From the NCBI GenBank assembly GCA_017468425.1, contig JAFUIO010000026.1:1-64000 (forward strand): 64,000 nucleotides of DNA. Reading direction: 5' to 3'. The DNA is from Clostridia bacterium. Lineage in GTDB: Bacteria > Bacillota > Clostridia > Oscillospirales > Acutalibacteraceae. A model generated the notes under the pieces. It saw nothing but the letters and a program-made list of their open reading frames with translations. It ran no database searches and had not been told where the DNA came from. A program made the translations under genes and the position numbers. Positions 1-64,000 of the stretch are shown one piece after another. Each line of letters starts with the position of its first letter. Within the stretch, counting starts at the first letter, position 1.

Positions 1-975
1 AGCATCGGAATTTCTTTTGTTTCACGGGAAAGCTCTGCACCGCATACTGAACAGTAAACTACTGAATCGTATGAACCAGCCTGCTCATATGTTGCTTCTA
101 CTCTGTTTTCTTCAACTGCTTCAGCTTCTGTATGGCCGAGAGCGTCAACTGTTGTTGTTTCTCTTGATATTTCAGCATTACATACTGTACAGTAAACTAC
201 TGTATCGTATGAACCTTCATTTACACAGTCAGCAGCAACGTTATTTTCGATAACTGCTTCGCCTTCTGTGTGGCCGAGTGCTTCAATTTCAAATGTTTCG
301 CGTGAAAGTTCAACTTTTTCTGCACAGCAAGTACAGTAAACCACCATATCATATGAGCCCTTTTCTGTGCATGTTGCTTCAACTCTGTTTTCTTCAACTG
401 CTTCGCCGGCTTCGTGACCGAGAGCTTCGATTACGAATGATTCACGTGATATTTCAGCACCACATACTGTACAGTAAACCACCATATCGTATGAGCCGTT
501 TGCATCAGGAGTTGCTTCAACTCTGTTTTCTTCAACTGCTTCGCCTTCTGTATGACCAAGGGCTTCGATAACTGTTGTTTCGCGGGAAACCTCGCCATTA
601 CAAACTGTACAGTAAACCACTGTGTCATATCCGCCGTTGTTTGTGCAATTAGCATCTTTTTCGTTTTCGATTACTTCTTCACCGGGTGTGTGACCTGTTG
701 CAGGAATTTTAGTTGTTACACGTGACAAAGCTGTGTTACAAACTGAGCAGTAAATATATGTATCGTATTTACCCTCTTTTTCACAAGTGGGAGCAACCTG
801 GTTTTTAATAACAGGTTCGCCTTCTGTGTGACCGAGTGCTTCAACAGTTACCATTTTACGTGAAATTTCTTCACCGCATTTTGTACAGTAAACTACTGCA
901 TCATATGAGCCTGCTCTTGTACAAGAAGCATTTTTCACGTTTTCTTTAACTTCTTCACCGGCAACGTGCTTGCAT
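1..975 (-). repeat. Seven in-frame ~138-bp coding repeats
   Basis: Tandem units recur about every 136-145 bases, each marked on the forward strand by a gaccgagtgcttc-like segment (near 131, 270, 415, 551, 688 and 828) and by acagtaaac followed by a cat-rich stretch. On the coding strand each unit gives GHT-E...YC-xx-C...SRET. The array continues to or past the left edge. Confidence 0.8.
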
Positions 976-3377
976 GTATCATCGTATGATGCCATAAGCT
1001 GAGCATACTTTGTGGTAATTTCAGTTGTTTTGATGTTAACTGCTGACTGGTCGTTGATTGAAAGAGAAGAGTCGTTGTACATTTCTGTACCTTCTGCTAC
1101 GAGTGCTTCATATTCAGCAAGAAGTGTCTGGTCGTAGTATTCGCGGCTGCCGGGAATTTCCGCATCAATAGCAGCTTTAAGAGCAGTTTTGTCTGCCGGT
1201 TTTATTTTAAGGTCTTTGATTGCATTTGCAAGAGCATTTGTCAGAGCATCTACTTCAGTCTGTCTTGATTCGCTCCATGCAACACTTGCGTGGCTTTCGA
1301 TCGCGGCTTCTGCATTCAGAAGAGGAGTATCGAGAATTCCGGGATTCTGATAAATTGTGCGGTCGATTGCTTTTGCTTCTGCAACCTTTGCTTTAAGGGC
1401 ACGGAAATCTGCAACTACTGAAACAAGGTTATCAAGAGCTTCTCTTACTGCCTGTGCCATTGCATCAACTTCAGCCTGTTCAAGATATGATTTACCATAT
1501 ACTACACCGCTGAGTGCTGTCTGGAGGTCTGCCCATGAATCAGCTGTATAATCTGTTGAACGGAGTGCTTCTGCTTCTTTAACAAGTGCAGTTACTTCTG
1601 AATAATCAGCACCGCGGATAGAAGCGTTATCAATAGCTGTTCTGATGTTTTTAGCCATTGTATCAACTGCACCCTGATAGAGAATGCTGTAGTTTTTCTC
1701 TACCATATCAAGAGCTGTTTCGATAAGAGCAATATCGTTTTCATTATATGCATCACTGTTGTCAATAATAGCTTCTGCTTCCGCAACAACTGCATTCAAC
1801 TGTGTATAGTCAGCATTTTTAAGTGTAAGACCATTATACATAGTCTGAAGTGATTTTGCTGCTGCATCGATTTCAGACTGTGTTGCTTTGGGGTTGTTAT
1901 AAACACGGAGTGCTGCTACATAAGACTCCTGGAATTTTGCAAAGCCTGATTTATAGAACCATGCCTGCGGGTTATCACCTTTTTTCTTATCACGTACTGT
2001 GGGTGTATCGGGATCGCTGTTCATAACATAATCAAGAAGCTCTGCAAGAGCACCCTTGTCAACAATATGGAATACCATTGATGTGGGAACTGTGGGTGAT
2101 GCAGTAACATAAGCATTACTGGGTCTGAAGAAAGAATAATACTTATTCACGATTGTATAGCTTGAACCGTCAGCAATACCTGAAACATTACCTGTAAAAC
2201 CATATGTATAGAGGTTTCCGAACTGACCTACGGCACCTGTTACGGTTGAACGAGCCTGTTCACCGTTGCCATCTGTAAGTTTTTCTTTAACACCTTTGTC
2301 TGATTTTTCTGCAGGGTAATATCCGAGAACACCCTGAACTGCTGTATCGTTTACAAGATTATCTGACGAAGCATTACCTGACATAACCCATACTGAATCA
2401 AGAGCTGTGTACGGATTATCGTTATTTCTGTCTGAAAGGTTTGCTACGTTACCATTAAGTCTGAGGTTAATATCTGCAAGAGTATTTGCCGCTGCTGAGT
2501 CAACATAGATATGTGCAACAGGAGTATCTGCTATAAAGTTTTCGTAAGCAACCTCAACTCTGGGAGCCATAGTTTCCTGATGATTTTTGTCATCTATGAA
2601 AAGGTGTGTGTTATATCCGCCTGCAACGTTTTCTATATAAGAACCTGTTGAAACGTCATAAACACCATATGTATTATAGGGGTCTTCGGTTGATGACTCA
2701 AAGCTTGCAGGCTGTTCATAATAAACGCCCTTACCGAGAAGACGTGTTGAAGCACTTGCAGAACCGATATACCATGAGCTCATACCCATATAAGGTTTAT
2801 AAACAACTTCAATGTAGGAATATGCACCGCCTGTTGCAATGTTTTCAACATATGAAACGCATTTTTCCTGATATGAATTACCGTCTGTCCATGTGTAGTC
2901 GGCTGTGAAAGTAAGAGCTGAGCCTACTTCTGCAGTACCGCCTGTGATTTCGCAACAATAAGCACCTGTTGCTGAGTCGATTTTAATGGGAGAGAATGTA
3001 ACTGATTCGTTGTCACATTTGATAGAAATACTTTCGGGAGTTATGCCGGCAGTGTTTGTAAGAAGATAAACCTTTGTAGCTGAAGGTTCTTCACCTGCAT
3101 ATGCCTGCTGAGCATAAGGACCTGAAAGTTCAGGAACACCTGAAGGTGTAGCCTTGACAATCTGATTACCGGGTTCCATTGAGTTTGCACCTTTTGCAAC
3201 TCTTGTAACCGTTGTACAGAAAAAGTCTACATCGGGACGCTTGATGGGTTCAAGAACGATTTCGTCAAGATAAACTCCGTTTGAGTCTACTGCATTTGCA
3301 GTAAATCCCACTGTGAGAACAGAGAAAACCATAACGAGAGCCATTAATGAACTCAAGATTCTTTTGGTCATTTTCAT
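1..3377 (-). CDS. Large secreted repeat protein with FIVAR-like and Cys-pair repeats (C-terminus beyond window)
   Basis: The reverse strand is open from an ATG at 3377 to the left edge, about 1,125 codons, so the carboxy end is missing. An AGGAGG site at about 3386-3392 fixes the start. Residues 1-30 form a Sec signal peptide (MKMTKRILSSLMALVMVFSV, then a TANA-like cleavage region). About 450 residues of unrecognised, probably beta-rich extracellular sequence follow. From about 1900 to 1000 come helical repeats with Tyr-Thr...Ser-Trp and Gln-Val-Asp-like motifs, matching FIVAR-type surface repeats. From about 980 to 1 there are seven repeats of about 46 residues, each reading roughly GHTEGEAVEEN...ATC...GSYD.VVYC..C..E.SRET. 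Each carries a YCxxC pair plus an upstream Cys. Likely an extracellular adhesin or envelope protein; the ligand is unknown. A cell-wall or sortase anchor would be in the missing part. Confidence 0.85.
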   Translation of the reverse strand, partial: MKMTKRILSSLMALVMVFSVLTVGFTANAVDSNGVYLDEIVLEPIKRPDVDFFCTTVTRVAKGANSMEPGNQIVKATPSGVPELSGPYAQQAYAGEEPSATKVYLLTNTAGITPESISIKCDNESVTFSPIKIDSATGAYCCEITGGTAEVGSALTFTADYTWTDGNSYQEKCVSYVENIATGGAYSYIEVVYKPYMGMSSWYIGSASASTRLLGKGVYYEQPASFESSTEDPYNTYGVYDVSTGSYIENVAGGYNTHLFIDDKNHQETMAPRVEVAYENFIADTPVAHIYVDSAAANTLADINLRLNGNVANLSDRNNDNPYTALDSVWVMSGNASSDNLVNDTAVQGVLGYYPAEKSDKGVKEKLTDGNGEQARSTVTGAVGQFGNLYTYGFTGNVSGIADGSSYTIVNKYYSFFRPSNAYVTASPTVPTSMVFHIVDKGALAELLDYVMNSDPDTPTVRDKKKGDNPQAWFYKSGFAKFQESYVAALRVYNNPKATQSEIDAAAKSLQTMYNGLTLKNADYTQLNAVVAEAEAIIDNSDAYNENDIALIETALDMVEKNYSILYQGAVDTMAKNIRTAIDNASIRGADYSEVTALVKEAEALRSTDYTADSWADLQTALSGVVYGKSYLEQAEVDAMAQAVREALDNLVSVVADFRALKAKVAEAKAIDRTIYQNPGILDTPLLNAEAAIESHASVAWSESRQTEVDALTNALANAIKDLKIKPADKTALKAAIDAEIPGSREYYDQTLLAEYEALVAEGTEMYNDSSLSINDQSAVNIKTTEITTKYAQLMASYDDTCKHVAGEEVKENVKNASCTRAGSYDAVVYCTKCGEEISRKMVTVEALGHTEGEPVIKNQVAPTCEKEGKYDTYIYCSVCNTALSRVTTKIPATGHTPGEEVIENEKDANCTNNGGYDTVVYCTVCNGEVSRETTVIEALGHTEGEAVEENRVEATPDANGSYDMVVYCTVCGAEISRESFVIEALGHEAGEAVEENRVEATCTEKGSYDMVVYCTCCAEKVELSRETFEIEALGHTEGEAVIENNVAADCVNEGSYDTVVYCTVCNAEISRETTTVDALGHTEAEAVEENRVEATYEQAGSYDSVVYCSVCGAELSRETKEIPM

Positions 3378-3412
3378 CAGAAAATACCTCCTGTTTTTTT
3401 ATAGTCATATTC

Positions 3413-3441
3413 ATTGTACCATAGACATATAAGATTTGCAA
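3413..3441 (-). promoter_or_regulatory. SigA promoter of the large secreted protein
   Basis: On the reverse strand TTGCAA (3441-3436) and TACAAT (3418-3413) are separated by exactly 17 bases, 36 bases upstream of the start codon. Confidence 0.7.
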
Positions 3442-3491
3442 CAAATGTTTATTATTTTGTGTTATTTTTTTGAAATTATTTTTAACAGAAT

Positions 3492-4904
3492 TTAAACTTC
3501 ACAAGATATTGTGCATGAAGGCAGATGATTGCGCATATGTGCGACAGCTTCTTCGGTAACAGAAGTCTTGTCAGCATTCAGAAACGACAGATTGGTCATT
3601 TTTTCTGCAAAATGCAGGTCTTTTATATTTTTATTATAACTTATGTCGAGATTTACCAGCTTCGTCATATCCGTCAAAGCTGATACATCCTTGAATTTGT
3701 TGTTGCCAAGACCTAACTGCATAAGTTGCGTTTTACCCTTAAGAGGGGAAATATCTTCAATTGCATTATTCACAAGCTGCAGGTGAGTAAGATTTTCAAG
3801 CTTTGCAAGAGGCGATATGTCACTTACACCACAGTTATCTGCAAAAAACTTTTCCAATGTAGTAAGATTCTTTATCGCCTGAAAAGATTTCACTTTATTG
3901 TTGTTTATGTAAAGTTCTTCAAGCTTTTTAAAATTTTCCGCTACAGAAATATCTTCAACTGCACAGCCTTCAAGATGAAACACTCTGAGTTCTGTAAGTT
4001 TACCTAAAGAAGAAATATCCTTGATATCCGTGTTAGCTGACAAATTAAGTTCTTCAATTTCCGTAAGATTTCCCAACGGTTCTGTATTTTCTATATTATT
4101 GAAAGAAAGATCAAGAATTTTGAGATTTTTAAGTTCGGAAATTTCTGAAACATCTGTAATCTGACATTCATTGAGTCTGAGTTCTTCAAGACCTTTAAGC
4201 TCCTTTATTATTTTCAGGTCTGAAAAAATATCGCTTCCTGTGAAAGAAAATGATTTAAGATTTTTAATTTCTTTTAACGGCTCGGGATTTCTGATTCCTT
4301 TTGCTTTGAGTTCAAGAGAGGTAAGAAGGGGAAGCTCTTTCAGAAAATCAATGTTGAATAAGCCTGAATCTGAAATTTTAAGTGTTTCAAGTTTTTCTGC
4401 TCCGGCAATTACCGAAAAATCAAGAATACCCGGAGAATTTGCAATCTCAAGCTTTTTCAGATTTTTCATTTTACCTGTTGCAGAAATATCGTTAAGGCTT
4501 TCGTTATCAGAAATTATAAGATTTTCCACCCCGCTTCCTGCAAGAGGTAAAATATCGCTGATTTCTGTCTGCCTCAGTGAAACTGATTTAAGTGATTTCA
4601 GCGTTGCAAGTTCATCAATTTTCCTGACAGATGAGCCGTCAAGAATTATTTCCTCAAGTAAAGGCAAATTCTCTATACCTTCAAGACTTTCAATCTGTGA
4701 ACCTGCCATATCAAGTTTTTTAAGATTGGTAAGTTTTTTCAGTTTTGTAAGATTTGTAATTCCGCTGTTCAGCAAAGAAATACTCTCTGCATTTTTGTTT
4801 ACAGTAAGGTTTCCTATTCTCACTGTGTCTGCAGATGAGCACGATGTCATCACGGGAATCATCATAATCACACACAACAGAACCAGAAAGATTTTTTTAA
4901 ACAT
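3492..4904 (-). CDS. Leucine-rich-repeat lipoprotein (internalin-like)
   Basis: A 470-residue lipoprotein. Residues 1-22 are a type II signal peptide ending in the lipobox VMTSC, so Cys22 is probably lipidated and the protein anchored outside the membrane. From about residue 45 to the end there is an almost unbroken series of 22-residue leucine-rich repeats of the internalin type (LTNLKKLDMAGSQIESLEG and similar), near 18 units, with no other catalytic domain. Such folds bind proteins or glycans; no ligand can be inferred. It is a single-gene unit, transcribed from its own promoter back-to-back with the DNA glycosylase promoter. No clear terminator is visible between it and the next leftward gene, whose own promoter lies in the 114-base gap. 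Confidence 0.88.
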   Translation of the reverse strand: MFKKIFLVLLCVIMMIPVMTSCSSADTVRIGNLTVNKNAESISLLNSGITNLTKLKKLTNLKKLDMAGSQIESLEGIENLPLLEEIILDGSSVRKIDELATLKSLKSVSLRQTEISDILPLAGSGVENLIISDNESLNDISATGKMKNLKKLEIANSPGILDFSVIAGAEKLETLKISDSGLFNIDFLKELPLLTSLELKAKGIRNPEPLKEIKNLKSFSFTGSDIFSDLKIIKELKGLEELRLNECQITDVSEISELKNLKILDLSFNNIENTEPLGNLTEIEELNLSANTDIKDISSLGKLTELRVFHLEGCAVEDISVAENFKKLEELYINNNKVKSFQAIKNLTTLEKFFADNCGVSDISPLAKLENLTHLQLVNNAIEDISPLKGKTQLMQLGLGNNKFKDVSALTDMTKLVNLDISYNKNIKDLHFAEKMTNLSFLNADKTSVTEEAVAHMRNHLPSCTISCEV

Positions 4905-4940
4905 TTTCCGCCCGCCTTTCAGATAATTTTTTCTGTTTTC

Positions 4941-4969
4941 ATTCTAACAAATACCATATAAAAAGTCAA
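4941..4969 (-). promoter_or_regulatory. SigA promoter of the LRR lipoprotein
   Basis: TTGACT (4969-4964) and TAGAAT (4946-4941) on the reverse strand with a 17-base spacer, about 37 bases before the start codon. Confidence 0.7.
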
Positions 4970-4975
4970 CGGAAC

Positions 4976-5004
4976 TTGCCTGCCGTAAACCTTTGTGATA
5001 AAAT
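4976..5004 (+). promoter_or_regulatory. SigA promoter of the DNA glycosylase gene
   Basis: TTGCCT (4976-4981), 17 bases, then TAAAAT (4999-5004) preceded by TG-A, an extended -10. The -35 lies only six bases from the -35 of the divergent LRR gene promoter. Confidence 0.65.
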
Positions 5005-5036
5005 AAAGGAGACTTCTGAAAAAGACAGGTGATTTT

Positions 5037-5855
5037 GTGAATATAAAAATCGAAAACAACAACCTGATTGCAGAAACAGACGGAGTAATAAACCTTGACT
5101 ATACTCTTGACTGCGGACAATCCTTCAGGTGGAAAAAAACAGATAATCTCTGGCAGACAGTTGCTTTCGGAAGAAAAATTTCCGTAAGCTGTGAAGATAA
5201 CAGAACTCTCATTTTTTACGACACGTCAAAAGAAGATTTCGAAAATATATGGAAAAATTATTTTGACCTTGAACGTGATTATGTATCAATAGTTTCCCGC
5301 TTTACAGGTGATGCTTATCTCAAAGAAGCAAGTGATAAATATTACGGAATACGCGTACTTAATCAGGAACCATGGGAAGCAATATGTTCTTTTATAATTT
5401 CCCAGAACAACAACATCCCCCGAATAAAAGGAATTATAGAAAGACTCTGCGAAAATTTCGGCGATGATTTAGGTGACGGCTTTTTCACTTTTCCGTCATC
5501 AGAAAAAATTGCAGCTCTCACCGTTGAAGATCTGGCACCTTTGCGTTCAGGCTTCAGAGCAAAATATATTCTCGACGCAGCAAAAAAAGTGGCGGAAAAA
5601 GAAATTGATTTTGATGCAATTTATAAAAACGATATTTCTTACGGCAGAGAACAACTGATGAAAATTAAAGGTGTAGGCCCTAAAGTTGCGGAATGTGCAC
5701 TTTTATACGGCTTCGGAAAAGCAGAAGCTTTCCCCGTTGACGTGTGGGTGAAAAGGATTATGAGTGAGCTTTATCCCGATGGAATTCCTGCCTGTGCTTA
5801 CCCTGAAATCGGCATCGCTCAACAGTACCTTTTTCACTGGCGGAGAAATGTTTGA
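5037..5855 (+). CDS. ogg: OGG1/AlkA-family 8-oxoguanine DNA glycosylase
   Basis: A 272-residue base-excision-repair enzyme expected to remove 8-oxoguanine and cleave the abasic strand. The amino-terminal half carries the OGG_N signature LDCGQSFRW. The helix-hairpin-helix runs from about residue 205 (LMKIKGVGPKVAECALLYGF), where the Lys of GPKVA corresponds to the Schiff-base lysine of human OGG1 and the Asp of AFPVDVW to the catalytic Asp. The carboxy end IAQQYLFHW is typical of the family. The start is GTG at 5037 with AGGTGA just upstream. The length fits bacterial OGG1-like proteins. It is a single gene followed closely by the aconitase X promoter, which overlaps the end of the transcript. 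Confidence 0.92.
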   Translation: MNIKIENNNLIAETDGVINLDYTLDCGQSFRWKKTDNLWQTVAFGRKISVSCEDNRTLIFYDTSKEDFENIWKNYFDLERDYVSIVSRFTGDAYLKEASDKYYGIRVLNQEPWEAICSFIISQNNNIPRIKGIIERLCENFGDDLGDGFFTFPSSEKIAALTVEDLAPLRSGFRAKYILDAAKKVAEKEIDFDAIYKNDISYGREQLMKIKGVGPKVAECALLYGFGKAEAFPVDVWVKRIMSELYPDGIPACAYPEIGIAQQYLFHWRRNV

Positions 5856-5862
5856 TATTTAT

Positions 5863-5891
5863 TTGACAAACATATTTTTTTGGTGTACTAT
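5863..5891 (+). promoter_or_regulatory. SigA promoter of the aconitase X genes
   Basis: TTGACA (5863-5868), 17 bases, TACTAT (5886-5891). It begins eight bases after the stop codon of the glycosylase gene. Confidence 0.7.
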
Positions 5892-5929
5892 ATTATGGTA
5901 AAAATATTAAAGCGAAAGGGAGATACGCT

Positions 5930-7216
5930 ATGAAATACAACATGACATTGACCCCTGAAGAAGAAGCCATACTTAACGGCTCTCAGGGCGAAACAATGGC
6001 AAAAGTAATGAAAACACTGGTGCTTTACGGTGACGCTTTCGGTGCAACAAAAATGGTTCCCGTAACAAGCGAAAAGGGCCACCTTGTAACGAGCTTCGGC
6101 CTTAAGGTTATGAAACCTGTATACAGCCTTATGGATCAGCTTATTGAGGGCGGCGCACTTTCAAAACAGAAGTTCTCAGTAGACCCCAAACCCCTCGACC
6201 CCAATGTTCCCGCAAACTTCCTGCAGAAAACTATTTTCAACAAATTCATGTATTCAATGCAGGACAGCTACGATAAGCAGCTTGCCGACATGGGTCTTAT
6301 CGATGATAAGTCTTACACATGTACATGTTACATGGAAGAAGTAGGCAATATTCCTGAAAAAGGTGACATTCTTTCATGGGCTGAATCTTCAGCAGTTGTT
6401 TTTGCAAACTCTGTTCTCGGTGCAAGATGTAACCGTAACTCAGGTATCATCGAGCTTTTCGGTTCAATCGTAGGCAAAGTGCCTTATTTCGGTCTTCTCA
6501 CAGACGAAGGCAGAAAAGCTACATGGATTGTTGAAGTTAAAACAACTAAAAAACCTGAAGCACAGATTCTCGGTTCTGCTATCGGTATGAAGGTTATGGA
6601 AGATGTACCTTTCGTTAAAGGTCTTGACAAGTGGATCGGCACAGAGCTTGACGGCGATACAAAAGCTTATCTCAAAGACTTCGGTGCTGCAACTGCTTCA
6701 AACGGTGCAGTAGGCCTTTACCACATCGAAAACCTTACTCCGGAAGCAGTTGAAATGGGCGAAAACCTTATCGAAGAAAACGCAAAGGTTTATGTTATTG
6801 ACGATGCTGAGCTTGAAAGAGTTCAGGCAAACTATCCCGTTATGTGGAAAGACAAGGCAGCAACACCTAAACTTTGCTTCGTAGGCTGTCCCCACCTTTC
6901 ACATGCACAGCTTATCGAGTGGACTGATAATGTTGCTGAAGGACTTAAGAAAAACGGTCTCAAAAAGGTTTCAATCCCCACTGTATTTACAGCAGCTCCT
7001 GCAGTTATTGATGAATTCAATAAAACTCCTTATGCAAAAAAACTTGCTGACACAGGCGTTATTCTCAGCTACATCTGTCCTTTGATGTACATGAACAATC
7101 CTCTTTGCAAATCAATGCCCGTTATCACAAACTCAAATAAGCTCAGAACATACACAACTTCACGCTATTACAGAAGCGATGAGATTCTCGATATAATCAC
7201 AAAGGAGGCAAAGTAA
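5930..7216 (+). CDS. Aconitase X large (catalytic) subunit, DUF521 family
   Basis: The 428-residue large subunit of the aconitase X superfamily, an Fe-S dehydratase whose characterised members act on cis-3-hydroxy-L-proline (bacteria) or mevalonate 5-phosphate (archaea). Family motifs visible are TCTCYMEEVGN near residue 125, SWAESSAVVFANSVLGARCN near 150, FVGCPHLS near 310 and ICPLMYMNN near 385. Cysteines in the first, third and fourth blocks are at the positions expected to hold the cluster. AGGGAG precedes the ATG. The small subunit starts one base after the stop, so the two are translationally linked. No proline racemase or mevalonate-pathway gene lies nearby, so the substrate cannot be assigned from context. 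Confidence 0.85.
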   Translation: MKYNMTLTPEEEAILNGSQGETMAKVMKTLVLYGDAFGATKMVPVTSEKGHLVTSFGLKVMKPVYSLMDQLIEGGALSKQKFSVDPKPLDPNVPANFLQKTIFNKFMYSMQDSYDKQLADMGLIDDKSYTCTCYMEEVGNIPEKGDILSWAESSAVVFANSVLGARCNRNSGIIELFGSIVGKVPYFGLLTDEGRKATWIVEVKTTKKPEAQILGSAIGMKVMEDVPFVKGLDKWIGTELDGDTKAYLKDFGAATASNGAVGLYHIENLTPEAVEMGENLIEENAKVYVIDDAELERVQANYPVMWKDKAATPKLCFVGCPHLSHAQLIEWTDNVAEGLKKNGLKKVSIPTVFTAAPAVIDEFNKTPYAKKLADTGVILSYICPLMYMNNPLCKSMPVITNSNKLRTYTTSRYYRSDEILDIITKEAK

Positions 7217-7217
7217 G

Positions 7218-7682
7218 ATGAAACAGTTTAAAGGCAGACCTGTTGTAGCAGGCAAATGTACAGCAGACGCATTGGTTTCTCACGGCGGATTCAACACTCT
7301 TGCTTCTTTCCAGAATGCTCTCCAGTTCGGCGATATGCCGTTAATCGGAGATAAGGATAAAGAAACAAAATGCGGCGACCAGAATAACGCTGACCTTTAC
7401 AACAAGCCTATGGCACGTAAAGCACTTTGTCTTCCTCAGACAATCGGTTCAACTACAGGCGGTATGGTTCTCTACTGCGCAAAAGTTCTTGAAAGAAACC
7501 CTGCTTGCATGCTCTTCTCAGAACATATTGACTCTCTTGCAGCAGCAGGTGCAGTTCTCGGCGCAGTATGGACAGATTCTCCCATGCCCGTTGTTGACTG
7601 CCTCGGTGAAGAATTCCTCGCTTACGTTAAAGACGGAATGAAAATCACTGTAGACGAAGACGGCACGGTAACAGTAGAATAA
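7218..7682 (+). CDS. Aconitase X small (swivelling) subunit, DUF126 family
   Basis: The 154-residue partner of the preceding gene. The DUF126 pattern is seen in FNTLASFQNALQFGD, the Ser-rich loop LPQTIGSTTGGMVLY near residue 75, and GAVLGAVWTDSPMPVVDCL near 115. In studied aconitase X enzymes this domain closes over the active site and contributes a serine to it; here the serine is in IGSTTGG. A GGAGG ribosome binding site lies inside the last codons of the large-subunit gene. The operon ends at a strong hairpin at 7717-7751. Confidence 0.85.
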   Translation: MKQFKGRPVVAGKCTADALVSHGGFNTLASFQNALQFGDMPLIGDKDKETKCGDQNNADLYNKPMARKALCLPQTIGSTTGGMVLYCAKVLERNPACMLFSEHIDSLAAAGAVLGAVWTDSPMPVVDCLGEEFLAYVKDGMKITVDEDGTVTVE

Positions 7683-7716
7683 TTTTCTGCTGTCACTGAA
7701 AATACAATTCAGAAGC

Positions 7717-7754
7717 AACCCCACTGTTTCACTATGAGACAGTGGGGTTTTGTT
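7717..7754 (+). terminator. Rho-independent terminator after aconitase X genes
   Basis: Perfect 11-bp stem AACCCCACTGT / ACAGTGGGGTT with an 11-base loop, followed by TTTTGTT. Confidence 0.9.
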
Positions 7755-7849
7755 AGGCTGAAAAATATAATTTATGCGTACCGATAAATTATAATTTTCA
7801 ACGAAAATCCTGAAATGCTAACCGATTATTTGCAATTATGAACAGAATA

Positions 7850-7879
7850 AAAACCTGCCTCTTTTCAGAGACAGGTTTT
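7850..7879 (-). terminator. Terminator of the PPC/Ig-like surface protein gene
   Basis: Hairpin with 11-base arms (7851-7861 and 7868-7878) around a six-base loop, one G-T pair, with a T-tract on the reverse strand, 29 bases beyond the stop codon. The 100 bases between it and the terminator at 7754 hold no recognisable feature. Confidence 0.75.
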
Positions 7880-7907
7880 ATGTTTATATGAGGGTATTTT
7901 TATATTA

Positions 7908-9644
7908 TCAGATATACCAGATCCAACCGAAGAACACAATAATAATGATCCATTCGAAGAAAGAATATCCGGTATTTTCTGAACTGCCTGAATCGTCATT
8001 TACTTCAACTTCAATGTATGCCTTATCGAAAATCTCACCGGTATCTTTATCATACAGAGTTATAGTTAAAGTTTGTTTTCCTTCACCTTCGCCATAAATT
8101 CTGAGAGGAGCTTTTTTCTGTACTAAGTCTAATTCATCTTCAAGCCATTCACCTTTGGCAACGGTTACATCTTCAAAAGAAAATTTAAGAGCTGTGTTTC
8201 CGCTATAATCATCCCACCAAACATAAACATCCACATACTCATCTTCATCGATAGTTACTTCATAATCAGAAAGAGTAAGCTTTGGCTTTACGGAATCCGG
8301 ATCGACCACAGTAACAGTTATTTTCTCTGTGTCAAGCACTTTTTCTGTGTTTCTGTTAATTATGCTTACTGTTACGGTAGTTGTGCCGACATCTTCGCCA
8401 AATATTAAAAGCGGAACCCGGTCAGAAGCTACTTCGCCCCAAGCACATTTAGCTATACTGTCATCGGCAACTTTAAAGTTTATAGTATAATTACCATCAA
8501 CACCTTCAAGCAAGCAATCAACAGTCAGAGACCCGCCTTTTTCTATTGTAATTGAAGAAAGTGCTACCGTTAAATCTACAGTTGAAGAAGCAGCTGTTAC
8601 TTTCACCGTGAATGTACAGCTTTTTGTTACTCCGCCTTCTGTGTATTTTACGGTGATTGTTTTTGTTCCTGCTGTTGTTGAAGAAAAACCGCTGACAGTA
8701 TAAGAAGTAACTTTTGCAGTTGTTCCGTCTGAATAATGTGCTTTAATAGCAAGGCCTGTTTTGTCAAAGCTTTCGCCGACATTATAGGTTGTTTTGTTCG
8801 GCATTGACGCAACGGAAATTTTTGAAAGTGTTTTAGCTGATACTGAATCACATGTAACGGAGAAACCATAGTTACCAATCCAATAAGAGCGATTATGTCC
8901 CATAACAATTTTAATGTAATAGGTGTGACCTTTCTCTAAAGTCACTTCCGCAGATGATGTACTATAGCATGTAGATATGGTTTTTTGGTATTCATCCATC
9001 AAATGCATCTGTAAATATTGTGTGTCATTCCAACCTTCTTATATATTTTTATTTACTAATGACATTTTGTATGTACCCGAAATAGGCGCATCGAATTTAT
9101 ACCAATCAATATCACCAGTGCCATCTAATGAATAGTCATAGCTCCGATTAATGTTAATAGCAGTTGCTTCACTCATATTATTTGACACAGGGTCTAAAAT
9201 GTAAGTAAGGAGAATCTCATAATTACCTGTATATTCAGGTCGATTGTAACCCATAGTTACTTTTATATAGTATGTTGTGTTTTTTTCCAATTTTATATTT
9301 GTCGAAGATGTATCCGAAAGGAATGATATTTCTTTCAGGTATGTATCATATACAAATAAATTCACCTGCTGTGTGCTGTTTGATCCGGAATTTATATTAT
9401 AATTTTCCAGAGCGATTGTATAATACGCATCATCAGAAAGTGTTGTGAACTTAAACCAGTCTTGCTCGCCGGCTTTGCTTAAACTACTTACATATTCTGT
9501 GCCGAATGAGGGGATTTTTGTTGCAGTTGCTCTTGTGCTGCCTGCTGCCAGTTCCGTGGCAACAGCAGATGCACTTACTGCGAAAACAGACAAAGCAATA
9601 ACTGCCGCCATTAAAAGTGAGATGATTTTTGAAATTTTTTTCAT
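7908..9644 (-). pseudogene. Surface protein with two PPC-like domains and Ig-like domains, interrupted by an in-frame TAA
   Basis: One reading frame of 579 codons encodes a secreted protein, but codon 202 (9041-9039) is TAA. Upstream are 201 residues: a Sec signal peptide (MKKISKIISLLMAAVIALSV, cleavage near ASA), one complete PPC-like domain (EQDWFKFTT...TYYIKVTMGYNRP...GNYEILL), and the start of a second (IDWYKFDAPISGTYKMSLV). After the stop the same frame continues without shift (EGWNDTQYLQMHLMDEYQK...TYYIKIVMGHNRS...GNYGFSV), completing the second domain. Then come a bacterial Ig-like group 3 domain, two related ~95-residue beta domains (each with PL-I-GE and an acidic end), and a hydrophobic carboxy tail (FFEWIIIIVFFGWIWYI). 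The 366-residue downstream piece could only start at an internal ATG (9008) lacking a good ribosome site. Either a recent nonsense mutation or stop-codon readthrough. Confidence 0.85.
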
Positions 9645-9667
9645 AATGACTTTCCTTTCTTTTTAAA

Positions 9668-9684
9668 TATCCCATTTTGGGATA
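9668..9684. promoter_or_regulatory. Operator 1, probable XRE binding site
   Basis: Perfect palindrome TATCCCATTTTGGGATA (7-bp arms, 3-base centre). It lies just downstream of the -10 of the surface-protein promoter, over its transcription start. A second copy is centred 24 bp away. Confidence 0.65.
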
Positions 9685-9689
9685 TTATG

Positions 9690-9718
9690 ATTATACCAAA
9701 GTGGGATAATAATGTCAA
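9690..9718 (-). promoter_or_regulatory. Perfect-consensus SigA promoter of the interrupted surface protein
   Basis: TTGACA (9718-9713), 17 bases, TATAAT (9695-9690) on the reverse strand: full match to consensus. Overlapped by operator 2 and followed by operator 1. Confidence 0.85.
9692..9708. promoter_or_regulatory. Operator 2, probable XRE binding site
   Basis: TATACCAAAGTGGGATA, one mismatch from the arms of operator 1. It covers most of the -10 hexamer and the adjacent spacer of the leftward promoter. Confidence 0.6.
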
Positions 9719-9729
9719 GGGGTGACATT

Positions 9730-9948
9730 ATGAGGCTTAAAGAATTGCGGAAAAGCAAGGGTATATCTCAACTTAAATTAGCAATGGATCTGAATATGAA
9801 TCAGAATAGTATCAGCCGTTATGAAAACGGAATCAGAGAAGCTGATTATGCCACATTAATCTCTTTTGCAGATTATTTTAATGTGTCAATAGACTATTTG
9901 CTTGAAAGAACAGATAACCCTACTTTTTTATCCTCCACAAACAAATAA
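9730..9948 (+). CDS. Small XRE-family HTH regulator
   Basis: A 72-residue one-domain Cro/C1-type regulator: LKELRKSKGISQLKLAMDL (helices 1-2), then NQNSISRYENGIREADYATL (recognition helix) and LISFADYFNVSIDYLLERTD, the classic short-repressor ending. An in-frame ATG at 9712 exists, but AGGGGTGA lies six bases before the ATG at 9730, so the later start is chosen. It is divergent from the surface protein gene, and the two palindromes between them are the natural binding sites. It probably represses that gene and itself. No phage genes are near. Confidence 0.88.
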   Translation: MRLKELRKSKGISQLKLAMDLNMNQNSISRYENGIREADYATLISFADYFNVSIDYLLERTDNPTFLSSTNK

Positions 9949-9988
9949 AACCTCACAAGACTTATTAAAAAAGTCCTGTGAGGTTTTT
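9947..9988 (+). terminator. Terminator of the XRE gene
   Basis: Stem AAAACCTCACA(A)GACTT / AAGTC(C)TGTGAGGTTTT followed by T-tract. The outer stem resembles the hairpin at 17648-17689. Confidence 0.85.
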
Positions 9989-9992
9989 ATAC

Positions 9993-10080
9993 TATCACTG
10001 ATATAAGCTTTATGATAATTGGTCAGTGCCTTGCCCATAGTTAGTTTAAATCTACAAATCATAATTTAACTGTTGCTAAC
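9993..10080. repeat. Dispersed intergenic element, copy A
   Basis: Begins TATCACTGAT and is alignable for about 60 bases with copy B (59254 onward), more weakly with copy C (17555 onward). It ends about 89 bases later at an inverted repeat. All three copies sit between genes, near 3' ends. Confidence 0.55.
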
Positions 10081-10197
10081 CTTGCCATTTTGCTGTCATC
10101 CTTGAGCGTCAGCGAAGGATCTCAAAATGGCAACATGATTAAATTAAAACACCGCCGGGATTCTTCGCTAATGCTCGAGAATGACGGCGGAGTTTTT
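10081..10197. repeat. Inverted-repeat cluster with GAGCG..AGCGAAGGAT-type elements
   Basis: Arms TTGCCATTTTG (about 10081-10092) and CAAAATGGCAA (about 10122-10132) enclose TGTCATCCTTGAGCG...AGCGAAGGATCT. A second, inverted version (GATTCTTCGCTAATGCTCGAGAATGAC) follows between CCGCCG-type arms. Such sequences are a common class of dispersed bacterial intergenic repeats. It may also terminate the leftward ddh transcript, which ends at 10208. Confidence 0.6.
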
Positions 10198-10207
10198 CGC
10201 TTAAATA

Positions 10208-11185
10208 TTAGAGTAAATGTGAAATCATTTCTTCATGTGACATCGGTGACAAATCTGCAGGTGCAATATCAAAAACTGTTTTGCAGCCTGTATCGCCTTT
10301 TTTATTCAGCTTATAAATTGCTCTTGCATATGCCACAAGAACGCTTGCGGTAAACTCGGGGTTTGAATCAAGCTTAAGGCTGTATTCGATAACGTGATTG
10401 TTTTCTCCGTTAAGACCTGTTTTACCTGTGCGGATTACTGAACCGCCGTGAGGAATTCCTTTATGGTCGCGGTCAAGCTCTTCCTGTGAAATAAAGTTCA
10501 CTGTTGTATCGTAATCAGAGAAGTATTTGGGCATTGTTTTGATTTCATTTTCAATGCGTGACAAATCTGCACCGTCTTCAGCCACAACATAGCAAAGACG
10601 AGTGTGTTTTTCTCTTGTTGTAAGTTCGGGGTTTTCACCCTTTCTTACCTTTTCCATTGCTTCTTCAACAGGGCAGGTATACTGTCTTGCATCAACCACA
10701 CCGTCAAGTCTTCTGATTGCATCAGAATGTCCCTGACTTACACCTTTACCCCAGAAAGTATAATCCTTTCCGTCAGGAAGAATTGAATTTGCATAAAGTC
10801 TGTTAAGTGAGAACATACCCGGGTCCCAACCTACTGAAATTGCAGCAGTTGTGCCGTTCTCCTTTGCAACCTTGTCAACCTTTGCAAAATGCACGGGAAT
10901 ATCTGCGTGAGTATCAAATGAATCAACAACGTTGAAATTCTTTGCAAGTGCAGGTGTCATTTCAGGCAGGTCAGTTGCACTGCCGCCGCAGATAATAAGC
11001 ACATCGATGTCATCTTTATACTTTTCAATATCATTTGCAGAATATGCCTTGATACCTGTCAGAGTTTTAAGTGTTTCAGGACTTCTTCTTGTAAAAACAC
11101 CGAAAAGCTCCATATCTTCATTCTGTCTTACAGCAAGTTCAACTCCCTTGCCGAGATTGCCGTAACCGTAAATTGCTATTTTCAT
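10208..11185 (-). CDS. ddh: meso-Diaminopimelate D-dehydrogenase
   Basis: A 325-residue NADPH-dependent enzyme that makes meso-diaminopimelate in one step from tetrahydrodipicolinate, giving lysine and the peptidoglycan cross-link residue. The amino-terminal Rossmann fold begins IAIYGYGNLGKGVELAV, with FTRR for the NADP phosphate. Family blocks SFDTHADIPVHF (about 90), SVGWDPGMFSLNR (about 120) and GVSQGHSDAIRR (about 150) are all present. The length is normal. It is monocistronic, with a SigA promoter at 11218-11245 and an AAAGGGG-type ribosome site. It implies a DAP-type cell wall and the dehydrogenase variant of the lysine pathway. Confidence 0.95.
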   Translation of the reverse strand: MKIAIYGYGNLGKGVELAVRQNEDMELFGVFTRRSPETLKTLTGIKAYSANDIEKYKDDIDVLIICGGSATDLPEMTPALAKNFNVVDSFDTHADIPVHFAKVDKVAKENGTTAAISVGWDPGMFSLNRLYANSILPDGKDYTFWGKGVSQGHSDAIRRLDGVVDARQYTCPVEEAMEKVRKGENPELTTREKHTRLCYVVAEDGADLSRIENEIKTMPKYFSDYDTTVNFISQEELDRDHKGIPHGGSVIRTGKTGLNGENNHVIEYSLKLDSNPEFTASVLVAYARAIYKLNKKGDTGCKTVFDIAPADLSPMSHEEMISHLL

Positions 11186-11217
11186 AAGTAAATGCCCCTT
11201 TTAAAAAGTATGTATTT

Positions 11218-11245
11218 ATTATACTCTATCGTGAGAAATTTTCAA
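11218..11245 (-). promoter_or_regulatory. SigA promoter of ddh
   Basis: TTGAAA (11245-11240), 16 bases, TATAAT (11223-11218) on the reverse strand. Confidence 0.65.
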
Positions 11246-11372
11246 TAATTTTTTTATAAGTGATTTTATTTATTTTTTCTGCTTGTTTTGTGCAATTCTA
11301 CCGATAACGGATATTATGTGTACAATTAATCGGACTTATCCTGAACTTAAAAGATTTATTTTAAAATAAGTG

Positions 11373-11401
11373 TTGATTTTTTTTCAGTGTTAATGTATAA
11401 T
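11373..11401 (+). promoter_or_regulatory. SigA promoter of recA
   Basis: TTGATT (11373-11378), 17 bases, TATAAT (11396-11401), 41 bases before the recA ATG. Confidence 0.75.
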
Positions 11402-11410
11402 ACTGTCAAA

Positions 11411-11424
11411 CGAACATTTGTGCA
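11411..11424. promoter_or_regulatory. LexA (SOS) box at recA
   Basis: CGAACATTTGTGCA matches the Gram-positive LexA pattern GAAC-N4-GTTC except for one base in the right half. It begins ten bases after the -10 hexamer, covering the start of transcription, a classic repressor position. Confidence 0.65.
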
Positions 11425-11442
11425 GTAAATGGAGGAATAAAA

Positions 11443-12537
11443 ATGGCAGATAAACAAAAAGCTCTTGAAACAGCCTTACTTCAGATTGAAAAACAATACG
11501 GTAAAGGTGCAGTTATGCGCCTGGGTCAGAATTCAAGCCTTAATATTGAAGCAATCTCAACAGGCTCAATTGCCCTTGATGCGGCAACAGGTATCGGTGG
11601 TCTGCCCAAGGGTCGTATTATTGAAATTTACGGTCCTGAATCTTCAGGTAAAACAACTCTTGCACTTCACGCAATCGCAGAAGCACAGAAAGCAGGCGGT
11701 GAAGCAGCTTTCATCGATGCTGAACACGCACTTGATGCAGTTTATGCAGGTCATCTGGGAGTAGATGTTGATTCACTCCTTGTTTCACAGCCCGACAACG
11801 GTGAACAGGCACTTGAAATCACAGAAGCACTTGTACGCTCAGGTGCTATCGACATTATCGTAGTTGACTCTGTTGCTGCCCTTGTTCCCAGAGCAGAAAT
11901 TGACGGCGAAATGGGAGATTCTCACGTAGGTCTCCACGCAAGACTTATGTCACAGGCTCTGAGAAAACTTGCTCCCGCAGTTGCTAAATCAAACACAGTT
12001 ATTATTTTCATAAACCAGCTCCGTGAAAAAGTAGGCGTAATTTACGGCAACCCCGAAGTTACAACAGGCGGACGTGCTCTTAAATTCTATTCTTCAATCC
12101 GTATGGAAGTACGTAAAGTTGAACAGCTTAAAGGTACAGGCAGCGAAATCATCGGTAACCGCACAAGAGTTAAAATCGTTAAAAATAAAGTTGCACCTCC
12201 TTTCACAATTGCAGAATTCGATATTATGTACGGTAAAGGTATTTCAAAATGCGGTGAAATTCTTGACATGGCAGTTGAAATGGGTATTGTCAAGAAAAGC
12301 GGTGCCTGGTTCTCTTACGGTGAAACTCGCCTCGGACAGGGCCGCGATAACGTAAAAGACTATATCGACAAAACTCCCGAATTTGCAAAAGAGCTCGAAG
12401 ACCTTATCAAAGCAAAAAAAGGCGAGGCAGAAGAAGTTAAAGCAAAACCTGCAGAAAAAAAAGGAACAGTTACTAAAGGCATAACAAAGCAGCAGGCAAG
12501 AGCTGCTATTGACATTATAGTTGAAGATGACGACTGA
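11443..12537 (+). CDS. recA: RecA recombinase
   Basis: The 364-residue strand-exchange ATPase and SOS co-protease. Walker A is GPESSGKT at residues 64-71; further hallmarks are [10 protein letters not shown], Walker [13 protein letters not shown], the L2-flanking [16 protein letters not shown] and [13 protein letters not shown] Lys/Glu-rich tail ends in EDDD, as usual. TGGAGG precedes the ATG. It heads the recA-recX-rimO-pgsA run; recX overlaps its end by 17 bases. The SOS box and promoter upstream indicate damage control. Confidence 0.98.
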
Positions 12538-13165
12538 TAATATATTCCGACTTTCTGTTAAAAACGGCAGAAACAATAAAATACATATCTTTCTGAACGA
12601 TGAATATTCACTTACAGTGGACAGTGCTTTCTGGTTTTCTTCAGAATGGTGTGTAAAAAAAGAAATAGACGAAGAAGAACTTGAACTTCTGAAAGAGGAA
12701 ATTGAAAACAGACGTGCATGGAACAGTGCTCTTGACCTGCTTTCAATCAGAAGCCATTCTCAGAAGGAGCTTGTTATGAAGCTCCGTCGCAAATATTCAC
12801 AGAACGCAGCCGAGCTCGCCGCCGAAAAAGCGGTAGGGCTCGGTCTTCTTGACGATGAAAGCTTTGCGGAAATGTATGCAAGGGAACTGCTTGAAAGAAA
12901 AAAATACGGTATTTCCCGCATAAAAAATGAGTTGAAATCAAAGGGTATTTCTGCACAAATTATCGAAAGTGCCGTGTCTTCACTTGACATTGACGCAAAA
13001 GAAAGTATAATTAGTTTAGTGGAAAGAAAATATGCACGTAAACTCGGCGATGAAAAAGGCAGAAGAAGTGTAATTGCCGCATTGCAGAGACTGGGATATT
13101 CATATTCCGATATTATGTCTGCTCTGCGTGAAGTGAGTGAGTGCAGCGATTACGAAGAATGGTGA
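12521..13165 (+). CDS. recX: RecX regulator of RecA
   Basis: A 214-residue RecX family protein that modulates RecA filaments. Three-helix repeats are visible: [57 protein letters not shown] split over two repeats, and a third near [19 protein letters not shown]. The start overlaps recA; the ATG at 12527 is an alternative. Overlap with recA and a nine-base gap to rimO indicate one transcript. Confidence 0.92.
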
Positions 13166-13174
13166 GGTAACCCT

Positions 13175-14512
13175 ATGAATGAACTCAGAGCAGCTTTGAT
13201 TTCTCTCGGCTGTCCCAAAAATCAGGTTGATGCAGAAATGCTGATTGCCCGACTTGAAGATGCAGGATTTGTTTTTTCTGATATGACAGACGGCAGCGTA
13301 GATGTTGTGATAATAAACACCTGCGGTTTTATTGACGAAGCTAAAAAAGAAGCTATCGACAATATCCTCGATGCCATTGAAATGAAAAACAACGGAGAGA
13401 CAGAAGCAATTATTGTCACAGGCTGTCTGAGTGAAGTTTATAAAGAAGAAATTTTAAAAGAATTCCCTGAGGTTGATGCCGTTGTCGGTATCGGCTCAAA
13501 CGGTGATATAGCTGAAATCTGCAAAGAAGCTGTAAAAGGCAACAGGAAAGCATATTTCAGACCTAAATGCGAAATGCCCCTTAACGGTGCAAGACATCTT
13601 CTTTCTCCCGATCACTGGGCATATCTTAAAATAGCAGAAGGCTGCTCAAACAGATGCACTTACTGTGCAATTCCCGATATCCGCGGTGATTTCAGAAGCC
13701 GCAAGGAAGAAGATATTATCAAAGAAGCAGAAGAACTTGCTTCTGCGGGAATCAAAGAGCTTATCGTTGTGGCACAGGATACAACAAGATACGGCGAAGA
13801 CCTTTACGGTGAACCTAAGCTTGCAGACCTGCTTGAAAAATTAGCGGAAATTGACGGTATTGAATGGATAAGAATTCTCTATTGCTACCCCGACAGAATT
13901 ACTGACAGACTTCTTGAAGTAATGAGAGACAACGAAAAAATTGTCCATTACATAGACCTTCCTTTGCAGCACGCAGACGGAAAAGTTTTAAAGCTTATGA
14001 ACCGTTCGGGTGACGATAAATCTTTACGTGAACTTATTGAAAAAATCAGAAAATATATGCCTGACGTTGTTATCAGAACAACCTTTATCACAGGCTTCCC
14101 CGGTGAAGGCGAAAAAGAGTTTGAAACTCTTGCAGAATTCGTAAAAGATATGCGTTTTGACCGCCTCGGATGTTTTGCTTATTCCCCTCAGGAAGGCACT
14201 CCTGCTTTCAGCTTTGAAAACCAGGTTGATGAGCAGACAAAAATTGACCGCGGCGAAAACATTATGGACCTTCAGAGAAATATCGTTGATGAGAAAAATG
14301 AAGAACTTATGGGCAGAGTTCTTAAAGTTTTCATTGAGGGATACGACGGATATCTTGACTGCTACATCGGCAGAAGTTATATGGATGCCCCTGAAATTGA
14401 CACACTTGTTTATTTCACTTCAGAAAATTCCTACGAAGAAGGGGATTTTGCAGAAGTGCTGATTACTGACTTGCAGGACTATGACCTTGTGGGCAGAGAA
14501 AATATTGATTAA
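13175..14512 (+). CDS. rimO: Ribosomal protein S12 methylthiotransferase
   Basis: A 445-residue radical SAM enzyme that methylthiolates the conserved Asp of S12. The amino-terminal UPF0004 domain starts ALISLGCPKNQVDAE, with NTCGFIDEAKKEA and VTGCLSE supplying three cluster cysteines. The radical SAM domain has EGCSNRCTYCAIP (CxxxCxxC), and a carboxy TRAM domain ends the protein. The SLGCPKN and GFIDEAK motifs separate RimO from MiaB. AGGTAA lies before the ATG. It is translated in series with recX and pgsA. Confidence 0.95.
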   Translation: MNELRAALISLGCPKNQVDAEMLIARLEDAGFVFSDMTDGSVDVVIINTCGFIDEAKKEAIDNILDAIEMKNNGETEAIIVTGCLSEVYKEEILKEFPEVDAVVGIGSNGDIAEICKEAVKGNRKAYFRPKCEMPLNGARHLLSPDHWAYLKIAEGCSNRCTYCAIPDIRGDFRSRKEEDIIKEAEELASAGIKELIVVAQDTTRYGEDLYGEPKLADLLEKLAEIDGIEWIRILYCYPDRITDRLLEVMRDNEKIVHYIDLPLQHADGKVLKLMNRSGDDKSLRELIEKIRKYMPDVVIRTTFITGFPGEGEKEFETLAEFVKDMRFDRLGCFAYSPQEGTPAFSFENQVDEQTKIDRGENIMDLQRNIVDEKNEELMGRVLKVFIEGYDGYLDCYIGRSYMDAPEIDTLVYFTSENSYEEGDFAEVLITDLQDYDLVGRENID

Positions 14513-14524
14513 GGCGGTGAAGAT

Positions 14525-15097
14525 GTGAAATTCAATTTACCTAACTTACTTACAGTAATAAGAATATTTATGGCACCTGTTTTTCTGGTGTTCCTTATGG
14601 CAGAAACTCTTCCCCATAACTTTTTATGGGCATTTATAATTTTCACCGTTGCAAGTATCACTGATTTTGTAGACGGCAAGCTTGCAAGGAAAAACAATCA
14701 GGTTACTAATCTCGGAAAGCTTCTTGACCCACTTGCAGATAAAATGCTCACCACAGCAGCACTTTTAGGTTTTATGAAATTCGGCCTTTGCAATATATGG
14801 GTGCTGATGATTGTACTTACTCGCGAATTCACAGTTACAGGCATAAGAATGATTGCAACTGTACAGAATGTTGTTATCCCTGCAAATATCTGGGGTAAAA
14901 TCAAAACTGCAACGCAGATGACATTTTCAATTGTAATTATGGTTATTGCAGAACTTATTGCAGATTTCCACTTTATGCCTTACCAGTATTTTATTACCGC
15001 TTCCAACATTGCAATGTGGGTAATCGCAGCTTTCACATTTATTTCAGGTGCAATTTATGTTGTGCAGGCAGTAAAAGTTGTAGATTTTTCAAAATAA
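14525..15097 (+). CDS. pgsA: CDP-diacylglycerol-glycerol-3-phosphate 3-phosphatidyltransferase
   Basis: A 190-residue integral membrane enzyme of phosphatidylglycerol synthesis. The CDP-alcohol phosphotransferase motif is complete: D-FVDG-KLAR then G-KLLDPLAD, near residues 46-70. Several membrane helices surround it. The start is GTG at 14525 after GGCGGTGAAGAT; the ATG overlapping it by two bases is out of frame. It is the last gene of the recA run, followed by the T-box promoter. Confidence 0.93.
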   Translation: MKFNLPNLLTVIRIFMAPVFLVFLMAETLPHNFLWAFIIFTVASITDFVDGKLARKNNQVTNLGKLLDPLADKMLTTAALLGFMKFGLCNIWVLMIVLTREFTVTGIRMIATVQNVVIPANIWGKIKTATQMTFSIVIMVIAELIADFHFMPYQYFITASNIAMWVIAAFTFISGAIYVVQAVKVVDFSK

Positions 15098-15100
15098 GTA

Positions 15101-15129
15101 GTGAAATTTTCAGAAGAATATGATATAAT
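15101..15129 (+). promoter_or_regulatory. SigA promoter of the cysteine T-box transcript
   Basis: GTGAAA (15101-15106), 17 bases, TATAAT (15124-15129) preceded by TG-A, an extended -10. Confidence 0.65.
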
Positions 15130-15144
15130 AGTATTAATAAGTTA

Positions 15145-15405
15145 ATTCAAATGCGTTTATCGGGAGAAGTACCTGACAAGAAAGTACAAAGAGAGGGCAT
15201 TATCCGGTGCAAGATGCCTTGCTTTCCTCAGCGAAATGCACCCGTCAGCACGAGGTGGGAAAGGTTTTTTGAAACTCAGTATCGCCTTGCGGAATAACCC
15301 CGTTACAGGTTTTCGCTTTCTTTTAAGAAAGCAAGAGTTATAAACAGGAGTGGAACCGCGTTTTTACGCCTCCGTTGTCGCAAGATGACGGAGGTTTTTA
15401 TTTTT
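15145..15405 (+). ncRNA. Cysteine T-box leader of cysE-cysS
   Basis: A tRNA-sensing leader. GAGAGGG...GGTGCAAGATGCC (about 15190-15218) resembles the stem I AG-bulge and apical loop. GCGAAATGCACC at 15231-15242 carries TGC (15237-15239) as the specifier codon for Cys. The T-box antiterminator sequence GAGTGGAACCGCG ends at 15360. The terminator stem (15369-15379 with 15385-15393) is followed by TTTTTATTTTT. Uncharged tRNA-Cys should favour read-through into serine acetyltransferase and cysteinyl-tRNA synthetase. Specifier assignment rests on position and on the downstream genes. Confidence 0.92.
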
Positions 15406-15437
15406 ATCACAGTAATTTACTGAAGGAGGCGAATGGA

Positions 15438-16064
15438 ATGTTCAGACAGATAAAAGAAGACATCGAATGTGTGAAAAAAAGAGACCCTGCAGCTCGCTCT
15501 GCAGTTGAAATTCTCCTTTTATATCCGGGCCTTAAAGCAATCAGAGCTCACAGACTTGCCTATAAGCTTTATCATAAAAAATTATATTTTCTTGCAAGAT
15601 ACGTTTCTCAACGTGCAGCAAGAAAAACAGGTATTGAAATCCATCCTGCCGCAAAAATAGGTAAAAGATTTTTCATAGACCACGGCACAGGTGTTGTTAT
15701 AGGCGAAACAACAGAAATCGGCGACGACGTGATTGTTTATCAGGGTGTAACCCTGGGCGGTACAGGTAAAGATACGGGCAAACGTCACCCTACAATCGGC
15801 AACCACGTGCTTATCGGTTCAGGTGCTAAAGTTTTAGGTCCCCTTACAATCGGCAGTAACACAAATATTGCTTCAGGTGCAGTTGTCCTTGACGATATTC
15901 CGGAGAACAGTACGGCTGTTGGCGTGCCTGCAAGAGTTGTGAAATTAAACGGCAACCGAGTTGACACTCTCGACCAGATTCACATTCCTGACCCCGTTGC
16001 ACAGGAACTTAATCGCCTTGAAGAAGAAATTAAAAAATTAAAAAAACAAATAGAAGAAAAGTAA
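15438..16064 (+). CDS. cysE: Serine O-acetyltransferase
   Basis: A 208-residue enzyme making O-acetylserine for cysteine synthesis. Hexapeptide repeats of the left-handed beta helix start at GIEIHPAAKIGKRFFIDHG; catalytic motifs DHGTGVVIGETTEIGD and QGVTLGGTGKDTGKRHPTIG are intact. A coiled-coil-like carboxy tail (LNRLEEEIKKLKKQIEEK) is charged. The frame is open back to 15375, but that part is the T-box terminator; GAAGGAGG at 15422-15429 sets the ATG at 15438. It is a small, EpsC-type CysE. cysS follows 15 bases later. Confidence 0.94.
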   Translation: MFRQIKEDIECVKKRDPAARSAVEILLLYPGLKAIRAHRLAYKLYHKKLYFLARYVSQRAARKTGIEIHPAAKIGKRFFIDHGTGVVIGETTEIGDDVIVYQGVTLGGTGKDTGKRHPTIGNHVLIGSGAKVLGPLTIGSNTNIASGAVVLDDIPENSTAVGVPARVVKLNGNRVDTLDQIHIPDPVAQELNRLEEEIKKLKKQIEEK

Positions 16065-16079
16065 TGAGAGGAAACGAGT

Positions 16080-17477
16080 ATGAAAATTTTCAACACACTT
16101 ACAAGACAGAAAGATGAATTCAAGCCCATCACAGAGGGCGAAGTTAAAATGTATGCCTGCGGACCTACAGTTTATAACTTTATTCATATCGGTAACGCAA
16201 GACCTCTTTGTGTTTTCGATGTAGTCCGCAGATATTTTGAATACAGAGGATACAAAGTCAATTTCGTTCAGAACTTTACTGACATTGATGATAAAATCAT
16301 CAAACGTGCAAACGAAGAAAACTCTGATTACAAAACAGTAAGCGAAAAATATATTGAAGAATTCTGGACAGATGTTAAGGGAATGAATATCAGAGAAGCA
16401 ACCACTCATCCCAAAGCAACTGAAAACATTGATGAAATTATCAACATCATTAAAACTCTTGAAGAAAAAGGTTTTGCATACGCAGTTAACGGTGATGTTT
16501 ATTTCAGCACAAAAAAATTCAGTGAATACGGCAAGCTTTCACATCAGCCTCTTGAAGACCTCGAGGCAGGTGCCCGTATCAGCATCGGCGAACTCAAAAA
16601 AGAACCTATGGACTTTGCGCTCTGGAAAAATGCGAAACCCGGCGAACCCTATTGGGAATCACCCTGGGGTAACGGCAGACCCGGCTGGCATATTGAATGC
16701 TCAGCAATGGTGCACAGATATCTTGGCGACACAATCGATATTCACTGCGGCGGACAGGACCTTATTTTCCCCCACCACGAAAACGAAATTGCGCAGTCTG
16801 AATGCTGCAACGGTGCACCCTTTGCAAACTACTGGATGCACAACGGATATATCAACGTTGACAACGTAAAAATGTCAAAATCTCTCGGCAACTTCTTTAC
16901 AGTACGTGATGTTGCCAACGAATACGGATATGAACCTATCAGATTCCTGATGATTTCTTCTTCCTACAGAAGCCCCATCAACTACAGCATTGATATCATC
17001 AACCAGTGCAAAGCATCTCTCAACCGTCTTTACACTTGCCGCGACAGCCTTGATTTTGCTCTTGAAAATGCAACTGCTGACACAAACGATTCAGATAACG
17101 AAATTCTTGAACTTCTTACAAAACGTCGCGAACAGTTTATTAATGCAATGGACGACGATTTCAACACAGCAGACGCTATTGCAGCAGTTTTCGACCTGGT
17201 AAGAGATATCAACACAAACGTAATCGAAAAGAATCCTTCAAAAGCTCTCTGCGAAGGTGCAGCAAAACTCTTCGATGAACTTACAGATGTTCTCGGCATT
17301 GTTTATAACAGAAAGAAAGAAAGCCTTGACGAAGAAGTTGAAGCACTTATTGCAGAACGTGCAGAAGCAAGAAAGAATAAAAACTGGGCACGTGCAGACG
17401 AAATCCGCGACACACTCAAAGCAATGAACATCGTTCTTGAAGATACACCTCAGGGTGTTAAATGGCACAAAGCATAA
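16080..17477 (+). CDS. cysS: Cysteinyl-tRNA synthetase
   Basis: A 465-residue class I synthetase. [17 protein letters not shown] carries the HIGH-type signature (HIGN) and the first zinc Cys; HIECSAM and [10 protein letters not shown] give the other zinc ligands. KMSKSLGNF is the KMSKS loop near residue 265. The DALR-type helical region and a short carboxy domain with [12 protein letters not shown] complete it. GAGAGGA precedes the ATG. It shares the cysteine T-box with cysE, coupling amino-acid supply and charging. Confidence 0.97.
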
Positions 17478-17488
17478 TTTAAACGAAA

Positions 17489-17550
17489 AATCCCCTCCGC
17501 CATTTTCGGAGAAAATGCCACCTCCCCTTGCATTTTCAAGGGGAGGTTTT
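17489..17550 (+). terminator. Tandem hairpins ending the cysE-cysS transcript
   Basis: A small hairpin TCCG-ccattt-CGGA near 17498-17510 is followed by a strong one, CCTCCCCTTG (17521-17530) / CAAGGGGAGG (17537-17546), then TTTTC. The paired-hairpin layout resembles dispersed elements common in gut Clostridia. Confidence 0.8.
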
Positions 17551-17554
17551 CAAA

Positions 17555-17645
17555 TATCACTGATTATAATTTTGCAATAATTTTCAAGCATTAATCCCGT
17601 AGTAGGTTTTTATCACCGCTTATGGATTTTCTGATAATACACAAA
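17555..17645. repeat. Dispersed intergenic element, copy C (diverged)
   Basis: Starts TATCACTGAT and contains a CCGTAGTAGGTTTTTA segment comparable to CATAGGCAGTTTTAA in copy B. It ends at a hairpin 93 bases on, as the other copies do at 89. Similarity outside the first ten bases is weak. Confidence 0.4.
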
Positions 17646-17647
17646 CA

Positions 17648-17689
17648 AAAAACCTCACAGAACTTTCAGAAAGTTTTGTGAGGTTTTTT
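17648..17689. terminator. Bidirectional terminator
   Basis: Stem AAAACCTCACA...TGTGAGGTTTT with T-tract on the forward strand and A-tract (T on the reverse) at the left. It serves the leftward sialidase-like gene. Confidence 0.8.
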
Positions 17690-17700
17690 ATTATCTGATT

Positions 17701-18690
17701 TTATTCTTCAATACTTATTTCCCAATAAACAATGCTTACTCTGTTGTAAGTATATGTTACGTGGAGTTTTCCGCCATGAGCAGTAATTGCAGGGTATGAA
17801 TATTCAACGTCTTCTTCTCTGCCTACTTCTGCTTCCTCAAAAGTAAGAATGTCTTCCCATGTATCGCCGTTATCTTTTGACACCGCAAGAAGAAGAGGCG
17901 TTCTGTCTCCCCAGTTTTTATCTGTGGGATTATATACAAGATAAATACCCTCACCGTCGCGTACAAGGTCAATTCCGCTGTTGGGATTAAGAAGTCCCGT
18001 ATCATAAGCTTTGCACCATGTTTTGCCGCCGTCAGAAGAATCACTTCTGTAAACTCTTTCTTTTGATGAACGGATAAGCATATGCACGTCGCCTTTATCA
18101 TCCTGCCAGAGTGTAGGCTGAATCATCGGCACAAATTCGTCACCTTCTCCTGTAGGAACATACTCTGACATTTCCCATGTTTTGCCGTTATCCTTTGACA
18201 AATCGCAGAAAGTTGCCCAGGTTTCTCTTGTAGGCTCGTGTGAAGCAGGAGCAATAAGTGTGCCGTCTGCAAGGTAAATAGGTTTATTTTTAACAGGACC
18301 TCTTCCCCCTGATACGTCTCCTTCGACCAATTCAACAGGTGTTGTCCAGGTTTCACCGTTATCTGAAGAATACACAACAAAAGTTCTCCACACAATAGTA
18401 ATCGACTTGCCGTATTTGAAATAAAGGGCAATTCTTCCGTCGTTCAGCTTAAACAAAACAGGATTCCAGTGGGGTGTATCTTCATCAACACTGATTTTCA
18501 CAGGTTCTGACCATACACCGTCTTTTCTTTTTGAAACGTAAATTTTAACGTCATCTTTACCTTCTTTTGTGCCGCCGAACCAGGAAGCAAGAACTTCACC
18601 GTTATCAAGGGGAAGAACTGTTGATGCGTGACAGTTTTCTGTAGGTGTACCCGCTTTGTTTATAACTTCTTTTTTTGCAATAATTTTCAT
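17701..18690 (-). CDS. Sialidase-fold (BNR repeat) glycosidase-like protein, cytoplasmic
   Basis: A 329-residue six-bladed beta-propeller with Asp-box repeats SSDNGETW (about 105), SKDNGKTW (about 160), SSDGGKTW (about 215) and SKDNGDTW (about 270). ASWFGGTKEGKDDVKI and PHWNPVLF match the BNR_2 type of sialidase-like proteins. It has no signal peptide, so it is probably cytosolic and acts on imported sugars; whether it is an active sialidase or a related glycan hydrolase or lyase is not certain. A GTG at 18699 is in frame, but AGAGGTG six bases before ATG 18690 decides the start. It lies 12 bases behind manA, in one transcript, and faces nagA, which suggests amino-sugar use. Confidence 0.82.
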   Translation of the reverse strand: MKIIAKKEVINKAGTPTENCHASTVLPLDNGEVLASWFGGTKEGKDDVKIYVSKRKDGVWSEPVKISVDEDTPHWNPVLFKLNDGRIALYFKYGKSITIVWRTFVVYSSDNGETWTTPVELVEGDVSGGRGPVKNKPIYLADGTLIAPASHEPTRETWATFCDLSKDNGKTWEMSEYVPTGEGDEFVPMIQPTLWQDDKGDVHMLIRSSKERVYRSDSSDGGKTWCKAYDTGLLNPNSGIDLVRDGEGIYLVYNPTDKNWGDRTPLLLAVSKDNGDTWEDILTFEEAEVGREEDVEYSYPAITAHGGKLHVTYTYNRVSIVYWEISIEE

Positions 18691-18702
18691 TTTATTCACC
18701 TC

Positions 18703-19791
18703 TTAAATTTTCGGGGGAAGGCACTCAATAAGAGAAACCTTACCTTCAACCGTAAAGCTTACTGTTTCTTTCGGGATAAAAATACAATCGCCCTTTACAA
18801 CTTCAATTTCACCGTTTTCCCACTTGATTCTGCCATTGCCGTCAACAACTGAAAGTGAAGACGGTCTTTCTGCTTTTTCTCTTGTGTAAGATGTGAAAAC
18901 ATCAAGACGTTTAAGTGAGAAAATAGGAGTTCTCTCATAAGAAATATGAGTTGTGATTTTATAATTTTCGTTTTCTTCATCAACTGCAGGAGCAAGCTTA
19001 TAATTTTCAAGCACCTGTTCAGGCGTAAAATTATCATAATGGAAGCATTCAAACATCTTATCATAGCCGATTCCCATATGAATAAGGTCTTCGGGGTTTG
19101 GCTCGCCCTGTGAATTGAATTTTTCCATACTGATTGTGTAATCTGTAGGCTCCTGAATTTCGAGTAACAGACAGCCTGAACCTATAGCGTGAGGACATCC
19201 TCCCTCAATGATGAAAACATCACCGGGTTGTACGCGGATTTTATGCATACATTCATCCATACCTTTTATATCCTGTTTTTCAAAAAGGTCACGCCATTTT
19301 TCTTTTGTAACTCCTTCTTTGAAGCCCATAAGAATATACGGCTCTTCACCGTCGATAGTTCTTCCGTCAAGAATAAACCACGCTTCTGTTTTGCCGTAAT
19401 CGGATTTGAAGAAATCTTTGGCGGCTTTTTTATCAGGATGGCACTGTACGGGAAGTTTTTCTGCGGAGTCAAGAAACTTCGCAAGCACACCAAGGTTTGT
19501 GCCGAATTTTTCTATATGTTCTTTGCCGAGGAAGGCCTCAGGATTTTCTTCGATTAAATCTCTGAGATATCTTTCTTCACCATTCTCAAGTATTGCAACG
19601 CTTAATCCTTCAAATTCAGGCTTACCTTCTCTGTCAGGGTTAACTGCAACAACTGTACTTGCTAACCAGTCTTCGGGGAAATATCCGTCAACGGGATTTT
19701 CTTCATCCCTCATAACATCAATTAATTTACCGCCCAGATAACATCTCCAGCAACGGTTAGCTTTCGTTTTAAGAGGATATAACTTTTCCAT
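18703..19791 (-). CDS. manA: Class I mannose-6-phosphate isomerase
   Basis: A 362-residue zinc isomerase (mannose-6-P to fructose-6-P). Zinc ligands are in QCHPDK (about 118), TEAWFILDG (about 138) and GGCPHAIGSG (about 205), and LLEIQEPTDYT follows. The cupin carboxy domain is present. The length is somewhat greater than Bacillus ManA but normal for the clostridial group. It is the first gene of a two-gene run with the sialidase-like gene and is divergent from nagA. GAGGTG is upstream of the ATG. Confidence 0.92.
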   Translation of the reverse strand: MEKLYPLKTKANRCWRCYLGGKLIDVMRDEENPVDGYFPEDWLASTVVAVNPDREGKPEFEGLSVAILENGEERYLRDLIEENPEAFLGKEHIEKFGTNLGVLAKFLDSAEKLPVQCHPDKKAAKDFFKSDYGKTEAWFILDGRTIDGEEPYILMGFKEGVTKEKWRDLFEKQDIKGMDECMHKIRVQPGDVFIIEGGCPHAIGSGCLLLEIQEPTDYTISMEKFNSQGEPNPEDLIHMGIGYDKMFECFHYDNFTPEQVLENYKLAPAVDEENENYKITTHISYERTPIFSLKRLDVFTSYTREKAERPSSLSVVDGNGRIKWENGEIEVVKGDCIFIPKETVSFTVEGKVSLIECLPPKI

Positions 19792-19856
19792 ATTGCACCT
19801 CGCAATTGTGTTTTTTTAATTTTCTCACAGTTACAAAGAAAAATCAATAGAAAATG

Positions 19857-19885
19857 TTTAAATTTAAAAATAAATATGATACAAT
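19857..19885 (+). promoter_or_regulatory. Promoter of nagA
   Basis: TTTAAA (19857-19862), 17 bases, TACAAT (19880-19885) with TG-A before it (extended -10). An upstream in-frame ATG at 19876 overlaps this -10 and so cannot be the gene start. Confidence 0.6.
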
Positions 19886-19902
19886 ATGTGCGGGTGATTG
19901 AA

Positions 19903-21021
19903 ATGATTTTAAAAAATGCTGAAATTTTAAATGAAAACTTTGAATTTGTACACGGTGACCTTGCAATAGAAAACGAAAAAATTGCAGGTATAAACACAGA
20001 AAAATCAAACGGAGAAAGCATTGACTGCACAGGTCTTAAAATTCTCCCCGGATTTATTGACATTCACATCCACGGCACGGGCGGTGCTGATGTGTGTGAT
20101 GCTGAAAGTCAGTCAATTCAGAGAATGTCCGAAAACCTGACACGTCACGGTGTTACATCCTTCTGCCCTACAACAATGACTTTGTCTGCAGAAGAGCTTG
20201 AAAAGATTTTCTCTGTTGTTGCAGGTGAAAAAGGTAAAGAAAAAGGTGCGTATATCCACGGAATAAATATGGAAGGGCCGTACATTTCTCTTGCTAAAAA
20301 AGGTGCACAAAAAGCAGAATATGTAAGAAAACCCGATATTGAAGAATTCAAAAAATTAAACTCTGTCTGTAATGTTTCGCTTGTTGACATTGCTCCCGAA
20401 GAAGATGAAAACAATGCTTTTTCAAAAGAGGCATCAAAAATCTGTACAGTTTCTGCTGCACACACATCTGCTGACGGTGAAACAGCAAAAAAAGGTTTTG
20501 AAAACGGCATTACTCACGCAACTCATCTTTTCAACGCAATGACAGGCATTTCCGCACGTGTGCCCGGTGTTGCAGGTGCTGTTTTTGATTCAGATAATGT
20601 AAGAGCAGAAATCATCTGCGACGGTTTCCATGTGAATCCCATTACACTCAGAATGGCTTTTAAAATTCTTGGCGAAGACAGAACAATAGTTATCAGCGAC
20701 TCTATGAAAGCCGCAGACTGCCCAGACGGCGACTATATGCTGGGCGGACAGAAGGTTTATGTCCGAGACGGAAAAGCACTTCTTGAAGACGGCACAATTG
20801 CTGCCAGCACTTCAAACCTTTTTGATGAATTCAGAAACCTTCTTTCATTCGGTATTGATTTTAAACACGCTGTAAAATCCTGCACAATTAACCCTGCCAA
20901 AGCAATCGGTGCAGACAAAACAACAGGCTCAATCGAAGCGGGCAAATTTGCAGACCTTCTCATAATTGATGACGATTACAATATCAGAAACGTCTTTATT
21001 AAAGGTAAAAAAATAATATAA
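19903..21021 (+). CDS. nagA: N-acetylglucosamine-6-phosphate deacetylase
   Basis: A 372-residue amidohydrolase that converts GlcNAc-6-P to glucosamine-6-P. Motifs: PGFIDIHIHGTGG (metal HxH, about 45), NMEGPYIS (metal Glu), SAAHTSAD (His, about 190), THLFNAMTGI and ICDGFHV. The catalytic Asp is in VISDSMKAADCPDG. The start is ATG 19903 with GGGTGAT upstream. No nagB is in the window. With manA and the sialidase-like gene opposite, it belongs to an amino-sugar catabolic locus. Confidence 0.95.
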   Translation: MILKNAEILNENFEFVHGDLAIENEKIAGINTEKSNGESIDCTGLKILPGFIDIHIHGTGGADVCDAESQSIQRMSENLTRHGVTSFCPTTMTLSAEELEKIFSVVAGEKGKEKGAYIHGINMEGPYISLAKKGAQKAEYVRKPDIEEFKKLNSVCNVSLVDIAPEEDENNAFSKEASKICTVSAAHTSADGETAKKGFENGITHATHLFNAMTGISARVPGVAGAVFDSDNVRAEIICDGFHVNPITLRMAFKILGEDRTIVISDSMKAADCPDGDYMLGGQKVYVRDGKALLEDGTIAASTSNLFDEFRNLLSFGIDFKHAVKSCTINPAKAIGADKTTGSIEAGKFADLLIIDDDYNIRNVFIKGKKII

Positions 21022-21043
21022 AATTGCTATAAAAATTATAAAC

Positions 21044-21098
21044 TCCGTAATATCCGGTAATACTTAAAATGTAACGGATATTGCGGAGGGATTTTTTT
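21044..21098 (+). terminator. nagA terminator that carries the sigG ribosome binding site
   Basis: Arms TCCGTAATATCCG (21044-21056) and CGGATATTGCGGA (21075-21087), one G-T pair, followed by GGGA and seven T's (21092-21098). The last bases of the right arm plus GGG form GGAGGG, the sigG ribosome site, and the T-tract runs into the sigG TTG start. Confidence 0.75.
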
Positions 21099-21864
21099 GC
21101 AGTTTAATAAAGTTGAAATCTGCGGTGTAAATACCGCTAATTTGAAAGTGCTGAAAGAAAAAGAAAAAATCGAGTTGCTTCAGCGTATAAAGCAAGGCGA
21201 TAAAACAGCACGTGATGAACTGATAAGCGGAAATCTGCGACTTGTTTTATCAGTTATACAGCGTTTTACCAACAGGGGTGAAAATCCTGATGACCTTTTT
21301 CAGGTAGGGTGTATCGGACTGATAAAAGCAATTGATAACTTCAACATTGATATGGGTGTAAGGTTTTCCACATATTCAGTGCCTATGATAATAGGAGAAA
21401 TACGCAGATATCTCCGTGACAATAACTCAGTACGTGTTTCCCGGTCAATGCGCGACACAGCGTACCATGCCATGCAAGTAAAGGAACGGCTGCTGCTTGA
21501 AAATAATCAGGAACCTACAGCGTCAGAAATCGCAAAAGAATTAGGGATAAAAAAAGAAGAAGTTGTTCTGGCACTGGAATCCATTGTAGAACCTGTAAGT
21601 TTATTTGAACCTATTTATAATGACGGAGGTGACACGATTTACGTTATGGACCAGATAGGCGACCAGAATGACGACAGAAACTGGCTTGATGAAATTGAAC
21701 TGAAAGAAGAAATCAAGAAACTTTCACCGCGTGAGAAGCGGATACTTTCAATGCGTTTTATGCAAGGTAAAACGCAGATGGAAGTAGCCAGAGAAGTGGG
21801 AATTTCTCAGGCACAGGTTTCCCGTCTTGAAAAAGGTGCTTTAAACAGAATCAAAGGGCATTAA
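21097..21864 (+). CDS. sigG: Late forespore sigma factor SigG
   Basis: A 255-residue sigma-70-family factor. The first residues NKVEICGVNTANLKVL are the SigG-specific amino-terminal signature. Region 2 has DDLFQVGCIGLIKAIDNF and RFSTYSVPMIIGEIRRYLRD; region 3 EPTASEIAKELGI; region 4 GKTQMEVAREVGISQAQVSRLE. Expected to drive forespore genes such as spoVA after engulfment. The start codon is TTG, with GGAGGG seven bases before. In Bacillus sigG lies beside sigE and spoIIGA; here it stands alone. Confidence 0.96.
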   Translation: MQFNKVEICGVNTANLKVLKEKEKIELLQRIKQGDKTARDELISGNLRLVLSVIQRFTNRGENPDDLFQVGCIGLIKAIDNFNIDMGVRFSTYSVPMIIGEIRRYLRDNNSVRVSRSMRDTAYHAMQVKERLLLENNQEPTASEIAKELGIKKEEVVLALESIVEPVSLFEPIYNDGGDTIYVMDQIGDQNDDRNWLDEIELKEEIKKLSPREKRILSMRFMQGKTQMEVAREVGISQAQVSRLEKGALNRIKGH

Positions 21865-21874
21865 TAAAAAAACC

Positions 21875-21912
21875 AAAACCCACTTCCAAGCACAAAAGAA
21901 GTGGGTTTTGAT
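21875..21912 (+). terminator. Terminator of sigG
   Basis: Perfect 12-bp stem AAAACCCACTTC / GAAGTGGGTTTT with an 11-base loop, then GATTTTG. Confidence 0.85.
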
Positions 21913-21926
21913 TTTGCGGTGTTTAT

Positions 21927-22005
21927 ACAAAACAGAAACAAAGGAAGAAGGAAAAATAATTTGTTTTACTATGCAAAAAAACAAAAACTTTGTTTCTGAT
22001 TTTGT
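21927..22005. repeat. Inverted repeat upstream of the TetR-type gene
   Basis: ACAAAACAGAAACAAAG (21927-21943) and its near-exact inverse CTTTGTTTCTGATTTTGT (21988-22005), separated by 44 AT-rich bases. It lies before the regulator promoter at 22028-22056. It may be a pair of regulator sites or a long hairpin. Confidence 0.45.
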
Positions 22006-22027
22006 CCTTCTAAAAATGAAACACGTG

Positions 22028-22056
22028 TTGCATTTCTTTCTTATTTATAGTATAAT
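22028..22056 (+). promoter_or_regulatory. SigA promoter of the TetR-type regulator
   Basis: TTGCAT (22028-22033), 17 bases, TATAAT (22051-22056). Confidence 0.7.
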
Positions 22057-22127
22057 ACTCTCATAAAAGAATATCAAGCAACAATTTTCTTTATAATGTT
22101 TAAAATCAGCAAAAGGATGTGACCGAT

Positions 22128-22679
22128 ATGAAAACTGATGCCCGCGTGCTTCATACCAAAACCAGAATCAGAGAGGATTTTATTTCACTCCTCAATGACC
22201 ATCCCCTCAATAAAATTACCGTGAAGGCTCTTTGCGATAAAGCAGATATTAATCGCGCAACTTTCTACAGGTATTACGAAGATATTTATGATTTATATGA
22301 GAAAATCAAAGATGAGTTTATTTCCGGTTTTCTTGATTCATTTTTTAAAATGAAAAATATGACTATGGAAGAAAAACTCAGAATTTTTGTAAATGAAATC
22401 AAAAAACATGCTTCCCTTGTGCATGCTCTTTCAAAACAGAACGACAGTATTAATTTCACATCAAAAATGGCTAAAAATCTTTATGACCATATTGAAGATG
22501 AATTCCGTTTGCTTTTTTCTGATTTTAATGAAAAACAGTGTGCAGAAGCGTTTGTTTTTGTTATATCAGGTTGTGCAGGCCTTGTAAGCGTATGGGTAAA
22601 TTCAGGAATGCATACAAGCTCTGATGAAATTGCAGCTATGCTCCACAAACTTATCAACAATACTCTTAAACGCGCATAA
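22128..22679 (+). CDS. TetR/AcrR-family transcriptional regulator
   Basis: A 183-residue regulator. The HTH is at about residues 8-52: TKTRIREDFISLLNDHPLNKITVKALCDKADINRATFYRYYEDIYDLYEKI, shown here in pieces: PLNKITVKALCDKADINRAT then FYRYYEDIYDLYEKI, the TetR signature. The carboxy half resembles the TetR_C_8 type seen in Clostridia. A GTG at 22119 is in frame, but AGGATGTGA before ATG 22128 is better placed. The target is unknown: no transporter is adjacent, and the inverted repeat upstream may be its own site. Confidence 0.85.
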   Translation: MKTDARVLHTKTRIREDFISLLNDHPLNKITVKALCDKADINRATFYRYYEDIYDLYEKIKDEFISGFLDSFFKMKNMTMEEKLRIFVNEIKKHASLVHALSKQNDSINFTSKMAKNLYDHIEDEFRLLFSDFNEKQCAEAFVFVISGCAGLVSVWVNSGMHTSSDEIAAMLHKLINNTLKRA

Positions 22680-22709
22680 AAAAAGACCACGTTGAACGTG
22701 GTCTTTTTT
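22678..22709. terminator. Bidirectional terminator between the TetR-type gene and the 43-codon gene
   Basis: Near-perfect palindrome AAAGACCACGTT-GA-ACGTGGTCTTT with A-tract on one side and T-tract on the other, serving both converging genes. Confidence 0.9.
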
Positions 22710-22724
22710 ATATCCGTTTAAGAC

Positions 22725-22856
22725 TTATGCTGCCATAGAGCCGATCCATTCTACAACTTTAATAAGAGCTGCTTCGATTGTATCGAAAGCTTTAGCATAA
22801 TCTAAACCGCCAAGGAAATCACAAACCTTCTTGATGATATCAATAGCTGTCTGCAT
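22725..22856 (-). CDS. Unrecognised 43-residue small protein
   Basis: Reads MQTAIDIIKKVCDFLGG then LDYAKAFDTIEAALIKVV and EWIGSMAA. The ribosome site AAGGAGGA lies eight bases before the ATG. A SigA promoter (22892-22920) and a shared terminator bound it, so it has a full transcription unit. Two stretches (about 4-16 and 24-39) can form amphipathic helices; net charge is about -2; one Cys; no signal peptide. It resembles no family I recognise. A membrane-associated or regulatory peptide is possible, but the acidic charge argues against a classical bacteriocin. Its neighbours are spoVAE and a TetR-type gene. Confidence 0.75.
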   Translation of the reverse strand: MQTAIDIIKKVCDFLGGLDYAKAFDTIEAALIKVVEWIGSMAA

Positions 22857-22891
22857 TATAAACATCCTCCTTCCAATCTGTACTTGTGTTC

Positions 22892-22920
22892 ATTATAATA
22901 CAGATTGAGCGAAAAATCAA
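22892..22920 (-). promoter_or_regulatory. SigA promoter of the 43-codon gene
   Basis: TTGATT (22920-22915), 17 bases, TATAAT (22897-22892) on the reverse strand; start codon 36 bases on. Confidence 0.75.
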
Positions 22921-22951
22921 CAAAAATTTTAAAATGTTAAGAAATTATTAA

Positions 22952-23296
22952 TTACTTGCTCTTTGATTTTGCAAAAAGTGACACCACAAAGCCACTTATT
23001 ATGGCAGCAGTAATGCCTGCCGCACCTGAAGACAAAGGTCCTGTCAATATCCCAAGCCAGCCTGCTTCATCGATTTTTTCCCTTGTTCCTTCAGCCAGAA
23101 CATTGCCGAAGCCTGTAAGCGGCACAGTTGCACCGCAGCCCGCCCATTCCGCAAAAGCGGGGTAAAAACCTATTGCAGAAAGTATAACTCCTGCCACAAC
23201 AAAACCTACAAGAATGCGTGCAGGTGTAAGCTTTGTGAAATCAATCAGAAGCTGACCGATAACACATATAAAACCTCCGATAAAAAATGTCTTCAA
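22952..23296 (-). CDS. spoVAE: Stage V sporulation protein AE
   Basis: A protein of about 114 residues, one of the SpoVA membrane proteins for dipicolinic acid passage in spores. Diagnostic stretches are GGFICVIGQLLIDFTKLTPA and ATVPLTGFGNVLAEGTREKI; three or four membrane helices. The start is uncertain: TTG 23296 is the only usual codon in frame before a stop, but it lacks a ribosome site. The GAGGG site lies further up, inside the terminator of the preceding gene, and faces ACG at normal spacing. spoVAC and spoVAD, normally in the same operon, are not in the window, so this is an orphan copy. Confidence 0.88.
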   Translation of the reverse strand: MKTFFIGGFICVIGQLLIDFTKLTPARILVGFVVAGVILSAIGFYPAFAEWAGCGATVPLTGFGNVLAEGTREKIDEAGWLGILTGPLSSGAAGITAAIISGFVVSLFAKSKSK

Positions 23297-23319
23297 AAAC
23301 GAAATAAATATATCCGTAA

Positions 23320-23377
23320 AAAAACCCTCTTCCTGTACATAATTTCAGAAATATTATGTGCAGAAAAAGGGTTTTTA
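23320..23377 (-). terminator. Terminator of the P-type ATPase-like gene, overlapping the spoVAE leader
   Basis: On the reverse strand AAAACCC...CTGCACATAAT pairs with ATTATGTACAG...GGGTTTTTTT, a long stem with a small internal mismatch and a seven-T tail. The right arm contains AGGAAGAGGG, the only ribosome-site-like sequence ahead of spoVAE. Confidence 0.75.
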
Positions 23378-23396
23378 TTTAATAGAACATAAATCT

Positions 23397-26300
23397 TCAC
23401 ATACGTGCTCTTATCACAGAAACTGTTGTAGTTATTACCGCAATAATTATCTGTACAATCACAACTATACCTGCTGTGAACACAGAAAGATTTCCGCCGA
23501 AAGCAAATACGGCTGCAGTAATAAGCCCTGCAAGCATCATTATTGCCTGAATAATGAATGTAAGTTTAACACTGCCTGAATAAGAAAATGCAGATGCAAA
23601 TGTTTCAAACAAAGAAAGTGATGTTCCGTCATGAATTAATTTTGCATTAGCAGTTTTACGTACACGATGAATGTAACCGTCAAGCAAGCCGCCCTCAAAA
23701 TCGCCCACAACTTTAAAGCTTTCTCTGGGCATATTATATTCGAGAGAAAGGAATTCTTCATCTATGTTGCAGTCATTTGTTGAAACAACAATTGTAATTC
23801 CGTTTTTCTCAAGCTTTGCAAGATGCTTTTTCATTTCTTCGTTTTTGCCGTATTCAACCACAAGCATAGCCGCAACTCTGCCGTCAATTGCAATGTAGAG
23901 AACTTTTTTGCCTTCCTTCAGGCAGGCAACCTCCGCACCTTTGGGCGGTGCTTCCATATTGTGGTTTATAAGAAGATTTCTGTTACCTACAAAAACCTTT
24001 TCTCCTCTTATCCAGCCGGTAAGACCGAGTCTTTCTTCGTAACGCAGGTCTTCAACTTCAGGAAGAAGCTCTCTTCTGTCGCCGATAATTGCTTTGTCAA
24101 AAACATGAGCAAGCGGACCTCTCGAGTTTGTAAGCATTGCTGCTGCGTAGAGAATAATATCGTCAACTCTTACCGTACCGTAGTCCTTCATCCCGTGGAA
24201 ATTACACTTACTTACATCAAACAAATCTATTGCGTCAACAACAACAGCATCTGTCTTATCGATATTTGCCGTTGAATTATAGCCTGTGATACAAGCTCTT
24301 CTCTTTGCAAGTTTTTTGTTGACAGATGCAAGAGAGAAGTTAAGAGTAAACAACAACGTTGTGGGGAAAGACACAAGAAGTGCTGCCATAAGTGTTGAAA
24401 AAGCCACAATAACATCCTGATTCACAATTGCAGCAATAACCGCAACTATAAGCGAAAGCACTGCAAATACAGGGAAGAAAAGTTTAGTAAATCTGTCTGC
24501 AGGATTGGATGCAAAAGAATTATAAACAAATCTTCCGGGGAACATTGTTTTGCATGAATATTTCAGGTCAGGATTATTTCCTGCAAAAACTCTGCCGATA
24601 TTCTGTGCAGTGTTAAGGTCATCAATATTCTGTATTGTGAATAAATTATCCTGTCTTTTTGCCGTAGCAGTTTTAAACGCATTAATTGCACGTGTGGTTT
24701 CCATTGTTCTTCCTAAACAATTGAAAACAACACACATAATAACAGCTACTGTGTATACCGGATAATTTTCCGTAACACCTGATAAATCGAAAAACATCAC
24801 AAGAGAGGTGAGTATGGAAACAAGCACCATAACAGTCACTGCTGTCTCACCTGTGAATTTACCCTTTGACAAGCCTGAAATGCCCGGCTGTGTAACAGAT
24901 GAGCCGAAAACAAAGGTAAGTAACATACAAGCAAGTGACAAACCTACCGTGCATGCAGAATTAACACTGCTTGACATAATTTCTATACCTGAAAGCAAAC
25001 CTGTTATTCCTGCAAAAAGCAATGCCATTATTGCCATTGCAATCATTCCGAAAATATATCGTCTGCGTCTGTCATAAAGCTCTCTGAAAACCTGAGGTTT
25101 TTCATTGGGTGTTGAATATTCCGTCAGTTTTTTATCTCTTTCCTGAATAAAAGATTTTTTAAACATGGTGAAGAAAGATTTAGGATCATTTTCGTCGCTG
25201 AGAACGAGATGCTCCTCTTCATCGTACTTACCTTTTTCAGGTGAAAAATAATTGGGGTCAATATCATCATAATCGCTGGGAAGACTTGTTATTTTGAAAA
25301 GATTTTTCTTTTCTTCACGCACTTTACGTAATTCTTCCTGAACCTCATCATCACTGACTTCCTCAGGCATCATATCTTCATCTTCCGTAAAGCCGTCAAA
25401 TCTTAACTGGTCATCGTCAACTTTTCTGTTATATTGTGAAAAGAAAATATCGTTATTTTCTTCATCTTCCGCTTCTTTTTCAGCTTCAGAAATATTATCT
25501 GATTTTGCTACTTCCTCAAAATCGGACAAACCGTCAATAAAAATAGTTGACTCAGATTCTTCTTTGTCTTCAGAAGATAACTTCCCGTCAATAATTTTTG
25601 TCTGCTCAAAATTTTCAGGCAGAACCTTTTCAAAAATCTGAGTTTTTTCTTCTGCGACGGTTTCTTCTGCAACTTCAGGTTTATCTTCCTGAATTTCTTC
25701 AGTTTCCACAGGTTCCGCAGCGTCTACATATTCCTGACTTTCCAGGTCAAAACGCTTTTCTCTTACCGGCGGAGTAACTGTTTCCTGAGCTTCAAGCTTT
25801 TCAAGCTCGGCCGCACGCTGTCTGCGAAGAATATCGTTGAAATCGCCTTCTTTTCTTCTTGCATCGAAAATAGCTTCACCGAATTTTTCTTTTACGGTTT
25901 CCATTGCATTTTCTCTGACTTCGGCTCTTTCCACTTTTCTCTTGTTGAGAATTTTTGAATTTTTAAAAATATCCTTGATTTTTAAATAATCGCCTCTGTC
26001 AAAGGTACCGTCATAAACAACCTCATTGTCGCTTATTCCGTCGTCATAAGAGCTTTCGTCAATTTCTTTGAATTCTCCGTCTTCTCTTGCGTCATTTATG
26101 TTCCCTTCAACTGAAGAAAATTCGTTATCTGCAATATTGTCAAAAAAAGTGTTTTCCACCTGAGGCACTTCTGTTTTTTCTTCCTCAATTGTTGACAGCA
26201 CACCTTCAAAACCGGAAACAAAGTTTTCTTCATTTTCCGTTTCTTCTGTTTCGGGGAAAAATTCCTCTGCCGACTGAATTTCTTCTTCAACTGTTTCTTC

Positions 26301-26801
26301 AATTTCTTCAGGAACTTCGTCAGTTTCTTCATCAGAAACCTGCTCTGTTTCCTGCTCTTCAGAATCTTCATCTTCAGGCTCAACATAGCCTTCAGAAACA
26401 GAAGAAATATCTTCAAATTCTGTGGGAATTTTATTTCCATCATCAGCTTTATTTGCTAAATCCTGCTCATATTCTTTGGAAAAATAAACAGCACTCTCGT
26501 CGTAGCTTTCTTCGCTTTCTTCTTTTTCTGTTCTGCCGAAATCAGGCTTCTGCGGTTCAGAATATTCCTGATATCTGTCAACATCAAATTCTTCATCTGC
26601 CTGCTGAATATCGGGAAGGTTTCCCACATCTTCAATCAACTTATTGATATCGTCAATTGACCAATTCTTTACAGGTGTTCCGTCAGAGGATTCAAACAAA
26701 TCATCAACCAAAGCATTTTCCTGCTGTTCATCAACAGACTCTTCATATATTTTTCTGTATTTTTCAATTTCCAGTCCCATCAAATCGATTTCATCAGACA
26801 T
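23397..26801 (-). CDS. Degenerate P1B-type ATPase-like membrane protein with a long acidic amino-terminal region
   Basis: 1,134 residues. Residues 1 to about 540 are very rich in Glu, Asp and Ser and probably disordered. About 545-700 carry the first membrane helices (IFGMIAMAIMALLFAGITGL and others). A later pair (about 775-830) is followed by the P-type ATPase core order, but every catalytic motif is altered: the metal-site CPx is SFP, DKTGT is DAIDL (Asp856 kept, Lys-Thr-Gly-Thr lost), TGDN is STNDCN and GDGxND is missing. The nucleotide-domain part GWIRGEKVFVGNRNLLINHN is still recognisable. Two carboxy helices end it. It is thus probably a pseudoenzyme without ATP-driven transport; function unknown. 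AGGAGGTAA sets the start; rlmB lies 63 bases upstream on the same strand. Confidence 0.85.
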   Translation of the reverse strand: MSDEIDLMGLEIEKYRKIYEESVDEQQENALVDDLFESSDGTPVKNWSIDDINKLIEDVGNLPDIQQADEEFDVDRYQEYSEPQKPDFGRTEKEESEESYDESAVYFSKEYEQDLANKADDGNKIPTEFEDISSVSEGYVEPEDEDSEEQETEQVSDEETDEVPEEIEETVEEEIQSAEEFFPETEETENEENFVSGFEGVLSTIEEEKTEVPQVENTFFDNIADNEFSSVEGNINDAREDGEFKEIDESSYDDGISDNEVVYDGTFDRGDYLKIKDIFKNSKILNKRKVERAEVRENAMETVKEKFGEAIFDARRKEGDFNDILRRQRAAELEKLEAQETVTPPVREKRFDLESQEYVDAAEPVETEEIQEDKPEVAEETVAEEKTQIFEKVLPENFEQTKIIDGKLSSEDKEESESTIFIDGLSDFEEVAKSDNISEAEKEAEDEENNDIFFSQYNRKVDDDQLRFDGFTEDEDMMPEEVSDDEVQEELRKVREEKKNLFKITSLPSDYDDIDPNYFSPEKGKYDEEEHLVLSDENDPKSFFTMFKKSFIQERDKKLTEYSTPNEKPQVFRELYDRRRRYIFGMIAMAIMALLFAGITGLLSGIEIMSSSVNSACTVGLSLACMLLTFVFGSSVTQPGISGLSKGKFTGETAVTVMVLVSILTSLVMFFDLSGVTENYPVYTVAVIMCVVFNCLGRTMETTRAINAFKTATAKRQDNLFTIQNIDDLNTAQNIGRVFAGNNPDLKYSCKTMFPGRFVYNSFASNPADRFTKLFFPVFAVLSLIVAVIAAIVNQDVIVAFSTLMAALLVSFPTTLLFTLNFSLASVNKKLAKRRACITGYNSTANIDKTDAVVVDAIDLFDVSKCNFHGMKDYGTVRVDDIILYAAAMLTNSRGPLAHVFDKAIIGDRRELLPEVEDLRYEERLGLTGWIRGEKVFVGNRNLLINHNMEAPPKGAEVACLKEGKKVLYIAIDGRVAAMLVVEYGKNEEMKKHLAKLEKNGITIVVSTNDCNIDEEFLSLEYNMPRESFKVVGDFEGGLLDGYIHRVRKTANAKLIHDGTSLSLFETFASAFSYSGSVKLTFIIQAIMMLAGLITAAVFAFGGNLSVFTAGIVVIVQIIIAVITTTVSVIRARM

Positions 26802-26864
26802 GGCTTTACCTCCTAAGGGTAGTTCAAATAATGCAAAGCGTTTTATAAAATTATCCCGCTTACC

Positions 26865-27647
26865 CTACTTCGCTTTTATATTACTTCTCTGCCTTGAAAT
26901 TTCCATCATAAGCACACCTGCCGCAACAGATGCATTAAGCGATGTGATTTTTCCTTTCATAGGCAATGTTACAAGAAAATCGCATTTTTCCTTTATCAAT
27001 CTTCCGATCCCTTTACCTTCTGAGCCTACCACAAGGGCACAGGGGCCTGAATAATCAACGGAACACCAGTTTTCACCGTTCATATCTGCGCCGTAAACCC
27101 ACACACCGCGTTCTTTCAGGCTATCGATTTCCGCTGCAAGGTTTCCCACTCTCGCCACAGGAACATATTCTATTGCACCTGCTGAAGTTTTGCCGACTGC
27201 AAAAGAAAGAGAAACGGAACGTCTTTTGGGAATAATAATTCCGTGGGCACCTGCAACTTCTGCAGTTCTGATTATTGCACCTAAATTATGCGGGTCTTCA
27301 AGTTCATCGCAGATTATAATAAACGGTGCTTCGCCTCTTTCCTCGGCAAGACGGAAAATATCATCAACACTTGAATATTCTTTTACCGCACATTTCGCGG
27401 CAACACCCTGATGGTTGGCATTGAAGCACATAAAATCAAGCTTTTTGATATCTACTTCCTTGATTACAACACCTTTATCTTTACATGCGCGTAAAATTGA
27501 AGATACAGAACCGCCTCTTTCACCTTTTGCAACAAAAAGTGTGTCAATTGTTCTGCCTGAATTAATCGCCTCAAGCACTGCATTTCTGCCGATTAAAAGG
27601 TCATTATTCTCTTTGTTTATTTCTTTTTCATTATTTCTCATCTGCAA
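26865..27647 (-). CDS. rlmB: SpoU-family rRNA 2'-O-methyltransferase (RlmB type)
   Basis: A 260-residue SPOUT enzyme, expected to 2'-O-methylate G2251 of 23S rRNA. The amino-terminal substrate-binding domain starts LLIGRNAVLEAINSGR. The SPOUT motifs are DELEDPHNLGAIIRTAEVAG (motif 1), ALVVGSEGKGIGRL (motif 2) and LPMKGKITSLNASVAAGVLM (motif 3, SAM knot). Two near starts (27647, 27641) are possible. Its promoter is at 27674-27702. The large P-type-like gene follows on the same strand. Confidence 0.92.
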   Translation of the reverse strand: MQMRNNEKEINKENNDLLIGRNAVLEAINSGRTIDTLFVAKGERGGSVSSILRACKDKGVVIKEVDIKKLDFMCFNANHQGVAAKCAVKEYSSVDDIFRLAEERGEAPFIIICDELEDPHNLGAIIRTAEVAGAHGIIIPKRRSVSLSFAVGKTSAGAIEYVPVARVGNLAAEIDSLKERGVWVYGADMNGENWCSVDYSGPCALVVGSEGKGIGRLIKEKCDFLVTLPMKGKITSLNASVAAGVLMMEISRQRSNIKAK

Positions 27648-27673
27648 AACCCTTACATAAAGTTATTCATTAT

Positions 27674-27702
27674 ATTTTATCACAAACGTTTACTCATTGC
27701 AA
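27674..27702 (-). promoter_or_regulatory. SigA promoter of rlmB
   Basis: TTGCAA (27702-27697), 17 bases, TAAAAT (27679-27674) with a TG extension. The spacer and -10 nearly repeat those of the glycosylase promoter at 4976-5004. Confidence 0.7.
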
Positions 27703-27769
27703 GAAAAACGCAGGATTTTCAACAATGATACAAATAAATCTTTTTTTCGTTGCATATATACAGCGCAGA

Positions 27770-27802
27770 ATGACGTTTTTTGCCTTTGGTGAATAATATA
27801 AT
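27770..27802 (+). promoter_or_regulatory. Possible Spo0A-type long-spacer promoter of spoIIE
   Basis: ATGACG (27770-27775) and TATAAT (27797-27802) are 21 bases apart, the unusual spacing of the Bacillus spoIIE promoter, which needs Spo0A. TGACGTT, overlapping the -35, is two mismatches from the TGTCGAA Spo0A box. Confidence 0.4.
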
Positions 27803-27841
27803 TTACCTTGTAATATTATTTTTACCGAAAGGATGTTCAAA

Positions 27842-30166
27842 ATGGAAAAACTGCAGAAATTATTCACCCGGGGCACTGCTGCCGGATCAACTTCCGACGG
27901 CAGAATAAATTCAAAAACAATTTACACATCACTTGTCATCGCTCTTATTTCAGCACTGCTCGGCAGCGGATGCATTTTTGATGAAATGTATCCATTCGGT
28001 TTTGCAATGATAATGGCTTCTCCGGGAATATATTCCCTTGCAGCATTTATCGGAGCAGGTACGGGACTTGTTTTTTCGCGGACAGGCCTTTATCTTTTCA
28101 GATATCTTATCTGTGCAGGAGCTCTTATGATAATCCGCAGCCGTATTCTCACCGAAAAAAAGCGTTCAGGCAATGTCTGGATTTATTCCTTTGCCTCTTT
28201 ACTTGTAATATGCTCTGTAACAGGTGTTGCTGTGGTTCTGCCTTCTCACGGCTCCTTTGACGAAATACTTATGTTTGTTTCTGAAGGTGCAATTGCAGCA
28301 TTTATTTCCTTCTTCTACAGAAGATGCATAATCAGATTCACTAAAGAAAACAGAAAAACTTTTTCTTCAGGAGAAATCCTTTGCCTTTACATAAGCTTTT
28401 CAACAATTATTGCATCGTTTGCAGGTTATAATTTTTATGGCTTTTCTCCCGCAGAAGCGCTATCTTTCTTTGCAATAATTTTTTCGTCCTTTATTCTGGG
28501 AGAATCAGGCGGTGTGCTTTGCGCCTGCCTTTGTGCAGCAGCTCTTTCCACAGATATTTTCACAGGCTACAACATTTTTCCCATTATTTTTTCAGGAGTT
28601 ATTTCGTCTGTTTTTTCACCTCTCGGCAAAGCCGGAACTTCTCTTTCATTTCTTCTTGCATTTGCTTCAACATCACTTTTTACAACAGGAGAAAACTTTC
28701 TTGTCAGATTTATTTCCGTATGCGCTGCCTGTGTTGTCTTTTGGCTTATACCTGTCAGATTTCTGCGAAAAATTTCTGCGTTTCTCAAAACGGGAGAATC
28801 CTCTGCAGTTGAAAACAATTACAGGAAGGACGTATCGTGTAAACTTTCCCACACTGCCGAAGCACTTGTTAATATCTGTTCCGGTATGAACAAGGTTTCC
28901 GAAAATCTGAAAAAAATTGACAGCAACACAGACAGAAATATTTTCTGCAAAATCAGAAATAAAGTCTGCCATAACTGTATCAACAGCGAAAAATGCTGGC
29001 AGGAAAGTTTTCAGTACACACTCAAGGGCTTTGATGAGCTTGCAAAAAATTACCACTCGGGGAAATCTCCTGCCGCAACAGATTTTGCAAAGCAATTTCT
29101 TAAAAACTGTCCCCATAACAAAGAGCTTGTTTCATCTATGGTACAGGGATTCAGAAAGCACGAGGAATCTCTCCGTGAAGAAATTGCCCTTGATGAAAAA
29201 AGACAACTTATAAGCGATCAGATGCAGTGTATGAGCGATGTGCTTGTTGATTTTTCTGAAAATTTCAGCAGATGCAACCTTGTGGATAATGAGCTTTCCC
29301 GTAAAGTAAAAGAAATTTTCAATTCATTCTCAATCAGATGCACAAAAGCTGTCTGTATTATTGACACTGATTCAAATATGACAATAAAAGCATATTGCAA
29401 AAAAATCGAGAGCACTATAGACAGAAAGAAACTCAAAGAAGCAATTGAGCAGGCTTCTTTCAGAAAATTCAACAATGCAGATATTGATTTTACGGAAAAC
29501 GGCACCGTCGTGATTTTTAAGCAAAAGCCCTGGATGAAAATGAAAGTCGGAAAAATTCAGATTTCAAGCGAAGAATCACCCATCTGCGGTGACTGCCTGA
29601 AAGAAACAAACGATGAATACGGAAACAGAACAATAATTCTTTCAGACGGTATGGGTACAGGCGGAAGAGCTGCAGTTGATGCCGCAATAACAGCAGAATA
29701 TTTTTCCGAGCTTCTTGAGGGAAACATAAGTCCCGATAATGCGCTTAAAATAATCAACTCAGTTCTTTCCGTCAAATCCTCAACTGAATCCCTTTCTACC
29801 ATAGACCTTGCAAAAATAAATTTATTTTCAGGTAAAGCGGAATTCTACAAAGCGGGTGCCGCTGCATCCTTTGTGAGAAAAAACGGAAAATGCAAAGTAA
29901 TTGAGGGGGCTTCATTACCTGCCGGTATTCTTCACGATGTTTCTTTCGCCAAGGAAAATGTCACCCTTTCCAAAGGCGATATTGTTGTTATGGTTTCTGA
30001 CGGTGTTACAAACGGCTCTCAACAATGGTTAATTGACGAAATAGAAAAATTCAACCTTTCAAACCCTGAACTTCTGGCGCAGAAAATTGCAGGAAATGTG
30101 TGTGAAAAAAGCAAGGGAGAAAGACGTGATGACATTACTGTTTTCGTCGGAATTATGACCGCCTGA
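27842..30166 (+). CDS. spoIIE: Stage II sporulation protein E (membrane PPM phosphatase)
   Basis: A 774-residue serine phosphatase that dephosphorylates SpoIIAA and so activates SigF, also acting at the asymmetric septum. About residues 25-325 hold about ten membrane helices. A Cys-containing middle region (VCHNCINSEKCW) precedes the PPM domain at about 560-774, with ILSDGMGTGGRAAVDA (metal Asp), LPAGILHDV, VVMVSDGVTNG and RRDDITVFVG. The ATG at 27833 sits directly on the ribosome site; AAAGGATG places the start at 27842. It is divergent from rlmB. No spoIIA genes are in the window. Confidence 0.95.
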   Translation: MEKLQKLFTRGTAAGSTSDGRINSKTIYTSLVIALISALLGSGCIFDEMYPFGFAMIMASPGIYSLAAFIGAGTGLVFSRTGLYLFRYLICAGALMIIRSRILTEKKRSGNVWIYSFASLLVICSVTGVAVVLPSHGSFDEILMFVSEGAIAAFISFFYRRCIIRFTKENRKTFSSGEILCLYISFSTIIASFAGYNFYGFSPAEALSFFAIIFSSFILGESGGVLCACLCAAALSTDIFTGYNIFPIIFSGVISSVFSPLGKAGTSLSFLLAFASTSLFTTGENFLVRFISVCAACVVFWLIPVRFLRKISAFLKTGESSAVENNYRKDVSCKLSHTAEALVNICSGMNKVSENLKKIDSNTDRNIFCKIRNKVCHNCINSEKCWQESFQYTLKGFDELAKNYHSGKSPAATDFAKQFLKNCPHNKELVSSMVQGFRKHEESLREEIALDEKRQLISDQMQCMSDVLVDFSENFSRCNLVDNELSRKVKEIFNSFSIRCTKAVCIIDTDSNMTIKAYCKKIESTIDRKKLKEAIEQASFRKFNNADIDFTENGTVVIFKQKPWMKMKVGKIQISSEESPICGDCLKETNDEYGNRTIILSDGMGTGGRAAVDAAITAEYFSELLEGNISPDNALKIINSVLSVKSSTESLSTIDLAKINLFSGKAEFYKAGAAASFVRKNGKCKVIEGASLPAGILHDVSFAKENVTLSKGDIVVMVSDGVTNGSQQWLIDEIEKFNLSNPELLAQKIAGNVCEKSKGERRDDITVFVGIMTA

Positions 30167-30239
30167 AAAAATTAAGCAACTTTAACAACTAAATCTGATA
30201 AAAAAGTTAATACATCGTCATTTTTTTTGAAAACTGATA

Positions 30240-30269
30240 TTGCAAAATCACCACAATAAATGTTATAAT
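30240..30269 (+). promoter_or_regulatory. SigA promoter of guaB
   Basis: TTGCAA (30240-30245), 18 bases, TATAAT (30264-30269). The 84-base leader shows no purine riboswitch. Confidence 0.65.
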
Positions 30270-30278
30270 ATCTGTTAA

Positions 30279-31820
<1,542 letters not shown>

Positions 31821-31834
31821 TTTTAAAATATTTA

Positions 31835-31868
31835 TTGCCGCAGACAATATGCTCTGCGGCAAATTTTT
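31835..31868 (+). terminator. Terminator of guaB
   Basis: Perfect 10-bp stem TTGCCGCAGA / TCTGCGGCAA, eight-base loop, then ATTTTTG. Confidence 0.88.
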
Positions 31869-31919
31869 GTGAAGGAGGTTTTTAAAATAGAAAACAATAA
31901 CAAAATTCAGGAAAACAAA

Positions 31920-33254
31920 ATGGGCATTATGCCTGTAAACAAGCTTTTGATTTCAATGTCACTGCCGATGATTATCTCAATGATAGTTCAGGCTCTTTAC
32001 AACGTTGTAGACAGCATTTTCGTATCTTACATTTCCGAAAATGCACTCACTGCAGTTTCACTTGCTTTCCCGGCACAGAACCTGATGATTGCCTTTGCTT
32101 CAGGCACAGCAGTAGGTGTTAACGCATTGCTTTCAAAAAGTCTTGGCGAAAAGAACTTTGACAGGGCAAACAAATCTGCCGAAAACGGACTTTTTCTCGT
32201 TTTTATAGAATATCTGTTTTTCCTTGCTTTCGGTATTTTCGGTGTCCGCTTTTTCTATAATATGCAGACCGATGTTGTCGAAATAGTTGAATACGGTTAT
32301 TCATATATGAGCATATGCTCGATTTTTTCCTTCGGCGTTTTTGGTCAGATGATGACAGAAAGACTTATGCAGTCAACGGGAAGAACCATTTACACAATGT
32401 TCACTCAGGGCTCAGGTGCGATAATCAATATTATCCTTGACCCTATTCTTATTTTCGGTTTGCTCGGATTCCCCAAAATGGGCATTGCAGGTGCTGCATG
32501 GGCAACTGTAATCGGTCAGATTTTTGCATTTGTTCTTGCACTTGTTCTCAACGCAAAATACAACAAGGACATTAAGCTTTCAGTTAAACATTTCAGACCT
32601 GACAAAAAAATCATCGGCAGAATATTCGCTGTCGGCATACCGTCAACAATTATGATGGCAATAGGCTCTGTAATGAACTTTATGTTCAACAAAATACTCA
32701 TTTCTTTCACAGAAACTGCAGCAGCCGTATTCGGCGTTTATTTCAAACTGCAGAGCTTTATCTTTATGCCCGTTTTCGGTATGAACAACGGTATAATACC
32801 CATTATTGCTTACAACTACGGTGCACAGAAACGCAAGAGAATGATGAAAGCAGTAAAGCTGGGAATTGTATATGCACTTATGTTTATGGTAGCAGGTCTT
32901 ATAATTATGCAGCTTTTCCCCGAACAACTGCTTTCCATTTTCAACGCAACACCTGATATGGTAAAAATCGGTATTCCCGCTTTAAGAACAATCAGTATAT
33001 GTTTTGTTTTTGCGGGATTCTGTATTGTAATCGGTTCGATTTTCCAGGCTCTCGGCAGAGGAACATTCTCAATGATTGTTTCCGTTTCACGTCAGCTTAT
33101 CGTGCTGATTCCTGCAGCATATCTGCTTTCACTGACAGGCGAACTCAATAACGTATGGTGGTCTTTCCCCATTGCAGAAATTGCTTCGGTTATAGCAAGT
33201 GCAGCCTGCTTTATCTACCTTTATAAAAAGGTTATCAGAAAGATTCCCGAATAA
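31920..33254 (+). CDS. MATE-family efflux transporter
   Basis: About 444 residues and 12 membrane helices. MGIMPVNKLLISMSLPMIIS then MIVQALYNVVDSIFVSYI are the typical opening, with TAVSLAFPAQNLMIAFA and a repeated half from about residue 235. It expels cationic drugs or other metabolites by sodium or proton antiport; the substrate cannot be told. The start is uncertain. The frame runs back to GTG 31869, and a strong AAGGAGG at about 31872-31878 faces ATA 31887, while the first ATG (31920) has only a weak AGGA. It lies directly behind the guaB terminator. Confidence 0.9.
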   Translation: MGIMPVNKLLISMSLPMIISMIVQALYNVVDSIFVSYISENALTAVSLAFPAQNLMIAFASGTAVGVNALLSKSLGEKNFDRANKSAENGLFLVFIEYLFFLAFGIFGVRFFYNMQTDVVEIVEYGYSYMSICSIFSFGVFGQMMTERLMQSTGRTIYTMFTQGSGAIINIILDPILIFGLLGFPKMGIAGAAWATVIGQIFAFVLALVLNAKYNKDIKLSVKHFRPDKKIIGRIFAVGIPSTIMMAIGSVMNFMFNKILISFTETAAAVFGVYFKLQSFIFMPVFGMNNGIIPIIAYNYGAQKRKRMMKAVKLGIVYALMFMVAGLIIMQLFPEQLLSIFNATPDMVKIGIPALRTISICFVFAGFCIVIGSIFQALGRGTFSMIVSVSRQLIVLIPAAYLLSLTGELNNVWWSFPIAEIASVIASAACFIYLYKKVIRKIPE

Positions 33255-33269
33255 AAACAAGCAAAACAA

Positions 33270-33313
33270 CAGCCCATATCAACGCTCAGCGTTAAGATAT
33301 GGGCAATTTTTTA
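33270..33313. terminator. Bidirectional terminator between MATE and phosphoesterase genes
   Basis: Outer stem GCCCATATC / GATATGGGC with an inner AACGC-TCA-GCGTT hairpin, then ATTTTTT on the forward strand. It overlaps the last codon of the converging phosphoesterase gene. Confidence 0.8.
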
Positions 33314-34078
33314 TGTTCTGATTTCTATACTCGGCTGTCCGCCGTAACCCTCAACACGGATAAAATCTTTTTCAACTGTCACAACAGCGTGATTCTCATT
33401 ATCACCCGTACAGATAGCACGGAAAGTTATATAATAAATTCCGTTTCTTTCCGAAAAATTACCGTGATGATAGTGTCCGCAGAAAACAGCTTTTACTTTA
33501 CCGCTTTTTTCAAAAAGGTCAACAATTTCTTTTCTGTTGATAAGCACATGGTCATCACCATTTTCAATGTCATCCATAACAAACATCTGGTGACAGAAAA
33601 CAAGAATCTCCTTTTCCGATTCATCGATTTCTTTCTTTAACCAAGCAATCTGCTCTGTGTCAAGATAACATTCAGACCACAGAATTTCATTTTCAGGAAA
33701 AGGTGTATCAACACTATTATTATTCCCGTCAAGGCAGAGAATTTTATATTCTCCGCAATCAAAGGAATAATATCTTCCCTTCATTCCGATAATCTTTTCC
33801 CACGTTTTCTTGCTCGTTGAAGTATCGTGATTTCCGATTAAAGCGTAATAATCTTTCCCGCTTTCCTTCATGGCACAGATAACTTCCTGCCACAAATCTG
33901 TTTGCTTTTTCGCACCGTCAACTTCGTCGGCAGTGTCACCGAGATTCATAATAAAATCACAACCGTCAGAATGTTTTTCAATGGCCTTTCTGATTTTAGA
34001 AAGTGATTTATGACGGAATCTCACTTCGTGAGATGTATCATCCGTATAATGTAAATCAGTAAATGCAAGAAATTTCAT
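33311..34078 (-). CDS. Calcineurin-like metallophosphoesterase
   Basis: A 255-residue cytosolic phosphoesterase. All metal motifs are present: FTDLHY (about 6), NLGDTAD (about 45), IGNHDT (about 82), FCHQMF (about 160) and CGHYHHG (about 200). No signal peptide or membrane segment. The substrate is not predictable; related proteins hydrolyse phosphodiesters or nucleotides. It begins four bases after the membrane CinA-like gene and is the last gene of the run that starts with the cysteine desulfurase. Confidence 0.85.
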   Translation of the reverse strand: MKFLAFTDLHYTDDTSHEVRFRHKSLSKIRKAIEKHSDGCDFIMNLGDTADEVDGAKKQTDLWQEVICAMKESGKDYYALIGNHDTSTSKKTWEKIIGMKGRYYSFDCGEYKILCLDGNNNSVDTPFPENEILWSECYLDTEQIAWLKKEIDESEKEILVFCHQMFVMDDIENGDDHVLINRKEIVDLFEKSGKVKAVFCGHYHHGNFSERNGIYYITFRAICTGDNENHAVVTVEKDFIRVEGYGGQPSIEIRT

Positions 34079-34082
34079 TTCT

Positions 34083-35492
34083 CTACCTCAGAAGAAAATT
34101 GTTCGCATCAGAAATTATCGCTGAAGCAGATGAGGCAAGCGATGCATCATTTGACAACACCATATCAAGCACAAGTGCTGTAAGAGTTACTGCTGCAACT
34201 ATAACAAGCACCCATATAACAATCAATGTTGATGAGGGGATTTTCTTCTTTTCCTGCGTTGCTTCCGGCAACGGTACAGCAGAAAACGGACGTGAATTTA
34301 CTGAACGTGAAGTCTCTTCAATTTTTTCGAGAATGCTTTCAATTCCTGTTCTGTAAAGGTCTTTATCTGTTTCATCTTCAGTAGCAAAAATTTTGTAAAC
34401 GCTTGATTTCTGTAAATCAGAAAGAGTTGCAAAAATATAACCTTCGCCGTTTTCGTCGTAAAAAATTTCACTCATTGCAACTGCATAAGAAGCATTTGTC
34501 TGTTTAAGTGCCGCTCTTGCATTTGCAGCAACATTTTCTTTTCTTTTAGCATCATCTGCAAGGTTTTTGTCAAGACTGAAATCTGCAAAATCAACAGCAT
34601 CATTATCGGCAATTTCCGCAAGAACATTAGTATATACCGTATTTTCAGTCTGTCTTACAAAAGTTACTGCAAGACCTCTTGAACTGATTTTTGCAAGAAT
34701 ATCGTCTGTTCCCTCAGCTTCTTCTGCTTCTTCAGGTTCTTCTGCTTCTTCAGCTTCGTCAGGCTCTTCTTCATCAGCTTCTTCTTCCTGCTCTTCATTT
34801 TCGTCCACAGGTGTGGCAGCACTTTCATCTGCATAAGATGAAGATACAATGTCCTCATATTCTTCAGCAGATGAAGCTTCTTCCTGCTCTTCTTCTTTTT
34901 CAGCAGATTCAATTTCCTCTTTTGCTGATACTTCTTCTTTAATTTCTTCTTTTTCAGCAGGTTCAGCCTCTTTTTCTTCTGCAAGTTTATCTTCATATCC
35001 TTTTACGAGGAAGGAAAGCATACCGTTTTCAATAACTGTTTCGATTCGCTTTTCATCAATAGGAATAAAGATAAGCTTCTGTTTTCCGGACTGAATGCCG
35101 AAACCTGAAAACAGACCGTCAACACTTACAAAAGCTTCTCCGCCGACAGGAATTGCAGCGTGAGCGTTTATCTGATTTTCATTAAGCGTTGCCATACAAG
35201 CTTCGCTGTTAATAAGTTCAATAATATCAGAGTTAAGTCTGCATTTGAATCCCATTGCTCTGAAAAGAGATGCCTTTGTTGATATAAATTTTGAAACATC
35301 AACCGCAACAAGAATCACATCAGCAGATTCTATTCCTTCTTTTACACCTGTAAACATTTTCTTCTGAGTGTCACAAAAAAGAAATTCTTCGCTGATTCCC
35401 GTTGCTTCTTTGATTTTTCCTGAAATCATTTCATGAGCTGAATTCATTGAAACAAGCTTACTTTCACTGAAAGATATAAGTTTTATCTGCAC
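34083..35492 (-). CDS. Membrane-anchored degenerate CinA-like protein with acidic linker
   Basis: 469 residues, not a family I recognise by name. Residues 1-165 look like a decayed CinA/MoaB nucleotide-binding domain: SADVILVAVDVSKF stands where CinA has a TGGLGPT motif, and QKLIFIPIDEKRIE where CinA has LPGPPREM. Residues about 167-257 are almost entirely Glu, Ala, Asp and Ser. About 258-395 resemble the CinA carboxy (amidase-like) domain, with ASYAVAMSEIFYDENGEGYI aligning to CinA ADYGIGITGIAGP, but the active-site AESCTGG is absent. One membrane helix (STLIVIWVLVIVAAVTLTAL, about 415-440) and a short outside tail end it. The gene is two genes down from true cinA, so duplication and decay is plausible. 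AAGGATG precedes the ATG. Confidence 0.7.
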   Translation of the reverse strand: MQIKLISFSESKLVSMNSAHEMISGKIKEATGISEEFLFCDTQKKMFTGVKEGIESADVILVAVDVSKFISTKASLFRAMGFKCRLNSDIIELINSEACMATLNENQINAHAAIPVGGEAFVSVDGLFSGFGIQSGKQKLIFIPIDEKRIETVIENGMLSFLVKGYEDKLAEEKEAEPAEKEEIKEEVSAKEEIESAEKEEEQEEASSAEEYEDIVSSSYADESAATPVDENEEQEEEADEEEPDEAEEAEEPEEAEEAEGTDDILAKISSRGLAVTFVRQTENTVYTNVLAEIADNDAVDFADFSLDKNLADDAKRKENVAANARAALKQTNASYAVAMSEIFYDENGEGYIFATLSDLQKSSVYKIFATEDETDKDLYRTGIESILEKIEETSRSVNSRPFSAVPLPEATQEKKKIPSSTLIVIWVLVIVAAVTLTALVLDMVLSNDASLASSASAIISDANNFLLR

Positions 35493-35510
35493 TTTATTTC
35501 ATCCTTTCTC

Positions 35511-37175
35511 TTATTGCGCAACCCATCTTACCATGTCTTTATAAGGATTTGTCTTTTTCTTTTTAACATACCATGCATCAGGGAATCTCTGATTTTTATT
35601 CACCGCTGCAATACTTGTATCCACAGCTTCATCTTCATTCTCTCTTACAAGTCTTGCAACCACAACAAGTCTGCCGTCTTTGATAACTGTTCTGTCACAG
35701 GTAGAAAGTGTTACGATTTTATCTCCCGCTTCGTAATCAACACCTGTGTTATAGTATGAACGGAGTCTTGCATCTTCCATAAATCCTGCAAAGTTTTCTT
35801 CTGTAGAAAGGTTTTTGAAAGTGTAACCGAAAACATATCCGCAGTCATCAGCAGGATTTGCATTTGTAAGGAAAACAGAGAAAATTTTGTATACATAATC
35901 TCCGTTCTCTGTGTAAATGTAAATGTAAGGATTCTTTTTGAATGTATTGATATCTTTATAGTTTTTGATCGAGCCGAACATTGAGCCGTCTCTCATATTA
36001 TGTCCGTAAATTATTGTATTTCTGTCAGAGAAAGGTAAATTATTCTGATAGTCGATAAAAGCAGTGCCGCCCGGAGACCATTTGCCTTTGAAGCCGGTGT
36101 TCAGATATTTATCGTTATTTTTGCCTTTAACTACAGGAAGGTTTATATCTGCTCCCGGAACAACAAGCCAACCTTTGAAATCAGGATTGATTTCTTTGAG
36201 AGCATCAAATGTTACTGTTTTTTCTTCTTCACTGATATTGTTGAGTTTTTCAACAATTTCTTCAGGTTTTGCGTCAGGAGCTATAAATTCTGCAATTTCG
36301 CTGTTTTCTCTGGAAATCAGATAGGGCTGAACAACATAATCGTTTATAAGCCAGCCCGCACTGCCAATGAGTGCAAGAATTGAAATGATGAAAACTATTT
36401 TTCTTATTACTTCACCGACGCTGTCATTCTTTTTCGGTAAAATACCGCTTTTATTCTTTTTATTTTTTTTCTTCTTTTTATTATCTTCTGCATCATCGAA
36501 GTTTTCAAGGTTTTCCGCGTTTTCTGCCATAACCGGTGCAGCTTCATCATTGATTTCTTCTTCAGCTTCTGCAACAGGCTGAACATCTTCCGTCTCCTGA
36601 TATTCTGCAGGAATCTCTTTTTCATCTTCCTCAGAAACTGCTGAAGTTACATCAATGGGAGCCGGTTCATCTTTTTCTTCCGCAACGGGAACAGAAATCG
36701 GAATATCAGCAGGATAATTTTCTTCTTCCTCATCCTCGTCATCATCTGTTCTGCCCGAATAAATATCTTCATATTCATCTTCAGCAGATTCCTCACTCTG
36801 TGAATAAACATCTTCGAATACCATCTCTTCGGAAGGTGCTTCTTCCTTGTTTTCCTTCTTGAATTCAAGGTTGAAAACTTCTGCCTCTTTTTTCAGTGCT
36901 TCATCGTCAACACCTGCGAGCTTTGCATCAACTTCTTCATAAAGGGCGGTATAATCATCTTCTCTTGATTTGAAGAAATCTTCAATTTCACTGTCTTCTT
37001 CAGGATTATAAAAAACCTTTTCTTCTTCCTCAACAGCCTTTTCTTCACTGCCGAAAGGCTGAAGATTATATTTTTCTCTCAGACTGGAAAAAATATCTTC
37101 AAAAGTTTCTTCTTTTTCTTCGACATTGTTTTCTTCAATCTTGTTTTCTTCAAAATCTTTTTCTTTGTCGCTCAT
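35511..37175 (-). CDS. srtB: Class B sortase with a long acidic cytoplasmic amino-terminal region
   Basis: 554 residues, about twice the usual sortase B length. Residues 1 to about 250 are extremely Glu/Asp-rich, then a Lys-rich stretch (KKKKKNKKNK) and one membrane helix (VIRKIVFIISILALIGSAGW, about 258-280). The extracellular sortase domain follows: WLVVPGADINLPVV, the catalytic His in IIYGHNMRDGSMFG (about 390), Cys in IVTLSTCD (about 491) and Arg in GRLVVVARL. It attaches proteins to the cell wall or to each other; no clear substrate with a sorting signal is in the window, though the truncated protein at the left edge could have one. cinA overlaps its start by one base (TAATG). Confidence 0.9.
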   Translation of the reverse strand: MSDKEKDFEENKIEENNVEEKEETFEDIFSSLREKYNLQPFGSEEKAVEEEEKVFYNPEEDSEIEDFFKSREDDYTALYEEVDAKLAGVDDEALKKEAEVFNLEFKKENKEEAPSEEMVFEDVYSQSEESAEDEYEDIYSGRTDDDEDEEEENYPADIPISVPVAEEKDEPAPIDVTSAVSEEDEKEIPAEYQETEDVQPVAEAEEEINDEAAPVMAENAENLENFDDAEDNKKKKKNKKNKSGILPKKNDSVGEVIRKIVFIISILALIGSAGWLINDYVVQPYLISRENSEIAEFIAPDAKPEEIVEKLNNISEEEKTVTFDALKEINPDFKGWLVVPGADINLPVVKGKNNDKYLNTGFKGKWSPGGTAFIDYQNNLPFSDRNTIIYGHNMRDGSMFGSIKNYKDINTFKKNPYIYIYTENGDYVYKIFSVFLTNANPADDCGYVFGYTFKNLSTEENFAGFMEDARLRSYYNTGVDYEAGDKIVTLSTCDRTVIKDGRLVVVARLVRENEDEAVDTSIAAVNKNQRFPDAWYVKKKKTNPYKDMVRWVAQ

Positions 37176-38431
37176 TATTTTTCCTCCTGTTCTTCAAACC
37201 GTTTTATAATTTTACGTCTCACAAGGTCAAACGCCCTTGAGCCGTTTACATATCTGTTGTAATCTCTGTCGTGGCGGCTTGTTTTTATCTCAACACATTC
37301 AGTTGTTTCGCCGTCGCACACCGCAATATAGCTTAACCCTACAGGTTTGTTTGTTGAATCACTTAAAGGCCCTGCAATTCCTGTTATACCTATTCCGTAA
37401 TCAGCACCGCTCAGACGTTTTACACCCTCTGCCATTTCTTTTGCAACAGGCTCGCTTACGGCACCGTATTTCTCAAGATTTTCTTTTCTTACACCAAGTA
37501 TTCTGTTTTTAATTTCGTTTGAATATGAAACTATACCGCAATCAAAAACTTCCGATGCACCTGAAATATCAGTAATTCTTTTTGCTGCAAAACCGCCTGT
37601 GCAGGATTCTGCCAGTGCAATTTTCAGTTTGTATTTTTTAAGAAGTTTCACAAGCACCGTTTCAATGTTTTCTTCATCAACGGCATATACATATTCTCTG
37701 AACCTTTTTACGGCTTCTTCCACAACAGGCTTTGCTTTTTCTTCCGCATCGGCTTTATCTTTTCCACTTGCAGTAACGCGCAGAAAACACTCACCGTCTT
37801 TAGCGTAAGGTGCTGCTGTGGGGTTTTCGTTTTCAAGCAGGTCAGCGGCTTTTTCTGCCATTACAGATTCGCCGATGCCCATCATTTTGATATTATGAGA
37901 AACAAAAACTGCATCTGAATATTTTTCAAGAACTTTTCTTGCTTTATCTTCAAACATCGGTTTCATTTCTCTGGGCGGTCCGGGCAGAGCGATAATGCAC
38001 TTTGAATTTTTTTCTATTGCAAAACCCGGTGCCGTACCGTTATCATTTTCAAAAACAATTCCGTCTTCGGGCACATACGCCTGACGTATATTGCTCTCTG
38101 ACATTTTCAAGCCTTTGCTTATAAAGTAACCTTCAATCTGCTCTTTGATTTTTTCATCAAGAACAAGTTTTGAATCCATCACTTCACAGCATTTATCTCT
38201 TGTGATATCGTCAGCAGTAGGTCCGAGACCTCCCGTTGTAATAACAATATCGCTTCTATCAAGAGCCTGCCTGAGCATTTCCGTAAGCCTTTCGTTATTA
38301 TCGCCTACCACGTCCTGACGAAGGACGCTGATACCCATTTCGGCAAGTTTTCTTGAAAGATAAACTGCATTTGTGTTTACAATGTCGCCAAGCAGAATTT
38401 CTGTGCCGACACATACTATTTCACAAATCAA
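37175..38431 (-). CDS. cinA: CinA-family nicotinamide-nucleotide amidase / competence-damage protein
   Basis: 418 residues, two domains. The MoaB-like amino domain has VGTEILLGDIVNTNAVYLSR, TTGGLGPTADDITRD and LPGPPREMKPMFE. The carboxy PncC-like domain (about 255-410) has LAESCTGGFAAKRITD, with the catalytic Ser, and IGITGIAGP. It is expected to salvage NMN by deamidation and hydrolyse ADP-ribose-type compounds. It lies 12 bases behind thiI and overlaps the sortase start. In many Firmicutes cinA sits by recA; here the two are 25 kb apart. Confidence 0.94.
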   Translation of the reverse strand: MICEIVCVGTEILLGDIVNTNAVYLSRKLAEMGISVLRQDVVGDNNERLTEMLRQALDRSDIVITTGGLGPTADDITRDKCCEVMDSKLVLDEKIKEQIEGYFISKGLKMSESNIRQAYVPEDGIVFENDNGTAPGFAIEKNSKCIIALPGPPREMKPMFEDKARKVLEKYSDAVFVSHNIKMMGIGESVMAEKAADLLENENPTAAPYAKDGECFLRVTASGKDKADAEEKAKPVVEEAVKRFREYVYAVDEENIETVLVKLLKKYKLKIALAESCTGGFAAKRITDISGASEVFDCGIVSYSNEIKNRILGVRKENLEKYGAVSEPVAKEMAEGVKRLSGADYGIGITGIAGPLSDSTNKPVGLSYIAVCDGETTECVEIKTSRHDRDYNRYVNGSRAFDLVRRKIIKRFEEQEEK

Positions 38432-38443
38432 GAATAATCACCT

Positions 38444-39613
38444 TTAATCAATTAAAATAAATCTTGCACTGTTTACCGCTTCTTCAATCATCTCAGTAAA
38501 ATCTACTGCACTTTCTGCTTTTTCAACTTCTTCTACACTTGGTCTTGTTTTGGGATGTTTGGGAGTAAACACTGTGCAACAATCTTCGTAGGGAAGAATT
38601 GAAGTTTCAAAAGAATCAATTTCTCTTGAAATTTTAACGATTTCGCCTTTATCCATACCGATACAAGGGCGGAAAACAGGCATATCCGTTGCTCTGTCTG
38701 TACAAGCCAGGGCTTTCATAGTCTGGCTTGCAACCTGACCTAAACTCTCGCCTGTAATAAGTGCTTCGCAGTCTTCTCTGCGGGCAATTTTTTCGGCAGT
38801 TTTCATCATTATTCTTCTCATAATAATGGTGAAAAGTTCTTCAGGGCATTCATCTTTTATTGTTTCCTGAATTTTTGTAAATTCAACTATATAAAGCTTT
38901 ATTCTTCCGCTGTAAGCGGCAACTTTTCTTGTAAGCTCATGAACTTTCTTTTCTGCAAGCTCGCTTGTATAGGGCGGTGCTGCAAAATGGATTCCCATAA
39001 GTCTTAATCCTCTTTTTGCCATCATCCATCCTGCAACAGGGCTGTCGATACCGCCTGAAATAAGAAGGGCTGCTTTACCTGCAGAGCCTACAGGCATACC
39101 GCCTGCACCTTTGTGCTGATTACCGTGAATGTAAACGTGTGTATCTCTCACTTCAACCGTTACAATAATATCGGGGTTATGCACATCAACTGTAAGATGA
39201 GGGAAGTTTTCAAGAAGAAATCCGCCCACTTCCATACAGATTTCAGGTGATTTCAGGGGGAAATTCTTATCGCTTCTCTTTGCATTAACTTTAAAAGTCT
39301 TTGCAAACATCAATTCATCTTCAAGATATTCTTTTGCAACTTCTTTTATTTTGTCAATATCTTTTTCCGTTGCAGCAGCGCGTGAAAGTCCTGCGATACC
39401 GAAAACTTTTTTAGCTGCTTCAAAAGCTGTATCAAAATCTGCATTTTCATCTTCACTTTCAACCATAATCGTTGACTGAGATGCTTTAAAAGTGAATTTG
39501 CCGATATGTTCAAATCTGCGGCGCATATTCTTTATCATCATATCTTCAAAAGTTCTTCTGTTAAGACCTTTGAGTGCAAGTTCACCGTTTTTGATAAGTA
39601 TAATTTCTTTCAT
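38444..39613 (-). CDS. thiI: tRNA 4-thiouridine synthetase ThiI
   Basis: A 389-residue enzyme that adenylates U8 of tRNA and transfers sulfur. Domains: ferredoxin-like start (IILIKNGELALKGLNRRTFE), THUMP (about 60-165), and a PP-loop ATPase with LLISGGIDSPVAGWMM near 182. ALITGESLGQVASQTM and a CCTVFTPKHPKTRPS ending are typical. No rhodanese domain, as in most Firmicutes, so sulfur comes from the desulfurase three bases upstream in the same transcript. Confidence 0.95.
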   Translation of the reverse strand: MKEIILIKNGELALKGLNRRTFEDMMIKNMRRRFEHIGKFTFKASQSTIMVESEDENADFDTAFEAAKKVFGIAGLSRAAATEKDIDKIKEVAKEYLEDELMFAKTFKVNAKRSDKNFPLKSPEICMEVGGFLLENFPHLTVDVHNPDIIVTVEVRDTHVYIHGNQHKGAGGMPVGSAGKAALLISGGIDSPVAGWMMAKRGLRLMGIHFAAPPYTSELAEKKVHELTRKVAAYSGRIKLYIVEFTKIQETIKDECPEELFTIIMRRIMMKTAEKIARREDCEALITGESLGQVASQTMKALACTDRATDMPVFRPCIGMDKGEIVKISREIDSFETSILPYEDCCTVFTPKHPKTRPSVEEVEKAESAVDFTEMIEEAVNSARFILID

Positions 39614-39616
39614 ATT

Positions 39617-40753
39617 TTAAACTCTCCTGAGTGTTTTTGTTGCAAGTAAAATATTTTCTGCCAATATATCAAGTTCTTCTTCCGTATTGAATCTCGAAAG
39701 ACTTACTCTTATTGCACTGTCGATTCTTTCAGGTGTTATACCTGCACCGAGAAGTGCTGTACTTCTGTGGCCTTTTGCACAGGCAGAGCCTCCGGAAACA
39801 TAAATTTCACGCTCTGACAAAAAGTTTATCATCGGCTGAGACGGAATCCCAATAACTGAAAAATTTATAATATAGGGTAGCGCATCTTTTTTGGAATTCA
39901 TTACAACTCCGTCAATTTTTTCTAATTTTTCTACTAAACCGTCGCGTAAAACTTTTACGGCTTCGAGTTTATTTTCAATTTCTGTTATTTCTTCCGCTGC
40001 TGCTGCAAAACCGCATATTGCAGGCATTGCTTCAGTGCCTGAACGCAGACCTTTTTCCTGTCCTCCGCCATAAACGGGAGATACAATGTTCACACCTTTT
40101 CTTACAAACAAAGCACCTGCACCTTTCGGCCCATGAATTTTATGTGAGCTGATGCTCATTAAATCAATTCCGAGTTTCTGCACTTTTATCGGCAGTTTTC
40201 CGAACCCTTGCACCGCATCGCAATGAATAAGAGCAGGTGAATTTTTCATCATAACTGCTTTTTTTATAAGCTGCACAGGGTTGATTGCACCCAATTCATT
40301 ATTGACAAGCATTACGCTTATAAGTATAGTTTTTTCATCAACTTCCCTGATTAAATCCTGAATGTTGATTGCACCGTTTTCTCCGACAGGCAGACGGACA
40401 ACATCAAAGCCTTTGTTTTCAAGTGATTTCATACAGTTTTCAACACTTGGATGCTCAATTGATGAAGTGATGATTTTATTGCCTCTTTTTTTCAGTTTTT
40501 CAACAGCACCGAAAATGGCAATATTATTGCTTTCTGTTCCGCCTGATGTGAAAAAAACTTCATCTTCGCGGGCAGAGATTTTTTCTGCAATAATTTTTCT
40601 TGACTTATCAAGTTCTTCCTTCGACTGAACGCCAAGATGGTGAATCGAGGAGGGATTTGCCCAGCATTCATCAAGCATATATGCAATTTTTTTCTTTGCA
40701 CTTTCGCACAAAGGCGTTGTTGCACTGTTATCAAGATAAATCGCCAAAGTCAT
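39617..40753 (-). CDS. Cysteine desulfurase (NifS/IscS type)
   Basis: A 378-residue PLP enzyme that releases sulfur from cysteine as a persulfide. YLDNSATTPLC opens it; FTSGGTESNNIAIFGA binds the cofactor; SISSHKIHGPKGAGAL holds the PLP lysine (about 206); the loop GGSACAKGHRS holds the persulfide Cys (about 325). Coupled to thiI (three-base gap), the pair most likely serves tRNA 4-thiouridine, a NifZ/IscS role. First gene of the six-gene run; ATG after GGGAGAGA. Confidence 0.94.
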   Translation of the reverse strand: MTLAIYLDNSATTPLCESAKKKIAYMLDECWANPSSIHHLGVQSKEELDKSRKIIAEKISAREDEVFFTSGGTESNNIAIFGAVEKLKKRGNKIITSSIEHPSVENCMKSLENKGFDVVRLPVGENGAINIQDLIREVDEKTILISVMLVNNELGAINPVQLIKKAVMMKNSPALIHCDAVQGFGKLPIKVQKLGIDLMSISSHKIHGPKGAGALFVRKGVNIVSPVYGGGQEKGLRSGTEAMPAICGFAAAAEEITEIENKLEAVKVLRDGLVEKLEKIDGVVMNSKKDALPYIINFSVIGIPSQPMINFLSEREIYVSGGSACAKGHRSTALLGAGITPERIDSAIRVSLSRFNTEEELDILAENILLATKTLRRV

Positions 40754-40785
40754 TCTCTCCCATTATGATATATATAGTTAATTAT

Positions 40786-40814
40786 ATTATATTACAAAAC
40801 ATAAAAAGTTTCAA
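40786..40814 (-). promoter_or_regulatory. SigA promoter of the desulfurase-thiI-cinA-srtB run
   Basis: TTGAAA (40814-40809), 17 bases, TATAAT (40791-40786) on the reverse strand. Confidence 0.7.
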
Positions 40815-40892
40815 TATAATTACAGGTTTTTTCTTTGCTTTGCAAGAGAAAATATTTGCCTGCAATAAAGCCGTAAATAATATAAAACATAC

Positions 40893-40924
40893 AAAAAACA
40901 CCAACAATTTTACTTGTTGGTGTT
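40893..40924 (-). terminator. Terminator of the O-antigen-ligase-like gene
   Basis: Perfect 11-bp stem AACACCAACAA / TTGTTGGTGTT with a short loop and a TTTTTTG tail on the reverse strand. Confidence 0.85.
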
Positions 40925-40932
40925 CTGATATA

Positions 40933-42351
40933 TTATTTCTTTTTTGACTTTAACGGACTTCTGAAAACATATTCTTTATCTTTATCGGTTTCTGCAAACT
41001 TATTATTTTTATCGCACATCACAAAGAACAATGTTGCAATCATTCCGTAGGGGATGGGAGAAAATTCTCCCGGATTTACAAGGGACATCATAAAAAGACC
41101 GGCATATGAAACAAACAAAATAAGGTTGAATATAGTTATTCTTTTGAAAATCAGTTTCATACGCTCATAAAGCTGATAAGAAAAGGCAATTATTCCGATA
41201 ATACCGAAGCTTCCTATAACCTGGAATGGTGCTGAGTGATACCAACACAAAGCAAATTTCGCAGGGTCGTGCACGTCAGTGTTACCCATATAACCGAGTC
41301 CTCTTCCGAAAAGCGGATTAGACTTGAAATCTTCTATCGCTCTTGAAAATAAACCGAATCTGATACTGGTTTCTGTTGTAAATCTTTTTATAACAGGCAG
41401 GATGAAATTGAAAATCGGTCGGATAAGTGCGAGAAGACCTGCAGCAATTACACCTATTACAATCAGATTGTTTTTCCTGTTAGCTTTGTCGGTAAGAAGA
41501 ATTACAAGCAAACATATTCCCAATTCTATTGTGCCGAAAAGTGTACCGCCTCTTGAGCCAGTAAGCATAATTCCCGCATACTGCAAAAATCCCGCAATAA
41601 TAAAGGGATATTTTTTAGTTGAAAGGAAAAATCCGAATGGGAAGGTAAGCATAAGTATTGTGGAAACATTGTTTCTCCACTGGAATGTAAGTGAGCTTCC
41701 CGTTTTTACAAATGTTGACCAGTTTATGATGTAAAAATGCGCAATCATATAAACGCATACAAGACCTGTAAGTGTCATTATCATTGCAAATTTTCTGCGC
41801 ATATCATACTTTTCATCGAAAGTATAATGGGCATTCATCAGCATATAAAGGGCAAACATACCTATACCGAGACCTGCTGTATAAAAAAGTGCCGTACCGC
41901 TGAAATATTCGGCTGATGTGATTTTACCCACACCGCCCAATGTTACCGCAATGCCTACAAACAAAGCACTTTTCCACACGCTTCCGAGCTCAAACTTTTT
42001 GCTGTAAACAATAAAGTGGAAAAGAATCGCAAACACGAGCACAGGAGCGAGGCCTATAAATTTTATGAAAACGTCAAACGAATCATAACATTTTATGGAT
42101 GTGCTTGCAATAAGCAGGAAAGGCAGAAGCGTTGCAGTAATATCTTTACAAATAACGAGCGCAAAGCAACATACAGCAGCAAACAACATATCACCGTAAA
42201 CGATAGAAGTAAAGTCATTTTTACTGCTGAAAGAAACGAAAACCGCTGCCGCAAGGCACTGGATAACCATAAAGATTTCCGACATCATAAATGCGCGTAT
42301 TTTCTGTATCGCTATGGAGTTTTCCATTCTGTTGTATATTTTTTCAATCAT
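40933..42351 (-). CDS. O-antigen ligase / polymerase-like membrane protein (Wzy/WaaL superfamily)
   Basis: About 472 residues with about 11-12 membrane helices and a large loop near residue 330-370 containing SRAIEDFKSNPLFGRGLGYM and WYHSAPFQVIGSFGIIG. The region LTGSRGGTLFGTIELG also fits the Wzy_C (O-antigen ligase) family. Such enzymes polymerise or ligate surface polysaccharides; the substrate is unknown, and no glycosyltransferase cluster is near, so it is an isolated copy. GTG 42372 is open in frame, but GCGGAGA lies nine bases before ATG 42351, which is chosen. Flanked by its own promoter and terminator. Confidence 0.82.
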   Translation of the reverse strand: MIEKIYNRMENSIAIQKIRAFMMSEIFMVIQCLAAAVFVSFSSKNDFTSIVYGDMLFAAVCCFALVICKDITATLLPFLLIASTSIKCYDSFDVFIKFIGLAPVLVFAILFHFIVYSKKFELGSVWKSALFVGIAVTLGGVGKITSAEYFSGTALFYTAGLGIGMFALYMLMNAHYTFDEKYDMRRKFAMIMTLTGLVCVYMIAHFYIINWSTFVKTGSSLTFQWRNNVSTILMLTFPFGFFLSTKKYPFIIAGFLQYAGIMLTGSRGGTLFGTIELGICLLVILLTDKANRKNNLIVIGVIAAGLLALIRPIFNFILPVIKRFTTETSIRFGLFSRAIEDFKSNPLFGRGLGYMGNTDVHDPAKFALCWYHSAPFQVIGSFGIIGIIAFSYQLYERMKLIFKRITIFNLILFVSYAGLFMMSLVNPGEFSPIPYGMIATLFFVMCDKNNKFAETDKDKEYVFRSPLKSKKK

Positions 42352-42401
42352 CAAAAAAATCTCCGCACCCACAATAATTTAATAAATTCTTGCTGAAAAC
42401 G

Positions 42402-42430
42402 ATTATAACATTTATATGCCTTAAAGTCAA
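42402..42430 (-). promoter_or_regulatory. SigA promoter of the O-antigen-ligase-like gene
   Basis: TTGACT (42430-42425), 17 bases, TATAAT (42407-42402), just past the oad terminator. Confidence 0.75.
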
Positions 42431-42433
42431 TAA

Positions 42434-42467
42434 AAATAAGCTCTGCTTTCCGGCAGAGCTTATTTTT
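42434..42467 (-). terminator. Terminator of the oxaloacetate decarboxylase operon
   Basis: Perfect 13-bp stem AAATAAGCTCTGC / GCAGAGCTTATTT with a six-base loop. A T-run follows on the reverse strand, only a few bases from the oadB stop. Confidence 0.85.
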
Positions 42468-42475
42468 ACAAATTG

Positions 42476-43639
42476 TTAATTACCGAACATCATAAGCAGG
42501 AAACCTGCTGCAACAGCCGAGCCGATAACACCTGCAACATTCGGTCCCATAGCGTGCATGAGAAGGAAGTTTGTGGGGTTATATTTTCTGCCCTCAACCT
42601 GAGCAACACGTGCTGCCATAGGAACAGCCGAAACGCCTGCCGCACCGATAAGGGGATTGATTTTGCCGCCTGTTACAATATAAAGCAACTTTCCGAAAAG
42701 CACACCACCTGCTGTTGAGAAAGAGAAAGCAACAAGGCCGAGAACAATAATAAGAATTGTATCGGGGCTTAAGAAAGCGTCACCGCTTGCTGTTGCACCA
42801 ACAGTAAGACCGAGAAGGATTGTTACGATATTTGTAAGAGCATTCTGTGCTGTATCGCTGAGTCTGTCTGTAACACCACATTCTTTGAAGAGGTTACCGA
42901 GCATAAGCATACCGATAAGTGACGCACATGAAGGAATGAGCAATGCACAAAGAACAAGAACAATAATCGGGAAAATAATTTTCTCTGTTTTGCTTACTGT
43001 TCTTAACTGCTTCATTTCAACTTTTCTTTCTTTTTCAGTTGTGAGAAGCTTCATAACTTTCGGCTGGATAATCGGGATAAGTGCCATATATGAATATGCT
43101 GCAACGGCAATAGGTGCAAGCAGGTGGTCTGCAAGCTGACCTGTAAGCAGAATTGCTGTGGGGCCGTCTGCGCCGCCGATAATACCGATAGATGCTGCTT
43201 CTTCCGGTGTGAAACCAAGGAAAAGAGCAATGATAAATGCAATGTAAATACCAAGCTGTGCCGCTGCACCGAGAAGAAGGCTGACAGGGTTTGCAAGAAG
43301 CGGACCGAAGTCAGTCATCGCGCCGATGCCGAGGAAAATAAGGCACGGGAATATTGAACTTTTAACACCGGCATAAATAAGCCTTAAAACGCCTGTGTCA
43401 TACCAATGTGCACCGGGTTCAGCAACTCCGCCGAAAAGACCTGCAGGGTCTGCCATAAGGTCTGCACCGGGTAAGTTTGCAAGAAGAATACCGAATGCAA
43501 TGGGAATAAGAAGAAGGGGTTCGAACTTTTTAACTATAGCGAGGAAGAAAAGAACAAATGAAACAAGAATCATTACAAGTTCTTTCCAACCCAACAGATA
43601 AAAGCCTGAACTTTCCCATAACTGCTGAATAATTTCCAT
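42476..43639 (-). CDS. oadB: Sodium-translocating decarboxylase beta subunit
   Basis: A 387-residue integral membrane subunit that exports sodium ions as the carboxybiotin is decarboxylated. Typical blocks are [21 protein letters not shown], given here in parts: [31 protein letters not shown] with the conserved Asp of the ion path; and [18 protein letters not shown] near the end. Nine or so helices. Gene order alpha, small membrane subunit, biotin carrier, beta matches clostridial oxaloacetate decarboxylase clusters. AAATAACT-type spacing and tight packing (12 bases) indicate a single transcript. Confidence 0.95.
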
Positions 43640-43651
43640 AGTTATTTCACC

Positions 43652-44038
43652 TTAACCGATAACTGCAAGAACTGCGTCTGTTTCTACTGTTGAGCCTTTC
43701 TGAACAGTAATCTGTTTGATTGTACCTGCACAAGGAGCAACAATGTCGTTTTCCATTTTCATAGCTTCAAGAACAACGATAACGTCACCTGCGTTTACGC
43801 TGTCGCCAACATTTTTAGCGATTGAAAGAATTGCACCGGGCATGGGAGCAACAACGTTTGTGCCGCCTGCTGTGGGAGCAACGGGAGCTGCTGCAGGAGC
43901 AGGTGCTGCTGCGGGTGCAGCTGCAGGAGCAGGAGCTGCAACGGGTGCAGTTGCTTCTGTGATATTTGTTATAACAGCATCAGTTTTTTCAACTTCTACT
44001 TCATAATTTTTTCCGTTAAGAGTTACAACGTATTTCAT
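43652..44038 (-). CDS. Biotin carrier subunit of the decarboxylase pump
   Basis: 128 residues. An amino part (KYVVTLNGKNYEVEVEK) is joined by an Ala/Pro-rich flexible linker (about 32-60) to a biotinyl domain with VVLEAMKMENDI, Lys about 94 being biotinylated. In many bacteria this is fused to the alpha subunit; here, as in Clostridia and glutaconyl-CoA decarboxylase (GcdC), it is free. The linker is encoded by GCA/GCT/CCT repeats. Confidence 0.93.
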   Translation of the reverse strand: MKYVVTLNGKNYEVEVEKTDAVITNITEATAPVAAPAPAAAPAAAPAPAAAPVAPTAGGTNVVAPMPGAILSIAKNVGDSVNAGDVIVVLEAMKMENDIVAPCAGTIKQITVQKGSTVETDAVLAVIG

Positions 44039-44039
44039 T

Positions 44040-44465
44040 TTATTTATCCTCCACTTTTCTGATTGATTTAAAGTTAAGTCTGTTAAGCGGAATTCCGCTC
44101 TGGTCGCTTACAATAGCCATAATAACTGCAGCTGTAGGTTCATCTACATCCACAAGGTCAAGTTTACCTGCAGAATTGCCGTCTGCAAGGGGTGTGCCTG
44201 CTACAGGTGCGGGTGCTGCTGTACCTGCTTCCGGAGCAACTTCTTTTTCTTCTTTCTTTTTAGAAATGCTGTACATAACTTTTGAGAAAATGAAAATAAC
44301 AACTGCAATAATTGCAAGCATTGCTATAACAACTAAAAAGCCTGTTAACGCAGTAGGAAGATTTTCCATTACTATACCACCTCTGTTTGGAATGTTTAAT
44401 ATTCTGTCTTTAAATTCATTTCCGATTGAGCAGATATCGGTAACAAATTCCTGAAAGAAATTCAT
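44040..44465 (-). CDS. oadG: OadG-family small membrane subunit
   Basis: A 141-residue assembly subunit with one membrane helix (LTGFLVVIAMLAIIAVVIFI) and a Lys/Glu stretch, an Ala/Pro linker and a soluble end. Two starts are possible: ATG 44465 after a strong AGGAGGTAA, and an internal ATG (MENLPTALTG, near 44369) after AGAGGTGG, the length usual for OadG. The first is taken for its ribosome site. Sits between alpha and biotin carrier genes with one- and eleven-base gaps. Confidence 0.88.
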   Translation of the reverse strand: MNFFQEFVTDICSIGNEFKDRILNIPNRGGIVMENLPTALTGFLVVIAMLAIIAVVIFIFSKVMYSISKKKEEKEVAPEAGTAAPAPVAGTPLADGNSAGKLDLVDVDEPTAAVIMAIVSDQSGIPLNRLNFKSIRKVEDK

Positions 44466-44476
44466 ATTTTACCTCC

Positions 44477-45856
44477 TCAGTCAATCTGCTGAATTGAATA
44501 TGTGAATGTTCTTTTCTTCATTTCTTCACGTTTGTCAAAGAAAGCCTCTGCCTGTGCAGGGAAAGCGATATAAGAAAGAACATCTTCATCGCTGTGTGCT
44601 TTTGCACCGATTTCAGCTTTAGCTTTTTCGAAACCGGGTTCAAGTGTATCTGCAAAACGAACTTCAAGGGGTTTTTCGTCTCCGAGGATAAGCTTCTGAA
44701 CATCTTCATTGATTTTGCCGGGAGCTTTACCGTATTCACCCTTAACGTAGTTCTTGATTTCTTTTGAAACGTTCTTGTATCTTTCGCCTGCAAGCACGTT
44801 TGCTGTAGCCTGAACACCAACCATCTGGCTCATAGGAGTTACGAGGGGAGGATAGCCCAGGTCTTCACGTACTCTGGGAGTTTCTTCAAGAACTTCTTCA
44901 AGCTTATCAAGTTTCTTCTGTGCAGTAAGCTGTGCAACAAGGTTTGAAAGCATACCGCCGGGAATCTGATAATTAAGAGCATCTGTGCTTGTTGCAAGAA
45001 CAACGGGATTAAGAAGTTTTTCATCAAGACATTTTGCTCTGTAGGGTTTGAAGAAATCGTTGATTTCTTTAAGCACATCCATATCAAGGCCTACTTCGTA
45101 ACCCTGCTGTTTAAGTGCATAAGCCATTGTTTCTGTTGCAGGCTGTGCTGTACCGCCTGAGAAGCAGGAAATAGCTGTATCGATTACGTCTGCACCTGCT
45201 TCAACAACTTTCTGAAGTGTGAGAGGGCCTAAGCCTGTTGTGCTGTGTGTATGAACGATAACGGGTACTTTTACGTTTTCTTTAAGAGCCTTAACAAGGT
45301 CATAACCGTCCTGAGGGCCCATAATACCTGCCATATCCTTTACGCAGATTGACTGCACGCCCATTTTTTCCATTTCTTTTGCGAGTTTAACATATGACTC
45401 AAGGTCGTGGATGGGGCTGAGTGTGTAACAGATTGTACCTGATGCAATTGCTCCGTTTTTGAGAGTTTCGTCAACTGCAACTTCGATATTTCTGATATCG
45501 TTGAGAGCATCGAAAATTCTGATAATATCAATACCGTTTTCAACACTCTTCTTAACAAACATTCTTACCACATCATCGGGATAATGTTTGTAGCCGAGAA
45601 GATTCTGACCTCTGAGAAGCATCTGAAGCTTTGTGTTGGGACAAGCTGCTTTGATTTTTCTGAGTCTTTCCCACGGGTCTTCGTTAAGGTATCTCAGGCA
45701 AGAGTCGAATGTTGCGCCACCCCAACATTCAAGTGAATAATAACCTGCTTTATCAAGCTTGGGCAATACCTGCTCAAACTCTGAAAAAGGCATTCTTGTT
45801 GCGATGAGAGACTGGTTGGCGTCTCTTAAAATTGTTTCTGTAAACTGTACTTTCAT
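44477..45856 (-). CDS. oadA: Oxaloacetate decarboxylase alpha subunit (carboxyltransferase)
   Basis: A 459-residue carboxyltransferase, also similar to pyruvate carboxylase subunit B. TETILRDANQSLIATRM starts the TIM barrel; ECWGGATFDSCLRYLNEDPW, LLRGQNLLGYKHYPDD, VKDMAGIMGP and VIVHTHSTTGLGPL supply metal and biotin-site residues. The carboxy domain (PGGMLSNLVAQL) is present, but the biotin domain is separate. With OadB it would convert oxaloacetate to pyruvate while pumping sodium; a reverse or methylmalonyl-type role cannot be excluded. AAGGAGG precedes the ATG. Confidence 0.94.
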   Translation of the reverse strand: MKVQFTETILRDANQSLIATRMPFSEFEQVLPKLDKAGYYSLECWGGATFDSCLRYLNEDPWERLRKIKAACPNTKLQMLLRGQNLLGYKHYPDDVVRMFVKKSVENGIDIIRIFDALNDIRNIEVAVDETLKNGAIASGTICYTLSPIHDLESYVKLAKEMEKMGVQSICVKDMAGIMGPQDGYDLVKALKENVKVPVIVHTHSTTGLGPLTLQKVVEAGADVIDTAISCFSGGTAQPATETMAYALKQQGYEVGLDMDVLKEINDFFKPYRAKCLDEKLLNPVVLATSTDALNYQIPGGMLSNLVAQLTAQKKLDKLEEVLEETPRVREDLGYPPLVTPMSQMVGVQATANVLAGERYKNVSKEIKNYVKGEYGKAPGKINEDVQKLILGDEKPLEVRFADTLEPGFEKAKAEIGAKAHSDEDVLSYIAFPAQAEAFFDKREEMKKRTFTYSIQQID

Positions 45857-45940
45857 CGTAAAAGTCCTCCTTGAAATTATACAATTCCGAAGAATGATTT
45901 TTTTTGCAAAAAACCTTCTTCCCCATTTTACATTAAGTAT

Positions 45941-45969
45941 ATGATATTCTATTTTTTTCCAAAAATCAA
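45941..45969 (-). promoter_or_regulatory. SigA promoter of the oad operon
   Basis: TTGATT (45969-45964), 17 bases, TATCAT (45946-45941) on the reverse strand. The remaining 130 bases up to the fucosidase gene hold no other clear feature. Confidence 0.55.
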
Positions 45970-46101
45970 TACTTATTTCTATTTTCTCCCGATTACCATA
46001 AAAAATGAATTTTTCATCTGTTTTTTTGTTTATTTTTTAACGATGTCTTGACTGGGAGAAGTTATTTCTGTAATATTGTATTATTGAAAGGAGCGGAGAA
46101 A

Positions 46102-47465
46102 ATGGATATAAGAACTTTTCTTAAAAATGCATCACAGGTTATTCCTTCAGAAAGACAAATCGAATGGTTTAACACCGAATTTTACGGTTTTATCCACTTC
46201 GGTGTAAACACTTTTACAGATAAAGAATGGGGCGACGGTACAGAGGACCCTTCAATTTTCAACCCTGAAAAATTCAATGCAGAAAAAATAGTTGATATTT
46301 TCAAAAAAGCAGGTATGAAAGGTCTTGTGATTACTGCAAAGCATCACGACGGTTTCTGCCTGTGGCCCAGCAGATATACTGAACATTCAATCAAAAACAG
46401 TCCTTATAAAAACGGAAAAGGCGACATCGTCAGAGAACTTGCCGATGCCTGCCATAAAAATGATTTCAAATTCGGTTTTTATCTTTCGCCATGGGACAGA
46501 AATTCAGAAGTTTACGGCACAGATGAATATAATACATATTACAAAAATCAGCTTACCGAGCTTCTTACAGAATACGGAAAAGTTTTTCACGTATGGTTTG
46601 ACGGTGCCTGCGGAGAAGGTCCTAACGGCAAAAAACAGGAATATGATTTTGACGGATATATAGAGCTTATCAGAAAATATCAGCCTGATGCAACTATTTT
46701 CAACGACCACGGACCTGATGTCAGATGGTGCGGAAACGAATCAGGGAAAGCACGTCACAGCGAATGGGCAGTAGTGCCTCACGAGCTTGTTTTCCGAGCA
46801 GAAAAACAGACCGATGGTTCACTTCTTCCCGGTAAAACAAAATATATTTATAACACTGACAAAGAGCTGGGGACACTTTCAAATATAATGTTTTCAGACG
46901 GTCTTTCTTTCTGCCCCGGGGAAGTTGATATGTCAATCCGTCCCGGTTGGTTTTACCACGAAAACGAAGAGCCCCACTCTCTTGAAAGATTGTGGAAAAC
47001 ATATCTTAATACAGTAGGAGGAAACTGTTGTTTCCATCTCAACGTTCCACCTACCAGAGAAGGTCTTATTGACCCACGTGACGAAAAACGACTTTATGAG
47101 CTGGGTGAGAAAATCAGAAACACTTTCAGTTATGATATAGCGGAAAATGCCGGATTCACTGAAAATGAAGAAATGAGCGAATATCAGACAAGCTTTGACC
47201 TGAAATTTGATAAAGAAGAAGAATTCAACTGCATCGTTCTTGAAGAAGAAATTGAAAAAGGTCAGAGAATCGAAAACTTTTCACTTTATATGAAAGATGA
47301 TTTCGGCAATTATAAAATTCAGTTCTTTGAAGGCACCTGCATCGGCCACAAAAAATCTGTGTTTTTGACACCGAAAAAAGCGACCACGTAAAAATCGATA
47401 TCGCGTGTGCAAGAGGAAAAGTATATCTCAAGAAACCAAAGGTGTATAAAACAGATGAAAATTAA
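46102..47465 (+). CDS. GH29 alpha-L-fucosidase with a -1 frameshift near its end
   Basis: A cytosolic glycoside hydrolase (no signal peptide). FGVNTFTDKEWGDG and ITAKHHDGFCLWPS are the GH29 signature, and HVWFDGACGEGPNG holds the nucleophile Asp. The start is ATG 46102 after AAAGGAGCGGAG; an upstream ATG (46048) lacks a ribosome site. The zero frame stops at 47391 (KKATT). Reading from six A's at 47350-47355 shifted back one base instead gives ICVFDTEKSDHVKIDIACAR... and ends YKTDEN at 47465, which fits the usual beta-sandwich ending of GH29. So the gene is either a one-base A-deletion mutant, a homopolymer error, or a product of slippage at AAA-AAA. The following gene starts 11 bases before that natural stop. 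Confidence 0.85.
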
Positions 47466-49095
47466 TCCGAATGTTTTGCTTTGTGCGTTAAACTCAAAAT
47501 TTATCCATTCATGCCTTGCTGTTTATTCACTGAAAAAATATGCAACGGTCAACGGATACCCGAAAGAAAAAATAACAATAAAAGAATTTACAATAAATGA
47601 CACTCTTGATTTTATTCTGAACGGAATTTACTCGCAGGAATATGATGCAATCGCTTTTTCAGTTTACATCTGGAATTGCGAATATGTTGCAAAGCTCTGC
47701 AGAATTATAAAAAAAATAAGCCCCGGAAAAACCATTATTCTCGGCGGACCTGAAGTGTCTTATATTGAAAATCACCCCTCTTTTGCAAAAGACAGTTTCG
47801 ACTACATTTTATGCGGAGAGGGAGAAAAAAGTTTCTTCACACTTTTAACTACAGGGGAAATAAAGGAAGAAAAGCCCCTTGCCCTCGAAGAAATTCCTTT
47901 CCCTTATGATGAAGAAAATATTTCCCTTTTTGAGAACAGGATCGTTTATTATGAAACTTCCAGAGGTTGTCCTTTTTCCTGTGCATATTGCTTATCTTCC
48001 GCCGAAAAAGGTGTGCGTTATTTAAATCTGAATTTTGTTAAAGAAGAACTTAATTTTTTTGCAGAGCACAATGTCAGACAAGTTAAATTTGTCGACAGAA
48101 CTTTTAATGCTGATAAAAAAAGAGCATATTTTTTCTGGCAATTTATTATTGAAAACTTCAGCAACAAGAATATGAATTTTCATTTTGAAATAGCTGCTGA
48201 TTTATTGGACGATAAAACCATTGAGCTGCTTTCAACTGCTCCTGACGGATTAATTCAATTGGAAATCGGCATACAGTCCACAAATGAAAACACTCTTAAC
48301 ATCAACTGCAGAAAAACAGATACCGAGAAAGTTTTATCAAATATCAGAAAACTTCTGAAAAATAAAAACATCAACATTCACACAGATTTAATTGCAGGTT
48401 TACCCGGTGAAAGTCTTAACGATTTCAAAAAATCTTTCAACGATGTTTACTCATTAAAATCTCATCAGCTTCAATTGGGATTTCTGAAAATTCTTCACGG
48501 TACGCATATGGTGAATCTCTCAAAGGAATATAACTTTTTGTTTTCACCTTACGCACCTTATGAAGTTCTTTCAAATAAAGATATGTCACACGAGGACATT
48601 CTTTACCTTAAAAAGTTTGAAGATGTTTTTGAAAAAGTTTATAATTCACAGCGATTCATTTTTTCTTTGGATGAACTTGAAAAACATTTTGAAAATCCTT
48701 TTGAAATGTTCGGAAAATTAACATCATTTTTTGAAGAGAAAAATCTGTCTTTTGTTTCTGTTTCAACCAAAGAAATCTATAACATCCTGAGCGAATTTTT
48801 CAAAGTAAAAATCAATGAAGAATCTGAAAAATTTGACAGGCTTCTGCTTACTGACTTTTACCTTTCGGAGAAGTCAGAGCTTGTCCCCGTAAATCTCAAA
48901 TATCTTCTGCCTCTCAACAAAGAAATGGCAGAAAAATCTTCGCTTATTCTTCACTCACTTTCTTTGCAGAAACAGAAAGGCATTGCCGTAAGATTTGTGG
49001 GCGATAATATTTTTATTGTAAACTATGCTGACAGAAACAGCGTTACGGGAAGATTCAGTTATAAACCTTATTCTTCGGAAATTTCTTCAATGTGA
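47455..49095 (+). CDS. B12-binding-domain radical SAM protein, DUF4080 type
   Basis: A 546-residue protein. Residues 1-130 form a cobalamin-binding-like domain (NVLLCALNSKFIHSCLAVYSL, ILGGPEVSY) and the radical SAM core has SRGCPFSCAYCLSS (CxxxCxxC, near 183), KFVDRTFNAD and EIGIQSTNE. The carboxy 200 residues match the DUF4080 ending. Substrate unknown for this family; methylation or tRNA-type modification are guesses. The start is ATG 47455, overlapping the restored fucosidase frame; weak ribosome site, so it may depend on translation of that gene. Its end overlaps the converging gene by 28 bases. Confidence 0.88.
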   Translation: MKINPNVLLCALNSKFIHSCLAVYSLKKYATVNGYPKEKITIKEFTINDTLDFILNGIYSQEYDAIAFSVYIWNCEYVAKLCRIIKKISPGKTIILGGPEVSYIENHPSFAKDSFDYILCGEGEKSFFTLLTTGEIKEEKPLALEEIPFPYDEENISLFENRIVYYETSRGCPFSCAYCLSSAEKGVRYLNLNFVKEELNFFAEHNVRQVKFVDRTFNADKKRAYFFWQFIIENFSNKNMNFHFEIAADLLDDKTIELLSTAPDGLIQLEIGIQSTNENTLNINCRKTDTEKVLSNIRKLLKNKNINIHTDLIAGLPGESLNDFKKSFNDVYSLKSHQLQLGFLKILHGTHMVNLSKEYNFLFSPYAPYEVLSNKDMSHEDILYLKKFEDVFEKVYNSQRFIFSLDELEKHFENPFEMFGKLTSFFEEKNLSFVSVSTKEIYNILSEFFKVKINEESEKFDRLLLTDFYLSEKSELVPVNLKYLLPLNKEMAEKSSLILHSLSLQKQKGIAVRFVGDNIFIVNYADRNSVTGRFSYKPYSSEISSM

Positions 49096-49787
49096 CAACC
49101 GTCTTTTTCATTTTTCAACGTAATAAGAATTTTCTTTTCAGCTTCGGGAGCAACTGTGTTTCCGGAGCTGTCCTGTTTATAATTTTCTCCTCTTAAACAA
49201 CCAACGGTCAGAATCGTGCGATTATTTTTAACCGTCACGCTTTCAAGCTCCGGTGTAAACTCAGGCGAAAAACCTATTACGGGCACTATGTAACAATCCG
49301 TGCTTTTTTCAAAAACAACAGAATATTTTTCGTCATCAACACTTTCATTTTCAAAGTGAATATTTTTTGAAAAAAGCTGTGTGATTCTTTCCCTGACATC
49401 CGTTGCAGGAATATAAAGCTTTCCGTTGAAGGTTTCATATTCTGATTTATTTTCTTTGCTGAGAATTGACCAGATTCCCAGTTTTATAATTGTATCGTTA
49501 CTTATTTTTTCTCCTTTTTTGTATGAGGTAAAATCATTCATAACAACAGGAATATAATATTCCGAATAATTGTCTATTTCTCTGAAAACATTTATACTCT
49601 TTGTTGTAACCTTTACGGTTTCTGATTCTCCCTCTTTTTTGTCAATAAAAATAGATGCGGAAATTATTGTTATAATCAAAAAAACTGCAAGTGAAAAATA
49701 CGGCTTTTTAATTTTAAAATTCAATCTCTTTTTTCTTTTGATATTATGTTTTCTTTTCCGTGTCAGAACTATTGTAAATCCTATCAT
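49068..49787 (-). CDS. Unrecognised single-pass membrane protein upstream partner of spmB
   Basis: 239 residues. A basic start (RKRKHNIKRKKRLNFKIKK) and one membrane helix (YFSLAVFLIITIISASIFI, about 30-50) are followed by an extracytoplasmic domain of about 185 residues with no motif I know (SINVFREIDNYSEYYIPVVM, given as part; SKNIHFENESVDDEKY). It lies seven bases behind spmB on the same strand, in a sporulation operon spmA-spmB-this gene, so a role in spore maturation or the spore cortex is inference only. The 3' end overlaps the radical SAM gene. Confidence 0.75.
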   Translation of the reverse strand: MIGFTIVLTRKRKHNIKRKKRLNFKIKKPYFSLAVFLIITIISASIFIDKKEGESETVKVTTKSINVFREIDNYSEYYIPVVMNDFTSYKKGEKISNDTIIKLGIWSILSKENKSEYETFNGKLYIPATDVRERITQLFSKNIHFENESVDDEKYSVVFEKSTDCYIVPVIGFSPEFTPELESVTVKNNRTILTVGCLRGENYKQDSSGNTVAPEAEKKILITLKNEKDGCHIEEISEE

Positions 49788-49794
49788 AAATTAA

Positions 49795-50319
49795 TTAACT
49801 CCCGAAAAATAATTTTACTGTCCACGCCGAAGCAACAAAACTTACGAAATCCGCCATAAGTGCCGAAAAAACAGTATGTCTTGTCTTTTTTATTCCCACA
49901 GAGCCGAAATAGACTGCAATTGCGTAAAATGTTGTTTCCGTTGCACCCATCATAACTGATGCAGCTCTGCCCTGAAAAGAATCAGGTCCGTATTCTTCAA
50001 GTATCATTTCGTACATTGAAAGTGCACCGCCGCCTGAGATGGGATTGAGCACTGCAAGGGGCATAATTTCTTCAGGTATTCCCGTAAGCTTTCCGATGGG
50101 TGACAATAATTTTACAATTATATCAAGTCCGCCTGATGCTTTGAGCATACCTACTGCTACCAGCAACCCTACAATCGACGGTAATATGTTTTTAACGGTA
50201 ACAAGTCCGCCTTTTGCACCTTCAAGAAAACAGTCAAAAATTTTTGTCCCTTTGCAGATGCCGAAACACATAATAAAAACAATTACAAACGGAATAACAA
50301 AGGCACCGAAAAGCTTCAT
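49795..50319 (-). CDS. spmB: Spore maturation protein B
   Basis: About 174 residues, a nucleoside-recognition/Gate-domain membrane protein required for spore core dehydration in Bacillus. LNPISGGGALSMYEMILEEYG and MMGATETTFYAIAVYFGSVG are diagnostic. The frame is open to 50433, but ATG 50319 after AGAGGTG and a four-base overlap (ATGA) with spmA set the start. Confidence 0.93.
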   Translation of the reverse strand: MKLFGAFVIPFVIVFIMCFGICKGTKIFDCFLEGAKGGLVTVKNILPSIVGLLVAVGMLKASGGLDIIVKLLSPIGKLTGIPEEIMPLAVLNPISGGGALSMYEMILEEYGPDSFQGRAASVMMGATETTFYAIAVYFGSVGIKKTRHTVFSALMADFVSFVASAWTVKLFFGS

Positions 50320-50939
50320 ACTTTCACACCTCTTTTTAATTTTATAATCCCGCTTGATTTTTGTGACATTATTGCCGAAATAGTTTTCGCAGCAAAAATT
50401 CCTGCAAGGAGTGACAAACCTGTGCTTACCCACGTGGCGGGCATAATTTCCATAGGCGAAGCACTTCCCGCTTGTGTACGCAAGGCTGCAACGGTTGTCG
50501 GGATAAGCCTCATTGCCGATGAATTCATTACAACAAAAACTATCATATCATCTGTCGCTCTTGTTTTATCACCGTTTTCTTCCTGCATTCTTCTCATAGC
50601 TTCGAGCCCGAGAGGCGTGGCGGCATTACCAAGACCTAACAGATTTGCAGTTATATTCATAGACATTGCTTCTGCCGTTTTTGAATTTTTATCAACATTT
50701 TTATAAAGCCGTGAAAACAGAAATCCGAGACATCTGCTGATATAAACTGTCAGCCCCGATTTTTCGGCAATTCTCATAATTCCGCTCCAGAGACACATCA
50801 TACCCGTGAGTCTGATTATAAGATTGATTGCATCAAGTGCTGAATTCATTACTGCATCTGACAAAGGCTGCATATTCCCTGTGAAAATTGCAGAAATAAA
50901 TGAAAAAATCATCATTCCGCCCCATATATAATTCATCAT
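50316..50939 (-). CDS. spmA: Spore maturation protein A
   Basis: About 207 residues; MNYIWGGMMIFSFISAIFTG starts it, and ANLLGLGNAATPLGLEAMRR is the family signature. Four or five membrane helices with a Gate domain. Acts with SpmB. ATG 50939 (or 50936) after AGAGGTGG; a GTG nine bases earlier is within the ribosome site. First gene of the spmA-spmB-unknown run, divergent from the AbrB-type gene. Confidence 0.93.
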   Translation of the reverse strand: MMNYIWGGMMIFSFISAIFTGNMQPLSDAVMNSALDAINLIIRLTGMMCLWSGIMRIAEKSGLTVYISRCLGFLFSRLYKNVDKNSKTAEAMSMNITANLLGLGNAATPLGLEAMRRMQEENGDKTRATDDMIVFVVMNSSAMRLIPTTVAALRTQAGSASPMEIMPATWVSTGLSLLAGIFAAKTISAIMSQKSSGIIKLKRGVKV

Positions 50940-51029
50940 CCCTACCACCTCTTAATGAAATTATATTAATTTACGCACAAAAAAATTACGGCGGAAGAAT
51001 GTCATAAAACAAGCATAATGATATTTTTA

Positions 51030-51058
51030 TTGACAATTTTGTCAATTTATGGTATTAT
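51030..51058 (+). promoter_or_regulatory. SigA promoter of the AbrB-type gene with a palindrome over the -35
   Basis: TTGACA (51030-51035), 17 bases, TATTAT (51053-51058). The -35 is half of the perfect 16-bp palindrome TTGACAATTTTGTCAA (51030-51045), a candidate operator. Confidence 0.7.
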
Positions 51059-51083
51059 TTTCAAAAAAGGGGGCGCAGACGCT

Positions 51084-51356
51084 ATGAAAAAGAAAACCGA
51101 TAAATTTTCTGATGATTATCATCTTGATGAGGTAGGCAGAATAGTAATCCCCAAACCTGTACGCAAAAGGCTTGGAATTGTGTCCGAAGTAACTCCGCTT
51201 GATATTTACACTGAATCTGACAAAATTATAATTAAAGTTCTCAACCCCGGTTGTGTTTTCTGCGAAAGCAACGAAGACACAATTGAACTCAAAGGCAAAA
51301 GAATCTGCCTTGAGTGTCTGGACAAACTCAATAAAATTAAAGAAATTAATTTTTAG
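51084..51356 (+). CDS. AbrB/SpoVT-type regulator with a carboxy Cys4 motif
   Basis: 90 residues. The amino-terminal swapped-hairpin DNA-binding domain is HLDEVGRIVIPKPVRKRLGI, continuing to about residue 50. The carboxy part has CVFCES...RICLECLDKL, two CxxC pairs fit for zinc. This layout is common in clostridial transition-state regulators. The frame is open to 51018, but that part overlaps the promoter; ATG 51084 follows AAGGGGGC. Probably controls its own promoter through the palindrome; the divergent spmA operon is another possible target. Confidence 0.9.
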   Translation: MKKKTDKFSDDYHLDEVGRIVIPKPVRKRLGIVSEVTPLDIYTESDKIIIKVLNPGCVFCESNEDTIELKGKRICLECLDKLNKIKEINF

Positions 51357-51365
51357 TAAAGACAG

Positions 51366-51402
51366 AAAAAAGCCAACACGAAATGTGTTGGCTTTAATTT
51401 TA
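51366..51402. terminator. Bidirectional terminator between AbrB-type and lipoprotein genes
   Basis: Perfect 11-bp stem AAAGCCAACAC / GTGTTGGCTTT with a five-base loop, A-run before and AATTTT after. Confidence 0.88.
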
Positions 51403-51425
51403 TGCGGTTTTTATTTTTGCCGGTC

Positions 51426-52358
51426 TTACCATACAAAGTTTGTATAGTATTCTGTACTCTTGATATCTTTTGCCTGAACATCACCTATAACAGAAACTGT
51501 TGCTTTAGCATCTGCAGTAGCTGAAATTTCTGCATATGTGATATTACCTGTTTTTGAATCAACAGTAATTTTTGTGTAACCGTCGTGATATGTCATATCA
51601 ACAGCTTTAAGGCCGGGAACCATATTTGCAGCTTCTGAAGCATCAATAACTGAAACTGCTCTGCCGTAAGAACTTGCTGTACCTTTGGCAGGGTTCTTTT
51701 CTGTGCCTAATCTGATATCAATTTCATATGTTGAACCGTTAACTTTGATAGTTGCTTTTTCAACATCCTGGGGACGGAGTTTGCTTGACCATGTGAAACC
51801 TGCTGCAGGGAAGATATCTGTTGTATCTGTTCCTTTTGCAAAAGTTTCTGTGTTATCTTTTTTGAAGATGTTTACCAACCATGAGGGAAGACCTGAAACG
51901 TCACCGTTAACATTCATAACTCCTCTTTTTGTAAAACCTGCTCTTGATGATTTTACTTTATCAAGGGCTGTGTTTGCATATTCGATAATTTCAGCTTTTG
52001 ACCAGTTTGCAGGGTCATCAACTTTTGCTGCTTCTGTAGTTGTTTTCTTAGGTTCTTCTTTTTTAGTTGTTTCTTTTTTAGCTGTTGTTTTGTCGTTTTT
52101 ATCAGCTTTCTTTGTTGTTGCTTCTTTAGTAACAACTTCCGTAACGATTTCTGTTTCGCCTTCTTCGTTTGTAACAACCTCTGTAATGATTTCTGTTTCA
52201 GGTTCTGCTGTTTCTTCTTCAGCTGCTGCATCACCTGCAACATTTTCTGCTGTTGTTGCTTCGGGAGCTACTGTTGTTTCTTCCTCTTTGTTGCCGCCGC
52301 ATGCTGCAAATGATACGAGCATTGCTGCTGCCATAAGCATTGCCAATAATTTCTTCAT
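51426..52358 (-). CDS. Lipoprotein with Thr/Glu/Lys-rich linker, unknown function
   Basis: 310 residues. The lipobox VSFAACGG makes Cys20 the lipid site. Residues 20-115 are low-complexity (ETTVAPEATTAEN, TTKKADKNDKTTAKKET), a cell-wall-spanning spacer. Residues about 118-310 form a folded domain (WSKAEIIEYANTALDKVKSS and later IDASEAANMVPGLKAVDMTY) that I do not recognise. It is 28 bases behind the PASTA gene on the same strand, suggesting joint expression and an envelope role. Confidence 0.82.
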   Translation of the reverse strand: MKKLLAMLMAAAMLVSFAACGGNKEEETTVAPEATTAENVAGDAAAEEETAEPETEIITEVVTNEEGETEIVTEVVTKEATTKKADKNDKTTAKKETTKKEEPKKTTTEAAKVDDPANWSKAEIIEYANTALDKVKSSRAGFTKRGVMNVNGDVSGLPSWLVNIFKKDNTETFAKGTDTTDIFPAAGFTWSSKLRPQDVEKATIKVNGSTYEIDIRLGTEKNPAKGTASSYGRAVSVIDASEAANMVPGLKAVDMTYHDGYTKITVDSKTGNITYAEISATADAKATVSVIGDVQAKDIKSTEYYTNFVW

Positions 52359-52386
52359 TTTTTAAAACTCCTTTTTCTTTGTCACG

Positions 52387-54099
52387 TTAATTTATCACAA
52401 CAATTGTTGTAGCGTCTTTAAGGTCAAGTGTCTGACCTGTGGGAACAATAGAGTCTACTGTAACTTTGTCAGATGTTGAACGTCCGACAGAAAGAATACC
52501 CTGTGGGTTGCCTGATGTTTTGATGAAATCCTGACTGAGGAAAATCTGTCCGCTTGTTCCCGTTGCATTTTCTTTTACTTTAAGTCTGAAAGTAACAATT
52601 GTTTCTTCACTGTCAAGCTGAGTCATAACTGTTCCCTGAGACGGTGTTGCAATCCATGTTGCAAAAGCAATTTTGTAATTTGCCATTGTGGTTTTGTCAA
52701 GCCATTTGTCGGGATTTGATGTTCTTGCATACATTGATTCGGGAGATTTCCAGTTGCCGTTTGTTTCATATCCGTTCTCTGTAAGCTTTCCGCTGAAATT
52801 CAGGAAAGAATTCAGTGAACCTTCTTTAGCATCTGCAATTTCAAAAACTCTTGCATCATAAATTACGGGAAGCGAAACTGCACCTATCTTATAATTTGTT
52901 TTCAGTTTAACGCTTACTGTAACGATATCACCTGCAGAAACAGTTGCTTTATCTGTTGTAATTCTGAAATCTGCAACATATTTGCTTTCCTCTCCCGTAT
53001 CAGGTGTTGTGGTCGGCAAAGTTGTAGGTTCAGTTGTAACAGGTTTGGTTACGGGCGGTGTTGTAGTCACATTCTGTGACGGATTTTTCTTTGTGGTTGT
53101 TTCAGGTTTTTTTGTTGTCGGAATTGTAGTAGGAACTTTTACTGTTGTTAAAGATTCGGCAGGTTGTTTACCTTTACTTACTGTAATTGTAACTGTAGTA
53201 TTTGCACTTACGGTTTTACCTTTCGGTATACTCTGTGCCATTACAACACCTGAAGCCACGCTGTCGCTGAATTTTTCTTTGATAACAACTTTCAGTCCTA
53301 AATTTTCAAGAGTGGTTTTTGCCTGCATTCTTGTTGCAAGTGTAACTGAAGGCATCGTGATTTTTGCTTCACTTGCCTTACCCTTACTGATAACAACATT
53401 AATTACGGAATTTACTTTCGCATCTGTATTTGCTGCAGGTGTCTGTGAAATAATTGCACCTTTTTTAACAGTATCACTGTATTCTTCAGCGGCAATTATA
53501 ACATAAAAATTACCCTGAATAATCTCTTTTGCTCTGAGGAGAGTTTCGCCTGTAACAGCCGGAATCTTCAATATTCTTTCAGCCTGTTTTTCAGTGTTCT
53601 TCGCAACAGTTATAACAATAACCGCACCGGTGTATGCCTTACCTGTTTTGCTCTGCTTTATAACGGCACCGTTTGCAAATTCATCGGTAAACTCCTCAAT
53701 TGTTTCAACCTTCAAGCCTACTGTCTGCAAAGCTTTTATTGCAAGGTCTTTTTGATAGTTTACAACATCGGGAATTGCAACCTCAACAGGTTTTTCACTT
53801 ACAACAACGTTGACTGTGCCGCCTTTTTCGATCTTTTCACCGCTTACAGGCGACTGCTCAAGCACTGTATTCTCATCGTGTTTGTCGCTGATTTCTTTAC
53901 GTGTTATGCAAAGCGACAAACCTGCATCTTCCAATACACGCTGTGCTTTTTCGGCATTTATGTTCATAATATCCGGCACTTCAACTGTTCTTGTGCCGAT
54001 AACGCCTGTCAGAAAAAGTACTGCCACAACAATTCCCGCAACCAATACTCCTATAACAGGTATCGCCCACTTGGGGAGATTAAATTTGTTTTCGTTCAT
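52387..54099 (-). CDS. Membrane-anchored PASTA-repeat protein with a cohesin-like domain
   Basis: 570 residues. One amino-terminal membrane helix (AIPVIGVLVAGIVVAVLFLT) places the rest outside. Four PASTA-like repeats (about 38-100, 105-170, 175-240, 245-308; e.g. VEVPDIMNINAEKAQRVLED) bind muropeptides in other proteins. A Thr/Pro linker (about 310-375) leads to a cohesin-like beta domain (VADFRITTDKATVSAGDIVT, LPVIYDARVFEIADAKEG). There is no kinase domain, unlike the PASTA kinases of Firmicutes. No dockerin is in the window. It may be a wall-bound scaffold. Own promoter at 54122-54150. Confidence 0.85.
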   Translation of the reverse strand: MNENKFNLPKWAIPVIGVLVAGIVVAVLFLTGVIGTRTVEVPDIMNINAEKAQRVLEDAGLSLCITRKEISDKHDENTVLEQSPVSGEKIEKGGTVNVVVSEKPVEVAIPDVVNYQKDLAIKALQTVGLKVETIEEFTDEFANGAVIKQSKTGKAYTGAVIVITVAKNTEKQAERILKIPAVTGETLLRAKEIIQGNFYVIIAAEEYSDTVKKGAIISQTPAANTDAKVNSVINVVISKGKASEAKITMPSVTLATRMQAKTTLENLGLKVVIKEKFSDSVASGVVMAQSIPKGKTVSANTTVTITVSKGKQPAESLTTVKVPTTIPTTKKPETTTKKNPSQNVTTTPPVTKPVTTEPTTLPTTTPDTGEESKYVADFRITTDKATVSAGDIVTVSVKLKTNYKIGAVSLPVIYDARVFEIADAKEGSLNSFLNFSGKLTENGYETNGNWKSPESMYARTSNPDKWLDKTTMANYKIAFATWIATPSQGTVMTQLDSEETIVTFRLKVKENATGTSGQIFLSQDFIKTSGNPQGILSVGRSTSDKVTVDSIVPTGQTLDLKDATTIVVIN

Positions 54100-54121
54100 A
54101 TAAACATCTCCTTTATGAGAA

Positions 54122-54150
54122 ATTATAACAGATTTAAAAATAAATTACAA
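54122..54150 (-). promoter_or_regulatory. SigA promoter of the PASTA protein gene
   Basis: TTGTAA (54150-54145), 17 bases, TATAAT (54127-54122) on the reverse strand. Confidence 0.65.
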
Positions 54151-54189
54151 TATCTACTTTATGGAAGCAGTTTTCTGAAAAATCCTGCT

Positions 54190-56253
54190 TCAGATTACAC
54201 CCCTTAAATATAAACCGCGTGTGAATTTTCCTTCATATTTTTCTTTGTGTAAATATTTGGAAATTATTTCTCTGCACTCATCTTCTGATTCTTTTGTAAA
54301 TTTAAGAACAAAGAAGTCTGCACTTTCGAAAGTATGAAGTTCATCACACATATACAAAGGAACACTGTTTAAGACTTCGCTTGAACCCGATGAACAGTCA
54401 ATTGAAAAAGCAAAACCTTTTCTGTCAGTAAGTTCACCGTTTCTTCTGCATTTGTCGCAGGATGTTGAATTGACCATAGGACAGTTTCTTGTCAACATGA
54501 GAGGTAACTTACCGTAACATATAACACCTGTTTTTATGTCACCCTTAATTTTGTTTATCTGTGAAACCGTCATTTCAGGTGACATAATCGCTTCGTCTGC
54601 AAAATGTTTTTTCCACATATCAAGGGAGAGACTGTTGAAAATATTTGAGCCGAATGAAGCTGTTATTTCTGCACCGAGTTTTTTTGCAATCACGGCACCG
54701 TCAATTGTAGGACAGAAAAATCTTTTTACACCCATATTAAAAAGCTTCTCTGCTTTTCTTTCAACTTTTTCGTGATTGCCGAAAATTCCTCTGGGCATTT
54801 CCGCAGAAACTTTCCTGCCTTCCTTCATAAACTTTTCAAAAACTTTTTCTGAAATATTCAACGGTAAAACCAAAGAAAATTCTTTTGGTAAATCTTCGGG
54901 AATCTGCTCTTCCCGGGAAAAAATAAGATATGTATTTTTCTCAAATGTCTTTGATTTTTCTTTCAGATTTTCAGAATAAATTTCTTCCGCTTTTTTATCG
55001 GTTGACGGTGTGTTTCTTTTTAAAATTTCTTGGGTAATTTTTTCAGCAGCTTCTCTTCTCAGTTTATTTATAGCCGACAATGGCACAGACAATCCGGGCT
55101 GAATATCGGTTCTGATTTCACCTGCATAAAACTGTGTGCCGCCAAGCTTGGAAAGCTGCTCTTTTATATCTTCGTCAGTTATTTCTCTTTTTATTGCCTT
55201 TTCTGCTACGGAATCCGAAAGTATTTTTACTTTTATTCCTTCGCATTTCCCGCTGAGAGAAATTTTTTCATTTTCTCTCAACTTGCAATCAAAATCAATT
55301 CTGAAACGTGGTTTTTCTTTTTCATATAAACGTGCAAGTTCACCCAGCACATCTTTTGCGGCAACAACATCATCTTTGTTACGTGTGCCGAACATATCCT
55401 TGCCTCTGCGGTCGGTGTAATATCCGTCTGTAAAGCCTGAACGTGAAAAAACGGCTTTCAGTGCTTTGTCGATTTTTTCGTCTTCAGTATCGTTCAGAGC
55501 ATTTCTGCAGGAAGTGACTGCCGCTGCAACGTATTCGGGCCTTTTCATTCTTCCCTCAATTTTAAAAGACGCAATACCCATTTCATCAAGTTCTTTAAGA
55601 TAAGGAACGAGGGAATTGTCTTTAAGGCTTAAATCACAGCCGCCTGTACCGTCCGAACTGAAAGGCAATCTGCAGGGCTGAGCACACAAGCCTCTGTTGC
55701 CGCTTCTTGAGCCCAGCATTGCACTCATATAGCACTGCCCTGAAACAGACATACATAAAGCACCGTGAACAAAAACCTCAAGCTCGATGCTTGTATTCTC
55801 ACTTAAATATTTTATTTCTTCTCGTGTAAGCTCTCTCGGCACAACCGCCCTTGTAAAACCTAAGCTCTGCAGAAAATTTATTCCCTCTGCTGTCTGGACC
55901 GACATCTGTGTGGACGCGTGAAGATGGCAGGCGGGGGCGAGTTTTTTGATTTTTTCAACAAGGGACAAATCCTGAACGATAAAAGCATCTATACCGATTT
56001 CACCACAATAGGAAATCAGTTCTTCTGCTTTTTTCTGCTCACGGTCAGAAATAATTGTGTTAAGAGTAAGGTAAACTTTAACATTTCTTTCGTGGCAATA
56101 TTTTACTGCCTCTTTTAAAGAATCCCTGTCAAAATTTCTGGCATTTCCTCTGGCATTGAAATTTTCAGCACCAAGATATACGGCATCTGCCGAACATCTT
56201 ACTGCGGCAACCAATGCATCAAAAGAACCTGCCGGAGCTAAAATTTCACTCAT
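54190..56253 (-). CDS. U32-family peptidase-like protein with DUF3656 (RlhA/TrhP-type RNA hydroxylation protein)
   Basis: 687 residues. EILAPAGSFDALVAAVRCSADAVYLG, shown in part: EILAPAGSFDALVAAV, is the U32 start; VFVHGALCMSVSGQCYMS and SGNRGLCAQPCRLPF give four cysteines that bind an Fe-S cluster in related proteins. IEGRMKRPEYVAAAV and a DUF3656 region (about 380-460) follow. The two-part architecture matches E. coli RlhA (23S rRNA C2501 hydroxylation), and U32 relatives TrhP make tRNA ho5U, so RNA hydroxylation is more likely than proteolysis. One base separates it from zapA, a common clostridial pair. Confidence 0.87.
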   Translation of the reverse strand: MSEILAPAGSFDALVAAVRCSADAVYLGAENFNARGNARNFDRDSLKEAVKYCHERNVKVYLTLNTIISDREQKKAEELISYCGEIGIDAFIVQDLSLVEKIKKLAPACHLHASTQMSVQTAEGINFLQSLGFTRAVVPRELTREEIKYLSENTSIELEVFVHGALCMSVSGQCYMSAMLGSRSGNRGLCAQPCRLPFSSDGTGGCDLSLKDNSLVPYLKELDEMGIASFKIEGRMKRPEYVAAAVTSCRNALNDTEDEKIDKALKAVFSRSGFTDGYYTDRRGKDMFGTRNKDDVVAAKDVLGELARLYEKEKPRFRIDFDCKLRENEKISLSGKCEGIKVKILSDSVAEKAIKREITDEDIKEQLSKLGGTQFYAGEIRTDIQPGLSVPLSAINKLRREAAEKITQEILKRNTPSTDKKAEEIYSENLKEKSKTFEKNTYLIFSREEQIPEDLPKEFSLVLPLNISEKVFEKFMKEGRKVSAEMPRGIFGNHEKVERKAEKLFNMGVKRFFCPTIDGAVIAKKLGAEITASFGSNIFNSLSLDMWKKHFADEAIMSPEMTVSQINKIKGDIKTGVICYGKLPLMLTRNCPMVNSTSCDKCRRNGELTDRKGFAFSIDCSSGSSEVLNSVPLYMCDELHTFESADFFVLKFTKESEDECREIISKYLHKEKYEGKFTRGLYLRGVI

Positions 56254-56254
56254 T

Positions 56255-56611
56255 TTATTTTCCCGCTTTTGCTTTAAGCTTTTCTATTTCTGCTTTTAAT
56301 TTTTCGTTTTCTTTTCTTACAAGCTCAAAATTAAGCTTTGAATCTTCCGCATCTGAAAGATAACCTGAAAGCTGTGCACGCAAAGCCTCAATACTTTTTT
56401 CAGATTTTTTAGCATTATCTGCATATTCAAGTGCAGTAAGCACGGCAGCCTGAGCAAAAGTTACTCTTTTGCTTGCCGAAAGAATCTCATTCATTTTTTC
56501 ATCAATTTCCGCACCAAGCAATCTTACTTCATCTATAGAGCTGTCTGTTGCAATAGGAAAATCCTGTCCGCAAATGTGAAGCACTACTCTGTTTCTTTTC
56601 ATATCTTTCAT
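56255..56611 (-). CDS. zapA: Cell division protein ZapA
   Basis: 118 residues. NRVVLHICGQDFPIATDSSI is the ZapA globular start, then a helix RVTFAQAAVLTALEYADNAK and a coiled coil to the end (ENEKLKAEIEKLKAKAGK). It bundles FtsZ filaments at midcell. AAGGAAAGAG sets the start. A TATAAT at 56642-56647 (reverse) with a weak TTTATT -35 at 17 bases is a possible promoter. Confidence 0.88.
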   Translation of the reverse strand: MKDMKRNRVVLHICGQDFPIATDSSIDEVRLLGAEIDEKMNEILSASKRVTFAQAAVLTALEYADNAKKSEKSIEALRAQLSGYLSDAEDSKLNFELVRKENEKLKAEIEKLKAKAGK

Positions 56612-56748
56612 CTCTTTCCTTAAAAAATTATAACCTATTGTATTATACTATATATTTTGCGCAGAATAAAGAGGTAAAATATATTTTTACAAATTATCGA
56701 TATTTTTTAATTTTTTCAATATTAATATATTAAATATTGCTCTTACTA

Positions 56749-56777
56749 TTGAATTTTCCCTATTTTTAGTGTAATAT
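56749..56777 (+). promoter_or_regulatory. SigA promoter of glgP
   Basis: TTGAAT (56749-56754), 17 bases, TAATAT (56772-56777), 56 bases before the ATG. Confidence 0.6.
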
Positions 56778-56832
56778 ATACAATAGAACAGCAAAAATCG
56801 GTGTTTTTTAAATAAATTTTTGGAGGAATAGT

Positions 56833-59244
56833 ATGAAATACGCTCTTACAAAGAAGCAGGCACAAGAAATGATTACCAATAATCTTTCTCACTATTTCGG
56901 TGTAACTCCCGAAGATGCAACTTACGAACAATTCTACAAAGCAGTTGCTATGATTACAAGAGAAATGATGCGTAACGGCAGAAAAGAATTTGAAGAAACA
57001 GCGGACAAGGCAAATGCCAAAAGAGTTTACTACCTTTCAATGGAATTCCTTATGGGCCGTTCACTTAAAAATACTCTTTATAACCTTAATCTTACTAAAA
57101 CTTTTACATCTGCACTTAAAGACTTCGGAATTGTAATTGACAAACTTTACGATTGTGAGCCCGATGCTGGTCTCGGTAACGGCGGTCTCGGCAGACTTGC
57201 AGCCTGCTACCTTGACGGCCTTGCAACTCAGGGTTATCCTGCAATGGGTTATTCAATCCTCTACGAATTCGGTATTTTCAAACAGCTTATCGTTGACGGT
57301 TGGCAGAACGAACTTCCCGACAACTGGCTTCCCGGCGGTGAAGTCTGGCTTGTGCAGAGAGATTCTTCATCTGTAGATATCAACTTCGGCGGCGATGTTA
57401 TTGATACATGGGATAATCAATACCACCACGTTGAAATTGTTAATTCAACAAAAATCAAGGCTGTGCCTTACGATATGTACGTTGCAGGTAAAGACGGTAA
57501 AGGTATCAGCATTTTAAGACTCTGGTCTGCAAAAGCACCCGGAATAAATATGAAAGAATTCAACAACGGTAACTACCTTCAGGCTGTTGAACAGAATGCA
57601 ATGGCAGAAGTTATCAGTAAAGTTCTTTACCCCGAAGATAAACATCCGGAAGGTAAGAGCTTACGTCTTAAACAGCAGTATTTCTTTGTTTCTGCATCAA
57701 TCCAGGATATTATCAGACGTCATCTCAGAAAATACGGCACACTCGATAATCTTCCCGAAAAAGTTGCAGTTCATATCAACGATACTCACCCCACACTTGC
57801 AATTCCTGAAATTATGCGTATTCTTCTTGACGAATGCGGATACGGTTGGGACGATGCATGGAATATCGTTACCAAAACAGTTGCTTATACAAACCACACA
57901 GTTATGAAAGAAGCACTCGAATGCTGGCCTGTTGGTCTTTTCAGAATGCTTCTTCCCAGAATTTATCAGATTGTTAAAGAAATTGACAACCGCTACCGTT
58001 CATTCATCTGGAATTCAACAGGCGATGCAAACAAAGTTGAAGAAATGGCAGTTGTATCAGGCGATGAAGCAGTTGTAAGAATGGCTAACCTTTGTGTTGC
58101 TGCAAGCCACAGCGTTAACGGTGTTTCTTCACTTCACAGCCAGATTCTTAAAGACACTGTATTCAACAGCTTCTATAACATCACTCCCGATAAATTCAAA
58201 AACGTTACAAACGGTATCGCTCACAGACGTTGGCTCTGCCAGTCTAACCCCAGACTTTGCGCACTTCTTAACGACCTTATCGGTGATGGCTACGTTTACA
58301 ACGGAGAAGAGCTTGAAAAATTAAGAAAATATTCAGATGATTCTGCAGTGCTTGAAGAGCTTTCAAAAATCAAAACTCAAAACAAAGCAGATTTTGCAAA
58401 GCTTATCAAGCAGACAAACGGAATTATCGTTGACCCCAACTCTGTTTTCGACGTTCAGGTTAAACGTCTGCACGAGTATAAACGTCAGCACCTCAATGCT
58501 TTCAACATTCTCTCAAGATACCTTGCAATCAAAGCAAATCCCGATGCAAACTGGGTGCCGAGAACCTACATCTTCGGTGCTAAGGCTGCTCCCGGATATG
58601 AAATGGCAAAAAGAATTATCAATTTCATCCACGCTCTTGCAGATGTTATCAATAACGATGCTTCAATAAAAGGTCTTCTCAAAGTTGTTTATATGCAGGA
58701 ATACAATGTAACAATGGCAGAAAGACTTATGCCTGCTGCTGATATCAGCGAACAGATTTCTCTCTGCGGTACAGAAGCAAGCGGTACAGGTAACATGAAG
58801 CTTATGATTAACGGTGCAATCACAATGGGTACACTTGACGGTGCAAACGTTGAAATCAACCAGGCTGTAGGCGACGAAAATATGTTCCTCTTCGGTATGA
58901 GAACTGAAGAAGTAAGAAAACTTCAGAAGGAAGGCTATGTTCCCATGAACTACTATCAGAACAATGCCGAACTTCACGCAGTTATCGACTATATCCTTGG
59001 CGGTATTAACGGCAAAAACTTCCCTGAAATAGCATCAACAATTCTTCACCACGACCCCTATATGGTGCTTGCAGATTTTGCTGACTATTCAAAAGCACAG
59101 AAGCTTTCAGACCAGGTATGGCAGGATAAAGAAAAGTGGAACAGAATGTCACTTGAAAATATCGCAGGTGCAGGTGTATTTGCTGCTGACAGAGCAATCA
59201 ACGAATATGCTAAAAACATCTGGAACGCACACAGTGCTTTTTAA
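56833..59244 (+). CDS. glgP: Glycogen/alpha-glucan phosphorylase
   Basis: An 803-residue PLP enzyme releasing glucose-1-phosphate from glycogen or maltodextrin. DAGLGNGGLGRLAACYLDG (about 113), KVAVHINDTHPTLAIPE and KRLHEYKRQHLN are family motifs; the PLP lysine is Lys656 in GTGNMKLMINGA. Normal length. GGAGGA precedes the ATG. Single gene with no other glycogen genes near; a strong bidirectional terminator follows after a 90-base repeated element. Confidence 0.97.
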   Translation: MKYALTKKQAQEMITNNLSHYFGVTPEDATYEQFYKAVAMITREMMRNGRKEFEETADKANAKRVYYLSMEFLMGRSLKNTLYNLNLTKTFTSALKDFGIVIDKLYDCEPDAGLGNGGLGRLAACYLDGLATQGYPAMGYSILYEFGIFKQLIVDGWQNELPDNWLPGGEVWLVQRDSSSVDINFGGDVIDTWDNQYHHVEIVNSTKIKAVPYDMYVAGKDGKGISILRLWSAKAPGINMKEFNNGNYLQAVEQNAMAEVISKVLYPEDKHPEGKSLRLKQQYFFVSASIQDIIRRHLRKYGTLDNLPEKVAVHINDTHPTLAIPEIMRILLDECGYGWDDAWNIVTKTVAYTNHTVMKEALECWPVGLFRMLLPRIYQIVKEIDNRYRSFIWNSTGDANKVEEMAVVSGDEAVVRMANLCVAASHSVNGVSSLHSQILKDTVFNSFYNITPDKFKNVTNGIAHRRWLCQSNPRLCALLNDLIGDGYVYNGEELEKLRKYSDDSAVLEELSKIKTQNKADFAKLIKQTNGIIVDPNSVFDVQVKRLHEYKRQHLNAFNILSRYLAIKANPDANWVPRTYIFGAKAAPGYEMAKRIINFIHALADVINNDASIKGLLKVVYMQEYNVTMAERLMPAADISEQISLCGTEASGTGNMKLMINGAITMGTLDGANVEINQAVGDENMFLFGMRTEEVRKLQKEGYVPMNYYQNNAELHAVIDYILGGINGKNFPEIASTILHHDPYMVLADFADYSKAQKLSDQVWQDKEKWNRMSLENIAGAGVFAADRAINEYAKNIWNAHSAF

Positions 59245-59253
59245 TTTTTCAGC

Positions 59254-59342
59254 TATCACTGATGTAGGTTTTATAACAATTAATCAGCATAGTGCTCATA
59301 GGCAGTTTTAACAATAAATAATTAATTAACTGACAAACAACG
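59254..59342. repeat. Dispersed intergenic element, copy B
   Basis: Begins TATCACTGAT; about 60 bases align with copy A at 9993 (TTTAT-aca-AATTaaTCAG, CTCATAGgCAGTTTtAA). It ends 89 bases later at the terminator hairpin, directly after glgP. Confidence 0.55.
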
Positions 59343-59374
59343 AAAGGCAAGGTTTTATGAAACCTTGCCTTTTA
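59343..59374. terminator. Bidirectional terminator between glgP and sdpI-like gene
   Basis: Perfect 13-bp stem AAAGGCAAGGTTT / AAACCTTGCCTTT, four-base loop, T-tract on both strands. Confidence 0.92.
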
Positions 59375-59377
59375 CTA

Positions 59378-60013
59378 TTATTGATGTTTTTTGTAATAGA
59401 TATATGAGTAAACTGTGGGCACAATCATCATCAGTGCTACTACTGAAAAGAAAACAATATACGATTCAAAAATTGCAGTTGCGAGTATAACAATTCCGCC
59501 GATTACCCACAAAACACCTGCCATACGATGTGTTTTATTCCAATTGTCTTCACTCTTAAGTGTCCACGGAAGTTTTATTCCCAGAGTATAACTTTGTCTG
59601 CATTTTGGAAGATAATTACCGATTACAATAAACATTATACCCATAAAGACAGTCACTGCAAAAGCAACTCTGATTTCTTTACCCAACGCAACAAGATAAG
59701 ATATCGTACTCATAACAATTGAAGTTGCAGGTATAATCCATAAAACAAGCAACATCATTTTTGGGCTTATGTCATTTGATTTCTTGTCAAACTTTGTTGT
59801 GACGATAACACAAAGCCAATGAAAGGCAAGCAAAATCAAAGGAAACCCGAAAACTGTAAAAGCTTTTGAACTGAATCCGTCTGCCTCACCGCTTACACCC
59901 CAATGAGTTGCTATTTCGGCAGGTAACTTATTCCAAAGAATAAGCCCGATAACAACTGGCAAAAGGGTAGCAACTGATGTAATTATAAGCTGAAGCTTGT
60001 TATTTTTAATCAT
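59378..60013 (-). CDS. SdpI-family membrane protein (DUF1648)
   Basis: 211 residues, about six membrane helices. PAEIATHWGVSGEADGFSSK is the DUF1648 motif of SdpI, the Bacillus immunity protein against the SdpC killing toxin; SYTLGIKLPWTLKSEDNWNK and THRMAGVLWVIGG are the SdpI-type carboxy motif. The start overlaps the regulator gene by eight bases. No sdpC-like toxin is seen, so it may be a stand-alone immunity or signalling protein. Confidence 0.9.
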   Translation of the reverse strand: MIKNNKLQLIITSVATLLPVVIGLILWNKLPAEIATHWGVSGEADGFSSKAFTVFGFPLILLAFHWLCVIVTTKFDKKSNDISPKMMLLVLWIIPATSIVMSTISYLVALGKEIRVAFAVTVFMGIMFIVIGNYLPKCRQSYTLGIKLPWTLKSEDNWNKTHRMAGVLWVIGGIVILATAIFESYIVFFSVVALMMIVPTVYSYIYYKKHQ

Positions 60014-60281
60014 CTTCTTTTTCTCCTTTCAATTCTGTAATCCATAACATAACATCTTCTAAAACAGATGTGTTGATTTCATATATTATATATTTTCCGT
60101 TACGCGTATCTCTGATTAAATCTGCATCTTTCAGAACGGAAAGGTGACGCGAAACCGATGCCATTGTAACATCAAAACGGTCTGCAATTTCTCCGGCAGT
60201 CATTTTTCCGTTTTTAAGCATCCCCAGAATCTCTCTCCTTATAGGGTCTGCAAGTGCTTTCAATGTATTCTGCAAACTCAA
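60006..60281 (-). CDS. SdpR-type ArsR-family autorepressor
   Basis: About 91 residues, winged helix: TLKALADPIRREILGMLKNG, then GEIADRFDVTMASVSRHLSV and LIRDTRNGKYIIYEINTSVL. No metal-binding Cys pair is seen, as in SdpR. An ATG at 60293 lies too close to AAGGG; TTG 60281 follows GGTGAT at a normal distance and is preferred. Operator and promoter lie just upstream; the pair forms the sdpRI-type operon, where SdpI sequesters SdpR at the membrane in Bacillus. Confidence 0.9.
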   Translation of the reverse strand: MSLQNTLKALADPIRREILGMLKNGKMTAGEIADRFDVTMASVSRHLSVLKDADLIRDTRNGKYIIYEINTSVLEDVMLWITELKGEKEDD

Positions 60282-60325
60282 ACAAATCACCATCCCTTAA
60301 TTACACACAAATTCATTCATCACCT

Positions 60326-60351
60326 AACATTTAACAATTAGGTTAAATGTT
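60326..60351. promoter_or_regulatory. Palindromic operator of the SdpR-type regulator
   Basis: Perfect 10-bp arms AACATTTAAC / GTTAAATGTT with a six-base centre, sitting at the expected start of transcription of the leftward promoter, seven bases from its -10. Confidence 0.8.
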
Positions 60352-60357
60352 AAATAT

Positions 60358-60386
60358 AGTATAACATTGTTTTATTTCTTTGTCAA
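60358..60386 (-). promoter_or_regulatory. SigA promoter of the sdpR-sdpI-type operon
   Basis: TTGACA (60386-60381), 17 bases, TATACT (60363-60358) on the reverse strand. Confidence 0.8.
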
Positions 60387-60390
60387 GAGG

Positions 60391-60419
60391 TAGACACGGC
60401 AGACTTTTTGTGGTATTAT
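60391..60419 (+). promoter_or_regulatory. SigA promoter of the small lipoprotein gene
   Basis: TAGACA (60391-60396), 17 bases, TATTAT (60414-60419). Its -35 is four bases from the -35 of the divergent sdpR promoter, so the two may compete. Confidence 0.65.
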
Positions 60420-60450
60420 ATTCCCATACAACAATACACAGGAGGCAATA

Positions 60451-60924
60451 ATGAAAAGTAATAAATTTTTAAAACCGGCATCACTGCTTCTTGCGATAAT
60501 TTTAATGATATGCACTTTTTCTTCCTGCGGATATAAACCTGAGCCGCCTGACGAAAAAGCATTTTCTCTTGTAATGGATTTTGCACCCGTAACACTGAAA
60601 GCGGGCGACAAAATAACATATAAAGCAATACTTAAAAATGCTGAACACGAATCTTATACGCTTACACATTCTGCAGAGCTTATTCATTTGTATGTTGTGA
60701 AAGCCGAAGATTATAAAGATGCAGACACGCATCTTCTTACTGATACCGTGCTCAGTGAAAGTTCAATAGCTCCCCACGGACAGATTGAAGAATTCTATGA
60801 ATTCACACCAACTGAAAAAGGCGAGTATATCTTAAAAGCATACGCAGCCTTTTCAATAGAAGGCAACGATACCACAAAAGACTATTTTTACGAGTGTGAG
60901 GAAATTACTATCACCGTAAAATAA
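60451..60924 (+). CDS. Small lipoprotein with a BsuPI-like beta domain
   Basis: 157 residues. Signal peptide with lipobox TFSSCG, Cys26 lipidated. The rest (FAPVTLKAGDKITYKAILKN, IAPHGQIEEFYEFTPTEKGE) has the pattern of an extracellular Ig-like domain of the BsuPI type; ligand unknown. ACAGGAGG precedes the ATG. It faces the sdpR-type operon and is followed 28 bases on by the MraY-like gene. Confidence 0.8.
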   Translation: MKSNKFLKPASLLLAIILMICTFSSCGYKPEPPDEKAFSLVMDFAPVTLKAGDKITYKAILKNAEHESYTLTHSAELIHLYVVKAEDYKDADTHLLTDTVLSESSIAPHGQIEEFYEFTPTEKGEYILKAYAAFSIEGNDTTKDYFYECEEITITVK

Positions 60925-60952
60925 TCTTATAAAACGAAAGAAGGAAAAGAAA

Positions 60953-61921
60953 ATGATTTACAAATTAGGTTCATTCGTTCCGAACGAAAAATTGGTTTAC
61001 GCTTTGCTGATTATTTTTTCATTTGCAAGCGTAATTGCATTGCTCAAAGCGTTTAAAAATAAACTGCCTCAGGACTTGGGCAGAGATTTCGCTTTCAACG
61101 GAAAACTTTCCCGCGGTAAAGCAAGAGGCGCAGGACTTATTTTTATTATATGCTTTATTGCTGCGTCAGCTTTATTTATTTCAGTTTCACTTGAATATCT
61201 GGCATACTATGCACTGATTTTCGCCGGTATGATGTCGGGCTATCTTGACGACAGAGCTGAAAAGCCCTGGGGAGAATATAAAAAAGGTATCATAGACCTT
61301 GCAATCTCTTTCCTGCTTGCTCTTACATTTGCAAACTTCAATGCAGGGCTTCTCAACATTGACCTTTTCTTTGTAAGCTTTGCAGTTAACAAATGGATTT
61401 TCATTGCACTCGCAACTGTTTTCTTCTGGCTGATGATAAATGCAACAAACTGCACAGACGGTATCGACGGTTTCTGCGGTTCACTTTCAATCAATTCACT
61501 TGTTGCTATTCTTGTAATCGGTGCAATTTCAGGAATGAACGGCACACACACAATGTCAATTGTTTCAATGATTTTTGTTATCGTTGCTTACCTCTGGTTC
61601 AATGCTGAACCCAGCACAATGCTTATGGGCGATGCAGGTTCACGTGCAATCGGTTTGTTCATCGGATTATCAGTTCTTAAAACAGGCAATATGGTGCTTG
61701 CACTTCCCATCTGCTTTATAATTCTCCTTGACGGACTTATCGGTATCGTTAAAATTATCCTTATCAGATTCCTTAAAATCCAGGCACTTAAAAACATCCG
61801 CACACCGTTACATGACCATTTCAGAAAAAATAAAGGCTGGTCAAACACACAGGTAATTTTCAGATTCAATATGATTCAGGCTCTGATTTCTGTACTTACG
61901 ATTATCCTGCTTAATAAATAA
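60953..61921 (+). CDS. MraY-family phospho-N-acetylmuramoyl-pentapeptide transferase-like protein
   Basis: 322 residues, about ten membrane helices. MraY/WecA motifs: LSRGKARGAGLIF, GMMSGYLDDRAEKPWGEYK (DD pair), NATNCTDGIDGFCGS (catalytic Asp) and MGDAGSRAIG. Near the end PLHDHFRKNKGWSNTQVIFR replaces the usual PLHHHFE...GW of MraY. It is expected to move a sugar-phosphate to undecaprenyl phosphate. Since mraY normally sits in the dcw cluster, this lone copy could be a second enzyme or the main one; not decidable here. Confidence 0.88.
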   Translation: MIYKLGSFVPNEKLVYALLIIFSFASVIALLKAFKNKLPQDLGRDFAFNGKLSRGKARGAGLIFIICFIAASALFISVSLEYLAYYALIFAGMMSGYLDDRAEKPWGEYKKGIIDLAISFLLALTFANFNAGLLNIDLFFVSFAVNKWIFIALATVFFWLMINATNCTDGIDGFCGSLSINSLVAILVIGAISGMNGTHTMSIVSMIFVIVAYLWFNAEPSTMLMGDAGSRAIGLFIGLSVLKTGNMVLALPICFIILLDGLIGIVKIILIRFLKIQALKNIRTPLHDHFRKNKGWSNTQVIFRFNMIQALISVLTIILLNK

Positions 61922-61929
61922 TAAACTGA

Positions 61930-61973
61930 AAACAGACTTCCTCTCTGATTAAAGAAACGAAGTCTGTTTTTTT
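61930..61973 (+). terminator. Terminator of the MraY-like gene
   Basis: Perfect 11-bp stem AAACAGACTTC / GAAGTCTGTTT with an 18-base loop, then TTTT. Confidence 0.85.
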
Positions 61974-61990
61974 AATTGAAATAATACCAT

Positions 61991-62024
61991 AAAAAATCCC
62001 GTATCGATTGATACGGGACTTTTT
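61991..62024 (-). terminator. Terminator of rplJ-rplL
   Basis: Perfect 8-bp stem TCCCGTAT / ATACGGGA, six-base loop, six T's on the reverse strand. Confidence 0.88.
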
Positions 62025-62039
62025 GTTAATAAGTAAAAC

Positions 62040-62417
62040 TTATTTGAGTTCAACTTTTGCGCCAACTTCTTCAAGTTTAGCTTTTGCAGCTTCAGCATCT
62101 TCTTTAGATACTGCTTCTTTAAGTGTTTTGGGAGCGCCGTCAACGATAGCTTTTGCTTCTGCAAGGCCAAGACCTGTGATTTCACGAACAGCTTTGATAA
62201 CCTTGATTTTTTCTGCGCCAACTTCTGCGAGAACAACGTCAAATTCTGTTTTCTCTTCAGCTGCTGCTGCACCGCCATCAACGGGAGCTGCTACTGCTAC
62301 TGCAGCTGCTGCTGATACGCCGAATTCTTCTTCTACTGCTTTAACGAGTTCTGAGAGTTCAAGAACTGTAAGAACTTTGAGTTCTTCAATAATTGCATTG
62401 ATTTTATCTGATGCCAT
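62040..62417 (-). CDS. rplL: 50S ribosomal protein L7/L12
   Basis: 125 residues. Amino dimer domain ([21 protein letters not shown]), Ala-rich hinge ([18 protein letters not shown]) and the factor-binding domain ([20 protein letters not shown]). Forms the stalk on L10. GGAGG before the ATG; last gene of the operon. Confidence 0.97.
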
Positions 62418-62485
62418 TTTAAATTTCCTCCAATTAATAAATTATAGTAATAAAATAAATTTTGTTTTCTCTTTTAAAGAGTTAA

Positions 62486-63019
62486 TTATTCAGCAGCTTC
62501 TTCTGCTGCGGGAGCTTCGCCTTCACCCTGTTTGTCAACAATAGCCTGAACAGCACGAGCGAATGAAGCGATGGGAGCATTGAAAACGTTGCAAACAGTT
62601 GCGAGCAATACTTCTCTTGAGGGAAGTTTTGCAAGGCTGTCGATTTTTTCAAGGCTGATAACTTCACCATCAAGGTAACCTGATTTAATGTTGAACTTTT
62701 CTTTATCCTTTGAAGCATATTTGCTGAGGATTCTTGCAGCTGCAACATAATCATCTTTACAAGTAGCAATAGCAGTTGTACCTTCAAGGCATTCTGACAT
62801 TGCTTCAAGGCTTGTACCCTGAATAGCAAGCTTGAGAAGAGTGTTCTTTACAACAGTGTATTTAACGCCTGCTTCTCTGAGTTCTTTACGAAGCTGTGTA
62901 TCGTCAGCAACATTGATACCTTTGTAGTCAACAACAACACCTGTGCATGATTCAGCGATTTCAGCTGTCAAATCAGCAACGAGCTTCTTTTTCTGTTCTA
63001 ATACAGCAACACTTGGCAC
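62486..63019 (-). CDS. rplJ: 50S ribosomal protein L10
   Basis: 177 residues. KKKLVADLTAEIAESCTGVV and LRKELREAGVKYTVVKNTLL are typical; the carboxy helix ends Glu/Ala-rich. Anchors L12 dimers and represses its own leader RNA. AGGAGGTGA precedes the start. Confidence 0.96.
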   Translation of the reverse strand: MPSVAVLEQKKKLVADLTAEIAESCTGVVVDYKGINVADDTQLRKELREAGVKYTVVKNTLLKLAIQGTSLEAMSECLEGTTAIATCKDDYVAAARILSKYASKDKEKFNIKSGYLDGEVISLEKIDSLAKLPSREVLLATVCNVFNAPIASFARAVQAIVDKQGEGEAPAAEEAAE

Positions 63020-63071
63020 TAAGATTCACCTCCTGAAAGATATTATATATCTGAGAGCCAAGGATTTATGG

Positions 63072-63205
63072 TAAAAATAAACCCTTTCCCGAAAGACGGG
63101 AAAGGGACATAAATACTCAATAACAGAGTTTGTTCCTTACCTGGGCAGGCGTTCATCACATTATACCCATAGGGCACCTGCTGTCTTCGGCTCAGATGAC
63201 ATATT
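63072..63205 (-). ncRNA. L10 leader RNA (autoregulatory)
   Basis: On the reverse strand GCCGAAGACAGCAGGTGCC (near 63192-63174), then CGCCTGCCCAGGTAAGGAAC and TTTATGTCCC match the r-protein L10 leader kink-turn and paired helices. It ends with the attenuator hairpin CCCTTTCCCG / CGGGAAAGGG (63082-63106) and a TTTATTTTTA tail, about 55 bases before rplJ. L10(L12)4 binding should favour termination. Confidence 0.88.
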
Positions 63206-63207
63206 GA

Positions 63208-63236
63208 ATTTTACAACAAATAAATATATTTGTCAA
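63208..63236 (-). promoter_or_regulatory. SigA promoter of rplJ-rplL
   Basis: TTGACA (63236-63231), 17 bases, TAAAAT (63213-63208), 15 bases after the rplA stop codon. Confidence 0.8.
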
Positions 63237-63251
63237 CAGTTACGTTAAAAA

Positions 63252-63944
63252 TTAGCCAATTTTAGCGGGGTTAATTTTAACGCCGGGGCCCATTGTAGCA
63301 GCAACAGCACATGAACGGATGTACTGACCTTTTGCAGCTTCGGGTTTTGCTTTAACGATAGCACCGAGAAGAACATCAAGGTTTTCCTTAAGTTTTTCTG
63401 TGCCGAAAGAAGCTTTACCGATGGGGCAGTGAATGATGTTTGTTTTGTCAAGACGGTATTCAATTTTACCTGCTTTAGCTTCGTTTACAGCTTTAGCTAC
63501 GTCAGGAGTAACTGTACCTGCCTTGGGGCTGGGCATAAGACCACGAGGACCGAGAACTTTACCGAGACGACCAACAAGACCCATCATGTTGGGTGTTGCG
63601 ATAGCAACGTCGAAATCCATGAAGCCTTCGCCCTGGATTTTAGCTACAAGGTCTTCTGCGCCTACAACTTCAGCGCCTGCTGCTTCAGCAGCTGCAGCGT
63701 CATCGCCTTTAGCGAAAACAGCTACACGAACTGTTTTACCTGTACCGTTGGGGAGAACAACAGCGCCTCTGACCTGCTGGTCAGCATGACGTGAGTCAAC
63801 ACCAAGACGTACGTGTACTTCAACAGTTTCGTCAAATTTAGCAGTAGCAGTCTTAACAGCAATGTCAAGTGCTTCTTCTATTTCATAAAGTTTTGTTCTG
63901 TCGATAAGTTTTGCACTATCAACGTATTTTTTTCCGTGTTTCAT
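63252..63944 (-). CDS. rplA: 50S ribosomal protein L1
   Basis: 230 residues. [60 protein letters not shown] and [16 protein letters not shown] are the family blocks. GGGAGGTAA precedes the ATG. The bases to the right edge (63945-64000) contain a small hairpin (CTCCC / GGGAG) and presumably follow rplK, which is outside the window. Confidence 0.97.
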
Positions 63945-64000
63945 AATTTACCTCCCAATAGTGGTTAAATCGGATTTTTCCTCCCACGGGGGAGCATTAA

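Follow-up and report, generated by a model that had tools for sequence, protein, structure and literature searches.

A P-type ATPase fold without the enzyme: a probable P1B-derived pseudoenzyme family conserved across an order of Clostridia

The gene analysed here appears to encode the fold of a P-type ATPase without the enzyme. This assignment as a pseudoenzyme and not a transporter, which had been proposed in the original prediction, was supported in every test that we ran on profiles, motifs and modelled structure. The gene lies in the window, by which we mean the whole stretch of 64,000 nucleotides under study, and its open frame and minus-strand orientation were correctly given at the outset (Table 1). 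It belongs to a family that is present in nearly every genome of its order, and its probable role, as argued below, is that of a membrane scaffold.

Table 1. Positions in the window of the gene, the parts of its product and the neighbouring rlmB.
Feature	Residues	Window position	Strand	Remarks
Whole gene, pseudo-P1B-ATPase	1134 aa	23397..26801	-	single open frame, ATG start; dN/dS 0.13-0.18
N-terminal short helix motif WSIDDINKLIED	47-58	26628..26663	-	helix in AlphaFold model, block pLDDT 73
Acidic region, mostly disordered	62-467	25401..26618	-	repeated Thr motifs EKTEV, EKTQIF, EQTKII, ESTIFI
Basic block, partly helical	268-338	25788..26000	-	conserved within genus
Tail module QxLxGF...LxxxRxxKxxxF	462-508	25278..25418	-	Q465, L491, F502 invariant (n=54 full-length homologues)
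Membrane helices MA, MB, M1, M2	565-713	24663..25109	-	model and profile alignment
A-domain remnant	718-760	24522..24650	-	TGE motif and ~90 residues missing
M3 and M4	767-832	24306..24503	-	CPx replaced by a lone Pro (P813)
DAIDLF	856-861	24219..24236	-	at the place of DKTGT
N-like domain	867-984	23850..24203	-	HP replaced by GP; second Gly of GxG (G926) and G939 retained
TNDCN	1008-1012	23766..23780	-	at the place of TGDN; D1010 retained in 47/48
P-domain end, shortened	1024-1059	23625..23732	-	GDGxND deleted
M5 and M6	1061-1133	23403..23621	-	AlphaFold model
rlmB, 23S rRNA 2'-O-methyltransferase		26865..27647	-	TIGR00186 6e-74; conserved upstream neighbour, same strand

Results

The kinship with P1B ATPases goes far beyond chance and is visible at several levels. 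Namely, residues 766-1016 match the NCBIfam models CopA (1.3e-15) and TIGR01525 (5e-13), and the solved Legionella CopA (LpCopA) matches the protein at 7e-10, from which it follows that the open frame is a real relative of these pumps. Both NCBIfam matches stay far below the curated cut-offs (57.6 vs 1316 bits for the CopA equivalog, 50.7 vs 346 bits for TIGR01525). Pfam holds no family for the 1134-residue protein, and neither Pfam nor NCBIfam has a model that covers the gene family. Comparison of a family profile with 17 true P1B ATPases gave a match over the whole core (552 columns, 100% probability, E 1.5e-40). What is more, an AlphaFold model of residues 562-1134, built with 75 homologues, reached a pLDDT of 90 and a pTM of 0.85, and its closest structural neighbours are P1B ATPases (Foldseek E 4e-18; VIA Z of 22.4 to ATP7B and 22.0 to LpCopA). 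In this model the M, P and N domains are arranged in the P-type order, the MA and MB helices of the P1B class are present, and all eight P1B membrane helices (MA, MB, M1-M6) are retained. The structure prediction that had been suggested as a check thus returned a P-type core, and the claim that the fold order is kept holds. In other words, model and profiles together confirm a predicted CopA-type frame that is complete in MA, MB, M1-M6 and the P and N domains, the same elements in the same order as in the heavy-metal ATPases CopA and ZntA (LpCopA, 3rfu; ATP7B, 7si7).

Unlike those ATPases, which keep CPx, DKTGT, TGE and GDGxND, the family is without all four and has lost most of its A domain. 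We counted motifs in two partly overlapping sets of 48 and 75 homologues, with 17 true P1B ATPases of the same order as control. DKTG, CP[CHS] and GDGxND occur in 0/48 and 0/75 homologues, whereas every motif is intact in 17/17 of the controls; an intact DKTGT is likewise absent from both sets, so that the loss, which had been noticed in this one protein (CPx, DKTGT, TGDN and GDGxND gone or altered), is no local mutation. At the DKTGT place one finds a sequence of the type D-[A/S]-x-[D/E]-[L/I/V]-[F/Y], the phospho-Asp position being D in only 29 of 48 homologues, and TGD/TGDN has become TxDxN. At CPx only the proline is conserved, [CST]PC being found in one homologue of each set. No Cys/His ligand set is conserved there in M4 among the homologues, which lends no support to metal sensing. 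In the N domain, at least 47 of 48 homologues carry another residue at the position of the HP histidine (G 33, S 8, T 2, L 2, C 1, M 1), the Glu preceding it is lost, and of the two glycines of GxG the first is not conserved and the second (G926) is kept.

Going beyond the original prediction, the profile alignment reveals two large deletions, one of about 90 A-domain residues including TGE and one of about 30 residues holding GDGxND; only a small A remnant is seen in the AlphaFold model. TGE strings do occur in 7 of 48 homologues, and that of the window's own protein (KFTGETAV) precedes M1, outside the remnant. In the established P-type mechanism, use is made of the phosphorylation site, the dephosphorylating A domain, the Mg-site motif and the metal site. 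Because all of these are lost, pumping is very unlikely, and the family probably does not carry out ATP-driven transport. That said, G926 and G939 are invariant, D1010 is found in 47 of 48 homologues, and Y984 and H947 are strongly conserved; since D1010, G926 and G939 are retained, the protein may still bind a ligand of some kind. The same genome also encodes a true P1B ATPase in which every motif is present (G000:C38, locus L002).

Could this be simply a pump gene that was recently broken in this genome alone? The missing catalytic motifs might suggest so, but the homologues across the order all lack the same motifs and the frame is open. What is more, dN/dS against four relatives is 0.13-0.18 for the core and 0.14-0.18 for the tail. 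The gene is intact and under purifying selection, and we regard local decay as refuted by the shared motif loss and its probability as negligible. A full-length homologue (E below 1e-60) was found in 90 of 98 related genomes, and in a set of genomes drawn evenly from the order the gene is carried by 289 of 297, representing 143 of 146 genera (E below 1e-45), with one match per genome except for two in G421. In a draw of the whole class, 6/6 genomes of the order carry it and 0/141 outside; two weak matches near 1e-40 span only columns 193-472, the part common to true P1B ATPases. The named loci with the gene are from Clostridia, with Oscillospiraceae, Acutalibacteraceae and Eubacterium accounting for many, and we infer the order to be GTDB Oscillospirales. 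Because the gene is conserved across the whole order, it very likely has a useful job. This is, in short, a near-universal, single-copy, order-specific family of abundant gut bacteria that lacks a family model, and it may qualify as a core gene of the order and as a marker for it. One homologue (L030, G081:C38:4896-6551) has a single in-frame TGA within its reading frame.

The claim of an acidic region of some 540 residues stands in substance: the tail is N-terminal, runs from residue 1 to about 560 and is 32% D+E, as compared with 15-32% in the tails of other homologues, and most of it is modelled below pLDDT 50 (434 residues of the full-length AlphaFold model, mostly in the tail). Short helices are predicted at residues 49-60, 283-307, 319-338 and 484-501. 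A long acidic N-terminal tail is found in most family members, unlike in CopA/ZntA-type P1B ATPases. Its length ranges from about 11 residues, being absent in some homologues, to about 1070 (1068), and homologue frames range from about 545 to 1629 residues, so that the word giant, applied to this protein before, was an overstatement. Some families consist of core-only homologues of 545-554 residues. In these the core alone suffices, docking through the tail cannot be the universal function, and the ion buffering that had been considered for the tail is not supported. Tail-less open frames of about 553 residues were noted in G068, G092, G249, G262, G274 and G297.

Three things are conserved in the tail: the N-terminal helix motif (FSLDDILAE or WSLDDIDALL in the family), the QxLxGF module of about 45 residues, and the repeated [DEQ]KTx[VI]. 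The latter was observed 101 times in tails vs 6 expected from shuffles, while the Ser form is not enriched, and its density is about 50 times that of other open frames in the same loci; since the counts take in related sequences, the z-scores for this motif are inflated. In 12 genomes, no other protein carries the N-terminal motif N-terminally, and only chance internal matches were found. Matches to the QxLxGF module outside the gene are weak or can be explained by a gene split over two contigs (G020), and the module has no match in the PDB. WSLDDIDALL (window 26628-26663; N-terminus of L102) has a possible likeness to the N-terminal EIDALL motif of FliM, as QxLxGF may have to beta-clamp motifs.

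Discussion

The loss of the catalytic motifs and of most of one domain suggests that the protein has a structural or docking function in the membrane and does not transport. The explanation that we favour, and to which we would give somewhat better than an even chance, is a non-transporting, P1B-derived membrane scaffold with a docking surface, to which most families add a docking tail. Following this line of reasoning, an ancestor of the order would have gained a further gene for a P1B (CopA-like) ATPase, probably by duplication. This copy would then have lost the chemistry of phosphorylation, dephosphorylation and the metal site while its fold was kept as a membrane protein. The core, from MA to M6 with the P- and N-like domains, would serve as a membrane anchor and a cytoplasmic interaction surface, the latter presumably formed by conserved patches around Y921-E922-G926-W930, G939, H947, Y984 and D1010-N1012. 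In most families, the disordered acidic tail would add docking sites through its short conserved modules, possibly under the control of Thr phosphorylation. The family offers a test case for the reuse of a transport ATPase fold without catalysis.

As for precedents, the guanylyl cyclase beta of Plasmodium has a degenerate P4-ATPase domain, reported to be without most signature residues and joined to a signalling function (PMC6592433). That domain is of the P4 class, eukaryotic and fused to a cyclase, whereas the proteins studied here derive from the P1B class, stand alone and are found in bacteria throughout one order. In the open-access literature we found no paper describing a bacterial pseudo-P-type ATPase, and the statement that no protein of this design has been described is consistent with this result, within that literature, and with the lack of a Pfam or NCBIfam model.

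A passive channel, or a site for a regulatory ligand, may also be compatible with the sequence. In particular, the N- and P-like domains could bind a nucleotide or another small ligand without turnover and relay a conformational change to either the tail or the membrane domain. The well-predicted N-domain fold and the conserved G926, G939, D1010, Y984 and H947 agree with such a sensor, but conservation is missing at the residues by which P1B N domains contact ATP (the Glu, the His of HP, the first Gly of GxG), GDGxND of the Mg site has been deleted, and we hold this reading to be unlikely. Still more improbable, in our view, is that the protein acts as a passive transporter or channel, or pairs as an inactive subunit with an active P-type ATPase. 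It is true that all eight membrane helices are there and that the same genomes hold true P1B ATPases; however, the metal site of M4 is gone with nothing conserved in its place, and the constant neighbour of the gene is rlmB and not a transporter.

A different idea starts from the tail. Twenty genomes, the window's among them, encode small proteins with two FHA domains, and one could imagine a cell-wall scaffold under phosphorylation control, in which a Hanks-type kinase would phosphorylate Thr residues of the tail and the tandem-FHA membrane protein, encoded with RodA/FtsW and PBP genes, would bind them. Such kinases are present in 11/11 genomes, the tail enrichment is specific to the Thr form of the motif, and the tandem-FHA gene adjoins SEDS and PBP genes in 8 of 9 loci examined, only a PBP being clustered beside it in the ninth (L235). 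Thr motifs are more numerous where the FHA protein is encoded (p 7e-5), and the QxLxGF module is found in 17 of 19 genomes with the FHA protein vs 4 of 30 without. There is also a mycobacterial precedent: according to PMC11898655, FhaA binds phosphorylated MviN (citing Gee et al. 2012), Thr phosphorylation is read by an FHA protein, and fha genes lie near rodA/pbpA. Against this, the co-occurrence comes down to one clade once the tree is considered, with 2-3 independent contrasts of which none is supporting, and we do not take it as proof of a link. The Thr motif is also lacking from several tails in genomes that do encode the FHA protein, and the FHA protein does not share the near-universal distribution of the gene. 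All in all, a cell-wall scaffold of this kind seems as doubtful to us as the ligand sensor, and the link of the gene to the FHA-RodA-PBP operon is a lead only.

The MviN pseudokinase-FhaA system, as described in PMC11898655, offers a possible analogy and no more, in that a membrane protein with a dead domain is involved; the fold of our family is unrelated to the pseudokinase, and its phospho-link is hypothetical. The broader proposal, in which a P-type-derived scaffold would join Ser/Thr-kinase signalling, through tail phospho-Thr and a tandem-FHA reader, to the SEDS/PBP wall machinery, is a shade less probable again than the cell-wall scaffold itself. If this were true, Clostridia would have in the family their own version of the mycobacterial system, with a different dead enzyme as its basis. 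In the window's genome, an operon-like run (L233:7204-10606, G000:C10) holds genes for a tandem-FHA protein, a RodA/FtsW-type SEDS protein and a PBP transpeptidase, an arrangement resembling the mycobacterial fha-rodA-pbpA order.

A role in sporulation was considered as well. SigG, SpoVAE and SpoIIE lie near the gene in the window's genus. Across the order, gene presence does not track SpoIIE: the gene is present without SpoIIE in G028, G053, G065, G084 and G088 and absent with SpoIIE in G039, G047 and G054, and we have abandoned the idea of such a role. In the window, SpoVAE (22952-23296) lies just downstream on the same strand, 0.9 bits below its NCBIfam cut-off. Promoter- and terminator-like sites occur at a frequency near chance level.

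On the upstream side, the neighbourhood is nearly constant. In a first set of 41 loci, 40 of which include upstream sequence, rlmB directly precedes the gene on the same strand in 40/40 (33 by clustering of open frames and seven more by tblastn). Among 80 named loci, partly overlapping with this set, it is directly upstream in 72 of the 75 testable; of the remaining three, two have rlmB upstream at a larger gap or with a broken frame and one is without it. At five loci (L044, L045, L063, L070 and L071), what looks like an EF-G-like GTPase gene follows on the same strand.
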